Source: Paramacrobiotus metropolitanus
Lineage: Eukaryota; Tardigrada; Eutardigrada; Parachela; Macrobiotidae
Assembly (NCBI RefSeq): GCF_019649055.1
Contig: NW_026570266.1
Coordinates: 186,001 to 250,000 of the forward strand
DNA length: 64,000 nt
Direction: 5' to 3'
Shown here: positions 1 to 64,000 of the stretch, piece by piece
Layout: every line of letters begins with the position of its first letter
Position numbering within the stretch: the stretch's first letter is position 1
Translations under genes and position numbers: made by a program
Notes under the pieces: model-generated
What the model saw: the letters and a program-made list of their open reading frames with translations, nothing else
Databases searched by the model: none
Told to the model about the DNA's origin: nothing

Positions 1-263
1 ATATAATTATTCCCATTAATGATTTAATCCAGTACCAATCACTTCGACTGGAAGCCTGTCAAGAAATTACGGGACAGAAAGAAAGCCAGCACTTTAAGAG
101 AAGGTAGGGATTAAAGTGCAAAAAAAATCTACAATGTTACGGCACCTAGTACAATCAGTTGGTATTAAACCTCAACACAACAAGTCAACAGAATTAAAAA
201 TTGGAAGTACTGTCACTACGTACGAGTGCTTTTCTGAACATCGCGAATTTTCCAGACAGCACA

Positions 264-816
264 GCGTGTACAGAGATATGCCAGTGCACCACATCATGAT
301 TGCGCAATAAAATTCGTGACGGTGAAGATTTGACGCTGGCCCATAGACACATATGCTATAACTTAAATTTTCAAAAATTCATAACTTTGTTCATTTTCGC
401 GTTAATTTTTTGCGAGTATGCTTTAAAAATATAGAATAATATCTACTATTAGGCAAAACGATTTTTTTTCTGTTTCCGTCTTAAGGTTTGGCACTGAGAG
501 CATACGTGGTTAACATAGCCGCCTACGAGATATCTTGAAATCAAATTAAATGACTTCTCCATAGACAGCCATGCTAATTACATAGGCACACAGTGCGCAA
601 CCCTAAAAGAAAATCGAAAAAACATTTGTTATGCCTACTATTATTCTGTATTTTTAAAGCATATTCAAAAAAAACTAACGCGAAAATGAACAAAGTTATG
701 AATTTTTGAAAATTTAAGTTATAGCATATGTGTCTATGGGCCAGCGTCAAATCTTCACCGTCACGAATTTTATTGCGCAATCATGATGTGGTGCACTGGC
801 ATATCTCTGTACACGC
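264..816. repeat. Foldback inverted repeat, arms about 210 bp
   Basis: The stretch beginning at 264 is the reverse complement of the stretch ending at 816. Identity is near perfect over the outer 160-170 bp of each arm (264-430 and 650-816) and weaker inward to about 475 and 605, leaving a loop of roughly 130 bp. There is no coding capacity: apparent reading frames in both arms are the same DNA read twice. It looks like a foldback or MITE-type element. No clear target-site duplication was found, so the boundaries are those of the palindrome only. Confidence 0.85.
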
Positions 817-1059
817 ACAGCTCGGAGCATCATCGGGCTCGGTAACTATGAGTCGTGTGGCAGCCGCTTGCGGGGCGCACTTCTAGCGCTCCTTTGACTT
901 CCGCTTCGTTTACGCACAAAGATTTATCCATTACTTAATTTTAATCGACATCGAATATCAGCCATTGACAGCCAGTACAGAGTGCACATTTGTGTTGTAA
1001 TACATAGTACATTGATAGGAAATCAACAACAGCACACTTTTAAAAGACTATAACAAGAA

Positions 1060-1140
1060 AATTTCCTTTTAATTTCTCCGAATCCTGTATTGTGCCCATC
1101 ACGCACATAGCGTTCCCTCTTTAAATTTGTATGTAATTTT
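1060..1140. repeat. Diverged dispersed repeat fragment (second copy near 39.16-39.25 kb)
   Basis: The block around 'attgtgcccatcacgc' and the AT-rich sequence beside it recurs in the same orientation at about 39160-39245, with roughly three quarters of bases matching by eye. Apart from this, 817-1500 shows nothing recognisable; reading frames there are short and AT-rich. The family is unidentified. Confidence 0.45.
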
Positions 1141-1500
1141 TACATAATACAGTATGTACGCCTGCGCGGTTTACCCTAAATAAAAATTCCAAATTTTGGA
1201 GATTGAAAAAACATTCATAATCATTATGGTCTTTCCTAAGTTTAGGGCGTGCGTTAAAAGATTTACCTGCAACATATGTATGACAATGTACACCTTTTAC
1301 GTAACATGGTGCAAAAATAATAATTATTCTATTATTACTACATGAAAGATTATTATACCGTGCTTTTGCTCTTATACTTGAGTAACTCATATAAAACTTA
1401 GAGGTTCACTATTTGATAACACTAAAATAAGTGTTGTTACTCTTTAAATTGCTTTTCCGGTTGCAAAATTATTTCGGTACTTCGTCTGCATGATAAAAGC

Positions 1501-2109
1501 GCCGGCAGAATTTCCTGCCGACCGAATTTTTGTGTGGTCAAAACGCCGGGTAAATTTCTAGCCGGCAGAATTTCCGGTGGTCAAAACGCCGGCAGAATTT
1601 TTTCAACGTTTGGAACTTCAAGCGGACATACTGAAAAATGTCACCTGCCTCGAGGTATACTTGCCATGCGGTGTAAAACAAAGATTGGGCACTCTACACT
1701 TATAATTACATATCTTCGTCGGCACGATTTTAGGGTTGCTTTGACAGCGTGCATGAAATCTCGCGAAAGAGAATGCAGAACACGCGCACAAGAAACAAAC
1801 AAGGAGTTACATGCAAAACATGGTAGAAAAACAACCTAAAGCGATCCATGCGAAAGCAAAGAGTTAACACCGGAAAGGGTAAAGGGTTAATACCGGAAAT
1901 TCGGCCGTCGTTTTGACCACACAACAAGTATTCGGTCGGCAGAAAATTCTGCCGGCGTTTTGACATTGGCCTTTTGACGGCGCATACTTGAAGTTGAAAA
2001 TTGTGAAAAATTTTGCCGACGTGTTTTGACCACAAGAAATTCGGCCGGCGTTTAACCACGCAAAAATTTTGCCAGCAAGAAATTCTACCGGCGTTTTGAC
2101 ATTGGCCGC
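1501..2109. repeat. Inverted composite repeat built from a GCCGGC-centred motif
   Basis: About eight copies of a short motif (GCCGGC next to GAATTT on one side and a GTCAAAAC/GTTTTGAC block on the other) occur here. Copies on the left (1501-1605) read in one orientation and those on the right (1895-2105) in the other. One 22-bp unit is a perfect inverted match between 1580-1601 and 1943-1964. The centre (1610-1890) is unrelated sequence. This resembles the subterminal repeats of a non-autonomous DNA transposon. The reading frames across it come from the repeat and are not genes. Confidence 0.7.
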
Positions 2110-3430
2110 TAAATATTGTATTGTACGTACAGACACAGAATAGTACTCTGTACAGGCATGAGTACGACAACAGTAATAAATAGTTATAATATTATACGTT
2201 CACCTGCCAGCGGCTCATTGGGCTACGTTTCTACACCCTGAATCGCAGCTATTCAGTTGCATGGCGTCAGTATCAACTTTCCGGCGGCTTTGTTCAACGG
2301 AAGCTGTCCGTTCCACCTTCTTTTTCGGCAACGTGTAGAACGCCTTATATTGGTCAAAGAGAACGGTATCTGGCCGTGGGATGAGCAACACACGAATTCT
2401 CGCTATAGATCGCTCAACATCTATTCCCGACTCCTTCCGTCCTCCTAGACAGCAGAGGATGAAGCTTCTGTGCAGGAAAAGCTGCAGTCATCAGATGAAG
2501 CCGGTTCGACAATGGTTACGTTTTTCCACATGTAAGGCTTACGGATCCGGTGCCTAATAGCGTCTAACATTGGCCGTTCATATTATCGTAAACTAGCAAA
2601 ATTTAGAAAGGTATCAAAAAACGTAGAGCTCTAATAAACTAAAGCAAAACAACGTAGAGCTCCGATTTCTTGGCTACTAGAAAAATGTCCGTCGGTGTAA
2701 AATATTTACCGGTTTTTCCAGATTATTGTTACGGTAAAAAAGTTTTTTTACTATGTAATGTAGATATGACCGGAGCAGTCCTAATTGACATCTTTACGAC
2801 TATCGTCGGCGGGTTTCGATGCAGCCACTGGGAGTGACTTTGGAAAAGGTCCGCAAATGGTCACCGGGGTTCCGGGATTGCGTGTTAAAACTGCTGTGAA
2901 CTGGAGTTTCACTGCAGGAATTTAGCGGAAAGAACCAGCGGTCACTGTTTGGACTTGCGAATGACGGTCGTGTTCGCGTTTATTAATTTAGGTTTCTAGA
3001 GGAGCAGTAGAGCTCTAACCCATTAGGAATTGTTATTACAGAGTGCAGCGTCTCGAGCATTGCTATGGCATACACTACACTATAATGATCGTACAGTATT
3101 TGATTTCGGCTGTCTGAGGATTCCTTGTTTTCGCACAAGGAGCTCCGCAGTTTTATTTAGCTAATTTTCTTCAACTGCCGCGTTTATCATGTGTTCTGCC
3201 TTTCGGAATTACGCAAAGATTATAAAACCGTTATACAAAATTAAGCAAATATTTCCGTGTTTACTCTTGTAACTTCACTGTTTAGCGATCTTTACAGCCC
3301 TTAATACTTCACCGTAGGAGTACGAGTACACTATGGAGTTAATACTGCAGCGTACATCAATAAACAATTTTATGAACAGATTCATGTAATAATTGACTTT
3401 TGTGTACATGATTAGTGAACATGCCTACTA
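2110..3430. other. Intergenic, no gene recognised
   Basis: Reading frames are short. The longest, a 63-codon plus frame at 2257-2448, has no recognisable domain and no clear splice context. The region lies downstream of the LIM gene and may hold its 3' untranslated sequence and flank. Confidence 0.4.
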
Positions 3431-4817
3431 TTAAGATCGTGTAAAAAGCATGTCTCTAGCAACTGTCATCTTGTATTTGCTTTTGTGTTTGACATAGTTT
3501 TGAGTATCGGAAGACGATGTAGTGGCGTAACATCGATAGCAAATTGCTGACTGTCCGCTGAGATAAAATCTGGGAGATTTCCATGGCACCTGGAGTCGTC
3601 TGGCGAATCCTCCGCCGCAGTAGCTACAGCGAAAACATTCCTTGTGGAAGGCCGAACCCAAAGCCACGGTTGACCACTGAAAAATATATTACAAAATAAA
3701 CACGTGAAGAAATACACTAGCGCTGATGTGGTCCGCTGCACTGAGCCGAAGTCCTTAAATTATAGATTAGTACATCCATACCTCCTCTAAACCGATATAT
3801 TCCATGCAAGCTGGACACTGTCCTCGAGTTTGCCGGGTGAAACATTCTTCGTGGAAGCTCTTGCCTTTTTTCACCGTTTTAATCCCGTTAACATCTGCAA
3901 AGCAAACTGTTTACTAATAAATGCTTACGCAAGCGGCACTTCACTGTACTAAATACAGTAATTACTGTGTCGTCCAGGTGCATACATCTGTGCAGTCTGA
4001 ATAGTTCGAGCCACGGTAAAATCCTGGTCCGGATTCGCTGCATGCAGACCCAACACTTGGGCGGCGTTTGACGCGTAAAGCACTTCCTACACCAGAGTAT
4101 GTTATCGTCTATACGAAATTCATTGGCATCAATGGCAGCTCGACAATGACGGCAGGCGAAGCAGTTCACGTGGAAGTAGTATTCTTTTTCACTTTTTTTC
4201 TGCAAAGCAAAGAGTAACGCTGTGGATAACGTTTCTAAATAAGCGGAGGGGAAGCCAAAGCTGTTTCTTGTAATTAAATAATTATGGCACTGATTGAAAC
4301 TGACAGGGTATGATTGTTCGATCCGTTTTAAGAAACCGTCTTATAATATTTCAATTGAATCGTTGTAGAGCCCACTGGAAATTTATCCTCCGTGTAATGA
4401 ACCATACAGAACTTTGAAATTTGAACCATAGTCACGTAGACATCTCGAATTGGCACACAATATTAAACAATGCTGTTCTAGCGTACCGTTTAATTGTACG
4501 CTACAACAAAATAGATGTGCTAATTTCCAACATTACTTTTAAAAATTTGCTTACCATTTGGTGCGCCCAAGCTAACATATCACGAGGCGGCATGGTCATG
4601 TTCATTGTTCCCTCCGTAACAATCCTTACGGGCTGCAAATAACAATTATGCACCATGTATAAAGATTCTTCAGCGATATATTTCGAAATGCACAATAAAC
4701 GCCCAGTGAATACACCGTTCATACCTGCTCCTTTTCGATGCGTTCTCCGCATCCAATACACTGTTTCTCAAATCCATACGGACCATTCGCCACACGGCTG
4801 CTGTTGCTATTCCCCAT
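3431..4817 (-). CDS. LIM-domain protein, four exons, second LIM degenerate
   Basis: Exons on the minus strand are 4725-4817 (ATG at 4817), 3986-4199, 3782-3894 and 3431-3676. All junctions keep phase and give 221 residues. LIM1 is complete across exons 1-2: CIGC, then H-x2-C-x2-C-x2-C (HVNCFACRHC), then CRKC. LIM3 is complete across exons 3-4: CPAC, HKECFRCSYC, CYRC. LIM2 opens with CWVC and closes with HEEC in the place of C-x2-C, but its middle zinc ligands are missing from this model. Either a tiny exon in the 3895-3985 gap is missed or the module has decayed. LIM modules bind zinc and act as protein-protein adaptors, often at the cytoskeleton. The N-terminus (MGNSNS) carries Gly2 and Ser6, so it could be myristoylated (inference). 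I cannot name an orthologue. Confidence 0.75.
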
Positions 4818-5400
4818 GAACGTGCCCTCCAAAAGGCATTCGATGCAGTTCAGTCAGTAGTGTGCTCACACTTTCCCAGTTATAAGGTTGGTGTTGCGCT
4901 AAACGGCAGGAGTAAGACTGAGGAATTTTAATGTGCATTCTTACTGAATAGCGGTTTATGTACCTGCCATTTTGCAGTCTCCTTCTGGAAATATTGCCAT
5001 TGGTCCACGTTGAACATCTGCATCCAGATATACCATAAAGTGGGCTGCAGCAATGCAAATCACGAGTCCTCATGATATCATCATGAGAAGTCTGCAGTGT
5101 ATGGGTTTTTGAACTAACAGGTCGTATATGGTTATTGGTTACCACTGCCCGATAAACAAGACAATAGTTAGACAGTACTTGCCACATACGACAGCCATTG
5201 GTTATCGAGAGTTATTCTCCGGTTGCGCTGATAATGGCAGGTAGAGCTGTTATCGATAATAATAGAACTGGTTTATTGTTGGCTACGGTTTCTTTGATAT
5301 ATTGTGTGAAAATGCTCGTCAGCCACGCGTATCCAATTCTGTACGATTTATAATTACATGCACAGTAAAGGGGTATAGGTATGACATTTCCGGCACATTC
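4818..5400. other. Upstream flank of the LIM gene, no feature
   Basis: A 126-codon minus frame at 4807-5187 runs over the LIM start in another frame. It has no recognisable domain and was not called. No clear promoter element stands out; the region probably contains the LIM gene's 5' untranslated sequence and promoter. Confidence 0.35.
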
Positions 5401-7199
5401 GAAAACATGATTTTATGCATACCGGTATGTCGGTAAATATGGCTACCATTTACGGATAATAAGTGGATTTGTACATGCACGGCTTCTCAAAATGCACAAC
5501 GAACACTTCCATGGTGATCCTTTACAGTACATCTCCGAGATTCCAAGATTTGTAAAAATAAATTTTTAAAGCGCACATCGTCCTTTTCGAATGCAACAGC
5601 CGATACTTCGATTGCAGTAATCAGTACAACCGCGTTTATCGATTCCAAAGTGAAAATTTCAGATTCCAATAGCTCCGAAGTTGAATACGTAGTTAAAGGA
5701 AGCTAAAGCCGTTGCACTAAAGTCTAATTATCACACGTTTTTGATTTAACAACTCTTTACGAGGACCAGCTGCTAAAAGCCTAAAACTACTCGCTTTTTT
5801 GGATTCTGGATATGTAAAGCAAAAAATAATAGGTGTAAGCCGATTGGCTGACGTGTTTTTACTGCAGTTTCTAATTTTCTGCCCTCCTTTTGCTTCAGGT
5901 TTGCTTTTTACTATGTATTAAAGAAGAGTAAAATTAACGCAAAAATAAGTACATGTTATAATAACTATTCAATGTAATGATATATTAACGGTTCTGCAGG
6001 ACGCGCCCTCCAGCAGGGTTCGACTTTAGCAAGCTGTACGCGGAAAGCGAGTTTTGTATTGCTTAGGTAGATCGTTTAATGTAGCGGAAGTTGCTGGGCA
6101 ACGCAGTAACAATACATCTTATGCGTCCCGGTGATCCAGAGTCTTGTGGGTGCTTAATTTGGCGTGCGTTTACGATGGTCACCGACCGATCATGTGCACT
6201 AACACAAAAAAATTCCTTTTTAATTTTAATCATCACCTTTTTTTTACCTTTAATCTTTGGTTTAATGATTACCTTTGATATACCAAAAGTGTTTGGCTGT
6301 TAATTCATAAGAAATGTTTGAATATGAGAGAACGGAGTTACGGAGAACGTGAAGTCATCGAGCCAGTACATCGAACCGCCCAGCGAATGGTAAGGAAATA
6401 ATACTTTCGACCTGACTTGTTCCTAGATCTTGATAAGTGATTCCTGGTATCTGCAGAACTTAAGCAATTGAAACGATAAACCAAATTTATAAAATACTTT
6501 ATTTTTTATTGAGTTTGTCCTTCCTTCTTACAGCATTTTCGTTGGGTTACTCAGTAACCCAACAAAAATACAGTGCCCGTTACTGTATTAAAAAACATAC
6601 CTGGAAACAAATTCTGCAATAGCCGCATTAAAGCAGCGCCTTGTTTAACTTCACAAATTACTAGACAATAGTCAATTTAATAAACATTAAATTGACAATA
6701 GCTTGACAGTTACCAGGTTTTCAAGCCGACGAATTTGTAGTTTGTACTATGGTTTGCAGAATCAGTCTCGGCAGGCTGCTGCTGTACAGTATAGTGACTT
6801 GGATAAGTTAAGAGTAATTACATAAGGAAGCACCAAAACTAATGCGGGCGTAAAAAAGGGCGAACCTGAGCGCAAAATCCTTCCAGAAAAGCTCCTGTAC
6901 GAGGCAAAAAAGCTGGACCAAGCTCAGGTCAGATGGACGGACCATCATACACCCAATCAAAAAATTATTGTAAGTGTTTCTTAATAAGAAAAATTACAAC
7001 CTATTAGGGGGAAATGGCGCTGTCTTCGGGCGGCGGTACTGTTAACGATGTTATTTTAGCTGCTGCCAGCGGCGGAGTGCTTTTGTTTCTGGACTGAACT
7101 TATGCTCTTGTTTCCGGATGGTCGTGTATATACACGCAGATATGACACACCAGATTCGTATATGTTCGTGTATATAAAAGCAGTGTGCAGCTCTACCTG

Positions 7200-8088
7200 T
7201 TTTCATAACTGCGCAGTATACTGTACCAGTGTCGCGCCTGCCCTTGAAAAGGCAGCAATGCTTGTAACCGGATTTCGGGGTGAGACTGCACGCCCTTCTG
7301 CCCTGTTCTTTATGGACGTCATCGTCGGCATCGCTACGGGATCCGGACTGCTTGGCTTCGTTCCGGCCCGCTTTGCACTTCTTTGCGCGTTTAACGTTTC
7401 TTCGAACGATTGAGGGTCATGCATGGGTCATTAGGTGGGAACGGGTGCTTCCATTCTGGAGATCGTTGATAAAAGCCACGCAGAGGTTCTCATCCAGCAC
7501 TGTGGATGGGAACTGGCAGTAAGCTGTCGCGTCTTGGCGCTTTCACGAAAAGTTTTCCAGGAATTCACTTCAAGTCTGGGTTACCTTGAAGAATTTTGCA
7601 ATTTCAACTTTCCGGAAGGTGCAGGAAATGTAGCGGACACGCTTCTCCAGCAGCTGCTGCAATGGAAAATCTTTAGCCCGGAAGGCATACGGCCACCAAA
7701 CGCCTGAACGGCTTGGGACCGAGCGAGCCCGGAAACAGATTGACTTCTTGTCATCCGGGACTTCGGGCATTTCAATGTAGTTTTCGAACTTCTGGTACCA
7801 TCGAATCCGAGTGAGTTCGTCCGTGTTCCACCTTTCCAGCCGAAGGATAAGCTGGGACTTTAGCGGGCTCGAAGAAGACACGCGCTGGCCGGTCAAGGAA
7901 TTACGAGTGGTACTGGGTGCAGTACCTGGGGGAACGAAAACGCCCAGTGGAGTATTGAGGGATGGATCGGAAGTTCTAGTGACTTTACTGGTAGTAGCAG
8001 CGGAAACGGACTGGCGATTTAGTTGATTGGACGTTGAGGGAGGAGGTTTGGGCGGCATACGGTCCGAATGAGCTCGAAACATCGTCAC
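7200..8088 (-). pseudogene. Decayed retrotransposon gag
   Basis: The translation matches the intact gag at 9225-10118 block by block but changes frame several times. The segment with RLERWNTDELTRIRWYQ is in one frame (ending near 7765), LGPKPFRRLVAVC continues in another, SCTFRKVEIAKFFK is back in the first, and DENLCVAFIND and DPQSFEETLNAQ are in others. Stops lie between blocks, for example near 7692 and 7427. Gag would package element RNA; this copy cannot make a full protein. No zinc knuckle is readable downstream. A start-side linker rich in Ser, Thr and Pro precedes the conserved part. It sits inside repeat copy A and may be part of it or an old insertion. Confidence 0.75.
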
Positions 8089-8099
8089 GCCAATGTGAA

Positions 8100-8840
8100 G
8101 TAGCTGTTGTAATATGTTTTGTATGATATTACATTTTATACGAGTACTTGATCAACCGTAAGCAGCCATTATGCGTACTGACTGCTACGTACTCTGGCAC
8201 GTGGTAACAGCACATATCGCTAACCCAGTAAGACAGGAATGAACAAGGTTGTAATGAAGGAATACATGCGACCAGGAAGGTCGTACACAAACCACACTCG
8301 CCCACCCTTTTATCTCCAACCTTCGCCTGACATACCCCTGTTCAAGGTTATCAGATAATCTTATCCTTTGTGAACTTGTCCGGAACGCCCGGTAAACACA
8401 TTAAATACAGAATATTTATTGGCCGAACTCCAAGGGAATCCAGAATGAGTTCTTTCTGCTCTATATCCGGTATTTACTGCAGTTTCACGAGGTCTGGAAT
8501 CGGAACCGCAATGGCTTCCATAACATGGTATTTTGCTCAAATTTGAGCAACAACATCAATAGACTATCTTTTCCGGCAGGCGTGGACGTCGGCGACGGTA
8601 GCATCGTGGCAAACAAGTCCACCCGACTCTACAGATAACGAGGACATACACTCACAGTACACAGTGACAGAAACAGCACAAATCATTGTTCCAATCACTT
8701 CCCGCCAGTTTAACGTGTCCTCTAGCTCACATCTTTATCGACTGATGTTGTAACAATATAGATACACGTAGACAGCTGGTCACTGTTGTAATTACTAGTG
8801 TAAAGTCATGGATTACTGGGACATCACATTAGAAATGCAT
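8100..8840. other. Uncharacterised repeat-derived sequence
   Basis: No frame here has a recognisable domain. It lies between the decayed gag and the nested LTR element and could include leader or LTR sequence of the decayed gag, but I found no second copy in the window to prove it. From 8840 to 8955 it again matches copies B (21670-21790) and C (29890-29990). Confidence 0.35.
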
Positions 8841-8955
8841 GTCTTCTGGAATTTTCCTCAAATGCAAATGGTTAGTCAGCCTGCAGTTCCATAGAGCCGG
8901 GTCTACTGGTTGATCGTGAGCAGGAGCAGGATAGCAGGTTAATTGATAGGATACT

Positions 8956-9110
8956 TGTCACGTCTTTAAGTGCGTGTAATTTAATAAGACTGCACGGTAT
9001 AAGCCCGAATATAGAATGACCAGAAAATATACAGATAATTCAAATCCCTGTTGCTACGGCATAAATACAGCAACAAATACTGTACAAAGGTCATTCAGTA
9101 CGACATTACA
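8956..9110 (-). repeat. 3' LTR of the gag-only element
   Basis: This is a direct repeat of 10113-10270. Shared blocks include 'cacgtctttaag', 'aatttaataa', 'tccctgttgctacggca' and 'ggtcattcagtacgacat'. Small indels separate the two copies, so the insertion is not very recent. Confidence 0.85.
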
Positions 9111-9224
9111 CCTTCACCACCTATGCAAGAGAACAAGACATACGTACAAATAATTATTAGCAGGTAGCAAAGGAAAATATTAAGTGCATATACTTAACCT
9201 TGAACCTTAAATTTCCACTTCATA

Positions 9225-10118
9225 TTAGTACGTCATTAGTACATCGAATTCTTCTTCAGTAAATATCGTATTCGTACGCATACTAGTCTCCCAAGCCACC
9301 TCTAGGTGACCTTTCCGTCCGCAACGATTGCATCGTTTGTCGCGGTGCGGGCATTCGTCACGCTTGTGTGAACGTGAACCACAAATCCGACATTTGTAAT
9401 CGGAGGAATTCTTCTGGAATGGGCGGCGCTGGAAAACTCTGTTAACCGTATTGGAGGATTCACTGGACCGTCGCGCTTCTTTCTGGCCGGCCTCATGTCT
9501 GGACGCGAGATCCAATGTCTCCTCGAACGTCTGTAGGTCTTTCGACATCAGTTGTGCCCTTGTGGATTCATTTCGTAGTCCATTCATGAATGCAGCACAC
9601 ATGTTGTCGTCGAGTTGCGTACCGCTGAAGCTGCAGTAGGATGTACCTTCGAAGAGGTTTTCTGCAAAATCTTCTAAAGATGCGCCACTCTGCTGCTTTA
9701 TCTGAAAGAATTTCGCAATCTGGGCTTTTCGGAAAGTGTACGCAGTAAACTGCTTTTGAAGCTTGGAGACCAGCTCCGTAAGGGACAGCTCCGTGGGCTT
9801 CCGGGGACGGCACATGGCCACAATCCGTTTGATTGGCTTTGGCCCTAGAGAGTCAGTCAGGAGGTTGACTTTCTTGTTGTCTGGAACCCCGGTCATGCTG
9901 ACGTAATTATCGTACTTGAAGTACCAGGCATCCCACTTCAGTTCTTCGGGATGCCATTTCTCAAGGCGGGGGACATGTTGAGAAGGGAGATTAGCATTAG
10001 AAGCAGAGGCACTTCTTGACTTCTTGTAGTAGACATAATGTAGTAGAAATTGTAAATGCAGGAGAATTTGTACGAAGCAGGAGTGCGTGACCCTCACCGC
10101 TTCACGCCAAATTGTCAC
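9225..10118 (-). CDS. gag: Retrotransposon gag with zinc knuckles
   Basis: This is an uninterrupted frame of 297 codons. The first Met codon falls at the LTR edge, and the conserved part starts near residue 52 (EKWHPEELKWDAWYFKYDNY). The middle carries a capsid-like helical region (FRKAQIAKFFQIKQQSG, then LDDNMCAAFMNGLRNES). Near the C-terminus is a CCHC knuckle, CRICGSRSHKRDEC (C-x2-C-x4-H-x4-C). A second follows, CNRCGRKGHLEVAW, whose last cysteine position is Trp, so it cannot bind zinc normally. The protein would coat element RNA in the cytoplasm. The tail beyond the second knuckle is short and replaces the expected pol. Homology to Ty3/gypsy-type gag is inferred from the layout and knuckles. 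Confidence 0.8.
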   Translation of the reverse strand: MTIWREAVRVTHSCFVQILLHLQFLLHYVYYKKSRSASASNANLPSQHVPRLEKWHPEELKWDAWYFKYDNYVSMTGVPDNKKVNLLTDSLGPKPIKRIVAMCRPRKPTELSLTELVSKLQKQFTAYTFRKAQIAKFFQIKQQSGASLEDFAENLFEGTSYCSFSGTQLDDNMCAAFMNGLRNESTRAQLMSKDLQTFEETLDLASRHEAGQKEARRSSESSNTVNRVFQRRPFQKNSSDYKCRICGSRSHKRDECPHRDKRCNRCGRKGHLEVAWETSMRTNTIFTEEEFDVLMTY

Positions 10119-10270
10119 GTCTTTAAGTACGTGTAATTTAATAAACGTGCACGGTACAAGCCCGAATGTAGAATGACATGAAAATATACAGATAATTCAA
10201 ATAACACAAATCCCTGTTGCTACGGCAGAAATACAACAACAAATACAAAGGTCATTCAGTACGACATTAC
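10113..10270 (-). repeat. 5' LTR of the gag-only element
   Basis: This is the partner of 8956-9110. Its outer edge has a small tandem duplication (cgacattacgacatta), which blurs the exact end by a few bases. The likely primer-binding site adjoins its inner edge at about 10100-10112. Confidence 0.8.
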
Positions 10271-10274
10271 GACA

Positions 10275-10780
10275 TTACTTGAAGCTGATAGAGCCATTTT
10301 TCTGCGGTGTGATGACATTTTATTGTATGCTGCATTGTTTGTGCTTGCAAATCGAGACCTTGATATTGTAGGAACGTACAACAATGGTACATTGAACATT
10401 GTAGGAAATGGTGGAGCGATAGGGATATTCTGTAGAATTAGTGGGCACAGCAAATGGCACCAAACATGGGGATCACTCAGCACTGAGAGCGGTAGACTTC
10501 GCTGGAAGGGTCGGGATTCCCTCCCGCGCGAAATTCAATACACGTAAGCAGGAAATGAATTAATAATTATGCCAATTGGCATTACGTACATTCGCAGCAG
10601 CAGAAATAGTAAGGAATAGTGCAAGACAAAAAATAGGGATATTTTAATATGACATGGACGCTGGCCAGTCAGCATGAGAACTGAACACAAAGCAGCAGGA
10701 AATACAACTACCAAAAGCAGCTGTTGCTAAGTACAACACGACAATACTACACTAATTTTGTAGTTAACATCATTTTTAAA
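10275..10780. other. Non-coding part of repeat copy A
   Basis: This part of copy A has no counterpart in copies B or C that I could find. Frames on both strands at 10256-10547 overlap each other and show no domain. Nothing functional is called. Confidence 0.35.
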
Positions 10781-11421
10781 AGCGCTACAAACATTATGCG
10801 CTAATTCGGCGTTTTTTGACGTGTTGAAAACGACTGCCGCTTCCAAAAACCCCTGGAGTGGCACCAGTCCGACAAGCGCACAGGTGAAAACGGCACACAT
10901 CCGTCGCTTCTTGTCAGTCTGAAACTAACTCAGGTGCAAAGCTTTACCGAGGTGGCTAAAGTCTTCCACCTGTTTCTCAGTACTTTACGTATATTAGTTG
11001 CCGTTGTTTAACTCTGTGGCTCACCATATCTCCTCCTTGAGCATTCATCCACCTGGTGCGGCAGAGCTATGTGGGATTTTATGGATCGGTCGTATATTTG
11101 AACGTTTGCCTGCAGGTATTTCATACAAGTTTAGCCGGCAGTAAATACGTTGGCTCTGGAATTTTCTCAGTGTTTGTGTCTGTTTGCTGCACTTCGACAT
11201 CCAACGCAAAAGCACATGTGCGTTGAGTTCCTGTTATGATCTTTGCGGTCAGACGTTGTGCAGTTCGTGTGGAACATGAATCTCCAGGAATGTCCTGCAT
11301 AAAACATGAACCTCCTAAATGTTCTGCATAAGCGAATTTGAAAACTAACAATCGCGGTGCGCTTCCTCCATTCTTGCTCAGTTAGTGAGTTTTATCCAAC
11401 CACAGGAGTCACAGCGACGGC

Positions 11422-11746
11422 TCAGTTAGGAACTACAGGAGTCACAGCGACGGCTGGGCGAGGCGGAATCAGAATCATTGAACTGGCTGTCGCGACTCGT
11501 AGACGGCTTACCATTTCCAATTGATCGTGGCTTCGGATCGGAATTTTCCTTAGATTTAGGCGTGGATGTGGAATTACCATTGAAACTGGATCTGTACTGT
11601 TTCTGGGCAACGTTGGGCTTCGCACTGGAAGTGACTTTAAGGACGCAGGAGTTACATTCGGTACTGGTGGCGTCCTCCAACCCGGTTTCGAACCGACGGG
11701 CTGCATTAAGCGTCAGCTCATGCGCAGCGTATTCGTTGATTAACAA
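11422..11746 (-). pseudogene. Gag-like fragment
   Basis: This frame of about 106 codons contains ELTLNAARRFETGLEDATS, which resembles the stretch in the 9.2-kb gag where FEETLDLASRHEAGQKEA is followed by a Ser-rich linker. Here too a Ser/Asn/Lys-rich linker follows. No zinc knuckle is visible before the stop. It is probably the C-terminal half of a gag from a related element, in decay. No LTRs were found next to it. Confidence 0.5.
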
Positions 11747-11939
11747 ATGACGCCGAACCGAATCAGACTACATAAATGCCTTTAATGAAAACAGCATTTA
11801 ACATGGTATCAATGATACCATTTGGAAACGCACACGACGCACTCTCGTAGCAAAGTCTACTAGAAACAGCTGCCAATGACTTATCGTCATCCTGGCGCAT
11901 TCTAAAGAACTGCGACCACTCAGCCGCTTTATACCTACA

Positions 11940-12258
11940 GCGATTATACCATAAAGTAAAGAAATCTGCAGTTTAAATTTAAATAGTAGCCACGAAAAAG
12001 CCTGTCTCTCTGCAGATTCCGCTGATAGCCCAATCCCGATAGTAGTTACTCTGCCTCTGTTCATGTTGTACTTTCGAATGTACACCTTAGTTTCGTCAAT
12101 TTCAACGGTTTTCCCGTGACCTCCAATTTTGTTTTTCCCCGATCAGAAACAATCTTGCATTCCGTTATTTCTCTAATACGGCGCAACCATTTTTCTACAG
12201 TTGGCTTTGAAAATGAGACTTCTTCTGATATATCTTTATATGAGAAATTCATTTTCAA
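11940..12258 (-). pseudogene. Merlin/IS1595-type transposase fragment
   Basis: The minus-strand translation reads a helix-turn-helix-like segment (NFSYKDISEEVSFSKPTVEK, then WLRRIREI). This is followed by GKTVEIDETKVYIRKYN and an NRGR motif. That order, with the acidic VEIDE(T/S)K motif followed by a Lys/Arg-rich KY-NRGR, is the signature of the ISXO2/IS1595 DDE transposase family, represented in animals by Merlin elements. Just after NRGR the frame shifts; WAISGICRETGFFVA continues it in the next frame. It is therefore a broken copy. I did not identify its terminal repeats. It lies inside repeat copy A. Confidence 0.7.
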
Positions 12259-12392
12259 AAAAAACTGCTAGAGGATTTCCCGAAAATTAAATGTGCGGCG
12301 TTCCAGCTCTCCAGTTTCTGCGCGTTTCTGCGCTGCAGTAAACATATGACCCAAAAATCGGAAGAAAATGAATTGCAATAAAAGCATCCTAA

Positions 12393-12680
12393 TTACAAGA
12401 AGATCACTGAAGTGGTGGGCTGTCCTAGCAAGAACATTACCCCCTTCAGCACACGACACACTTCCTCCGCAGATGGATTTGGTCTACTCAATACAGTATC
12501 TCCATGTTTGTTTCTCGAGGCAATGGCATGGTAATCTTCATTCGCTGTCGGGTATAAAAAGGTCACTTCTAACCATTTAGAGGCCGTGCAGCACCGTTCG
12601 CATGCCGTTGGGACTCGAGTTGTAAACTGAGAGGCAGCGCAGTTGCTGGCCTTAAAGTAGTCGCTCGGGTTTTCCGACAA
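12393..12680 (-). pseudogene. Repeat-encoded fragment conserved with copy B
   Basis: The minus frame runs 95 codons. The peptide pieces SENPSDYFKASNCAASQF and RPNPSAEEVCRVLKGVMF have counterparts in copy B (23530-23810: ENPSGYFKASNCAASQF and RPNLSTEKVYQTLKGVMF), where stops interrupt them. Many of the differences are conservative, which suggests this was once coding sequence of the large repeat. I do not recognise the protein family; a gag-like or accessory protein of the element is possible. Confidence 0.45.
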
Positions 12681-13612
12681 TGTATTCGTGGGTTTCTTTT
12701 ATAAATATTGTACATGAACTTTTGACTTCTACATCGTTAACGTGACGCATTCACCTTATTAAGTATAGGTACAAGTACACTTTATTAATGATACAACTGA
12801 ATAAAGGAGGTGCAGGATAGCAAAACAACCAACTAACGTAAGAAGTACGACCAGTAGCTGTCGTGTTTGCAGTATTACACTTTTTATTCTGCTTTCACTC
12901 GTAGACGACAAAACATCGAGTCATGATCAAGATCTATCACTTTAAAAAAACATTCTACAAGCTGCCTTTAACGTTTCACAAATACACTGAAATATTATCT
13001 TGCTTTTGAACATGGTGGACGCTAGACTGCCCGCGACCCCGTTCCCAAGATGCTTTTTCTTACACGGCGCATATCGTACATTGCAGTTTAATATTCATTT
13101 TAGCGCATACAATGTAGCCTAGGGTTTCCGGTTTTGGCAGCATTTCGAATGCCATCATGTGACATTCGTTTGCTTGCTGGGTTCGGAAACTAAGGAGTGC
13201 AACACTGTAAGTAATTAACCTGCACAGTATACTTGACCACTAAAATTTTCCTGCGTGACCTGCAAAATTCGAAACATGTTCGGCGTGCGCAAACAATATA
13301 AGACAGCTCTCCAGACCGATGCGTCATAAGGCCGCAGACATATTTTGGCAAATGAAAACATTTTTCGTTATTGACAGATGCACTGGTACCACTTTAACCG
13401 GGGGACCGGGTTAAACATTAACGCCTCTCTTCAAGCAACGCTCACAAATGTCTGGGGCAAAATGTCAGCCTCAACTCGGCTGCGGAGTCTCGTGGCATCG
13501 CTGGAACACACAGGAATTACATGTACTTGTAGAACAAATGCCTGTCAAAGGAAGCTGGTTAAAGCTCTCTTCTGATTAGCGCAGCCGGCGTGGCTACGTC
13601 AACCGATATATA

Positions 13613-13812
13613 AGGGGCAAAACTAAGCGTCTTCCACCATTCCCCTGTAATGCTGCCGTCACCCGCCTGGAGAGTGACGTTACGGCGGTACATACTACAT
13701 ACGGTTAAATCTGGCGCGGTACGTAAGCGCCATGTTCAGCCACAACGTCAAACTCCAGTCGGGTGAAGGCAGCAGTACAGGGGAACGGTGGAAGATGCCT
13801 AGTTTTGCCCCC
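13613..13812. mobile_element. 200-bp MITE with about 70-bp terminal inverted repeats
   Basis: The element begins AGGGGCAAAACTA and ends TAGTTTTGCCCCC. The inverted arms match for about 70 bp with a handful of mismatches. TA dinucleotides flank both ends, as in Tc1/mariner-type elements. Copy B has the uninterrupted site (ACCCGCTATATGCC near 25305), so insertion came after copies A and B separated. It has no coding capacity. Confidence 0.85.
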
Positions 13813-14121
13813 TATATGCCTACGTACGTCTTGGCATGTACTAGCCTAAAAGCTTTCATTAGACAGGAAGGCGGTTACTTAATTTACTGCGCACCACTTT
13901 TGTTGGCCACACGGTAATCCAACACTCCAAGTATCCGTACATTGTCCGAGATCCGTTAAGCGCAGTCGCTTCGCCATCAATTTGAGCTCAAGCCCAGGAC
14001 CAGTACTAACGAATTTGGCTTAGAACCCGAAAATTATTTTTCAATTTCTGAACTGTTATTTTTTCTTACCCATTGAATCGTTGACCTAGAAATATATCTA
14101 GAGTTCGTACTTGTCCGTTTC

Positions 14122-17032
14122 ATGGCATACACTCCTCAGTATTTGTCTATCGCCATGAATGCAACACATCGATATTTTCGGGAGCTGAATTCGGGTAAGA
14201 GCGAAGTGAACCACGGTAACACAGTACTGGTGCTGCGTGACAACGGCAATTTTTGGCTGGGATACGTTCAGGATATAAGCGGCGATCACTTCTTCGTTGA
14301 CTTTGACGCCACAACTATCAATGCCGAGTGGATTCATTCCAGCCATCTCTGGCCGCATCATTTCTTGCCACGGCCACCAATGATGAATCTAAATTTACCT
14401 GCGTGTGCTGCTTTGCGGGATGAAGTCGGGGGACCGCTGGTTTTCCGACCAGTCACTGTCAACAAATTCCTGTTCTGTATGTTCTACGGTGTTCATTTAA
14501 ATAACCCGCCCGATAATCGCATTGTCCACGTGCACCACATGACTACACAACTTCCCGCACCTGATGACGGGCAAAGTTTCTTCGGAAGGGTTAACGGGTT
14601 TCTCTACCGGAAGTATGTCATTGGATTCGACCGGGCGCAGTTGCTGCACGACGTCAGTTTTATTACCAGATTCCTGGTTGAGACGTGCCAGTTCACTTTA
14701 GGCCTCGCAAACGTCTCATGCAATGTCGGGTGTCGGTATTCGAGATCGGTTGAAGTGGACACTTTCTGCTTTCGTTGCGAAAGACATTTGCAGCGTGATC
14801 CGTTTTCGGTAAATGTTGGCTGTCGTATGTTTGTTCGAGTGGGAATCGATGCGGTCACATTTGTTTGCGCCGAGATGCACATTGACGCAGCCGGTCGTAG
14901 TATATTTTGGAAGGAAGAGTCCTTGAAAGCCGCGTGTCAAAATTACCTCGGCGAGAAACTTCGACTGCAATCGTCCAAACTGGAACTCCCTGTCCCAGTT
15001 GCTGCTGAAAACGGCGCCATGGTTCCCATGCAGCACGGTTAGTTAATCACTAGGGTAGGACGTACGGTATTTCCACTACGAGTTAGGACTGAAAATGTAC
15101 CGCTGCGAGTAGCTGGTATTCGGAATTACTGATATCCGTTCTATCACCAAAGAGGTCTTTTGTGGCAATCAAGATTACATTACACATTTTCAAGAACTGT
15201 CATTATGACAGTGTCATAAACTGTTTCCTCAATCAAATGTAATGCGTGGCTACGAATTTGATCCTTTATTTCCTGTGTCAAGCCAGACAGAATTTTACCG
15301 GTGGCTGTGGCTAAAGGAGGAAGGGCGGCATTTTTGCCGCATTATGAACGCCGCAGCTGAAACTGCCCCTACAGGAGCTTAATACTCACCAACCCGTACC
15401 CGATCATACTCGTATAAATGTAAGGGATATCAATACGTTTTACGTAGCATTTTTTTTCTTGTGAAATTAAATGATAGGCAGGAAAGCAGGATAGACAGTT
15501 CGTTCAATTTTTTTATCTGGAAGTTTGCATTAATATTCTGATGTCATGCACATTAGACTCAGTGTAAACACTCGGACGGAAAATGATTATACAGAATGTC
15601 TGTAGGGTAAGCGCTACTCTAGCCAAAATAATACGAAAGGCTTGTTAGATGTTCTTCCAACGAGAAGAGCGAATCATGAGCTGTTCATCTCGTTGGAAGG
15701 GAAACTGCTCAATTGCCGGTCTCCTGCCCCTACTAGCGGTAGCGGGTGCACCGCTGCCAGTTACTACAGGAGGTTGTTTGTATAAACCAGAAAGTACTGC
15801 GCCAATCAATTTGTGTTACAAACTTACAAACCAGAAAATACTGCGCGGGCCAATTCGACATTTCCAAAATAGTTTGACTTTGGTGATAGAACAGTCAGTA
15901 AACATACTCACCTGCTGTCTTGCTTCCCGGGTAAAAAGCTGTGTTAAAACAAATTGATTTGCAGGATTCGCAGAGTTACGCATAGGTGACCTCTCACTTG
16001 TGGTCCTTGCCGGCGTTTTGCTTAATCTCGACGTGCTAACTCAACTGCGGACAAGCCAGTAAGTGTTTTGTTAAGGACCAAAGAGAGATTTGGGTGCTCT
16101 AACCGGGTTGCGTGCAGGGTCTGCGCGTTATGGAGGCGGGTTATAAAGGAATTCGGCAGTTATCGGCATATCATCTTTGTCATACCGCCTAGCCGCGTCC
16201 AACCACCCTGGGATTGGACGGTGCCTTCTGAACTTGACCGTTTCACCGAATACAGACTCACTACGATGCTGAAACGAACCATCTCTCATGCCACCCGGGC
16301 GGTGGCGTTGGTCGTGGAAGGACCGCAGTACCGCCAATCTCCCATGGATTTTGTAATCAAAGGATCGCTTGTTCGGCGTGTTCTGGAAGAAAAGGGAGTA
16401 CGGCTTTGGATGTTCATTGGCAAGAACGGATGGGAGGACAGGGATTCAGCGACTGTTGCGCTACTGAGCCTTTCTCCAGGCATTCCGGATCGGTGGCATG
16501 AGATGTCCCAGTGGATGCACATCTGTGACAACCTCCTGCTGATCAATTATACGACATTTGACTTCACCCACAGCACACGTCTATGGCGACTGCCACCAGT
16601 CACGAAACCGTATCTGGGTGACTTTTGCAGCGGGCAGTTGCATGTCACCATTCCGTTTCTGCGCTTTCGCGCAACGGAGACAGCGGCAGAACATTACCGG
16701 CACTTTTTATCGGCGCTAAGCGACAGTTGTCCGTCGGTTAGTCCAGACCTTTCGGCAAAGATCACTGTGTTGCATATGCACTGGGTGCAGACATTGACCT
16801 ATCCCGACGAATAGACGGGGATTCGCAACTTCTTTAAATGGTGCGTTTAGGACAATTGTACAGATATATAGGCCAGTATTTGTACGACATATGGTAATCT
16901 GTTTTCAGGTGCAGCTGCATTAACCCCGCGGGCCCTGTGCAGGAGTGGGATCAGGTCGACTTGCGGCAGCTTGACCTTTCAGTGCTCAATAAGCTGGCCT
17001 TCGCCGTGCTCGACGCATGCTATAAAATCTGA
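14122..17032 (+). CDS. F-box protein gene 1 (N-terminal Tudor-like domain), four exons, internal TAG
   Basis: Exons are 14122-15037, 15965-16058, 16118-16840 and 16909-17032; all phases fit. The ATG at 14155 aligns better with the paralog at 35.9 kb. Exon 1 encodes a domain with a barrel-like start (NTVLVLRDNGNFWLGYVQD, then FFVDFDATTINAEWIHSSHL), Tudor- or Agenet-like by inference, plus a Cys/Phe-rich region. Exon 2 and the start of exon 3 form the F-box (IGDLSLVVLAGVLLNLDVL, then VCALWRRVI), which in known proteins binds SKP1 in SCF ubiquitin ligases. The rest resembles the paralog through to the C-terminus. An in-frame TAG at 16812-16814 replaces the Trp codon of the paralog (YPDE-stop against YPDRWTAIR). 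It truncates the product to 568 of 618 residues, dropping all of exon 4. Copy A ends 85 bp upstream. Confidence 0.8.
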
Positions 17033-17055
17033 CGGGTGCCTTTCGATGAAAGCGT

Positions 17056-17061
17056 AATAAA
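17056..17061 (+). promoter_or_regulatory. Poly(A) signal AATAAA of F-box gene 1
   Basis: A canonical AATAAA lies 24 bases after the exon-4 stop codon. This supports exon 4 as the true last exon even though a TAG lies in exon 3. Confidence 0.6.
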
Positions 17062-18158
17062 ATGGTTTTCGCGAGCATTATATCAATTATCCCTGCTTGT
17101 TCTGCGTAATGGTTTTTAACATAGCGCGCTTTTCGTAGTTTCTCGAGCACTTGCTCTTCTTGCTTTAAACATTTTGTGAGTACTTTGCTCTTTTTTCACG
17201 CTGGTTAAGAAGCTTCCATTATCATACTCTTCTCTTTATAACTGTAGCGTATAGTAAAGGACTCTCGTGAACGGTATTATGCGAAGATGTTGTTTTAGCT
17301 ACTGTTGTACCTGGTAACTGGGCGTAGTCCGTGCACGTACGCATTACGCAGTTGCGTTGCTGTTGTTTGGTCTGCTGAGGCGCAGCTCCTGACCTGCTAA
17401 TAAAAGTATAATTATTACCGTCTACTAGCGCACATTTATTATGTGCAAAGGTAACACTTACAGCTTATCTGTATCGTACATACTTATCTGTATGCACATG
17501 ATCGTGCGTACATGAAAGCCGCCTTGAAATTACACTATACCATTCCTATTATGGCGTTACCAGAAAACATGTCTGTTCCATGACGAAAAGTTTAGGTACA
17601 GAAAAGGAGTATGTCTTAAGAGCGCTGAATTGAATCGAAGTAAGCATTTATTGGTCAAATTTGTTTATCTCAGGCTTGTACCTGAATAGCTCATGTTTAT
17701 CTCAGCTTAATAACAACATCCGAAAGTATCCTGTGCAAGCGAAAGCCATCGTTGCAGACCTAACCGGTAAAGTGTGACTGCGACCGATAAGCTTCTACTG
17801 TCGCCACCTTTTATTCGTTCTGACGGTCGTAATATGCACCCATTGATTTTTGAAACTTAGCGCACAATGCTTTTATAATGTTGGATGGATGCTGTTATAG
17901 AGTTGGCTGGGATATTTCATAAAACCTTGGGTGGCACTCAAGGCAATCAAGATTAAACTGTAGTCTAGCATCAGATTTAACTACAGCTATCTAAAATTAG
18001 CTAAAAAATTTATGACCAATTTTGGTCAGTTTAAGTCACCAATGGTTCTGTGGAAAAGTCAGCTGCAGTGGTCTTTCTCCATATCAATAAGAAGCTTGAT
18101 GGAGCGATGCAAGAAATCAGGCGTGCGATGTAGTCAGGTTAATGTTAGGAACAGCCGT
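17062..18158. other. Intergenic, nothing recognised
   Basis: This is AT-rich sequence between F-box gene 1 and a possible minus-strand exon at 18.16 kb. There are no long frames, no clear repeats shared with the rest of the window and no RNA gene features that I can see. Confidence 0.4.
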
Positions 18159-18302
18159 TCATGGCTTCGGGCAGTAAACATCACGCAGCTGTTGATAAGT
18201 CTCTTTTACCGTTTCCATAGCATCTTGACCGCATTTGCTGCCCATTTCGATACCATCCGCGCCGCTGATGCGTTCTGCGACCACTTTCAAATGCCTGAAA
18301 AA
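18159..18302 (-). CDS. Possible terminal exon of an unidentified gene
   Basis: A strong acceptor (TTTTTTTTCAG) precedes an open segment containing VAERISGADGIEMGSKCGQD and ending QLRDVYCPKP-stop. Codon use looks coding, with an amphipathic helix and two cysteines. It could be the last exon of a gene whose earlier exons lie at 18.3-18.7 kb, where frames with paired cysteines exist but no convincing splice chain was found. It could also be an alternative tail of the secreted-protein gene at 18.9-19.5 kb. Confidence 0.35.
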   Translation of the reverse strand, partial: FFRHLKVVAERISGADGIEMGSKCGQDAMETVKETYQQLRDVYCPKP

Positions 18303-18894
18303 AAACGGTATGGATTGTAAATTGGTAACTGATTTAATAAACAGCCCAGTTGTCATTAACCAGCAGCTGATATCACATCCCAGGTATGGTACGCGACATT
18401 TACTATTGCGTCTACAGTCTACTCTAGACCATATTACGGATTATAAGCAGGTTCGTCACACAATAAACTGTGATATTTCCCAATTGGCGATTTGCGATAA
18501 ACAGCCGACCGGCGCTCATTCGCTAGACCACAGGACTTGGAACAACGCGATCTGCGCTCGTTATGGATCTTTGCCTGTTTCGCTTTGCCAAAAAGTTCAT
18601 GCGGCAAGGATCATACCGTGGACAGGCATAAGGCAGAATAATTCCCTCTTCTTCTATAGTTCCATTATAGCTTTACTTCTCGCATGAGCATGACCGCTGC
18701 CGGACTTCCGAATGTGCTTTTCTGAGTTCGGCCCGTGCCTGTGTGAGCATTTCATCTCCTAGGGAGCAGCGTCTCAATTACGTTTTAAATACTTTTTATG
18801 GCCTGTGCGCGCGATTTGTGAGCCTGCGCTCTGGCTTGCTTGTTAACTCGAGCTCTTATCGCAAACTGCGAAATGACTTTAAGTAAGCATGACC

Positions 18895-19534
18895 CTATAA
18901 CCGAACTGTGATTTTAAATAATCTTCTTGACAGTTCCTGTATAGCGATGTACTGCTTGTTGAGAACGTACTGGCAAATATTCTGATGCGCAGCGGAAGCA
19001 TTTTCGTTCTGTTCGTGCGAGGCAGCTGTCCCAAGTGTGCAGCAGTCGGAGAACTTGCGATGATCTCGTCCATCACAGTGCAATGCAGCGCGGAAGTACT
19101 TCACCGGTCCGATGGTGGTATTGCACAGCAGGCCCGTAACGATCTGAAATTCCGGTCTGTACCATCCACCATAATCACTTTTCTCGCTGTTGTAGACCTC
19201 GGGGCAGTGGGAGTACAGCTTTTTTATGCAGTTTCCCAAGTTGACGCCCCGCCTACAAAAGAGGCAGTTCGCGACTCGGATGTTGGCAGTACCTTGTTTG
19301 CTTGATCTGAAATACATACCGACAATAGGCATCGCCAAACGGTCGATATTGCTGCAGATCTGCCTCAGTTACTGGCCACAAGGTGGGGTTGGCAGTAGGG
19401 GGAAGCATGCGACCGATGAAGCCGTCGTCATCGCGGCGCAGCTCGGCACATTGTGCCTTAAGTTCCTCGCATGTATCCGCGACAACTGGCGGACCGAGGA
19501 ACGCACAGAGAGTTAAAGCGACGATAATTTGCAT
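18895..19534 (-). CDS. Secreted cysteine-rich protein, two exons
   Basis: Exon 1 is 19320-19534 and exon 2 is 18895-19252. The 67-bp intron starts GTATGT and ends TTTTGTAG, and phase fits, giving 190 residues. The N-terminus MQIIVALTLCAFLGPPVVAD is a clear signal peptide, cut probably after the VVA region. The mature part has about ten cysteines (TCEELKAQC, AYC, NCIKKLYSHC, LLC, LHC, DCC, NIC), suggesting several disulfides. There is no membrane segment. I recognise no named family. Its size, signal peptide and cysteines suggest an extracellular or gut-lumen protein. The final residues (SRRLFKITVRL) might be intronic read-through if a further exon exists. Confidence 0.7.
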
Positions 19535-19813
19535 TATCTAAATTGTCAGAACTATTGTGCCAGCGCACGGTAATTTTGCTACTAATGCGCTACGTTTAAC
19601 AGCCTGGGCAGTCGAGCGTTTTTACTGTAACGGATCATAAAACGTCGCAGTTTGTCAAATGACATCTGGTAATGCACGCCCTATGTATGCATGTGCATCT
19701 ACGGTACGTATTTTGAGATTTTATCAAATCTTTATCAAATCTTAGAGCAGCCTTTCGGCAAGATTGATTTTCTGATAAGGTCAAGGGTTATTGTGCGTGG
19801 ACGGGCTGCTTCA

Positions 19814-19820
19814 TATAAAA
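19814..19820 (+). promoter_or_regulatory. TATA-like box without a clear gene
   Basis: TATAAAA lies 38 bases before an ATG at 19858 that opens only 11 codons. It is 280 bp upstream of the secreted-protein gene but points the other way. It may be a core promoter whose gene was disrupted by repeat copy B starting about 350 bp further on, or chance in AT-rich DNA. Confidence 0.3.
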
Positions 19821-20199
19821 GTTGTCAGCAGCAGCGGAGCGATAACAAACGTACAGAATGACAGCCCAGACTATAAGCGGTCGAGCCTTATAAAATACTT
19901 TCCCCTTTATCAAATTTCTGAATCTTTCGGGAAGGCGCACTTTGTACATTTTATTATGTAGGCCTTTTTGAACTGAATGACGAATAATGGAGACGATACC
20001 GGGATAGCAGTTTTTGAAGAACTACAGATAACTGGTGTGAAGTGAGCGCAGTATTTGGGGGAAAAACGGAGCCGGTAAAAGTGAAACCAAATACAGAAAA
20101 ACCGTGTGACTTTTACTCCAGGAGCACGTCTGTTGCAAAGTTTCCACCCGCTCACGGTTTATCGTAAACGAGAGTAATTCTCTCATTTACGATAAACAA

Positions 20200-23100
20200 A
20201 CCGAAAAATTAAAAACGAACTGAAAATTTCATTTTAAAATGCATTTGTACATCTCATTTATCAGCGCACCATCATCCTTTTCGAAAGTAATAACTTTAAT
20301 TGCAGCCATGAAATGCATACCACCAGGTTTACTGATTCCTAAGTGGAATTAAGGCAACCTAAAGGATTTACATTACGATTCCTTTGCTGTCTATCACTGA
20401 ATACAAATAGTTAACTGACAGCTTAATATTACTGTTAACTATACAATGCATGACATAACGTTTCGACAGGAGCGCACGGGCCTTCCAGCAGGATGCGACT
20501 TTTGCAGTCTGTTTGCGAAAAGCGATTATTGTACTGCTCATAGTTATCGCTCTTGTAATGTAGCGGAAGTTGCTGGGCAACGTAGTACAGTAATACTACT
20601 GTAACTAAGCCTTACGCGTGCAGGCGATTTAGTCTTCTTTGACCTTTATTTTGCGTGCGTTTACGATGCTGACTGACCGATCTCCTGCTCTAATATTAAA
20701 CAATTAGTTTTTACCTGTAATAATTACATTAAATTTTGATATGCCAAAAGCGATCGGCGTTAATTCACGGGAGTTTGTAAGTGCGGGAGTCACGGAGAAC
20801 GTGAAGTCATCAAGCCAGTAACTGTACATCGAACCACCCAACGAATGGTAAGGAAATTAATTACTGCTGGACGTACGACAACATTTGTTTAAAGATCCTG
20901 ATATGGAGCGATTCCTTGTATATGTAGACAATAAACAGTTAAAAGTTAAACAAAATTTAAAAAAGCCATATGTATATCCGGTTGAGTGTGCCCAATATGC
21001 TGTGTGTTCTTACTTTTTCTTAAAATTAATACACTGTTTTTGTTGGGGTTGTTGTATTCAAAAATCACATTGCTCGAAACAAATTCCGCACTGGCCACAT
21101 TAAAGCAGCGTCGTTTTTAGCTTGTCAGTCTACCAGGTTTTCACGCGGACAACTTTGTACCATAGTCTGAAAAACCATGCAGTCGTGATAAACTGCTAGT
21201 ATTCAGTTAGATGAGTAATTACGTTTACGTAATGCAATATCAGAATTAACGCGTGCGTGAGAAAAGATGAACCTGAGTGCAAAATCCCTACAGTCAATTG
21301 CGGTACGAGCCAAGAAAATCCCAAACTGGGGTCAGATATACAGATACCAAGACGGTGGTCAATTGAGCGGTACGGTTCACTTTTCTATGAATGCGCAGGT
21401 GGGCTTTTGCGCAGTAGTAGCTTGTCACTGGGCAGCTTCACAAAGTTTCGGACAGATGGCAGGGACTCCCCTGTCCAACCAGCCAACTAAAGGAAGGTCT
21501 GCACTGTCCGCGTTTTCGAACTTTGCTCGAAAGTAGAAGCGCATGTCTGCAGAAAGCCGGGCTAACTCACCACTATGCATTCTATTCTATGTAACTTGGA
21601 GGCGAAATTTCCGGGCGCATAGGAATTAAAATTCTTATCCTACTCAATACTGTAGAAATTCGGACTGCATGTCTTCTGGCACTTTCGTCAACTGCAGATG
21701 GTTGTTCAGCATCTTCCGCCAGAACTACCGTTCCATAGAGCCGAGTCTACTGCGTGATAGTGAACTTGAGCAGGAGTCGGTTAACTGATAGGTACTTGAA
21801 CAAGAAAACGGTGGAAGGCGTTTGGCTTCGCCCTCTGTATACCACTTTGCGACATTCCCTTTAACGAGTATTGAGCTGCTCTACACAGCTTCATGCCATT
21901 GTAGCGTACTGCGATAAATATCTTTGGAAAAAAAATGTTAACTGAATAGTTGGGTGTATGAGCTGAGAGTTTATTTAAGTACAAAGTCTTATAAAAAATC
22001 AGCGGATTTTATCAGCGGATTTTTATAGGCGCTATTTCGGGGTCTTATTGATTTATTGAAAACGACTGTCGTTTCCCAAAATCCTTGAAGAGACGGCGGT
22101 CTGACGAACACATGTGTGAAAACGGAGTTCTCTTCCGTCCGTTTCTTGATAGTCTGAAATTTGCTCCGACGCATGTCGTGTTTACACACTTTAATAGATA
22201 ATACTACCCGTTCAGCAGCTGCTCACAAACACGACTTGTCTTAAACTCACAACAACAAGCATAAATAATAATCGTTGCTGAGCACATCGGTTAGTACGTC
22301 AAAGTGCAAAACTTTTCCGAGGTGGCCAAAGTTTTCCAACTGTTTCTTAGTACTTTATATTATCCGGGGCAGTTGTTCTACTCTCTGGAGTCTGGCTCAC
22401 CAAATCTTCTCCATGAGCGTTCATCCACCTGGTGCGGCAGAGCCATGGAGGGATTTTGTTAATCGGTCGTACATCTGAACGTTTGCCTTCAGGTATTTCA
22501 TACAAGTTTAGCCGCCAGTACACACGATGCGCCCCCGAATTTCCTTAATGTTTGTTTCTATGTTACTGCGCTTCGACACCATTGCAAAAGCAGATAGATG
22601 AGCGTTCGGTTCCTGTTATAGTCATCGCGGCCAGACGTTGCACAGTTCATGTGCAGTCTGTGCACCCAGCTGGGAAACCGGAACTGGAAGCTGTAAGTCC
22701 GGTGCCGGCAGACCCACAGGCTCTCTCGGATCCGCGGTAACGGCTGGAGAATTGTTCTCGTAGCACACTGAATGAACCGTTCGGTAATGGTCCTTGGGTA
22801 CGTTTCCTGGAGTGATGAATGTAGATTGTCCATTCACTGCCGGTGCCGGCAAATAGTTTATTAATGAGATAGGGACCCGGGTTGGTGGTGGCACTGGGAA
22901 TCGTTCCGGTGGTGGAGCATATGCAGGATTCAGTGGAATGCGGCCTTAGGAGAATTATTCGACGGCATGTTCTGCGCACCAAGAAAAGGGGGAAAGTGGT
23001 ATTCGGTCCGATACTGCTCCCTCGCATCCAGCCGGTGCACCAAATGGTTCAAGGTTTGATTTGTTCTCATTATTTTACCACAAACAATCACGGATAATCA

Positions 23101-25537
23101 TTATATGCATGAAAGAACTGAAGTTATCCTAAAAGTCTAAAACGTACATGAAAGTATCTTTTTGGGTCACACACCACACAAAGGTGGCAACACCAAAAGC
23201 GGTAGTGCAACTCCGGAGCAACTATTAGTTCATGGGTAAGGTCTAATAGATTTTACTTCCTGAACAGTGCATATCGCATAATGGTACTTTCGACAAAGCA
23301 GATCGAAATCGCCGAACTACAAAATATGTTTTCTTGGCTACCGGATACGCATCTTCTACTCCGATTAGAACCAGCCTTCACCCATTAAGGTAAAGGCAAA
23401 GCATAAATCCAGGAAAATTTTCGGCGCTGTGCTGCAGTATCACTTGCGATGATTGCTGCAGTATCACTTGCGAGAAAATGAGCTACATTAAAGGCATCCT
23501 ACTTAAAAGAGGACCACTAATGTTGTGGTAGTCCTACCCAGAACATTACGCCCTTCAGCGTTTGATACACTTTCTCTGTGGATAGATTTGGTCTATTCAG
23601 TACAGTAATCTCGACGTCTGTTTCTGCGATCAAAGCTGTCGTCATGGTGGTCTTGATTCGCTATTGGGCGTAAAAAGGTCACTTTATACCATTGAGATGC
23701 CTTGCAGCATAGTTCGCGTGCCGTTACGTTCGGACTGGAGTTGTAATTACAACTCAGTTTATAAACTGAGAGGCAGCGCAGTTGCTGGCCTTGAAATAAC
23801 CGCTCGGATTTTCTAACAATATATTTGTGGGTTTCTGTTATAAATATTATACATGAACTTTTGACTTCCTACATCTTCAGTGCACCTTACTACGTAAATA
23901 AGTAACACTTTATTAATGATGCAACCGAATAAAGCAGGTGCAGGATAGCAAAACAACCAACTATTGTAAGAAGTACGGCCAGTAGCAACTTCGTGAAGTA
24001 GTTTATCCGCTTTATCGTAGGAACCAGGAATTCCGCGGAAGTTTTCGCAGGATCAAATACATATTTGTATGCTGTTCGGTGAAATTTTTAACGGTTGATC
24101 GAATCTTCTATTGGCAGTAAGCACTTCTGCCAAAACTTTCGGAAAAATCAAATGAATATACGGTATTTAGCGTAACAATAAATCAAATGAATTACCAAGT
24201 AACACAAGATTTCTTTACTTCATTATCTACAATTCGAGATTACAAGAGAGGCCTTAAAATCGAAAATCAACATCAACCACTTTTTGAAAAAAAATCTTAT
24301 AAGCTGCCTTTACAAATGGTATCTCGCTTCTGAACATGGCAGACGCTAGACTGCCGCGAGTCGCGACCCCGTTTCTCAGACGGTTTTTCGTACAAAGCGC
24401 ATATCTGTACATTGAAATTTTAATATTCATTTAACGCATACATTGTACATTGTATGTAGCCTGGGGTTTCCGGTTTTGGCAGCATTTCGGATGTCATCAG
24501 ATGACATTCGTCTGCTTGCTGGGTTCGGAAACTAAGGAGTGTAACACTGTAAGTAATTAACTTGCACAGCGTACTTGACCACTAAACTTTTCCCGCGTGA
24601 CCTGCAAATTCAAAACATATTCGGCGTGTCCAAACAATATAAGACCGCTCTCCAGACCGATGCGTCATAAGGCCGCAGAGTCGGCGCAGAAATATTTTGG
24701 CTCATGAAAATGTTTTTCGTTATTGACAGTTGCGCTGGTACAACTTTAACTGGGGGTCCATGTTAAACATTAAAGTGACGGAGAGATCAGTACGATAGGA
24801 TTAATTACCGTAATAATCTATCCTACGGACCTACTCAACGACAGAGTATGAGCTAATAATCTTAATGTGTGAAGCGAGAACTGCATCTCCGACAATAAAT
24901 TTAATTCTAAGCTCCGATCACTGCCAAACTCACGGAATGCGAGAGCTGATGATGCCCAAAGTACTACACACACGGACTTATACAGACACGGCGCATCCGT
25001 GTAGAAACCAAAAGTAAATCCAAAAACAAAAGAGGAAGATCGAGAATGTACCAGCAAACGATGGAAAGTGCAAGTAAAGCCGTCACTTTATGTACAGCAT
25101 CGCTACGGTAGCTATATCACGTTAAACGCCTCTCTCAAGCAACGCCCACAAATGTCTGGCGCAAAATGTCAGCCTTAACTCGGCTGTGGAGTCAGGTGGC
25201 ATCGCCGGAACACACAGGAATTACATGTGCTTGTAGAACAAATGCCTGTCAAAGGAAGCTGGTTAAAGCTCTCTTCTGATTAGCGCAAACCGGCGTGGCT
25301 ACGTGACCCGCTATATGCCTACGTACATCTTGGCATGTACTAGCCTAATAGCTTTCATTAGACAGGACTGCGGTTACTTAATTCACTGTGCATCACTTTT
25401 GTTGGCCACACGGTAATCCAAGACTCGATCCAAGTATCTGTACATTGTCCGAGATCCGTTAAGCGCAGTCGCTTCGCCATCAAACTGAGCTTAAGCCCAA
25501 GACCAGTGCTAACGAACTGGCTTAGAACCAGAAATTA
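20200..25537 (-). mobile_element. Large dispersed repeat, copy B
   Basis: It has the same block order as copy A: 20560-21130, 21670-21800, 22030-22680, 23530-23890, 24340-24770 and 25110-25537. It is shorter because it lacks the nested LTR element, the Merlin fragment and the 13.6-kb MITE. It keeps empty target sites for the LTR element (21787) and the MITE (25305), and carries its own MITE at 24773-25088. The left boundary is approximate. The right end (…TTAGAACC-A-GAAATTA) matches the right end of copy A. Coding traces at 21660-21980 and 22690-23030 on the minus strand are broken. Confidence 0.7.
24773..25088. mobile_element. 316-bp MITE inside copy B
   Basis: The ends are inverted (AAGTGACGG at the left, CCGTCACTT at the right) and flanked by TA on both sides (24771-24772 and 25089-25090). 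Copy A reads through the corresponding position with no insert (near 13410, 'ttaaacattaacgcctctc'). Inside is AT-rich sequence with no transposase. TA target choice points to a Tc1/mariner-like mobiliser. Confidence 0.75.
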
Positions 25538-25647
25538 TGTTTTTAATGATACAAAAGTCGGCTAAACGCTGCTCTGATCGATTTCTGTTTTTATTTCTCA
25601 TTTTATGTTATTCGATTTGCTTCAGCATCATAACCCTTGTCCTTCAG

Positions 25648-25870
25648 GTGCTGCACCAAGCGCCCAACATAAACAATGGCGGTATCACATGCGACAATTG
25701 CAGAACATGCCCTATTAGCAGCACTCGGTTTGCATGTCTGGACTGTTTAAACTATGATTTGTGTAACAGTTGCTTCAAAACTGTAAATCACAGTGAACCT
25801 ACAGATAGTTTCCTTGCCGTCAGAATTCAGCGCGCAAAGGAGGACCAGTTAATCCATTCACAAAGACAAG
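25648..25870 (+). CDS. ZZ-type zinc finger exon of a partial gene
   Basis: An acceptor (TGTCCTTCAG) and a donor (CAAG-GTGAGG) bound an open segment. It contains GGITCDNCRTCPIS, RFACLDCLNYDLCNSCF and a His further on. This is the ZZ zinc finger pattern: CxxC, then CxxC, then DLCxxC, then His. ZZ domains bind N-terminal peptides or SUMO and occur in p62, CBP, dystrophin and E3 ligases. The rest of the protein is not visible. Upstream lies repeat copy B, ending 110 bp before the exon, so 5' exons may lie beyond the repeat or be lost. No downstream exon was found with confidence. The frame stays open to 25929 without splicing. Confidence 0.65.
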
Positions 25871-27779
25871 GTGAGGTTATATTATATGAAATGGCTACGC
25901 TCGAGAGTCGAGAGCCTCCTACGCTATGAGTTTTGGCTGCGCGTGTAAAGTTTTCCCGGGACAGTAAAGCCCCTAACAAAAAGTCTGTCTGGTATTTATC
26001 ACGTCATGACAGCTGATAATTACGGGAAGGGTCACCTTTCAGTAAAACAAATATAAAATCTGACCGTACCGGTATAATGCAAGATCAGACATTGTCTGAT
26101 AATTCCAATTTTCGCAACTCTCAGAGGTTATGGCGTCATAACTTAAAGTAGGAAACAGGTACGAGTTGTACTCGGGGGTTTTGAGAGCGGTCGAGCAATG
26201 GAGCAAACGGACAAATCAGGTCTTTGTAAATCCTGGCGGTAATGCCGAAAAGTCTGAAACTTATTCGCTACATGATTCATTCCCGTACAGTTCAGTAAAC
26301 TCGTCTGCAAGAAGGCTGGCGGTTACCGCCCACACTGGCGAAATTCAGTTCCACTTCCCACAAAGAAAAGCATTACAACAACCTCTAAAAAGCGTGTGGT
26401 GGTCCGCTTAAAGCTGGTGGATAGCGTGATAGGCGGCTGCCCGAAACGGAGAAGAAAACTGTGGAACAACTGATCATGAGTCGAGTGCCACCTGGGATTA
26501 TAGTCAGCACAATCAAGTGTATCTGGAGTTTATCTGCTGCGCAACGCATTTCCTCAAAAAGGTGGGCTAGAACTTCCTGCAGAGTAGGCTCTTTGCCACT
26601 CCAGCGACCAGTGCTTCCAAAGGCTACGTTTCCACATGCGGATGAATGGAGGTAGCATTGTGCAGCACATGTTTACGATGTAAAACTAATACGGTGTGCT
26701 CTGTATAACTGTGATAGCTGTCTTGCCCGGATCTACTGCTCCACGGGGTAAATGCCCAGTGGTCCACAGACTGGCTGAAACTGCAACTAGGGGGGAGGCG
26801 GGGACCGAGCCCTGGTTAGACGCGCTGTGACTGTGGGTAAAATATTCAAAAAGCTCTTCTTCCCCCCTAACTGCAGGCAAACTATATTTATGGCCTGTTT
26901 TACAAAAACCAAGGAGAAAAATCTGACTTACATTCTTCGTTTTTTGTTCTGTATCTGCTCCAAAATCGATCACGATTTCTGCCTTCGCAACAGACAAAAG
27001 TTTTAAGAATGGTTTTCGTGTTTTTAGTTTTCCAAATTACAAAGCCTTCGCAAACCGAATTTCATAGGAAAGTTCAGCAGCAATGGTTAAAAAAACAAAA
27101 TGGTGAGGGCTCAATAATAAATCTCATCTTACACATCTGTACATGAAACCATTTACTACTTGTGCGCAGGAGTCCATTGTGCATAAGGGTCATTTTGGAA
27201 GTCCTTTCTTCATATTATTTTGATCCTTCAATGGCTATATCAAAATCGTTAATCGCGAACAGCTTTTTGACATGATGCCGAGCCATTTGTTGTTTAATTC
27301 TATCTCTTTATCTTCGTAGCGAATGTCCGCTCCGGAGCAGTCAACTCCACGTCGGATTTAGTCCGAATGCTTCAAGGAATGCAAGTGAGACGGCAAAACT
27401 GAACCATACTGCATCAATAATGAGAACGTTGCAAGCTGAGCGTCGTACGGCACTAATACAACAAAGGTGCCTTCTCTGCTTTGTGTTGTCTGATTTTCTA
27501 TAATTATTTCTATCTGTGAAGTAGGGTTGTGAAATGAACGGTAGTAAAGCCGTCGTAGTAAAAGGTGCAGTTTGAGATATCGTGGTAGCAAAGTTACAAA
27601 CATCGTGGGAAAACAAAGGAAATTCTGTGGCGGAAGTTTACCGGAATGTAAAATGAAAAAAGTTGTTGATAATTTTGCATAATACTGTACGTGAGCGCAA
27701 AGCCAGTGCACCACAGTATTTTTTATTCCAGCTTTCAAAATTAGCTTTACCGGAAAATATAGTTATTAATAACAATTTA
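25871..27779. other. Unassigned region downstream of the ZZ exon
   Basis: Frames at 26166-26411 (+), 26461-26655 (+), 26686-26997 (-) and 27341-27738 (-, two overlapping frames) have no domain I recognise and no clean splice chain. The segment may include further exons of the ZZ gene or decayed repeats. Confidence 0.35.
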
Positions 27780-28709
27780 ATTATATAAGCAAGCAAAATT
27801 CTACACATTAAGTTTAACTAAAATTGCCAGATTGCTTGAATTCATACGAGCTGGCACATCTCACATAGCTTATCATGGCTGCGGTAGTACTTACTGCAAT
27901 CTTCAACTTTATTCCCTGTTTGGTTTCAGTGTTTTACTTTCTACTATGTATTACAGAATAGTGAAAGTTAATATTAAAATGGTATTATAATAATATTGTA
28001 CTTCGACTTTTATTTAGCTGAGAGGAAATGATGTTATGACTTTTTTGTTAACTAATACTTTTGCATTTCGCAATCGGATCGCTAACAAAAAATGATTTAA
28101 ATTCTTTAAATTGTACAATGCATGAGATAATAACGTTTCTGCAGTAACGCACATGGTCTCCAGCAGGGTTCAATATTTGCGGTCTGTGTGCGGAAAACGA
28201 GCTTTGTACTGTTCTATGCCGTAGCGGAAGTTGCTGGGCAACGCAGTAATAATGAGACTTCTCGCGAGAAGGCGATCCAGAGTCTAATCGGATTTTATTT
28301 TGCGTGTGTCTACGATGCTGGCCGACCGATCATGACGTGCAATTTATTATATTAAAAATTTAATTTTTTATCTTGAATAATTAATTTTGATATTCCAAAA
28401 GCGATCGGCTGGTAATTCACAGGAAATGTTTGATTGTGGTGGACACTAGACACGGAGAACGTGAAGTCCCTCTAGCCAGTGTTTATACACCTGAACCGCC
28501 AAGCGAGTGGTAAGGTAATTGCTCGTACATACGCTTTGAGTCATGTGATGTGTTGATAGATCTTGACATGGAGTGCTTCCTAATCTGTAGACAGTAATCA
28601 ACTAACAAGCCACTGCAAACAAATTTTTAAAAAAGCCGTATACCCTATTGAGTTTGCCAGATACTTATGTCCTTTCAACATACATACAGTATTGTGCTAT
28701 GGTTACGAT

Positions 28710-29116
28710 CAGGGCCGTAGCGAGGGTATAGGCGCACTGGCGCGCGCCTACCCGCGCGCCTACCCCACCTCGGCCAACTTTTGAATAATATTTGCGCCCG
28801 AAACTGGCGCACAGGCGCACGGGCGCAAAATTTCTGGATTTTTCAAAAGGCGCAGCGGGCGCCACTGGCCGTGCGCCCGTGGCGCAGATTGGACTTTGGC
28901 CGGATGTGCCTTGGTCTGACGTACGGCGATCCAGAACTATAATACTTAAACTATTTATATTAATTAAAGTATTAAAGCCCGGCCTGTTTATACGGGCGTA
29001 ACGGGCGCAGGCTTCGAATTTATGGGCACAGTGGGCTCAGACTGACCTTCGAAGCGGGCGCAAATGGCGCAGCCAAATTGCGCCTACCCCATCCCACGGA
29101 CCTCGCTACGGTCCTG
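28710..29116. mobile_element. 407-bp hAT-type MITE
   Basis: The ends are CAGGGCCGTAGCGAGG and its inverse with one mismatch (CCTCGCTACGGTCCTG). A perfect 8-bp target duplication, GTTACGAT, flanks it (28702-28709 and 29117-29124). CAGGG ends and 8-bp duplications are characteristic of hAT elements. The interior is GC-rich and full of GGCGCA/TGCGCC units in both orientations. No transposase is present, so it would depend on an element elsewhere. Confidence 0.9.
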
Positions 29117-29859
29117 GTTACGATTTAAAAACAGAACCATATATTTCAAACCGAATCCGTCCTCCTGGGTCCGTTCAGTGGAGATATCTTCAAATCATAG
29201 CATTAACTGAGCTCTGTCGGGCGATCCGTGTGGAATTTGTATGGCTCCCTTTCGTTTTCGTCTCCGTTCATTTGTCGCGCCGACCCTCCATAAGGCAGCA
29301 ATAGGGTCGCGCGTGTGCATATCGGCTATGTCAGAATCGGACTCGCATTTCGGCTTCCGCCACATTACGACGGTCGGACGGTGGTCCTTTAGTTATACGG
29401 ACCACTTTTATCTGAATTCGCCGGTGGGCTTTGTGCAGTGGTACTTCTCTCTGGGCAGCCCACAAAGTTTCGGAAGGGTGGCAGGAACTTCCGTGTCGAA
29501 CCAGCCAACGACAGTCACCTGAACGCATGCACCGTCCGCGTACGTGTTCGTACTTTGCTCGGCAGTAGAAGCGCATGTCTTCGGAAAACCGCGGTAAATC
29601 CAGAAAATCCGGATCTTATGGTTAAAAAATTTAAAAGACTATCTACAGCATAATAATTTTATGCACTTTACCTGCTAGGGTGCTTTAGCAAATGTTGCAG
29701 TCAGGGTCACTGTGCGTAAAAGCTTGACTGGCGTCTGGTTCGGTCTGGCTTCCTCGGTGGGTGTGAGATTCACCGAAATGAAAACGCTCATACTAACTGG
29801 TATTTTCCATGTACTTTAGAGGCGAAATTTCCGGGCGCATAGCATTTCGTATCGTACCA

Positions 29860-30045
29860 CTACCGTAAGAATGCCGACTGCATGTCTTCCGGCCATTTCG
29901 TCAAATGCAGATAGTTGTTTAGCCTCTTCTGCCAGAACTGCAGTGCTACTGCGTGATCATAAATTTGAGCAGGAGTTGGTTGACTGATAGGGCCCTGAAC
30001 ACGTGAACGGTCGAAGGCGTTTGGTTTAACCCTCATGTACCACAT
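29860..30045 (-). pseudogene. Gag-like fragment of repeat copy C
   Basis: The frame contains QPTPAQIYDHAVALQFWQKR followed by LNNYLHLTKWPEDMQSAF. A related but more damaged version is visible at 21660-21830 (copy B) and 8840-8950 (copy A). The pattern (aromatic and basic residues with WQKR-LNNYL) recalls the start of a retroelement capsid protein, but this is weak. It is the best preserved coding trace in this part of the repeat. Confidence 0.4.
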
Positions 30046-30990
30046 CTGGACGTTCTCCGTTCCGAATAGTGAGTGCTAAACACAACTTCATGCAGTCGTA
30101 GCGAATCCAGCGGTAAATATCTTTATTAAGCAACTCCCAGCTCGTACAGGAAATTATTCATTTAAAATCGCTTTCCAAAGTGCTACAAAAATTAATGGAG
30201 TTTTATTTGCGCTATTTTGGCGTTTTTCGGATAATTGAAAACGACTGCCGCTTCCCGAAATCCATGGAGAGGCAACAGTCAGACCAGCGCACGAGTGAAA
30301 ACGGAGTGAACATCCGTTCGCTTCTTGACAGTCTGATCGGAACTAACTCAGGTGCAAAACTTTAGGGGAAGGCCAACGTTTTCCCTGTTTCTCGGGCATT
30401 TTATCTAGATACTAGGTCTTTATTACCACAAAAAATAAAACGGTGCACACGAACCCAGCTTTATAGTATAAGATCAATTAAAATCATTACCATATTCTAA
30501 AAGCCCATATTCCAAAACCCGGCAAGCCGGTATTAGTTTTTCTAAAAACTCCTTCAAAAACAGGAAATCTTTAAAAACAGGAAATAATCATTTCGGCGAA
30601 AATCAACCACCTAAGTATCTCCATATTTTACTAAGTGTGGTATATGTTGAAGTACGTATGTACCAGTATCGGAAAGTACGCATCTTAATCGTAGCTCGAC
30701 AAAACAGCAACTAATTTTGCTGACACTGTTTGTCAGCAACAATACGGACAGCGTCGCTAGGGACAAGCGCGCGTCCTTTGTACAAGGTCGAGGCATATCT
30801 CACACTAAGGTACATCAGTAATTAACAGAAACATACGATTAACTGTTACTATATTCGGTTGTCCGGTCATAAAGTCCGCAAAATGTCCAGAGCACAGTGC
30901 CCGCTAGGTGAACGAGTGACCGAACTTCCGCTACTGCCCAGTTCGCGGTCGTCACCGCGAGAAGCACACAAGCGAGAGCTATGATCTCAA

Positions 30991-31807
30991 TCATCCAACC
31001 CGTAGCCAAGTCCCGAGCCATGAACCGCTCCGAAGGGCCGCGATCACCGTGAACACGCGTTCACCTTCATCCATTATACTGCAACGACCATTTTAACAAT
31101 CTTCACCGACACTGTGTGTGTATCCGAGTTGCTCTTTGCCACTCACCTCGATCTGCGTCGGCTGCTTGGGTTTCGTGCATGGATAACGGTGACCAGGGTA
31201 CCCTTCCAAAAGTATCCCCTGGCCTTGTGGCAGCGGGCTTTCGCTATGATGTGCCGTCGGAATGCCTCGCCATGGTTTTAGAACCGCATACATGGCAGCT
31301 GACCATCTCTTCAGCCGAGGGCCGTGTCTCGCTGAAATGCTGCCTGCGACGTTTGCCTCCAGACTTTTTTCGACGAAGAGACGGTTTGTTCTGAGACGGT
31401 TCAGTCTCCGCTTCAGAGACCACATTACCCTCTAAATATACCGATAAAAAAATAATTAAAAGAAATAGTCAAACGTCAAAAATAAATACTGGAGAACCAC
31501 ACCACGTTTTACCGCCAAAGTCTCTCTCTAAGTCGAGCATGAACAAGCAAGCTTCATACTCACCCAGTTCGCGATGGTCAATAACCCGATCCGCTTCACT
31601 GCACATCGTGCCTGCTGTTCCCTGTTCGCTAGCAGCACTGGAAAGCAGCATGGATGCGGCGGCCCACTGCACTGTCTGGCCAGGTGACGGCAGACAGTAT
31701 ACCTCCACGGGGGACTGCTTCGCTACAGGCGGCGCTTTGACAGCAGTCGCACGGGGCACGGTGTGTGGTGCATCCTCTCCGCTATATATACCAGTTTCAA
31801 CGTTATC
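30991..31807 (-). pseudogene. Three-exon gene with probable one-base deletion, C2H2-like motif
   Basis: Exons on the minus strand are 31564-31807, 31147-31431 and 30991-31078. Splice sites are good (donors GTGAGT; acceptors TTACAG, ATTTAG, TTGCAG). The first junction is in phase; the second is in phase only if one base is missing in exon 2 near 31239. As it stands the frame ends soon after (MARHSDGTS-stop). The next frame carries FRRHIIAKARCHKARGYFWK, which together with CHVCGSK before it resembles a C2H2-like finger. A Lys/Arg run (LRRKKSGGKRRRQ) precedes it and could be a nuclear signal. No first exon was found. It lies in the insert that splits repeat copy C, so it may be a gene carried or captured by a mobile element. 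Confidence 0.5.
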
Positions 31808-34120
31808 CTGTAACCAGTAGTGTAAAATATAAATACACCGCAGCAGCACAATACGAGCTGACTAATTCACACCACAATGTCCTCAGTCTCGCTGTGACGC
31901 AGTGCCGCACCGGCAAGCGTTTTAACCGTATGATATAGGTCTTTCTCAATCTCCAATAACAGAAAAAGGTAGCATGAAAAAGTTCCGTCTGTTCACATAA
32001 GTCCGGAATAAGTACTCGTACTTAACCAATCAAAAGTAGTACGTTATTCTACCTTCGACTACGAGTATGGCTTCTTAGTTCACAAAATCCAGAACCTGTT
32101 TAGAACCGAAATGTTTCTTTACATGGCGCTCATTGGTCAGTGATTCAGCGTAAGCTTTTACTTAGTACGACCACGAATGCCAAACGAAAATTTTCCAGTC
32201 TTTATTTTAATCATAATCGAATTCGACACTACCGAGTCCAGACTAATGACCTAATAAGTTCTACTAAAAATTTCTTTTATCTTACAACCAAGGGCGTGTT
32301 AACTTTCAGCACAACGTTTGATCAGTTCAATCAACGAAGTGGCGAACCAACCTGAAGTATATCGGGCTTGTTTGCGAAAGAGTTGTCTGAACTCCTTTGT
32401 CAGACTGATGCAGCGCAATAAATGCTCTGACAAAAACAAAGCCTTCCGCCACTTTAATGCAGCTATGCACATTTAAAATCTGGAAATTCACACCTTAAAC
32501 AAAACAGTATCAACCGGTTTCATCGACTGGTAACTAACAAAGTTAAAAAGAAACCGGCTAATCGGAATGGCCGACGCTTGGTTCCCACATGTTCCGAAAC
32601 AAACTAGCTTTAATGGCCTCTGCACAGCTTTTTATCTTTCAAAATTGACTCAAACTTAATCAGCGGAATTTTGAGAAGTAACTGGTTACCGGCGACTCAC
32701 GCAAGGCCTTCAGTGTGGTTGAACCTTGTATTATATAATTTGTATAATTATTCTTCTTATTATATGATTCACCTTCAACTCTCTGGCTCACCAAATCTTT
32801 CCATGAGCGATCATCCGCCTGGTGCGGCAGAGATATGCAGGATCTGTTGATCGGTCGTACATCTGAACATTTGCCTGCAGGTATTTCATACAAGTTTAGC
32901 CCCCAGTAAATACGATGCGCGCTCAAATTTTCTTAATGCTTGTATCAATGTTACTGCGCTTCGACATCTAATGCAACAGCAGATGTGCGTTGGGTTCCGG
33001 TTATGATCAATGCGGCCAGACGTTGTACTGTTCGTGAAATGTCCTGCACAGGCAAATTTGGAAACAACCGATCGCGCAGCGTTTTCCTCATTCTTGTTCA
33101 GTTAGTAAGTTTTATCCAATTCATTATCTTTATAATTCAATCTAGGTTGGTGCATTATCACGATTCTCCCGTTTTTCAGATTCTTACTCGTAAATTAAAC
33201 TAGAATGATGTTCAACGAGTTTCTTCCTGACGTACGTATCGGTACTCAACTTAAACCTTCCAATATCACCTTTAAAATCGTCGTGAAGCGTCTCCCGTAT
33301 ACGTTTCTGAAAGTCTTCTATTCGTAACGCTTTTCCCTAACCATCTTTAAATGGCGCTTACATAGTTGCCCAAAACAATTGCATTGTTTCCGCTATAACA
33401 CTTTTGCCACGTCACTGGCCATCTTAACGGTCTTTCCATTGCAATTAAAATATTAGAATAGTACTTGGTGTCGTATAAACGACATCTTACACACGTCCAA
33501 AGTAACACTATTTTGGTATCTCGCTTCTGAACATGGCAGACTCTAGACTGGCCGCGACTCAGTTTCTAAAAAGTTTTCGCGTACACAGCGCATATATTGC
33601 AGTTTACTATTCATTTAACGCATACATTGAAGCCTGGGGTTTCCGTTTTTGGCAGCATTTCGGATGTCATCAGATGACATTTGTCTGCTTGCTGGGTTCG
33701 GAAACTATGGAGCGTAACAACTGTAAATAACTTGTACAGTGTACTCGACCACTAAACTTTTCCCGCGTGATCTACAAAAATTCAAAACGTGTTCGACGTG
33801 TGCAAATAATACTTGTATAAGAGGGCTTTCCAGACCCATGCGTCATGAAGCCGCAAACATTTTTAGACATTATTTTGAAAACATTTATCGTTATTGACTG
33901 CTACGCTGGTACAACTTTAAACGAGCATCCCGGTATTAATATACATTAACGCCTATGCTCAAGAATCGCCGACAAATGGTTTGGGGCAAAAGGCCAGCCT
34001 CAACTTGGCTGCTGAGTATCGTGGTACTATATCGTCAGAACACGCAGGAACCAGTAGCATGTCAGGCCTGGACACATTCCTCCACGTTCTGGAAAGATAA
34101 GATGTCGACCAATAACTCTG

Positions 34121-35955
34121 GACGGAGGTCACAGTAGTCATAACTCGCGCTCGTGCCTACCTGGTCAATCGGTGCAAGCAGCCCGGTATTCTACCGCCGT
34201 TAACGCAATTAAATCGTAAATCATATTAAGACGGCAATTAGACGGTTGCACGTTCGACTTTATGTAATACGGTGGACAAAGGGCATCGCCACACAGTTTA
34301 TAGAACACAATCAGAAACAACTGCACATCTCATTAATTTTTTCACCAGGCATATGTCGCCCAGTTGGTAAAGCTAAGTTTACTGTTAACTTTCATGTATT
34401 GGTCGCATTAGTGCGCAGAATGGTGTTCACACGCGTGCTGTTGAGAAAGTGACAAGTGTCACGCTGTCTGCTTGATGTAATGAGCAACCACCCTCGGTGG
34501 CTGGCACTGGCAGCCCGTATAGATTTCTTGCATTTCCTATGGATATGGAAATGATCAGTTTTTTGCTACCCTTTTCCCATGTTTCTGTATTTTTCCCTTT
34601 TGGGCGATACTCTTCTTTTGTGGGAGACCCTTGCTCTCCCACCTCCAGATTTATCTGTTATGTCGAGGGGGTGTTAGACCTTCCTCGTGACACAAGCATT
34701 TCAACGTTTGGTCTACCAATCTGCTCACTGCTGCCCTTATTCGAAGATCGGGCTTTTGAAGTTTGGAACATTATAAGCGGAACGCTGATTCCACGGACGG
34801 AATTTGTCCGATTGCCGTGGCATTTAGTATCTGGGAGACTGGAACCCAATGCGAACCTCTGCCTGGAATTCTCCCATACAAAACGAACCTGGTAGATGGA
34901 GGAATCGTAGGTCATCATCACCCCAGTACCCACTGAAACCTATTGCACGCGACTGATGTCAACCTGGGCCAAACAAACACGGTAAACTTTGACATTCTGT
35001 GTCACCTTTTTTTGGTTTACTGAAGTCGCGAGTTAGGTTGTGAAATATTTTTGTACAGTGAATTATATGTTATCCGAACACGACTCATTGTACGAAAATG
35101 TCAACTTTATTTCGCGGAGGTTTGCTGCGTGAAGCAGGCTGTTCGAAGGACTTTCCCTTCCTTGAACGGCTCCATGTCAGATGTCTTAAGTATCTGGCCT
35201 AGACGTAAATCATTGGTGTCAAGTTGTCAGCAAAATATTCACAAGGCGCTGACGACTCTAAACAAAAAACAGAACAAAAAATCGGTTGAATTTCTTTGTG
35301 ACAGAAATGCAACCAATAGTTCTGGTTTGGCTCTTCCCTGCTCTAATAACTGAGTTACTCGGGTCCTACGGTCTGTCAGCGGAAACAGTCTCCTCCTTTG
35401 GTCCTTCCGTTGAATCACTCCACTCATATAACATCCTAATTATTACGCAATACCGTAGCAGCTAAGGCAGCACTGAACAAGCCTTTCAAATGACTCTAAT
35501 GCTAGATCCAACTGTGATCCAGATACGGAGACCTAAACGGAATAGATCCCGTGGAAGTGAGCAATGCGATCTGGATTGCGAACTACGCGAAATCACGAAA
35601 CGTCGCACCGCTAATTGCTGACTTTTAATAAATTGAAAGTTCCGACAACAGAAAATCAATAATGATCGGCGCAGCTCGATCGTAAAATCGTAGAGCCAAT
35701 TCTACACTGTGCATCACTGTGCAGCACGTGCTATGCCGCGCCCACTGACACAACTCAAGCCAATCAGAAGCGAGACACAACACAGACACGTAATCCAGTG
35801 GCGAGTAGCGCCACGAGCGTGAACGCTAGTGAACCCCCGCTCACATGACAATTTTTGACTGTGCGATATTATACGGATAAGTTATGAGTAACAGAGTGAA
35901 GCAATAAAATAATTTACATAATATTACAGTGATAATCTGCGCATCAAAATTAAGC
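34121..35955. other. Intergenic, with an unassigned frame and the promoter side of F-box gene 2
   Basis: A 132-codon plus frame at 34497-34895 and overlapping minus frames at 34427-34933 compete for the same DNA. I recognise none of them. The segment from 35.4 kb has no long frame and leads into F-box gene 2. Confidence 0.35.
35760..35764 (+). promoter_or_regulatory. CCAAT box upstream of F-box gene 2
   Basis: The sequence AGCCAATCAG lies about 195 bp before the ATG at 35956, in the usual range for a CCAAT element. There is no strong TATA box; a weak 'gatattatacgg' occurs at about 35866. Confidence 0.3.
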
Positions 35956-38555
35956 ATGCACCCATTCCACTATCGGACGCTGCAAACGGGTGCACGCGAA
36001 GTGAACTACGGGAACACAGTGTTAGTGAGACGGGACAGCGGCCAATGGTGGCTGGGATATGTTCAGGATACTGACGGCGACAACTTCTTCGTCGATTTCG
36101 ACGCCAGCACAGTCAACGGCCAGTGGATCCACTGCAGCCATCTCTGGCCACACCGTTTTTTACCTGATACAGTGACAAATTCCTGCGGCGTCTCTATACA
36201 CGTAGCACTGCGTGATGAGGACTACGGGCCCATGGTTTCTCGGTCGTGCACCCTCATCGACAAACTGCATGATTTGTTTTACGCTGTGCGCATCAACGAT
36301 ACAAACTACAGCGGTTCGGCAGTCTTGCGCATCGCCCATAAATGGCAGCTTATCGGAAACCTACCAGCAGTCCGCGGCCAACCCAGCTTCCTCGGTCGAG
36401 CTAGCGGATTCGTGTACCGGAAACATGTCATCGTTTTCCCCCAAGCGCAGATGCTGGGTAGTATGGCTACCTTGAGAGCTCTGCCCAGCTGTCTGCTGAA
36501 CACGTGCCAGTTAGGGCTGGGGAGTGGTGATGTGTGGTGTGATGCCAGTTGTCAGTTCACGCTGTCAGTGGACTTCGATAAAGCTACTTTTCGGTGTGCT
36601 ACCGCCGACCATAACTGGCGGGGCGCGCCGTACCAGTTCAAACTGGACTGCCGGATGTTTGTACGCGTGGAAATGGACACTGTCACATTCGTGTGCGCCG
36701 AACTGCACGGTGACGCGGACGGTCGCAGTGTTTTGGAATGAGGGTGCTCTGGAAGAGGCCTGCCACAACTGTCTCCTGCAGCAACCATTACGGAATGCAG
36801 GCAGTATTAGCGCTGCTGACAGTGACGCGGTCAACTCAAAGGAAGGTCAGTACAGAAGCGCCGCTGCGCGATGGTGGGCACGTACTTAAGAGAAGCCCAA
36901 ATATGGAGAGTTATGGTTATCGTTTCGGGTTAAAGCATGTGTTTTCAGTTAACAAGGCGCTGCCCCCGTGGCGACGATTGTGAAGTCCTTAGAAAAATCA
37001 GTTTAATTAGGGATTTGCGGGGCGGCAGAACAATTTGACGATTTCAGCGGAATGTATTTTTCTAGATATTACGGAGAGCACGCGGATCACCGATCTTCCC
37101 CATCCCATCCTGGCGTTGATTCTGCAAAATATGGACTTCTGCACGCAGTTGCAGTCGAGCCGGTAAGTCGAGTTATATGGTTGAACCTCTCTAATTTATG
37201 TTTATCGATTTCTGACTGTTTATCGATTTTGGTTATCGATTATCGTAAAAGCCGATCACATGGGCGTCAGTCAGAAATTGGAAAAACCATTTAATTATTG
37301 GCGTCCCGTGTGCTTTAATAAATAGAAGTATACGTAACTGGATACGCCAAGTACCAATGAACTTTATGTTTTTGACTATCAGGGTGTGCGCTCTCTGGGA
37401 ACTACTGTTGCGCAAAGATGTCTCTAACCGGCGCAACGTTATTGTGGAAATTGGGCAAACTCCCTTAGAACGTTATCCAGAAAAAGAAGATCCCAGTGTC
37501 GAATACCATAGCAGCGCTTACGCGTCTGACCCAAGAGTATGTGCACTGGATGCGCATTACACCGGCATAGATCTGTATGTGCATGTCATCATGCACACGC
37601 TGCCCGTGTGTTGCGTTCCCGTACACATACCATGTGGTAAAACTTGCGACTGTCGCTACAGTATCAGAGATTCGTATGCCGGCTGATTCCGACGCTAGAC
37701 CGTGTCCTCACGCAGCACACGGAGACGTTGACGCTGATTGAGGAGGGCCCCGGGTATGAGCGATGTTGGTGGAAATGCGCATGGAGATTGATGACCATGG
37801 TACGAGTACTGCAAGCCAAAGGCATTCGCGTGCCGCTGCTGATCGTTAAGAACGCTTGTGATCCCAAGGAAAAAGGAGAACACGGCTTAACGCTTCTGGA
37901 ACTGAAGCCAATGAGCAGCAATAACGAGCAGGATTACGTGTGCAGCATGCTGTCGCAATTGATGACCGTGTGCCAAGAGCTGCTGTTAATCAACCACACT
38001 GTGCGAATTCCTACGGGCCAACATTCACCCATAATGCGGCTGTTTGGGAATGACCCGCTGCAATGGCCGGATGGTATTGATGGTGGACAATGGTTTCACG
38101 TTATACGTGACGATAGATACGGCCCGAATGGCCCACCTGCTCTGTTGGACATTATTATTCCGCTGCTGCGCATCCCTTCTACGGATACTGCCGCCGAACA
38201 GCGGCAACGCTTCCTCTCTGTCCTGAACGACAACTGCCCGGCCGTTACTCCACGAGTACGCAAAAAGGTCAAAGCTGTGCATGCCCGCTGGGTGCGGAAG
38301 TGGACATATCCCGACCGCTGGACGGCCATCCGCGTCTTTCTCAACTTGTGAGTGTAGAAGTGAATTACTACATTGGGGGGTTTGCCTTCTGGTATGATAC
38401 ACAAATGCAATACCGGTGGTGCTTTCTTCAGGTTCAGTGGCTTCCGCTCGGATGACAGCCCGCGATCGTGGGATGCAGTGGATCTGCGGAAAATAGACAT
38501 TTCCATGCTTAGTAAACTGGCCCTGACGATACTGGATGGATACTACAAATGCTGA
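35956..38555 (+). pseudogene. F-box protein gene 2, paralog of gene 1, with 2-bp frameshift
   Basis: Exons are 35956-36845, 37048-37162, 37383-37536, 37662-38347 and 38432-38555. Exon 1 carries the same N-terminal domain as gene 1 (NTVLVRRDSGQWWLGYVQD, FFVDFDASTVNGQWIH). The F-box reads ITDLPHPILALILQNMDFC, then VCALWELLL. The final exon is 124 bp, exactly as in gene 1. Gene 2 has an extra phase-0 intron (37537-37661) inside the exon that is single in gene 1. Near 36731 two bases are missing relative to gene 1 (GRSV-LE-stop against GRSIFWKEE), so the frame ends after about 260 residues, before the F-box; the correct frame resumes one step over. Downstream exons look intact. It is either a young pseudogene, a truncated N-terminal protein, or an assembly error. 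Confidence 0.75.
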
Positions 38556-39595
38556 CGCAGAATACTTGAATGTTTTAGCGGAATGCTGTCGAATATCGGC
38601 ATGGAAGATGTTTCGTACACGAACTCGCAAGATGTTTATAATGTTAACTGTAAGCGATCGCGGTTATTATTTTTTTGTCGTACGGCATGTGTCTGGCTCA
38701 GTATCTTGTATGTACTATAGCGATTCGTATAATGAGAACCTCTAGAGCTCTTCACTGTTTTTTACATTCTGGGCAACAGACAAGTAGAAATCTCCTCATT
38801 GTTCCAGACAGAAGGTTTTTCTAAAATTGAATAAGATTACTGTTAACATAATTATGCATTAGAAAGATTAACGAATTGTGCAGATGTTATAGACATGCGA
38901 TTCTTCCCTGATCACACTAATGATCTCCGTATCATTTATGGATAAAATATAATAAAACTCCGAGAATTATTCATACAATCATGCATAAACAATCTGGTCA
39001 CGCTGATATAATATAATATTTATTATAATATTACATGTCTGCTTCTCTCCTGTACATACCAGAGTTATACCAGAACTGATAGACGCATCAGTAAGAATGG
39101 GTACACGCCATGGATGCTAAACAGTAAACACTATAACAAAAACGCAGTTTTAGGAGGTTATAAAAAGAATATTTCCTCTAAATTGTCATGATGGGGTATT
39201 GTGCCCATCACGCTCATGGCATTTCCTCTTTGAATCTGTATGGAAATCCTTTGCCGGAAAAATTCTTTCGCGCGTGGTTGCCCGGTAGCGGCCGCGATGA
39301 GGTGTCCGAATTTAAGGACTGGCTTTTTAGCTCTGCCGCCCAAAGGTCCGCACATTTCGAAGGCCGCTGGCATATACCTTGACTGCAGCCACGCATGTTT
39401 TGCGAGTTTCTTTGTTTCGGCCATCTAGGATGCGGCACCGCCGTTGACGGATGTTACGGTCAATATATAAATCTGCCAGAGTGTCCACACGCGTCACGTC
39501 AATTGCGAATGGCTTTCCACGCTCTCATGGGATAAGCATAACAACGTCTGGCCTTTTACTGCCGGCTATGACCAATCCTCTTGATTCCATTCTGG
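38556..39595. other. Intergenic with a diverged repeat at 39.16-39.25 kb
   Basis: The poly(A)-like AATAAA near 38950 may serve F-box gene 2. The repeat block at 39160-39245 matches 1060-1140. An 88-codon minus frame (39158-39424) and overlapping plus frames sit on it; they have no domain and were not called. Confidence 0.4.
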
Positions 39596-39606
39596 CAGGG
39601 AAACCG

Positions 39607-40978
39607 GCAGGGTGTAAAAGGTGGCAGTGGCACCTGCCACTGGCAGTTGCCACCGGCAATGGCATGTGCCATTTCGCGAGTGGCAAGCGGTAAAACGTGG
39701 CATTTTTCAGAATTACGGAAACAATTCAAAATCATACTGTCATTAAGAAAATTTATTTTGAAACGAATCAGATCTCATGCAGCTGATCTTTGGATACTCT
39801 AGCGTAACTGAAACAGCGCTTGTACTGCACAGAATGCTACCTAGCACATTCAGTAGCTCTTCACGTTATCGTCAAGTTTAGTTTTCTTTCGTATTCGGCA
39901 TGGTTACCTGTAACCTGTGGTTCGTTTTTGGAATTTCTTAGGATTTCTTAGACTCCCTAAGACCCTCCGGTTTTCTTAGACGTTTTCTACTTTTTCTGAG
40001 GTTTCTTAACCTTCCTCGGTTTTACGTTTTCTTAACATTTCTGAAATATGATATGTACGAGTACTATGTGATTCAAAACTCAGACGTGTGCGAGCTGTAC
40101 CATACCATCTGCATCATGGAATTGCTATAAACTGAAATAGGACGCATTTATCGAAATTTCGTGTTAGGGTGTTGCTTTTGCCAGGAGACTAGGTCGTCGC
40201 CAAGTGAATAACAATGAAACTTAAGAAATTACCACGCGAAAAACTTTCTGCCTCAAATGGGTGCACAAAGTCCACAAAAAATTGCGGTGCAAGCAATAAA
40301 TAATCGAAAAGGGTGCCGATTGTAAAACGGGGTGCAAAAGGTGGTGACTGTAGACTGTAGTAAGCGGGGGTGATAAGGGTCCCATAGTATAACTATAACC
40401 CAGTTTGTTTTTTTATTAAGTATATAACCCAGTTTGTTACCCCAGGGGTTCTGAATTTAAACGTAAACCGGTCCGGCGGAACCGGTCCGTAGTGTATTTG
40501 GATATCACTGGTTAGTGATGATAAGTAGTGTTTTGTAAATTACGATTGGCCATACCAGACTCGACCTGAGTCGACTCCCTTACATTTTGGCCTGCAACGA
40601 AAATCTAGCAACCTAAGACGTGTAAATAGCCAGAAGACATAAGAAAACCTAAGAAACCAAGAAGATTCAGAAATTTAAGAAGCCTAATAATATGAATGTG
40701 CGGCGACCCAAACACCAGGTAGCGGAAGTGGCAGCCGGCAGGATACCTTAAACGCGGAGAATGCACATGAGTCCGGTCACGAGTTGTGAGATGGTAGCGA
40801 AGAAGATGCCGGTTATTACGGTGTTCCGATGATTGCAGTCTTATAGGCTATTTCGTTGTATTAGAAAACAAGATATCTTGGCATTTGCCACTTGCCACGT
40901 TTTACCGCTTGCCAGTAAGCTGCCACTGCCAGTGGCAACTGCCAGTGGCAGGTGCCACTGCCACCTTTTACACCCTGC
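39607..40978. mobile_element. 1372-bp Mutator-like non-autonomous transposon
   Basis: Terminal inverted repeats of about 100 bp run 39607-39706 and 40881-40978, starting GCAGGGTGTAAAAGGTGGCA. An exact 11-bp target duplication, CAGGGAAACCG, flanks them (39596-39606 and 40979-40989). Long terminal repeats with 9-11 bp duplications are typical of Mutator-like elements. Each arm contains several GTGGCA/TGCCAC units in both orientations, so single arms can fold too. A second inverted pair (TTTCTTAGG near 39945 and CCTAAGAAA near 40645) lies further in. No transposase is encoded. Confidence 0.85.
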
Positions 40979-41318
40979 CAGGGAAACCGCTCGTATTTTG
41001 CGCGCGAGCGAACTGATGACTCATGTTACATGAGCGTGCCCAAATTGTTTATGTAATATGGTACCGGGACAAACAACTAGTTGCTGATCTAAAGCTTTGC
41101 GCACTATTTCACGATGAAGCCGGAATTTCCAGCTATTAACACAGCATGATATTTTTTATTCCCGCCGTTGAGTGGCTAGTGCAGCGACAAACAAAGTACA
41201 TGAATCAGCGCAAAATAACTTTACTACGTCGCACCTGAAATGAATGGAGAGAATACACGATCGAGGCCAAAGTTGCGAATCAATGGTAGCCAGGTTTTTC
41301 CTGCAGCTTCTGATTGCC

Positions 41319-41633
41319 TTAAATTGTTGCGGTTAAATTTCGGCGTGTCACGGTATAACCAATACCGTCCCAATATGTGCTCTCCTCTAACAAAAACGGC
41401 TCCGTTATTCTTTCGACTGCACTGACACGAGCATCGTCTTGAGCGCCAGACAGCGCGCCTTCGTCTGGATAGGTCGCCAGGAGCTCTCGAGCGATATACT
41501 GCAGCCAAAGTGGAGAGCGTTCGATCTTCCCGAACGTAATTCCTGCCTCATAAAATCCCTTTCGATCGAATAGCGAGGAGAATAATTCGGAGTTTTTTGA
41601 GACACCGAAATAGCTATAAAAACGACAAACCAA
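41319..41633 (-). CDS. Possible exon, family unknown
   Basis: A frame preceded by a fair acceptor (CGTTTTTATAG) reads on through FDRKGFYEAGITFGKIERSP, ARELLATYPDEGALSGAQDD and ITEPFLLEESTYWDGIGYTV, and then stops. Overlapping frames on the same strand (41405-41659 and 41224-41508) look almost as plausible, so a frameshifted pseudogene is possible. I recognise no domain. Confidence 0.3.
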   Translation of the reverse strand: MVCRFYSYFGVSKNSELFSSLFDRKGFYEAGITFGKIERSPLWLQYIARELLATYPDEGALSGAQDDARVSAVERITEPFLLEESTYWDGIGYTVTRRNLTATI

Positions 41634-41901
41634 AGTGAGTGATATTTATAACCAAACATTTTTCATGCAAAAGTGCTCAAATTGCAGAATAATTATAACA
41701 AAAATATCCTTAAATATTCATACGTTAACGTACAGCGTTACATCCGCGCCGGCGTGCTACTATGGCTACTGGCTGCTTCCGAATAAAAATGTGCTTGTGA
41801 AAAACCAACATGAATTAAGTGGATGCTTGGGTGTGGTGAACGCCCACAGACACCGTCGACTGAACCGTTCCACACAGCAAACGCTATCAGAATCGATCCA
41901 G

Positions 41902-42105
41902 CTATCGATTTGTTTAACCTTTTGATTCCGGGCCCATTGTCCGAATCTGAGTTACGCACTATTGAGGGAAAGATGCGTTTGGATCAGCCAACGGAATACC
42001 ATCGCAAATACAGGCACTACTGGATTGGGTAACTTTCTTTAATTAACACCTATCTCACAACTAATCATATTAATTCTTTAATTCAGTACAGGTTGTTTTT
42101 GCTGA
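41902..42105 (+). CDS. C-terminal exons of an F-box family gene (+)
   Basis: Exon 41902-42028 has acceptor CGATCCAG and donor GG-GTAAC. It is followed by a short last exon, 42087-42105 (acceptor AATTCAG), ending GCFC-stop; phase fits. The peptide FNLLIPGPLSESELRTIEG resembles the end of the third F-box gene (FNLFLPALSPEEQTCMDR at 63.93 kb). No upstream exon with the middle region or F-box was found on this strand. Instead the middle region lies just to the right on the minus strand (42083-42653), and the two overlap tail to tail by about 20 bp. This may be a second gene's end or an inverted exon of that gene. Confidence 0.55.
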
Positions 42106-42653
42106 TGGTTTGTTTCGGAACTCTCACACCAAGAACCAACGGCAAAGGCTCCGCGGGCCAAAGTGGAGCGAAATGGCAGTATAATTGTACATGTTCCAAG
42201 TGGACTGCGGTTAATCGCGGCATGTCCAACCATAGCATATTGGCGTACAAGGTGATATTTTGCAGGGTCAATTCTTCCAATGCAACTTTTGGTAAAGATG
42301 CATCGCTTTCCCTCAAAATATCCGAGACATGACGAATTATACAGTCCAGATGGCATCGCGCCGCATTTACTACTGGATCGTCATAAATGCAGTGCTCGTA
42401 CACGGTTTCAGTTGTTACAGTAACGGGGAGGACCATTACAGGTTTTGGTTGAATGTGATTCGTTGGCCAACGCAGAATTAACCTCTTAGTCGCGTGCGTC
42501 AGTCGCTTCTCCAACAACCCTACAGCACGGGCGCCGTTTTTCGATATTTCAGGGTCCTCGAGATTATAATGTTTTGCCCATTTCTGCAGGTCCACGATGA
42601 CGGTTCTCTGCACAGCCAGCGAATCACAAGTTTCGTTCCATCTTTTGGACACG
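42083..42653 (-). CDS. Middle part of an F-box family gene (-)
   Basis: One open exon follows an acceptor (TGCTTGATAG). It starts with the tail of an F-box (VSKRWNE, compare VCRRWEV in the 63-kb gene) and continues VQRTVIVDLQKW, then ATKRLILRWP, then ELTLQNITLYANMLWLDMP. The 63-kb gene has the same landmarks: KIVIVDLKKW, ATRHVVLRWP, SLTLQNVKLCTNDMALVP. It ends PKQTISKNNLY-stop, earlier than the 63-kb gene. The exon carrying the first part of the F-box was not found to the right (42.7-45.6 kb). Known F-box proteins recruit substrates to SCF ligases; the substrate region here is unknown. Partial or broken gene. Confidence 0.6.
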
Positions 42654-42655
42654 CT

Positions 42656-45600
42656 ATCAAGCAGATAATGTTAAAGGAGAATCCATTTTCTGGAGGGTGG
42701 AAAACTGAGTAGGTATTTGTTTGTGTTACTTGTTTTTTTTACACTCCCTATACAAGAAGTGCGTAATATTCCGTGCATGGAGTTAAAGTTACTACTACTC
42801 CCTGCCGGAAATAAAATCTTCCGTCAAAACGAAGAAGTTCCGCTAGTGAGTTACAAGAACATCGTTATGCACGGTTCGTTAGGGTCACACTAAGGGAATA
42901 ATTCGTACAGCGCCTGCTCGTACAAGTTCGGGCCACTGCACTCACTCGCACTAAGTGACGTGCAGCGCAGCGCTGAGCTCACACGGAGTAATGAGTATAA
43001 CACGTAAAGGCACGTCGCAGTTCCAACGTCTGCACCAGTACAGCTGATGTTCAGAGTAGGAGCGATAAAACTTACTCATCTCATGCAAACATTCCACAAG
43101 TGAAGAACCTTCGCCTGGAATTCAACGTAGGAGCTCCTTTTATTCATGATGATTTCCATTATTATGAAAGGTAGATTTCAAGCTTTACATAGTAAGAACT
43201 GTGCGATAGCGTCTTCTAAATGTCTGAATGGACAGATAACTGGGACCACAACGACTCAACATACAGGAGCTCCTTGTTGCTGCCTTTCTTCAAACAGCGA
43301 TTCACAAAGGTACGTTTACTGCGTTTATCGCTGCAATTTTGCATTTTTCTTTTAGAGACAACCACAGTGTAGACTGTTTATGAGTCGATGCTGGTTTTAG
43401 GTGCTATTCCGTCAGCGGAGCTCCGCACTAACTTGTCCCATCTGCACCGTATTCCTTTACGGATAAAAAAATGAAAAAAACAGTCTAAATAAACCACCAA
43501 CACCAAATGGACAATTAAGTTATAAAAGAAAACTAGGTCGCAACAAAAACTCCAACAAATTTTAATTGTTTTTACTATTAAACAATTTTGCAAGAACTGT
43601 TTGGCATTTGCTGCTTTTAAAATGCTGTGCTGTTTGGCTATTTATTTCCCAATTGGATAATATTGTGCCAGTTAGCGTTAGTGTTTCAATCCCGCCTAGT
43701 GGTTTTGCGCAAATACGGTTGGGTGAAACCTGGCCACTCACAGAGCGGATAAATGCTCGACAGGCCAATGCGAGAGCGGACATACTAACGTGCTCCGTTG
43801 ATATGTGGAGTCATATCAACGCAACACGCTACGATCTCACTTTTTCCGGGAGGGACTTACACCGCACAAGCTGAAATATCAAATATATCCAAATACGAAA
43901 AAATTCGAGCCCAAATTGGCTCCGGCAATACTTGACAGGACATGGAATGGCCGGCAAAATGATTCCGGGGTGACTCGGTAGTTTACTTCCCGTATTAAGC
44001 CTGTAAATTCATTACACACGATCTTTCTGTAAAAAGTACTGTACTAAATCATATTCTCCGTCAAACTACGAGCGCACTCGCCGTGCAATTGAGTGTTTCA
44101 ACGAAGCAAAACACAGCTTGCAATATTGATATTGCAGTATGCTGCATTAAGTCAATCGTGCGTTGAAACGCCAGGAGCAGGATAAAGCTGTCAAACTACC
44201 TGAAAGCAGCGGGGTATGCGCACATGTACCGAACCATGCCTATTTTTAACATACACTGCATCATGTACAGATACACTGCTGATGAACATTACTTACTCGC
44301 GCAACCATAACATCTGTAAATGTACGATGATTACGATCTCTGCATGATCCAGTACTTAATGGCTTAAAAGCCTGACATAAGCCGGAAATAAGAATTCAGT
44401 CGAAAACAGTCGAAAATCCATCCATGAAATAATTTTTTAGATATTCTGCGGTAGTATACTATCGCTTTTCAAAAGATGCGATTTTTTGAATTTACACCCG
44501 GAAAATGTGTCCTGATCAGTCGCGTCTTGCTCATCACACAAAGCGAAATGGAATTAATTTCATATAGACTAGTAGACAGACTCTGCATAAACTGCGCGGT
44601 GTAATTAAAAGATGTAAAAATAACTTTTAAAAAAATTACTTTTTATCTCACTGTTACAAATGTTGTTTTTAACGAGCGAAGCTTAAAAGTTTTGAGTTTC
44701 AGTGGCAAATACCTGCTTAAATGGCAATTATTCCACCTTTAATTTCAGAAACTTCAACAAAATTAATTAAAAAATACCCACTTTAATTGAGTTCCTTTCT
44801 CTCCCGGTATTTTTGTGCGATCATTTCTTCCCGTCCAGTTGACTGGAGAGACATCATTGAACCTAAAATCTGAAAATTTTATTTTTACAACGTGCCGATT
44901 TTTTTAGCAGTCTTCTAACAATTCTTGTTGTTCCTTAACCAGTAAACAGGGAAATCGCGCAGAAGTTCAGCTCCATAATTATTGGAAGTTACTGCATTTC
45001 TATATTTATTGACCTTATTGCCTATTGGAACTAGCTTATTGTATTTTAATTCGCTAGCTGTTAACTATTCGACAATCGCTAAAGCCCTTGCCTCCGTTTG
45101 CTGGTTACGCTCATGTTAATAATAACAACATTTTCCAGTGTTCAATTTTTGCTTGCTGTTGTTTATACACAACAAAGAAGCTGTTAAAAATCTCATTGCA
45201 CGTTGTCTTGCACTTTTTACCATTTAACGTCGGAAACCGTAGTTGACTCATAGAGTTTTGACATCGATATCATCATTTAATTAGGTGCAACCATTTGCGC
45301 GAACCAACATGTGTGTATGAAATCGCAACCGCACCTCGTATTTTCATGTTATACTCTTATATAAAATGATTCACTAGAATCTCAGCATATCAAGCTTTCA
45401 TCTGCTTAATCACGAATTACGATCGGTAAAACCTGCTGCAGCTGCTTTCATCAGCAATTTACACTGCTAATATAACCGGCAGAAACTAACCCAATTAACT
45501 GCAAACTGGACTTTCTTTCTGGACGTAAGCTATACGAGCTACGCAATAACGCTTTCCAAATAGTTTGCGGCGTTAAGCCATCAACAGCGTATAGACCGCG

Positions 45601-45663
45601 CTGGTGCACTGCACTGCGAGATTTTGGGAGGCTATATCGGAAGTTTTTAGCCATACGGCAGCC
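42656..45663. other. Three-kilobase gap with no gene recognised
   Basis: It holds AT-rich sequence with short, competing frames (43146-43355, 43562-43874). A missing first exon of the 42-kb F-box gene may lie here but I could not find a convincing F-box start. No repeats shared with the rest of the window were seen. Confidence 0.4.
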
Positions 45664-46339
45664 ATGCAGACGATTTCAGAGAATTGGAGATCTGTAGTGT
45701 TTATAAGTGTTCTTCTTCTCTCAACTGCCGTAAGCGTGATTATCAAATTTCCTTAGAAAATGTTTTGTTTTGATTTCTAAGGATTTTGATACTTTTTCAC
45801 CTGTAAAATTTCAGTCGGTGCGTGGAAAAAAAACTACCTACGCCTTGTTTTTTAAGCAAACATCACATGTGACCCATACTTCTATAGTTTCTTCGCTTTG
45901 AGCGACATAGTGAGGAGGTTATTTTATCGTGAACTGTTTTCAGGGTGTACAAGGCACTGTGGATGAGCTGTACAGTGACACCATGGACGATATTATGATT
46001 CAGGCGGGATTCAGCCTGTCTAACAACGTCCACAACTATCCACCCGTTCCAAACTGTACGCTTTTGCCACAGGGCGCGGCTGGGAGCTACCATCACCAGG
46101 GTTTGTACTTAAATTTGGAAGGTCAACCGCAACTCCAAGTGGAGAAAGGACACATCCAACCGAGTCCAGTTTTCGCATTGCACTGCAGCGCGCACATACT
46201 GTGGCCGACAATAACCATCACCCGTACGTCGACTTCTACGGAAACATACACAACAACATCCACTAGTACTACAACCAGTACGTCTACGACCACCATCACA
46301 GACACGTCCACATACACAACCACCGTTACCAGCGGCTAG
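45664..46339 (+). CDS. Secreted protein with Thr/Ser-rich tail, two exons
   Basis: Exon 1 (45664-45729) encodes a 22-residue N-terminus with a hydrophobic core (VVFISVLLLSTA), which I read as a signal peptide. It ends at a GTAAGC donor. Exon 2 (45944-46339, acceptor TGTTTTCAG) joins in phase 0. The product has 153 residues. The middle carries two cysteines (NCTLLPQG, ALHCSAH) and one NCT glycosylation site. The last 43 residues are mostly Thr and Ser in repeats of the type STETYTTTSTSTTT, like a mucin-type O-glycosylated stalk. No membrane anchor follows. Function unknown; an extracellular coating or matrix role is an inference. Confidence 0.7.
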
Positions 46340-46359
46340 TCGACAACGGACACACATTA

Positions 46360-46624
46360 TTATAATGGTGACACTATAGCCACCCACCCCGTTATTTTTA
46401 GCCACTCCATTTCCGCACCCCGTTAATTATAGGCATCCTTTTTTTAGTTATTTAATTAAATTACTGTTTAGACACCCCATTTTTTATAGGCCCAAGACAC
46501 CCCTTCATTCTATATTACTTACTTTATAGTCAGTACTCCAGGTGTTTCTGTTTATTTAGCACTAAGCCAGGGTGGCTATAAAGGACGGGTTGCGAAGGGG
46601 TGACTATAAAAAACGGGGGTGAAA
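46360..46624. repeat. Palindromic MITE-like element
   Basis: Left units such as ATAGCCACCCACCCCGTTAT and TAGCCACTCC are mirrored by right units (GGGTGGCTATAAAGG, GGGGTGACTATAAAAAACGG). A unit of the form CTATA-(A/G)-N-CACCCC recurs several times in opposite orientations around an AT-rich centre at about 46490. It lies just after the secreted-protein gene. Ends and target duplication are unclear. Confidence 0.6.
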
Positions 46625-47250
46625 ATGGTTGGCTGTAGTGATTTCCTTATTGTAAATCCTGCGACCATGGGCACACGTTTTTATGGCTGTCTATGTTATG
46701 TTTGGAGACGTAAAAAACGCCATACCTCTTCCCGAATAATTTTTTTTTTATCAGTGCTTATTCGTCTTTCGCACTTTTCTTCTTTGTGGAAAGAGTTGTG
46801 TTTGCAATTTGTAGTGTGATTGTCAGACGGGGTAACGGTAACAAATAGCCGCTAAGGCAACAAAATAAGAGCATTTCAACAGTACAAAGCCCGATTTGGT
46901 AAAATAAATGTTCGATCGGACTGTCGGCATACCATCGACAAAATGTTATCCGACAATTATCTGAAATGAGAACTTGATTACCGACAAGTTGTTGAATGAC
47001 TGTTTGCTGAGCACCAACATGTTGCTGACAGAATTCTGATGGCACATGAGGACATGAGTAAAAATGAAAAACCAGAAAAAAAACATCAGAAAGCATAAGA
47101 GCAAATTACATATAATTAGAATAAAAATTACATGCGGGTACAGATAGAAGATGTAGAGATAAATACTAGTAGATAACTGGCAAAACATGCGAAGCATGTA
47201 CAATGGACGAAAAAAATTAATTTCCTTATTTCCGGACAATACGTTACAAG
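46625..47250. other. Intergenic, 3' side of the kinase-MYND gene
   Basis: No domain-bearing frame is present. It contains the likely 3' untranslated sequence of the large minus-strand gene; no canonical poly(A) signal stands out close to the stop. Confidence 0.35.
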
Positions 47251-50200
47251 CTACATAGTAATGCGCTTATGCAGTTTCTGCATCTTTGCGAACTTCACGG
47301 CGCATATCGCTTTATGCCACTTCCAGTTCGTTTTTTGGCATTCTTTGCCGCAGTACACTGCCGTCAAACAGACACAGGTATAAGGGGAATGAGGCTTTCC
47401 ACATTCTGTGCATACGCCTTCAGCATGGTGATCATGTGCCGGCATATTAATGTTGAAGTTCACCCGTGCGACCTCTGCCGGAAAAACTATTCGAAGCACC
47501 ATCTCGGCCTGCAGTTTTGGTGGGAAATCGTCAGGTATCCCATCAAAAAACTTTATACGGTTCGTATCCGCCTCGCAAGCCTTTTTGTAGTATGATAGGA
47601 CCTTTGTCACGTCGGCCTGCGGACCCATAGCGTACAATGATGCCACATAAAACTGTGCAGCAGGAACTTTGCGCTCGTCTTTAGGATTTCCATCGAAATA
47701 CCGCTGGTATGCAGCAATAACCTCGTTTATCTCTTTCTGCATGGCCTCCTGGTTGGCGTGTTTCGCATAAATGCTACCTAAGTGACCCTCGAAGACTTTG
47801 CGTAACCCGGTGGCGACCGTGTATAGCCAGTTGGGGCGGGGTTCTAACTCGTAAGCACGGTGCACGCTGGCCAACAGCTCTTTGTCCATGCACCCGAATC
47901 CATAATAACAAGCGAGCAGGTGATGAAAATCGGCTTCCTTCGGGTGCAAACGAATGCAACGATCCATGAATGCAATGTTACCTAAAAAGTCACAAAGCAA
48001 TTATTGTTGTTAGCAGAAAATTGTCCTCACGCAAGAATAGGTTTTGTTAGTGGCGGACACGATGGAAAAGCAGCGTTGTCGAAGCGTGTTTTCACCGATA
48101 CCTGCAATGTCGTTGCCAAGATGGCATGCTTTGACGAAGAGAGCATCGGCGGTTTCTAAGTTATTTTCTTGAATGAAGGCTAGCATATCGGAAAAATAGA
48201 AATCGTTGACGTCGTAAAATTTAGTGGATTCTCGGATCAGGTGGAAAGCCGTTGTGATGTCCCCATATTGCCATGCTTCGTACCCTTCCTCGACCATTGC
48301 AAGCGCTTTAACAACATTTTTGGCTGTTATCGAGCCTTTCGCTGCCGGTTCCACTAAATGTGCTTGATCATGCAAGGCGGAGTTTCTCGGTACCGGATTC
48401 CGGTGTTCTGACAACGTATCAAAATGTCTAGCCACATCAATTTCAGCAGCTGAAGCACCCTTCCACTGAAAATACCGATGCACTCTGTGAGACCATTTCA
48501 TGCTCTTGCTTCCCGTCGGTTCCGATAACTGAGAACGCTCAAACTCGCAAACGGCTTCGGAAATCTGGAGCAACCGTTCGAACCCCGCCCTAGTTTGTTG
48601 GTCTTCCGGTTCAGCTGAGTGGTTAATGGCACGCTGGAACCATTCTCTGGCCGCAGTCACATCGCGCTGGCAGCCGGACCCTTGTGCTAGTAGTCTTGCG
48701 AGAGACAGCTGAGATGTCAGGTCTCCTCGTTCACTGGCTTGCACGCAGTAAGGAAAAGCTTCTGTATACCTGTGATCTTCTAGTAAGGCTTGGGACAGCG
48801 CAATCTGTGAGTCTGCATGACCCAGTTCAGCGGCTCTTGTCCACAACGCAACGGCAATTCCGAAGTGTTGCACATGATAATAGTAGCCAGCCTGAAATAA
48901 CAACAAATGTGATTCGCACTTGAATTACGCATTTTGTACAATAAAGGGTAGTTTCGGTGGGACTTTGATCGAAGCGGGGGCAACGAAATGAATGGCGCCG
49001 ACGCCCGAATTGAATGACAGGCAAAAATGTTAGTTCAAAGGTCACAGCCTAAACGTAAACTGCATTCTGGTGCCTTCCTCGCTGCTACTCGTTTGCTCAT
49101 TGATCCATTTTCTTAAGACTTTTGATTTTGAATGTAAACCGAAAACAATCAATCGAATTCAGTTAAGCACCACATTGAATTGAACGCAGTACACTCAATC
49201 AGCATAAAACAGCTTCGGGAGGCCTAAGAACAGAGAAAAAACTGATCTAAGTTTGCTGTTGGTGGAGTTGTCCCTGAACGGAGGCCGCGCTCCTGGATTT
49301 CTCTGTTGATCCTTAAGGAGCCTTGACAAAAACAATTCTGCCCGCCGAGAGTGGCCTTATGGAAAAGTTTACCCGGGTTTCTGCTGGATAAAATAGGGTA
49401 AGCCTAATTCGGTCATGTAGTCGAAATTCAACGGTTGACTTTTTATTTTTATCCAGTTCTTAGGTTTACGAAACGATTTGTCTTACCAGAAAGTGCAGAA
49501 TGTGCACATTTTCCTTGGTTGTCAGCTCGCCAAGCAGGACAGCCAGGTCTTCCTGCTGTTCCGCAGTCGCATCTCCGCTGTTTGACAGGCGCCACAGGCG
49601 TGCAATTGCATGCTGCGATCCTTGCTCCGCCGCTTTTCTGTAGTATTCAAAGGCGCTGTGTTTGTCAACCGGCCCACCTCGGCCGTCCTCCAGCATTGAC
49701 GCATAGTTCAACTGGGCTTCGGCGATTCCTTGTTTGGCCGCGCGCTCGAACCAGTACCGCGCTTCCGGAAGATTTTGCGCCACACCCTCTCCGTTAAGCA
49801 GGGCAGCTCCGGCATTGTTTTGTCCTTCAGCGTGGCCCCATTTCGCCGCTTTTAAAAAATGCTGGACAGATTTTCTTGGATTTTTGTCAAAACCTATTCC
49901 GTCGCGATAGCACACCCCTAACGCGTGCTCCGCGTGTGACACACCTGCGCAAAAACAAATTATTGATCATTGCGGCAATGTAATCCATCACGGCGTGTTT
50001 TATTACACTGAATCTCTTTGTACTACTACGGGACTTCCCTACAACTACCTTACAACACGGGAAATATGTCGGTTTGTAGGTACATTCTCTGTATAATTAT
50101 TTGTAGCAAGGCTTTGAGCACAAAAGCTATCACTGCAGCGTAATCTGCAGGTTAAAGATACTGGTTTATGATTTTTTCACGTTAGAGACACTGGTTTTGG

Positions 50201-53200
50201 TTATTTCAGTGAACGACCTTGTCATATTTTCTTAGCGGTTTACTAGGAATTCCATTACCTAGTACAGCGGAAATCTGGCCCCCATACTTGATAAATGGTT
50301 TCTGGGCGCTCGCGAACCGATAATACTTCAACATCAGGTCATGATTGACGTGTGTGGCCTCACCCTGACCATACATATGTGCCAAATTATACTGCCCTTC
50401 GGCGCTCCCCAGATCGGCAGCTTCCTTGAACAGTTTAAATGCACGGTTAAGGTTTCTCTTTTGACCCATCGCTCCGGTCAACGCAATATGTGCCATTCCG
50501 ACTACAGTGTGTTGTTTTTGGTGCTCTTGGAATCCCGCGTCATCCAGTATACGAACATCAGTGTCCTCCGGTTGAGTAACATCATTCCACCTCTTGCCAC
50601 CAGTTTCCAGGCTGATTTTTGGGTCTGGTCGAGGATGTGAGGTGTTGAATTTTTGAGCAATCTGACTTTGAAGATCACGCTGTCTTTTAAGCAAAGTGCT
50701 TTCGTTGGCATCTATTTTCAAACCTCTCTGACAAACGGACAATGCTTCCTTTAACAGATCCAGTTCAAGCAGAGCTTTCGATAGAATGCAGTAGTATTTT
50801 ACGTTGTGTTCGGCAAGTGCAATGGCCTGCTCGGCGTCCTTGCGAGCTGACCCGAAATTTCCAAGTTGCAGCTCACACAGCGCACGGTTGGAGTACAAGA
50901 CAGCTTCTCCTGGATTTGATTCCAGCGCTTTTGTGTATTCGACTTTGGCATCGGTAAAGCGATCGTCTTTGAAATAAGCGTTACCCTTCTCTTTTAACTG
51001 CTTCCATCGCGGAATTTCGACGTCCGGTAGGCTCGATCTGGTACTTGATGGGGTAGGAACTGGGTCTTCTTTCCAACTAGAAAAACAAATTTCGCATTAA
51101 CTCGTATCCGAGCAGCAGCGCTACTACTGTAGAACTACAATTCCCATTGGCAAGAGCTGTTGCAACTGGAGCAGACTAGAAATAGAATTTAATATGCCCC
51201 CGTTACCGGTTCTGTTGCTGTTGCCGGTTGTCCCAGCGAAGGAAAGCACAGGGAGCATACATATGCGTAGAACTTAACAGCGGCATAAACAGTGCTCACT
51301 CATCGGATGCTTACTGCGGTATCCAATATTCAGTAAGCAGACGGTGATCGGGTGAGAACTAATTTTATCATCCGTTAAATACATTGTGAAAGTTACCTGA
51401 GCAAGGGCACTGCACATGACGAGCAGCTAGCAAAGATTCCGCTGGCTTGGACACTGGTTCCGTGCATTTTGACGGTGGCCCACGGTGCCTCGCATTTGAT
51501 GTCCAGCATCTCTGTCTCTGGAATTACCAGCCGCTCTACTGCCATTCCACCGTGAACGTAAATCTGGTCCTTAACTGCACAAGCGCTATGTCCGAATCTC
51601 GGCTGCCGAAACGGATGCATTTCTTCCCAATTGGGCCTCTGCAAGTTCAGGTGTAAACAAGACGCTGTTGCAGCCCACGGAGAAGTTCTGTCTTCTGGGA
51701 TGAAGCTTTTAGTTATTCCACCCAACAAATAAATATTTTCATTGATCATAACCATGGCAAAATGTTTACGCTGGTCTGGGACATCTGGCAAGGTCTGCCA
51801 AATGCCGGTTGCCGTATTAAAGCATTCCACCCACATCGAGCCTGTGGCCTCCTGCGTCCCTATGTAAACTATTTTGTTTCCGCATTTCGTCGAGCTCACT
51901 ATGCTTCCATGCCTACCAAGCAAACATTTTCAGATCGTCAGCAAGTGCAACAAAGGAGCTCTCGCAAGCGGGCTGATCCCGATTACGGTAAGATATCAAA
52001 ATCGAAAAACCGAAAGATTTCACCTGTTTTGCCATTGATTGCCACTTTCCAAGATGACTGTAGTGTCTTCATAAATGTTGGTTGCTTTAAAAATCATAGT
52101 GCCATCTTGGTAGTCCCAGAAATATATCGTGCCGTTTACCGCTACCGGTTCAACGACCATTGATATGGTGGTTGGAAAGCCGAACGAGCGCATGCTACAT
52201 TTCCGAACATTCCAAAAGATCGCGCGCCAGTATTCGTCTGGAGTTTTAAAAATGAGGGCAATTTCTATTTCATTAAAGGCCACGATCCGATGCTCGAACT
52301 TCCAATCGAAACCCTTTTGCTCAAGAAGCCCAGGAGGAAGCTGAAGACTCTGTATTGTGTTGTTGCTAGGGTCAAATAGCTCAAACAATGGACTGTCGCT
52401 GTCTCTGTTATGTGGTTTATGCCAGCATGCAATCTTACGCGCTGGAAGTACGTCCTGCGCTTCGTGCAGTTTATCGAGAACTTTACGCGCAGAAAGGCGG
52501 CTGTCCGTATTCCGATTGAGACACTGCTGTATGCAGAGTCCCAAATGGGGTGGAATTGAGCCATTGACAAACGGAGTATAACCACTGATGATTAACTGGA
52601 TAAATCGCTGCTCCGCGACATCATTTCCTCCGCTAACAAAGGTTTCCTTGTTTTGCAACAGTTTCTCTTCGCATAGCGCATAAACCTGTGCTAACTCCAA
52701 GATAATGCAACCTAAGCTCCACACGTCGGTCATTCTGCCTGGCAGTTCTGCTCCGACCATCTCAGCAAACTTTTTCAACATTTCCGGCGACATGTAGCGC
52801 AAGGTGCCGCGAGGATGGGTGATGTCGGCGGATACCGTGACGCTTTTTTGCATGTGCACCATATCATCCATATCTCCTATAAGCAGTCTTCGGGGACCGT
52901 CTGGCATCTGCTTGACAAGGATATTTCCCGGTTTCATGTCACCGTGTATCATCTTCATGTCATGCAGATGATCCAGTCCCTGGGCAATATCAATGGCGTA
53001 ACGCATGGTCTGCTGGTAATCGAGGTAGCATTTGTGTTGACGCACCATTCTGAAGAGCGATGTCAGATCACCTTAAAAAGCAACAAACGGTTATGGTATT
53101 ATTAATACCTTTATTTGGCAATAGCCGGACCACAGAACAAATTAATCGTTAAATTAATCGTTGAGAAGAATATGGGTACAGAGTATATCACCAATGCTTT

Positions 53201-54533
53201 TTGGCAGGCGCCTACGATGGTCACTGTCTTAAGACTTTCCAATTTGATAAAAATATGTTTCAGTCCTTCAGAGATTCTTCTTTCTGCGCATTAATTTTTT
53301 TAACAGTTCCGGGTGGCTGAACAAAATGTCGGTCTTCCGTTTTAGTTTGTATCTCGCGGATCGGTTGCCACACCGCTAACTAATTGGGCTCGTTCGAAAG
53401 AGAATTTTATTGACTTCCGAAATCAACAAAATATTTTGATAAAATTGAGCTGCGCCTGTTTGCAACGCTGCCAGTTAAAATCGTGTGAACATGTGTCCCA
53501 GGTTGCAAAACATATTATCTCGTCGCATTTCTTTTACGAATGGGCGTTTTGAACATTTTTAACTGTTTTGTACAGAGGAATGCCTCTAATGGTAAAGCAG
53601 TTGTGCGCGCGCTGCCTGCGCTGGAGGAGTTATGCAGTATGTGCACTTTGTGAATTTCCCAAAAAATGCCGGTTACTAAATCTTATTTTAATGAGCGATT
53701 TTCGTTAAAATTTGCGTGTAAGATCGCAAGTTTGCAACAAGAAATGCCGGTTCTTCCAAATGTAGCTATTAGCTAACGCATTGCCCTTCCAGAAACAAGA
53801 TTGAAACAGACTCGTTTTGACGCTGTGGTCAGAGATTTGCTTTCAAAAACCCTACTCGCGGATTTCACGAGACTTGCTCGTGCGGAGTTTCGGTTATTCC
53901 ATGCACTGGTCAAACGACAAACGGTCAAACATGGTTGATTAGAATGTTGCTACTCCTTATAGTAAAAAAACAAGAAATAACCCCGCTGCCAAATACATCA
54001 ATGTGAGGTAAATTATCTACTTAGTTGAAGAATAGCAATTTTTAATTTTGGAATGGGAAATTTCAAATTTTCGCTTCCAGGACATCTCCAATTCTACCCA
54101 ATTTTTCAAAATAATTCTTAAAAAAGTTTAATCTTAGGATAATCTTTGTTTGATTTTAAGTTTCTGCACTAACGCACTTGCCGCATTTTAACTTGCACTT
54201 ACCGGCACAATAATCCATTACCAGTTCCACCTTTGCTCCTGTCTCAGCGCTTTTGATTGTCACTTTATGGTACGATATCAGATTGTCGTGCCTAACTGTT
54301 ACAAGCGTTTTCAAACGCTGGTAGAACTTATTCCACTTTTCTGCATCATCGACAGCGATGTGCACGACTTTCACAGCCACGTGACCACTCCCGGTAAAAT
54401 CGCCAGGAAAAGTCACCGTGCCTTTGTATATCATTCCAAAAGCACCGCTTGCGATAAAATCATCATTGTCGTAGCGATACTCGCAGCTGCTGCCCAGTTT
54501 TTCAGCTACGCATTCAGAGCGTTTCTCGACCAT
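47251..54533 (-). CDS. Kinase-Kelch-TPR-Sel1-MYND fusion protein, seven exons
   Basis: Exons on the minus strand are 54203-54533, 52024-53071, 51397-51912, 50259-51076, 49487-49944, 48102-48891 and 47251-47981. All have GT-AG borders and matching phase; 4692 nt give 1563 residues. Kinase domain is about 25-290: loop ASGAFG (first Gly replaced), Lys55 (VAVK), HGDMKPGN (Asp155, Asn160), and DMD in place of DFG at 177-179, then SPE and DVWSLG. All four key catalytic residues are present, but it is a non-RD kinase. Kelch repeats run about 330-630 (NIYLLGGI, QIYVHGGM). Three TPRs lie at about 650-765 (KEKGNAYFKDD). Sel1 repeats run about 800-1320 (HALGVCYRDGIG, AEAQLNYASMLEDGRGG). A MYND finger ends it at about 1515-1552 (CTECGK…CVC…YCGKEC…H…C). 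It is probably a cytoplasmic or nuclear signalling scaffold. It could be two genes if the 51.08-51.4 kb intron is wrong, but phase supports one. Confidence 0.8.
53072..54202 (-). other. First intron of the kinase-MYND gene, 1.1 kb
   Basis: This is the longest intron of the gene. It separates the kinase N-lobe exon from the C-lobe exon between MDYCAG and GDLTSLF. The interior is AT-rich; I see no coding sequence or repeat in it. Confidence 0.6.
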
Positions 54534-55531
54534 TTTTACATAAGTACTGTTGTTTACTGGAAACTGGACTGTATTACTGGAGCGAGCGTGTAAAACAGAT
54601 ACATAACATAGCCTATATGTCTTCTGCTGAAATTATTTGTAACTGGTCTGTGGAAGTAAGGCAAAACTTCGAGACTGAGTACAATAAACCCGCCGAGTTC
54701 GATAACTTAATAAAGGATACCGGGTTTCCATATCAGCGCTCCGATAAATCGGCGTGATAAACGTATATAAACCGTAGCGTGAAAGAAATGTATCAATTTA
54801 TCGTTGGCCTCCATTCAATTATCACTGAAACAGTACATGTGGGTCAGGTAACGCATCAATAATATGTAGTTAAAATTAACTGGTAGCACACTGGTGACTG
54901 ATGCACATCACGAAAATACGTACGGCTTTGTTTCATGCACCATCACAGCAGACTTTACGATAGCTCATAGCTAGTATCAAATTCTTACTTACAATACCAT
55001 TACAAATCTGCAGTATTTATGAACACCTATGGCTTCTAAAAAAACGAAAGATGACAAGACGATACACACAGTTAAAAACACACTATACAAAGTATACATG
55101 TGAAGTTTGCGATATATGCAAAAAGCACTTAATGCCTGCAGCGGACACCAGGCACCAGCACAGTTTTTCTGTTGTATTAATATTTATTATACTATTACAT
55201 ATGTACACAATACACTTGAGCTGTAATCCTGTTAGTAAATTATACATACCATATTTTAGCAAAAATTGTAGGATAAGCTGATATTAATGGCTCTGCAGCT
55301 TGCATCTTTTGTTCTTACTGGAGGGCACAGTGCTATATGGGGGACTAGCACAACGTTAAGCTCTTGGTGCTGGGACGTTTGACCTGGCTTGATATTGGTG
55401 TCAGCTGAACTAGGTATGTCGGACAATATTACCGTTACGGTTTCACCAATTTTTTTCCAGCAGAAGCTTCACTGATTGGTGTCACCGAACTGTCACGTGC
55501 TGTGTCAAATAAGTCACGTTGCGATAACTTT
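54534..55531. other. Intergenic between two minus-strand genes
   Basis: It contains the promoter side of the kinase-MYND gene and the 3' flank of the chitin-binding gene. The minus-strand sequence TTTATATACG near 54765 is a possible TATA element. Frames (55051-55281) are AT-rich and have no domain. Confidence 0.35.
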
Positions 55532-55537
55532 TTTATT
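55532..55537 (-). promoter_or_regulatory. Poly(A) signal AATAAA of the chitin-binding gene
   Basis: On the minus strand AATAAA lies about 30 bases after the stop at 55568. This supports that stop as the end of the last exon. Confidence 0.55.
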
Positions 55538-55567
55538 GGTACATATTATTATAGCACAGAAAAGCAG

Positions 55568-58500
55568 TTATTTAGGGGGCACCGTAAACTCTGCATTATC
55601 GGGTATGGAAAAGACGGTATTATGATCGAGATGCTTCGCACTATGATTTCTCCTAACATGATACACAGCATGCTGTCCGGCCTCGGCCGGATTATGGCTG
55701 CTCAGCAGCGGAAACGACGCATTATCCAGATGCACCCGCACAATGATGTCCGGCGTCATCGGGCGTATGGTCACGCTGGTTGCTATCACATCCGGCCTGT
55801 CAATAATCACCTGCGCAAACCCGCTCATATTGATGGCGCCGCCTCCCTCGCGGACACTGGGCGACGGCACCGCCGACGGGATGACCGTCTCCGGCTCCAT
55901 CATCATCGGCCCCACCGGCGACTGGTGGCCGCCCGGAGCGCTGAGACCCGCGGGGATTCCCTGCCCCCCGGCACCACCGGCGGCTCCTCCGCTGCCTCCC
56001 GCGGGCGGAGTCTCATGGGCGCGTCCCGCTTCCACCTCCGCTTCCGGGTCGATGGGCATCCGGGGACGGTTGCGGCCGCCGACGCCCAGTTGGATGTGTC
56101 CATGGTGCATACCCCCACCTCCGGGCGGGTAACCGCCACCCTGGCTGGCGACCATGCTGTTGGGATAGCCCGGGACGTTGGGGCTCTGCCCGGACGAGGG
56201 ATAGTACGACGGGGGCATCTGGGCGGGGTATGAGGGGCTCCCTTCGATCTGAGGTTCCGCCGACATCCAGGATCTCCCGTTTCCTTCACTACTGACGATC
56301 GCCGGGTTCTGGCGGCTGTGATGGTAACTGTTGGGATAGACCGCCTGGCTCGGGTACTGATTGGGATCGGTGGCTTGGTAGGGATACGACCCCTGGGTGT
56401 TGTAATGCGGGACGCTGTTACCGCTCCCGGAGGTGTGCATACTCCGCTGCGTCACGTGGTGCGGCATCTGGCCGTAGGTCCCGCCTCCCAACTGCGTTAC
56501 CAAGTACGGATTGTATAGACTCGGGTTGCTCCCGGCGGCCCCGGTCATGACCGGCTGGGTGACCACCGCCTGCCGGGTCATGGCGTAGGGGTTGTAGTTG
56601 GTCTGCACTTGGGTGTTGGGGTACCCTTGGAAGAGCGGCGTGAAGTCGGGGAGCCCGGATATGGCCTGGCGTTTGCCGCTGGGGAGGCTGTAGATGGCGT
56701 TGGTGGAGACGGAGTTGATCTGGGGATAGCGGAGGGCCACCGGCTCGCCCTGGCTGGAGAGGACCCCGGCGTAGCCGACGTTGTTGCGGGCGGCGTTGGC
56801 GGCGGCGAAGCCGTTGAGGACCTGGTTGGTGGTGGAGCCGAAGCTCTGCGTTTCCATGCAGATCACCTGGTCGGGGCTGGTGCAGGAGCGCAGCTGGTCG
56901 GAGAAGAGCATGCCGGCCGGACACGGGAACTCGAATTTCATTCCGTCTTGACTGTAACAAAATGAAAAGCAAATGAATTTATTAAGCCATCATATGTAAA
57001 AACTTCTCACGATTCCGGCAAATAAGATTTGCATAATAATTTCAGTACATAATTTTCGTATAAATAAGAATTTGTAACTCATACGAAAAAGGGTCTGTAT
57101 TTAAATATCCATTCCCTTGAACAGCAATTAAGACATAACGGGGTACAGACACATGCCTGCAAAAATACTAAGTTCGAATGTTCGATACAAAGCACAATAA
57201 AGAATTTAGTATTACTGTATTTAAATTCTAATACTACTGCACACTACTGCATTACTACGAGTACTGTAATTAAATTCAGGATTAAAATATGACAAATTAA
57301 TCCACATTTAGGCCCGTAAACAAGTTGTTGATAAGCACCTGTTTACAGTCATAATTACCAAAATAAATAAAAAAGCTTTATGTACATATGTGCCGGTTTT
57401 TTGCGATGCAGAAGTTTCCCCAACGATGCCAGTGCAGCAAATATTGCTAGGCTAGACATGGAATTTCATAAATACCTGCAGAAATAATAATTCCGACAAT
57501 TTCTGGCCACATCCGCCATCAGCACCCCCGTCTTGGCCCCATCACACGCGCCCGTCAGATCCGGTGTCCCGTTGGCCATGCCCATATGCGGATCCGGATT
57601 GGCGGCCGATCGTAGAAACGCCTGCTGCGCTTTATTCGCCGAATTGGCCGACAGTATCGCTTGCGCGAACTGGTTGAGATTGATGTTCCCCGACAGCGCA
57701 TTCCCGGCTTGCAACGACGCCGGTTGCGCGGCATTCCCTGTCAATCCGTTGAGGCCGTTGGAGGCGCCCGGCATCATCGGGCCGCTGTTGCTGGCGGCCC
57801 CCACCGGGGGCATGATGGCGGCGGCATTGGTCTGCGGCACGGCGTTTGGCGGGGCCGCGTTGGCCACCTGGATCGGGCCGGCGCTGCCGATGGGTCCGGC
57901 CACGCCGTTGGGGACGGGTACGGCGCCCATGCCGCCAGGGGGGCCGTAGGGGGAGGCGTTCATGCCGAAGGACCCGTGCGGGTGACCATGGTAGCCGATG
58001 CCCCCGGCTGGCATGTCCAACGCGTCCTGCATAATCAGCGCCGTTTTGTTACGAAAAACTTTGTCTGTTTTGTTCGAACTTTAATTTCGCTTTAAAATTT
58101 GAATTTAAATTTCAGTTTTTTTATATTTCCTTATGTTATTCTTATACGTGCTTCAAATATCTCCTAATTCTTTTCGAAATTTATGGATCTCGTTTGGTGA
58201 ACGAATTATAATTTTTCCTTTAAAGCTGTACGTTAATCAGCATATAATAAGTTGTGGAATTACTTGATTGGTATATACCACTGATTCCACTGATATAATT
58301 CCACTGATTTTACTTTTTTGTCTATAACTCTGCTTAATTGTGGTTTTCTTTGCAATGCAACTGTTAGTTAGAAATCAGAAGGGAAAAAATTCGGACAACT
58401 TTATTACTATTTAACGGACACGGTGTGCGGCACATAATATTAAGAAATCACTGACCAATCTAAAGTCAGTATTTTCAACATTAAACAATATTTTGGAAGA

Positions 58501-60238
58501 CAAGACATGGGTTTGCAGCTTACCAGCGGCTCTGGAAAATCACGGCACTCCACAGCCACTACAACAAGATAACAGAGGTGAGGAAAAAAGGATAATTTAA
58601 TACCGATTAAAGAATATGGACAGCTACAATTAAGGCACATGTGCACAAGTTCCTCTTGTTAATACATTCATCCGTTTTTATTAATACATCCGTAAGACTC
58701 CATATAAATCAGGAACGGTATGGTGATTAATCACAGCTCACTTACAGGCCGCCGTGCATGTCTGCAACTCTTGGTCGAACAACTGTCCATTGGGACACGT
58801 AAAGGGCACTGGCGGCGATCCGTAATTACACCAATAATACCGGCTACACATCCATGGATCCTGGTACAACCGCGGCAGTCGCCCAACACAGGAGAACTCC
58901 TGCTGCATTCCCATTCCCGGTGGTCCCATGAAGGGCGGTCCTCCGGGGGGCCCGGGCGCCAGCATGACACCGGCAGGCGGGGCCGGCATCCCGCCCATGG
59001 CGGGTCCTTGGATGCCGCCGGCGCTGGGAGGCAGCATGTTGCCGGGAGCCGGTATTTGCCGTTTTACCTGCTAAGCCGACCGGTTAATATGCTGTTGGTT
59101 GGCCACTGAGCTGCGGCAGCCGGAAAACCGGATGTTTACTTGTTGGTAAAGCGCCAACGCGATTAAGGATGTAGTACAATAGGGCTTATACAATTGTAAA
59201 CTTCTCAACGAGATGAGGGCGGGATAAACAGCTCTAACCAGCTTTTTATTAAGCCGCTAAAGTTTCCAAATTATTTCTGTTTAACTGGGAAAGATTTATT
59301 ATGCGTGACCTTTGCAAAGTTTAAAAAGGATTGCAATCGAAAATTAATAAGTAAAATTTTTCTAATTTTGTTACAGCATTCTTACTCAATTAATCTCTTC
59401 GTGCAGTTTCTTGACTTTGTTTCTCGAATATTTCTAAGAGTTTCCTAGTTTTGCTTTTTGAGCATTTCATACAGTTTCTAATAAATTCGTAATAGTAAAA
59501 TTGTGAAATTGTTTTTGTAAAGAGCTAAAATGTTAAAGAACTGCATATAACCACAAGAATACAGTTTGCTAAATTCGAAAATCTTACTAGAAGAAGTTGG
59601 CGATATTGCTAAAGTTTATAATTAAATGGCTGCATTAAAGTTTGGACGGAAAGTTGTGAACTGATAGTCCGCAGTCGCGCGATATCACATTACTTTCAAG
59701 GTCGTCTCGTATTGCGCACGCCGATGGACATCAATCCGCTCGCAGTGCGCTGGTCTAAATCGGCGGAAGGACGACTGATATCGATAGCGCGTTCTCGACA
59801 ATACAATAATTATAATTCATAACGTACCTTTACATGTAATGCATTGGCGTCATGTGTCGAAGGTTTCCTTAAGCGTCTCCACTGTGCGTGCGCATCGGAA
59901 GTTGTCTGACTTAGACCTACAAAAAATAAAAAATAATAATATGTAACGGCTATGTATTGTATGTAGTTAAGTGAAGTTGACCTTTATCAGCAAAGAGCTT
60001 TACAATTCTAAAAGGCGATTGACTTACCGAATCGTTATTTAATCGAAACTGTAGTTTAGCTTCTTAAATCTTTGAAGGCAAGTTACAAGTTACATTTTTT
60101 CAAAAGAAAAAAAGAATTCTTTTCTAAAAAAAAGAATCATCATAAAATAAAGACGATAGTTATAAAGACGATAGTTCTCGGGTACTCACTAAGGACTGTG
60201 ACAAGGACAACAAGAATGAAGGAGAGATCGATGAGCAT
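55568..60238 (-). CDS. Chitin-binding type-2 matrix protein, six exons
   Basis: Exons on the minus strand are 60190-60238, 59828-59916, 58746-59067, 58524-58558 (35-bp microexon), 57476-58026 and 55568-56951. Phases fit throughout and give 809 residues. Exon 1 encodes a signal peptide (MLIDLSFILVVLVTVL). The first chitin-binding domain (peritrophin-A type, six cysteines) runs from FSCVGRLP through CSRYYWC and FTCPNGQLFD to QTC, with its last cysteine in the microexon (AVEC). The second starts ACDGAKTG and crosses an intron (CRNYYFC then SQDGMKFEFPCPAGMLF). Linkers are Pro/Gly/Ala-rich, and the long C-terminal part is rich in Gly, Pro, Tyr, Ser and Gln with low complexity. Such proteins bind chitin in cuticle, gut lining or eggshell. 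The last coding exons are markedly GC-rich against AT-rich introns. Confidence 0.88.
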
Positions 60239-61038
60239 CTTGACGATTCGGTCAGTAAGCCGAACCGCCAGCGGTCCAGCCATCCGCAGCATAGAGGAGA
60301 CGGATGGGAATCACTTTACACCAACGTCTCCATGGATGTCAATAGAAATTCCCCAAGACGTTAACTTCCAACGAAATCCCCGTATATGAATTGTAAAAGC
60401 AGACATCCACAATACTTTGTTTATTCTAATCATTAGTTATTCCGAAAGAATTCCAAAAGCGCAACAAGAGCGACATTTTCGGGGCGGGATGCGTTTAGGT
60501 GGACAATACTCAGTGAACGGCACACAACAGCCGACTCCGCGAGTGGAACAGTGGGTCAGTGGTAGCACAATGTAGCGCGCTTGTCGAGTGGAGCAACAGC
60601 AGAGAGCGGTATGTGACAGAGAGTGGCCATGCCGGGCCAGACAGGCCGGTGTTGTATTGCCGCCGGCGCACTCGAGTTGAAGGGTAATCTGCGGGACAAT
60701 GCCGATATCCACTGTACGGCTGCGTACTTCACGAAACCCGACCGCGGCTCATCCGCCAGTCAGTGTATGTGTGCGTGATACGGCAGCAACACATGATAAT
60801 CCGCTGGCCGGCATTGATGGCCGGCGTGTCGGATGGTGTCGCCTTTATCGCTGCGTGTGCACGCGCGGCCAACCGGCCACCTTGACAATGCTAGCAGCAG
60901 CAGGCAGTCGCTGCAAGCAGTGTACGGTACGTCATCTACACTTACGTATACTAATGGCGAGCGTTTACACTGGGGATACATTACGCTACGCTGCTTCGGA
61001 TGCGTAACGGCACAGTTTTGCCGAGTCATCGCCTACAG
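60239..61038. other. Upstream flank of the chitin-binding gene
   Basis: GC content rises at 60.44-61.0 kb and several short frames appear on both strands (60437-60712, 60699-61007, 60760-61029). They overlap one another, have no domain and no splice signals that join them, and were not called. A promoter is probably in this span. Confidence 0.35.
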
Positions 61039-61338
61039 TACGAGGAGGAATAAAGCATCTTCGGTAGCGCGTTCGAATGTCAAGACTCTTTGAACACTGC
61101 GTTGAGTGTGCGACGGCATGATTCTCTTAACAGCCAACCGTGGAAGGTTGCCCATATACGTGCAACGTGACCGTCACCCGTGGATGAGTGCTGTGATTGA
61201 CAGTGGCCAAGTTAAATGTGGACTACCAGCCTTCCGCAGTTCACTGTTAAGAGAATCATGCTGTTGCGCACTCAACGCAGTGTTCAAAGAGTCTTGGCAT
61301 TCGAACGCGCTACCGAAGATGCTTGGCTCCTCCTCGTA
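61039..61338. repeat. Inverted repeat, about 110-bp arms
   Basis: 61039-61147 is repeated in inverse orientation at 61229-61338, about 90 percent identical, with an 80-bp spacer. Shared blocks include GCATCTTCGGTAGCGCG, ACTCTTTGAACACTGCGTTG and GATTCTCTTAACAG. It is a hairpin-forming element of unknown type; no target duplication was found. Reading frames across it are not called. Confidence 0.8.
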
Positions 61339-63098
61339 TGCTCGCAGTGCGTACGTCCTAGCTGTCTAATTTTTTACAGGGTATTCAATAGTTTCCTAAA
61401 CTTCATACTCACCATTGTTAAATTTCAGAATGTGCTACAACTCATCGCCTAATTTGTTTTGTCGGATCAAAATAGTCCTGAAATTTGGCTCATAAAGGTC
61501 CTCACTCAAGTTTTTGACTTGACCACCGAAACTCACTCGGAGCACCAAAGCTTTAGGTTTTTTCACCTTAAGCATGAGTTTGATTGGTACTCAAACCTTC
61601 TGCCGGTATCATTATATCGGTCCATATCCGTTGGTGGGGGTGTGTAGCCGCAAAGCGTCGATCCGGACCGAAACCACACTGTGAATTTTAAACTGGTTTC
61701 GGTCGAATTTTGGGTCGAAAGTACGCTTTGATTTGTATTACAAGCTGCGCTTTCTACTTGTTTATGTTTTTCTAAAGGATCAAATTTAAATGGTTGTTTT
61801 CTGTTGCTTCCTCGGCTTTTAGCTTCTTTGATTGGATTGTTATGGTTACCAGACATATCGTTATTCAATTCTTCAAGCTAATATTTTTGCCAGCTAACGA
61901 TTCCGCTGGACAAGAGCAGTACTATGCTGCTGCTGTTGTGATTGCTCCTGGGCGCTGAACCTTGCGTATTCGTATGAGCCAGGTAACTACTGCACTAGTT
62001 TACCGGCACCCTTGGTTGTTCTTTTACCTGACTTTGGAAATCACGCATTTGCCGTCTGCAAACGTACTGTTTATGTGACGCGGTAGTTTCTAGTGGACGG
62101 AGCCTAAACCATGTGAAATCTAAAATTCCCTAAAGGCACATTCTTAGGGTAGTAACGGTACCGACTTGCTTACTTTGAGCAGCGAAAAATTTCGTGTATG
62201 TCCAAATACGAGAAAATGCGTGCTACCATTTCGATGGGCAAAGTGTGAAACGGGCACAGGGAGTGGCTTTCCTTGATGAGTGCTTGCATTATGCGAACTT
62301 GATGGCAAACCCGGTCATACAAATAATCGATTCGATCTTTGGCTAAAATGGGATCGAGATAATCTCAGGCGAACCGCAACAGCCTTAGTGTTGCAAAACC
62401 TTGAAAATAATATCTGTTGCCAACAAAATTTTGCTCTTCGTACATGTTAAACTACTGGACGAGTGGCAGAACTACCGGTAATTTAGCAAGGCTGTAGTAA
62501 ACAGTGCAAGAATGCAAGTGCACAAAACATGTATTAATTTTGTTTGTTGTACGGTCCAATGCAATCGGTGTTGGGTACGTACCGTACAACGAGCAATACT
62601 GAGACAACGCAGTGATATTAAACGTCGCCGTTAAGTTTAACATCGTCGTCAAAGCCGACAGCTGCAGGGCAGGCATAACAGCAGAAGTTTAGAGCATGTA
62701 CGTTAGCTAAATATACGCGCTCCTAACAACATGTTGATCACGCAACGTTCACGATATAAATGCCGTGATCTGCTTGCAAAACTATTAATAGTCAGGAAGC
62801 AGCACTTTTAAACAGATACCCTTACCTTAATCTGCCGCAGCCAACTGGAAAAAGCGCAGCACTACGCAGGTATTGTAAGATTGCATGATCTGCATGTACG
62901 GTAAATTGTCGTTTGTATGGTTGATAGATGTAATTGTTCTTTCTTTTTGCGTATTTTGCACTGTATAAATGCAATCGGGTAGCAAGTGAGGGTCACACTC
63001 GCACTGTTTATAGGTTTCCCTCAACACCCAAACAGGATTTCTTGTCAGCAAGTTCCTGTGAGTCGTGGAGCAACGCTGTGTACGCCTTGGGTCCGATA
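61339..63098. other. Intergenic upstream of the third F-box gene
   Basis: Short frames only (61459-61868, 62452-62676). No repeat or RNA gene is recognised. The last 140 bp contain the probable core promoter of the F-box gene. Confidence 0.4.
62965..62971 (+). promoter_or_regulatory. TATA-like box of the third F-box gene
   Basis: TATAAAT occurs about 130 bp before the likely ATG at 63099. Spacing allows a short 5' untranslated leader. Chance occurrence in AT-rich DNA cannot be excluded. Confidence 0.35.
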
Positions 63099-64000
63099 AT
63101 GCAGGACTCTTGCGAATCCGCAGACAACCAGCGCCTGTGCCCAGCCCACACTTTACCGATTGAACTCGTAGCCCGCATTTTTTCTTTCCTGGATATATTT
63201 GACATCTCACTTTGCTCTGCGTAAGTCAGCCGAGTGTGACCGAGTAAAAATTCCGGCTCAACAATTAATTTCGATTATTTATAATGCAAGCACCATATCC
63301 GTTGTTATTGTATCACAGAGTATGCAGGCGATGGGAAGTTATCGCTAAGAATTCTCCATTGGTCGGCAAAATTGTCATCGTCGATCTCAAGAAATGGCGT
63401 AATAACCGCTGTGATGAATATACGTGTCCAGAATGGCGGATAACCGGAAACAAAGAACTGAGAGGAGAACGTCTGCTGAAGCATTTCATCACACTAGCCA
63501 CACGCCACGTGGTTTTACGCTGGCCTCTGGACTCTTCCCTACCAGAACCGAAGTTATGCATAAGTCATCCGGATCAAAACCCTGATATGTTCAGCACACA
63601 CTATCACTGCAATTACAGCGGTTCGATCGATCTGGACGTCATCACGGAGATTCTTCAGCGGCTACAGCGCAGTCTTGGCAACGTGATCGTATCGCTAACG
63701 TTGCAAAATGTAAAGCTCTGCACAAATGATATGGCTCTGGTTCCCCATAGTTTTCCCATGGTGCACTACAGTCATGTCCAGGTTTACTGCCATATCAAAC
63801 CCAGCGACTATGGACACTATCCCAAGCCGATTGTTCTGCGCGTTGAGATTGATCGGAAAACTCTGAAGGGAGACGACCTTGAGCCCCTCAAGGATGCATG
63901 TATGAACTACATATGTTTTCGTTACTTTAATCTTTTTTTGCCTGCGTTGTCACCAGAGGAACAAACTTGCATGGATAGAGTGCTGCGGTCACATCAGAAA
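63099..64000 (+). CDS. F-box protein gene 3, cut by the window edge
   Basis: Exon 1 is 63099-63220 (ATG at 63099, donor CTGC-GTAAGT) and exon 2 runs from 63319 (acceptor TATCACAG) past the window end; phase fits. The F-box crosses the junction: LPIELVARIFSFLDIFDISL, then VCRRWEVIAKNSP. Next come KIVIVDLKKW, ATRHVVLRWP and SLTLQNVKLC, the same landmarks as the 42-kb gene, and FNLFLPALSPEEQTCMDRVL near the edge. In SCF ubiquitin ligases the F-box binds SKP1 and the C-terminal part picks the substrate; here that part has leucine-rich-like strands but no named domain. It lacks the Tudor-like N-terminus of genes 1 and 2. An upstream in-frame extension to 62934 is possible but less likely. Confidence 0.8.

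Follow-up and report, generated by a model that had tools for sequence, protein, structure and literature searches.

We have found that seven exons on the minus strand of the window, by which we mean the whole 64,000-nucleotide stretch of Paramacrobiotus metropolitanus DNA that was analysed (contig NW_026570266.1, positions 186,001 to 250,000), run from position 54533 to position 47251 and join in one frame of 1,563 residues whose sole stop codon lies at its end. The best reading of this locus, to which we give a probability of about 0.72, is that it is one gene, formed by the real fusion of a kinase-Kelch gene with a TPR-Sel1-MYND gene. We favour fusion because the splice signals of intron 3, where the two halves meet, are good and unlikely to have arisen by chance, and because exon 4 offers no in-frame ATG before the TPRs. 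The seven-exon structure is present in the sequence as the original prediction described it; that all seven exons make up one protein is less secure than the exon model itself. We infer that a transcript joining both halves is made, and joining at intron 3 is favoured, not proven. If this transcript is real, then it is a clean case of two unrelated multi-domain families joined through an apparent ancestral stop codon, and both parent families persist elsewhere in this genome, where they can serve as built-in controls.

Seven exons and five kinds of domain

Exon 1 (54203 to 54533) carries the start codon and the N-lobe of the kinase, including the glycine loop and the VAVK lysine, and exon 2 (52024 to 53071) carries the kinase C-lobe, with its HGD, DMD and SPE motifs, together with the initial part of a presumed propeller. 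Exon 3 (51397 to 51912) encodes the Kelch repeats, past which the frame stops in the 31 paralogs that we read. The TPRs and the first Sel1 repeats are encoded by exon 4 (50259 to 51076), whose first in-frame ATG (50496 to 50494, M826) lies beyond the TPRs; Sel1 repeats are also found in exon 5 (49487 to 49944), an additional repeat-like region that is conserved in paralogs occupies exon 6 (48102 to 48891), and exon 7 (47251 to 47981) contains the C-terminal region, a MYND finger (47302 to 47412) and the stop. The exons, all of them on the minus strand, are 331, 1048, 516, 818, 458, 790 and 731 bases long, all six introns are GT-AG, and phase is kept throughout. The original prediction had described seven exons, six in-phase junctions and a length divisible by three, and its coordinates and phases are correct (the lengths sum to 4692, in a single frame). 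We note that exon 3 is symmetric, its 516 bases being flanked by phase-2 introns (2-2), so that the frame would survive its skipping.

The proposed modules were all recovered and follow one another as kinase, Kelch, TPR, Sel1 and MYND; every one of them is matched by one or more Pfam models over the curated cut-off. Pkinase scores 115.5 bits against a cut-off of 31.7 (residues 24-310). Kelch_6 (36.2 bits, best stretch 466-508), Kelch_1 (35.0 bits at 564-584) and Kelch_4 (30.1 bits) all exceed their curated cut-offs, and a long Kelch model reaches 43.3 bits at 467-623, below its own cut-off of 50. TPR_2 (35.0 bits, two stretches), Sel1 (129.2 bits, five stretches) and zf-MYND (28.5 bits, residues 1511-1547) likewise lie over their curated cut-offs. 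Pfam recognises Kelch repeats at about 466-623 and gives no recognition at 340-465; matches in the PDB mostly cover the later part of this region, the nearest being a designed propeller, KLHL7 and KLHL12. For the TPR and Sel1 parts the nearest PDB entries by sequence are bacterial Sel1 proteins, SPAG1, STIP1/HOP, SEL1L and CHIP, but the overall architecture of these bacterial proteins, of the TPR co-chaperones (STIP1/HOP, CHIP and SPAG1) and of SEL1L is unlike that of the window gene.

Comparison with paralogs in the same genome provides a second line of evidence for the exon model. We collected 44 candidate paralog introns, discarded 13 for low alignment scores (many of them near intron 2) and retained 31; these had been chosen by best fit to the spliced protein of the window, a selection that did not impose phase but does bias the comparison towards agreement. 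Introns 1, 2, 4, 5 and 6 are matched in paralogs by both place and phase, intron 2 to within four residues. Specifically, in residues of the window protein, 16 of the retained introns lie at 110-111 in phase 1 (intron 1, residue 111), four at 456-460 in phase 2 (intron 2, about residue 460), two at 905 in phase 1 (intron 4), three at 1058 in phase 0 (intron 5) and four at 1321 in phase 1 (intron 6). The other two sit elsewhere, at residues 118 and 449, and were left in the splice matrices described below. Four kinase-Kelch loci (L011, L012, L031 and L033) align unbroken through residue 111 and so show no gap for intron 1. Since five introns have counterparts at the same place and in the same phase, the seven-exon model is not a product of chance. 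Intron 3 has no counterpart among the 31 paralog introns used. It is the only intron of which this is true, in keeping with the original prediction, which had singled out the Kelch-to-TPR junction as the weak point.

Two families in the same genome

A search of the genome (169.8 Mb in 533 contigs) with the window protein separates that protein into two halves with different relatives; the copy counts from this search are lower bounds. For the first half, scoring 116 out of 526 candidates gave at least 116 kinase matches with E no higher than 1e-8, counting the window itself, and scoring 150 out of 230 gave at least 138 Kelch matches with E no higher than 1e-4. In 76 of these 116 kinase matches, Kelch follows on the same strand no more than 4 kb downstream. 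The 115 further scored kinase matches, which are of one divergent type, point to a large expansion of kinase-Kelch genes with unusual catalytic motifs. We read 31 kinase-Kelch paralogs from 30 loci (L005-L034, with two in L011). The kinase-Kelch genes share with the window gene the kinase motifs, the Kelch repeats and the positions and phases of introns 1 and 2, but the 31 that were read end after the Kelch repeats, whereas the window gene continues if intron 3 is spliced. Their stops fall 16-79 residues beyond the equivalent of window residue 609 (at most 47 in 30 of the 31), positions that are plain frame readings, ahead of some of which an unrecognised donor may lie.

When the window frame is read through into intron 3 it stops 23 residues past residue 609, within the paralog range of 16-79, and its end (...CAVPLLR) aligns with paralog ends such as ...TATPVDR and ...FAFTLDR; the tails are broadly similar in an alignment that used 22 of the 31 paralog tails and omitted nine. 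This resemblance of stop position and tail to the ends of kinase-Kelch paralogs counts against fusion. An alternative that we regard as unlikely is that two neighbouring genes lie here, separated by 320 bases. The first would be a kinase-Kelch gene that ends at 51393, and the second a TPR-Sel1-MYND gene that lacks the head and has a short first exon of its own, inside intron 3 or close to it. The comparable stop positions of all 31 kinase-Kelch paralogs count in favour of two separate genes.

The second half was located by the genome search, among the matches listed, at five places: the window, three sites on contig C36 (C36a, C36b and C36c) and one on contig C9; two more weak matches span the TPRs only. 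The four other copies have TPRs, Sel1 repeats and introns 4-6 in common with the window gene, the introns in both place and phase, and exons 4-7 of the window are 36-48% identical to these paralogs. What differs is the beginning. Each of the four copies opens with an ATG, and its first 140 or so residues bear an R-N-x3-H motif, where the window copy has kinase and Kelch sequence. This head shares an exon with the TPRs in the three C36 copies and lies in another frame just upstream in the C9 copy. Its resemblance to HEPN_Swt1 falls below the Pfam cut-off in every case (E 5.5e-4 for C9, 8.3e-4 for C36c, 0.015 for C36b and, in the genome search, 0.0156 for C36a), and we therefore call it HEPN-like. 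The window copy lacks this head: the family query aligns to it only from query residue 141, and the genome search, which also missed the C36b copy, found no HEPN_Swt1 match on the window's contig (C46). Nor does the window copy have an in-frame ATG ahead of its TPRs, the first being M826, though the TPRs themselves score well. A MYND match is present in three of the four other copies and absent from C36c. Visual inspection shows that, in the window's MYND finger, cysteine ligands three and four are spaced C-x-C, versus C-x2-C in C36a, C36b and C9. MYND matches elsewhere in the genome are grouped on contigs C13, C16, C86, C101, C129 and C215 and probably represent another expanded family.

The state of these copies bears on whether the second half is translated at all. 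It is conceivable, albeit very improbable, that the second half is a decaying, untranslated fragment lying downstream of a working kinase-Kelch gene. The missing HEPN-like head would fit such decay, as would the condition of three of the four paralogs, which are interrupted within the TPR exon or next to it: in C36a and C36c a stop lies inside this exon and in C9 the frame breaks before it, while C36b is clean there. In addition, C36c, the copy that has no MYND match, changes frame in its last exon. Loss, assembly error and polymorphism are all candidate explanations for the breaks in these three copies (L001 and L003 on C36, L004 on C9). Decay would, however, be expected to leave stops, and about 930 codons of the window's second half are free of them; the 36-48% identity extends over four exons, introns are shared and the MYND match is over its cut-off.

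None of the kinase or Kelch matches listed is as close as 15 kb to any of the other four second-half copies, an arrangement that also accords with two separate genes in the window, and no second locus among the matches listed unites both families. Since the two halves come from families that are otherwise separate in this genome, their combination is a single case in the loci that we saw and not itself a family. The fusion that we favour could have come about if a kinase-Kelch gene (exons 1-3) sat just upstream of a TPR-Sel1-MYND copy that had neither a HEPN-like head nor a start before its TPRs, and if the exons of these two adjacent genes were then joined into one. The accessible text of one study presents the joining of exons of adjacent genes as probably the main route by which animals gain domains (PMC2926785). 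The multi-exon terminal gain in the window gene fits that route, which is described there as a general mechanism; that text does not name the window locus. HEPN domains combined with TPRs, of the DZIP3 type, have already been described in animal proteins (PMC3710099). Kinase, Kelch, Sel1 and MYND are all absent from the DZIP3 entry in that source, and the window gene for its part is without HEPN. Our search of the open-access literature, covering titles and the openings of abstracts among the matches listed, did not find the five-module architecture. The mechanism is a known one. The five-module combination appears to be new, and it occurs once in the loci of this genome that we saw.

Splice signals at the Kelch-TPR join

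Intron 3 (51077 to 51396, minus strand), the 320 bases that join Kelch to TPR, begins at a donor, CAG/GTAACT (the slash marks the exon-intron border), that overlaps an in-frame TAA (51393 to 51395). If the intron is unspliced, this TAA ends a kinase-Kelch protein of 632 residues. Because the donor contains what would be the normal kinase-Kelch stop, two genes or two isoforms could also account for the locus. To score the splice sites we used matrices built from the 31 paralog introns, with none from the window. The intron 3 donor scores 7.4 bits and the acceptor 9.7 bits, which is ordinary for true sites (the quartiles for the paralog introns are 6.6, 8.4 and 9.8 bits for donors and 8.5, 9.7 and 11.4 bits for acceptors). 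Against a background taken from both strands of the window, which includes true sites, donors of this strength occur at 0.95 per kb and acceptors at 0.23 per kb. A donor this strong would turn up in the 72-base tail with a chance of 0.066, and an acceptor this strong in the 87-base head with a chance of 0.02; with a factor of 1/3 for phase, the joint chance is about 4.5e-4, a figure to be taken as a guide, since it is post hoc in that the zones were chosen after the junction had been seen. A donor of equal strength is found in one of the 31 paralog tails. At the other end of the intron, 51076 is the only acceptor of at least 9 bits between 51460 and 50991.

Since exon 4 has no in-frame ATG ahead of its TPRs and 51076 is the sole strong acceptor in that interval, a separate second gene would need to place both a first exon and a promoter in about 320 bases. 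A candidate for such an exon can be found by eye at 51207 to 51262 on the minus strand; it has an ATG and 18 codons, is in phase with exon 4 and ends in the donor CCG/GTAACG. The availability of this small exon is in favour of two genes, as is the presence of the in-frame stop at the intron 3 donor itself, and the accessible part of one report describes a small number of genes that had been wrongly joined to a neighbour when tardigrade genes were annotated (PMC5531438). Nevertheless, the donor of the candidate exon scores 4.0 bits and so falls below the tenth percentile (4.4), although introns 4 and 6, which are supported by paralogs, score 3.2 and 3.0. Two genes would also require a promoter, a 5' end, an exon and an intron all inside 320 bases, and would leave both the agreement in phase and the strength of the donor at 51396 as coincidences.

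Under the fusion that we prefer, the donor overlapping the kinase-Kelch stop would be spliced to the acceptor at 51076, just before the TPRs, to give the 1,563-residue protein, and retention of intron 3 would give an ordinary 632-residue kinase-Kelch protein from the same locus. Intron 3 may on this basis act as a splice-or-stop switch, in which keeping it yields the kinase-Kelch protein of 632 residues and removing it yields a kinase-Kelch-TPR-Sel1-MYND scaffold of 1,563 residues; we regard such a switch as a tentative possibility and tend to doubt it. If it is true, the fusion has been caught while its ancestral product is still encoded.

Three other approaches to the join were uninformative. 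Intron 3 contains no AATAAA and does contain ATTAAA, but a poly(A) signal is a poor test here, AATAAA being found within 300 bases of the stop in seven of the 31 paralogs and absent in 24 (one paralog was read for 255 bases only). A promoter scan of 51000-51500 gave three sites versus 0.6 expected, using a sigma-70 model that is uninformative for this organism. As regards repeat-mediated fusion, the junction DNA matched itself alone in a search of the genome that skips common words and from which rarity cannot be inferred.

A divergent kinase domain and its possible partners

The original prediction, whose interpretation stands in part, also suggested that the protein may be a lineage-specific signalling scaffold that phosphorylates partners gathered by its repeats. 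The β3 lysine and the catalytic and metal-binding aspartates are present, but the αC glutamate, HRD and DFG are missing, which makes activity doubtful. In the window kinase the motifs read VAVK, HGD and DMD, and the αC column, assigned by alignment with TAO2, holds R. The kinase-Kelch paralogs show a similar pattern: the β3 lysine is retained in 24 of the 25 that cover it, the catalytic aspartate in all 31 read, the metal-binding aspartate in 30 and SPE in 29. The αC column is R, K or S in each of the 26 paralogs that cover it, and in two of these the preceding residue is E. None of the 31 has HRD, its position being occupied by HGD in 29 and HAD in two, and the DFG position, which reads DLD in 26, is DFG in none. 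Judged by these motifs, the window's kinase domain may have an unusual activity or may instead serve as a binding module.

The likeliest role for the whole protein, as we infer it, is that of a scaffold keeping clients near the kinase-like domain. Going by what such domains typically do, partners would be held by the presumed Kelch propeller together with the TPR/Sel1 solenoid, and the MYND finger would bind either a nucleic acid or a peptide. The divergent kinase domain would modify, or merely sense, the partners so held.

Lastly, we note several features elsewhere in the window. Rfam scans and tRNA scans with the bacterial code found nothing in it. On the minus strand at 55571 to 59070, one frame matches the chitin-binding peritrophin-A domain (CBM_14) over the cut-off and another lies just under it; a third frame there is matchless. 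By eye, two diverged copies of one pair of frames can be seen about 22 kb apart on the plus strand (14077 to 16814 and 35908 to 38351), and Gag-like frames with a CCHC knuckle on the minus strand at 7570 to 10196 are probably the remains of a retroelement.
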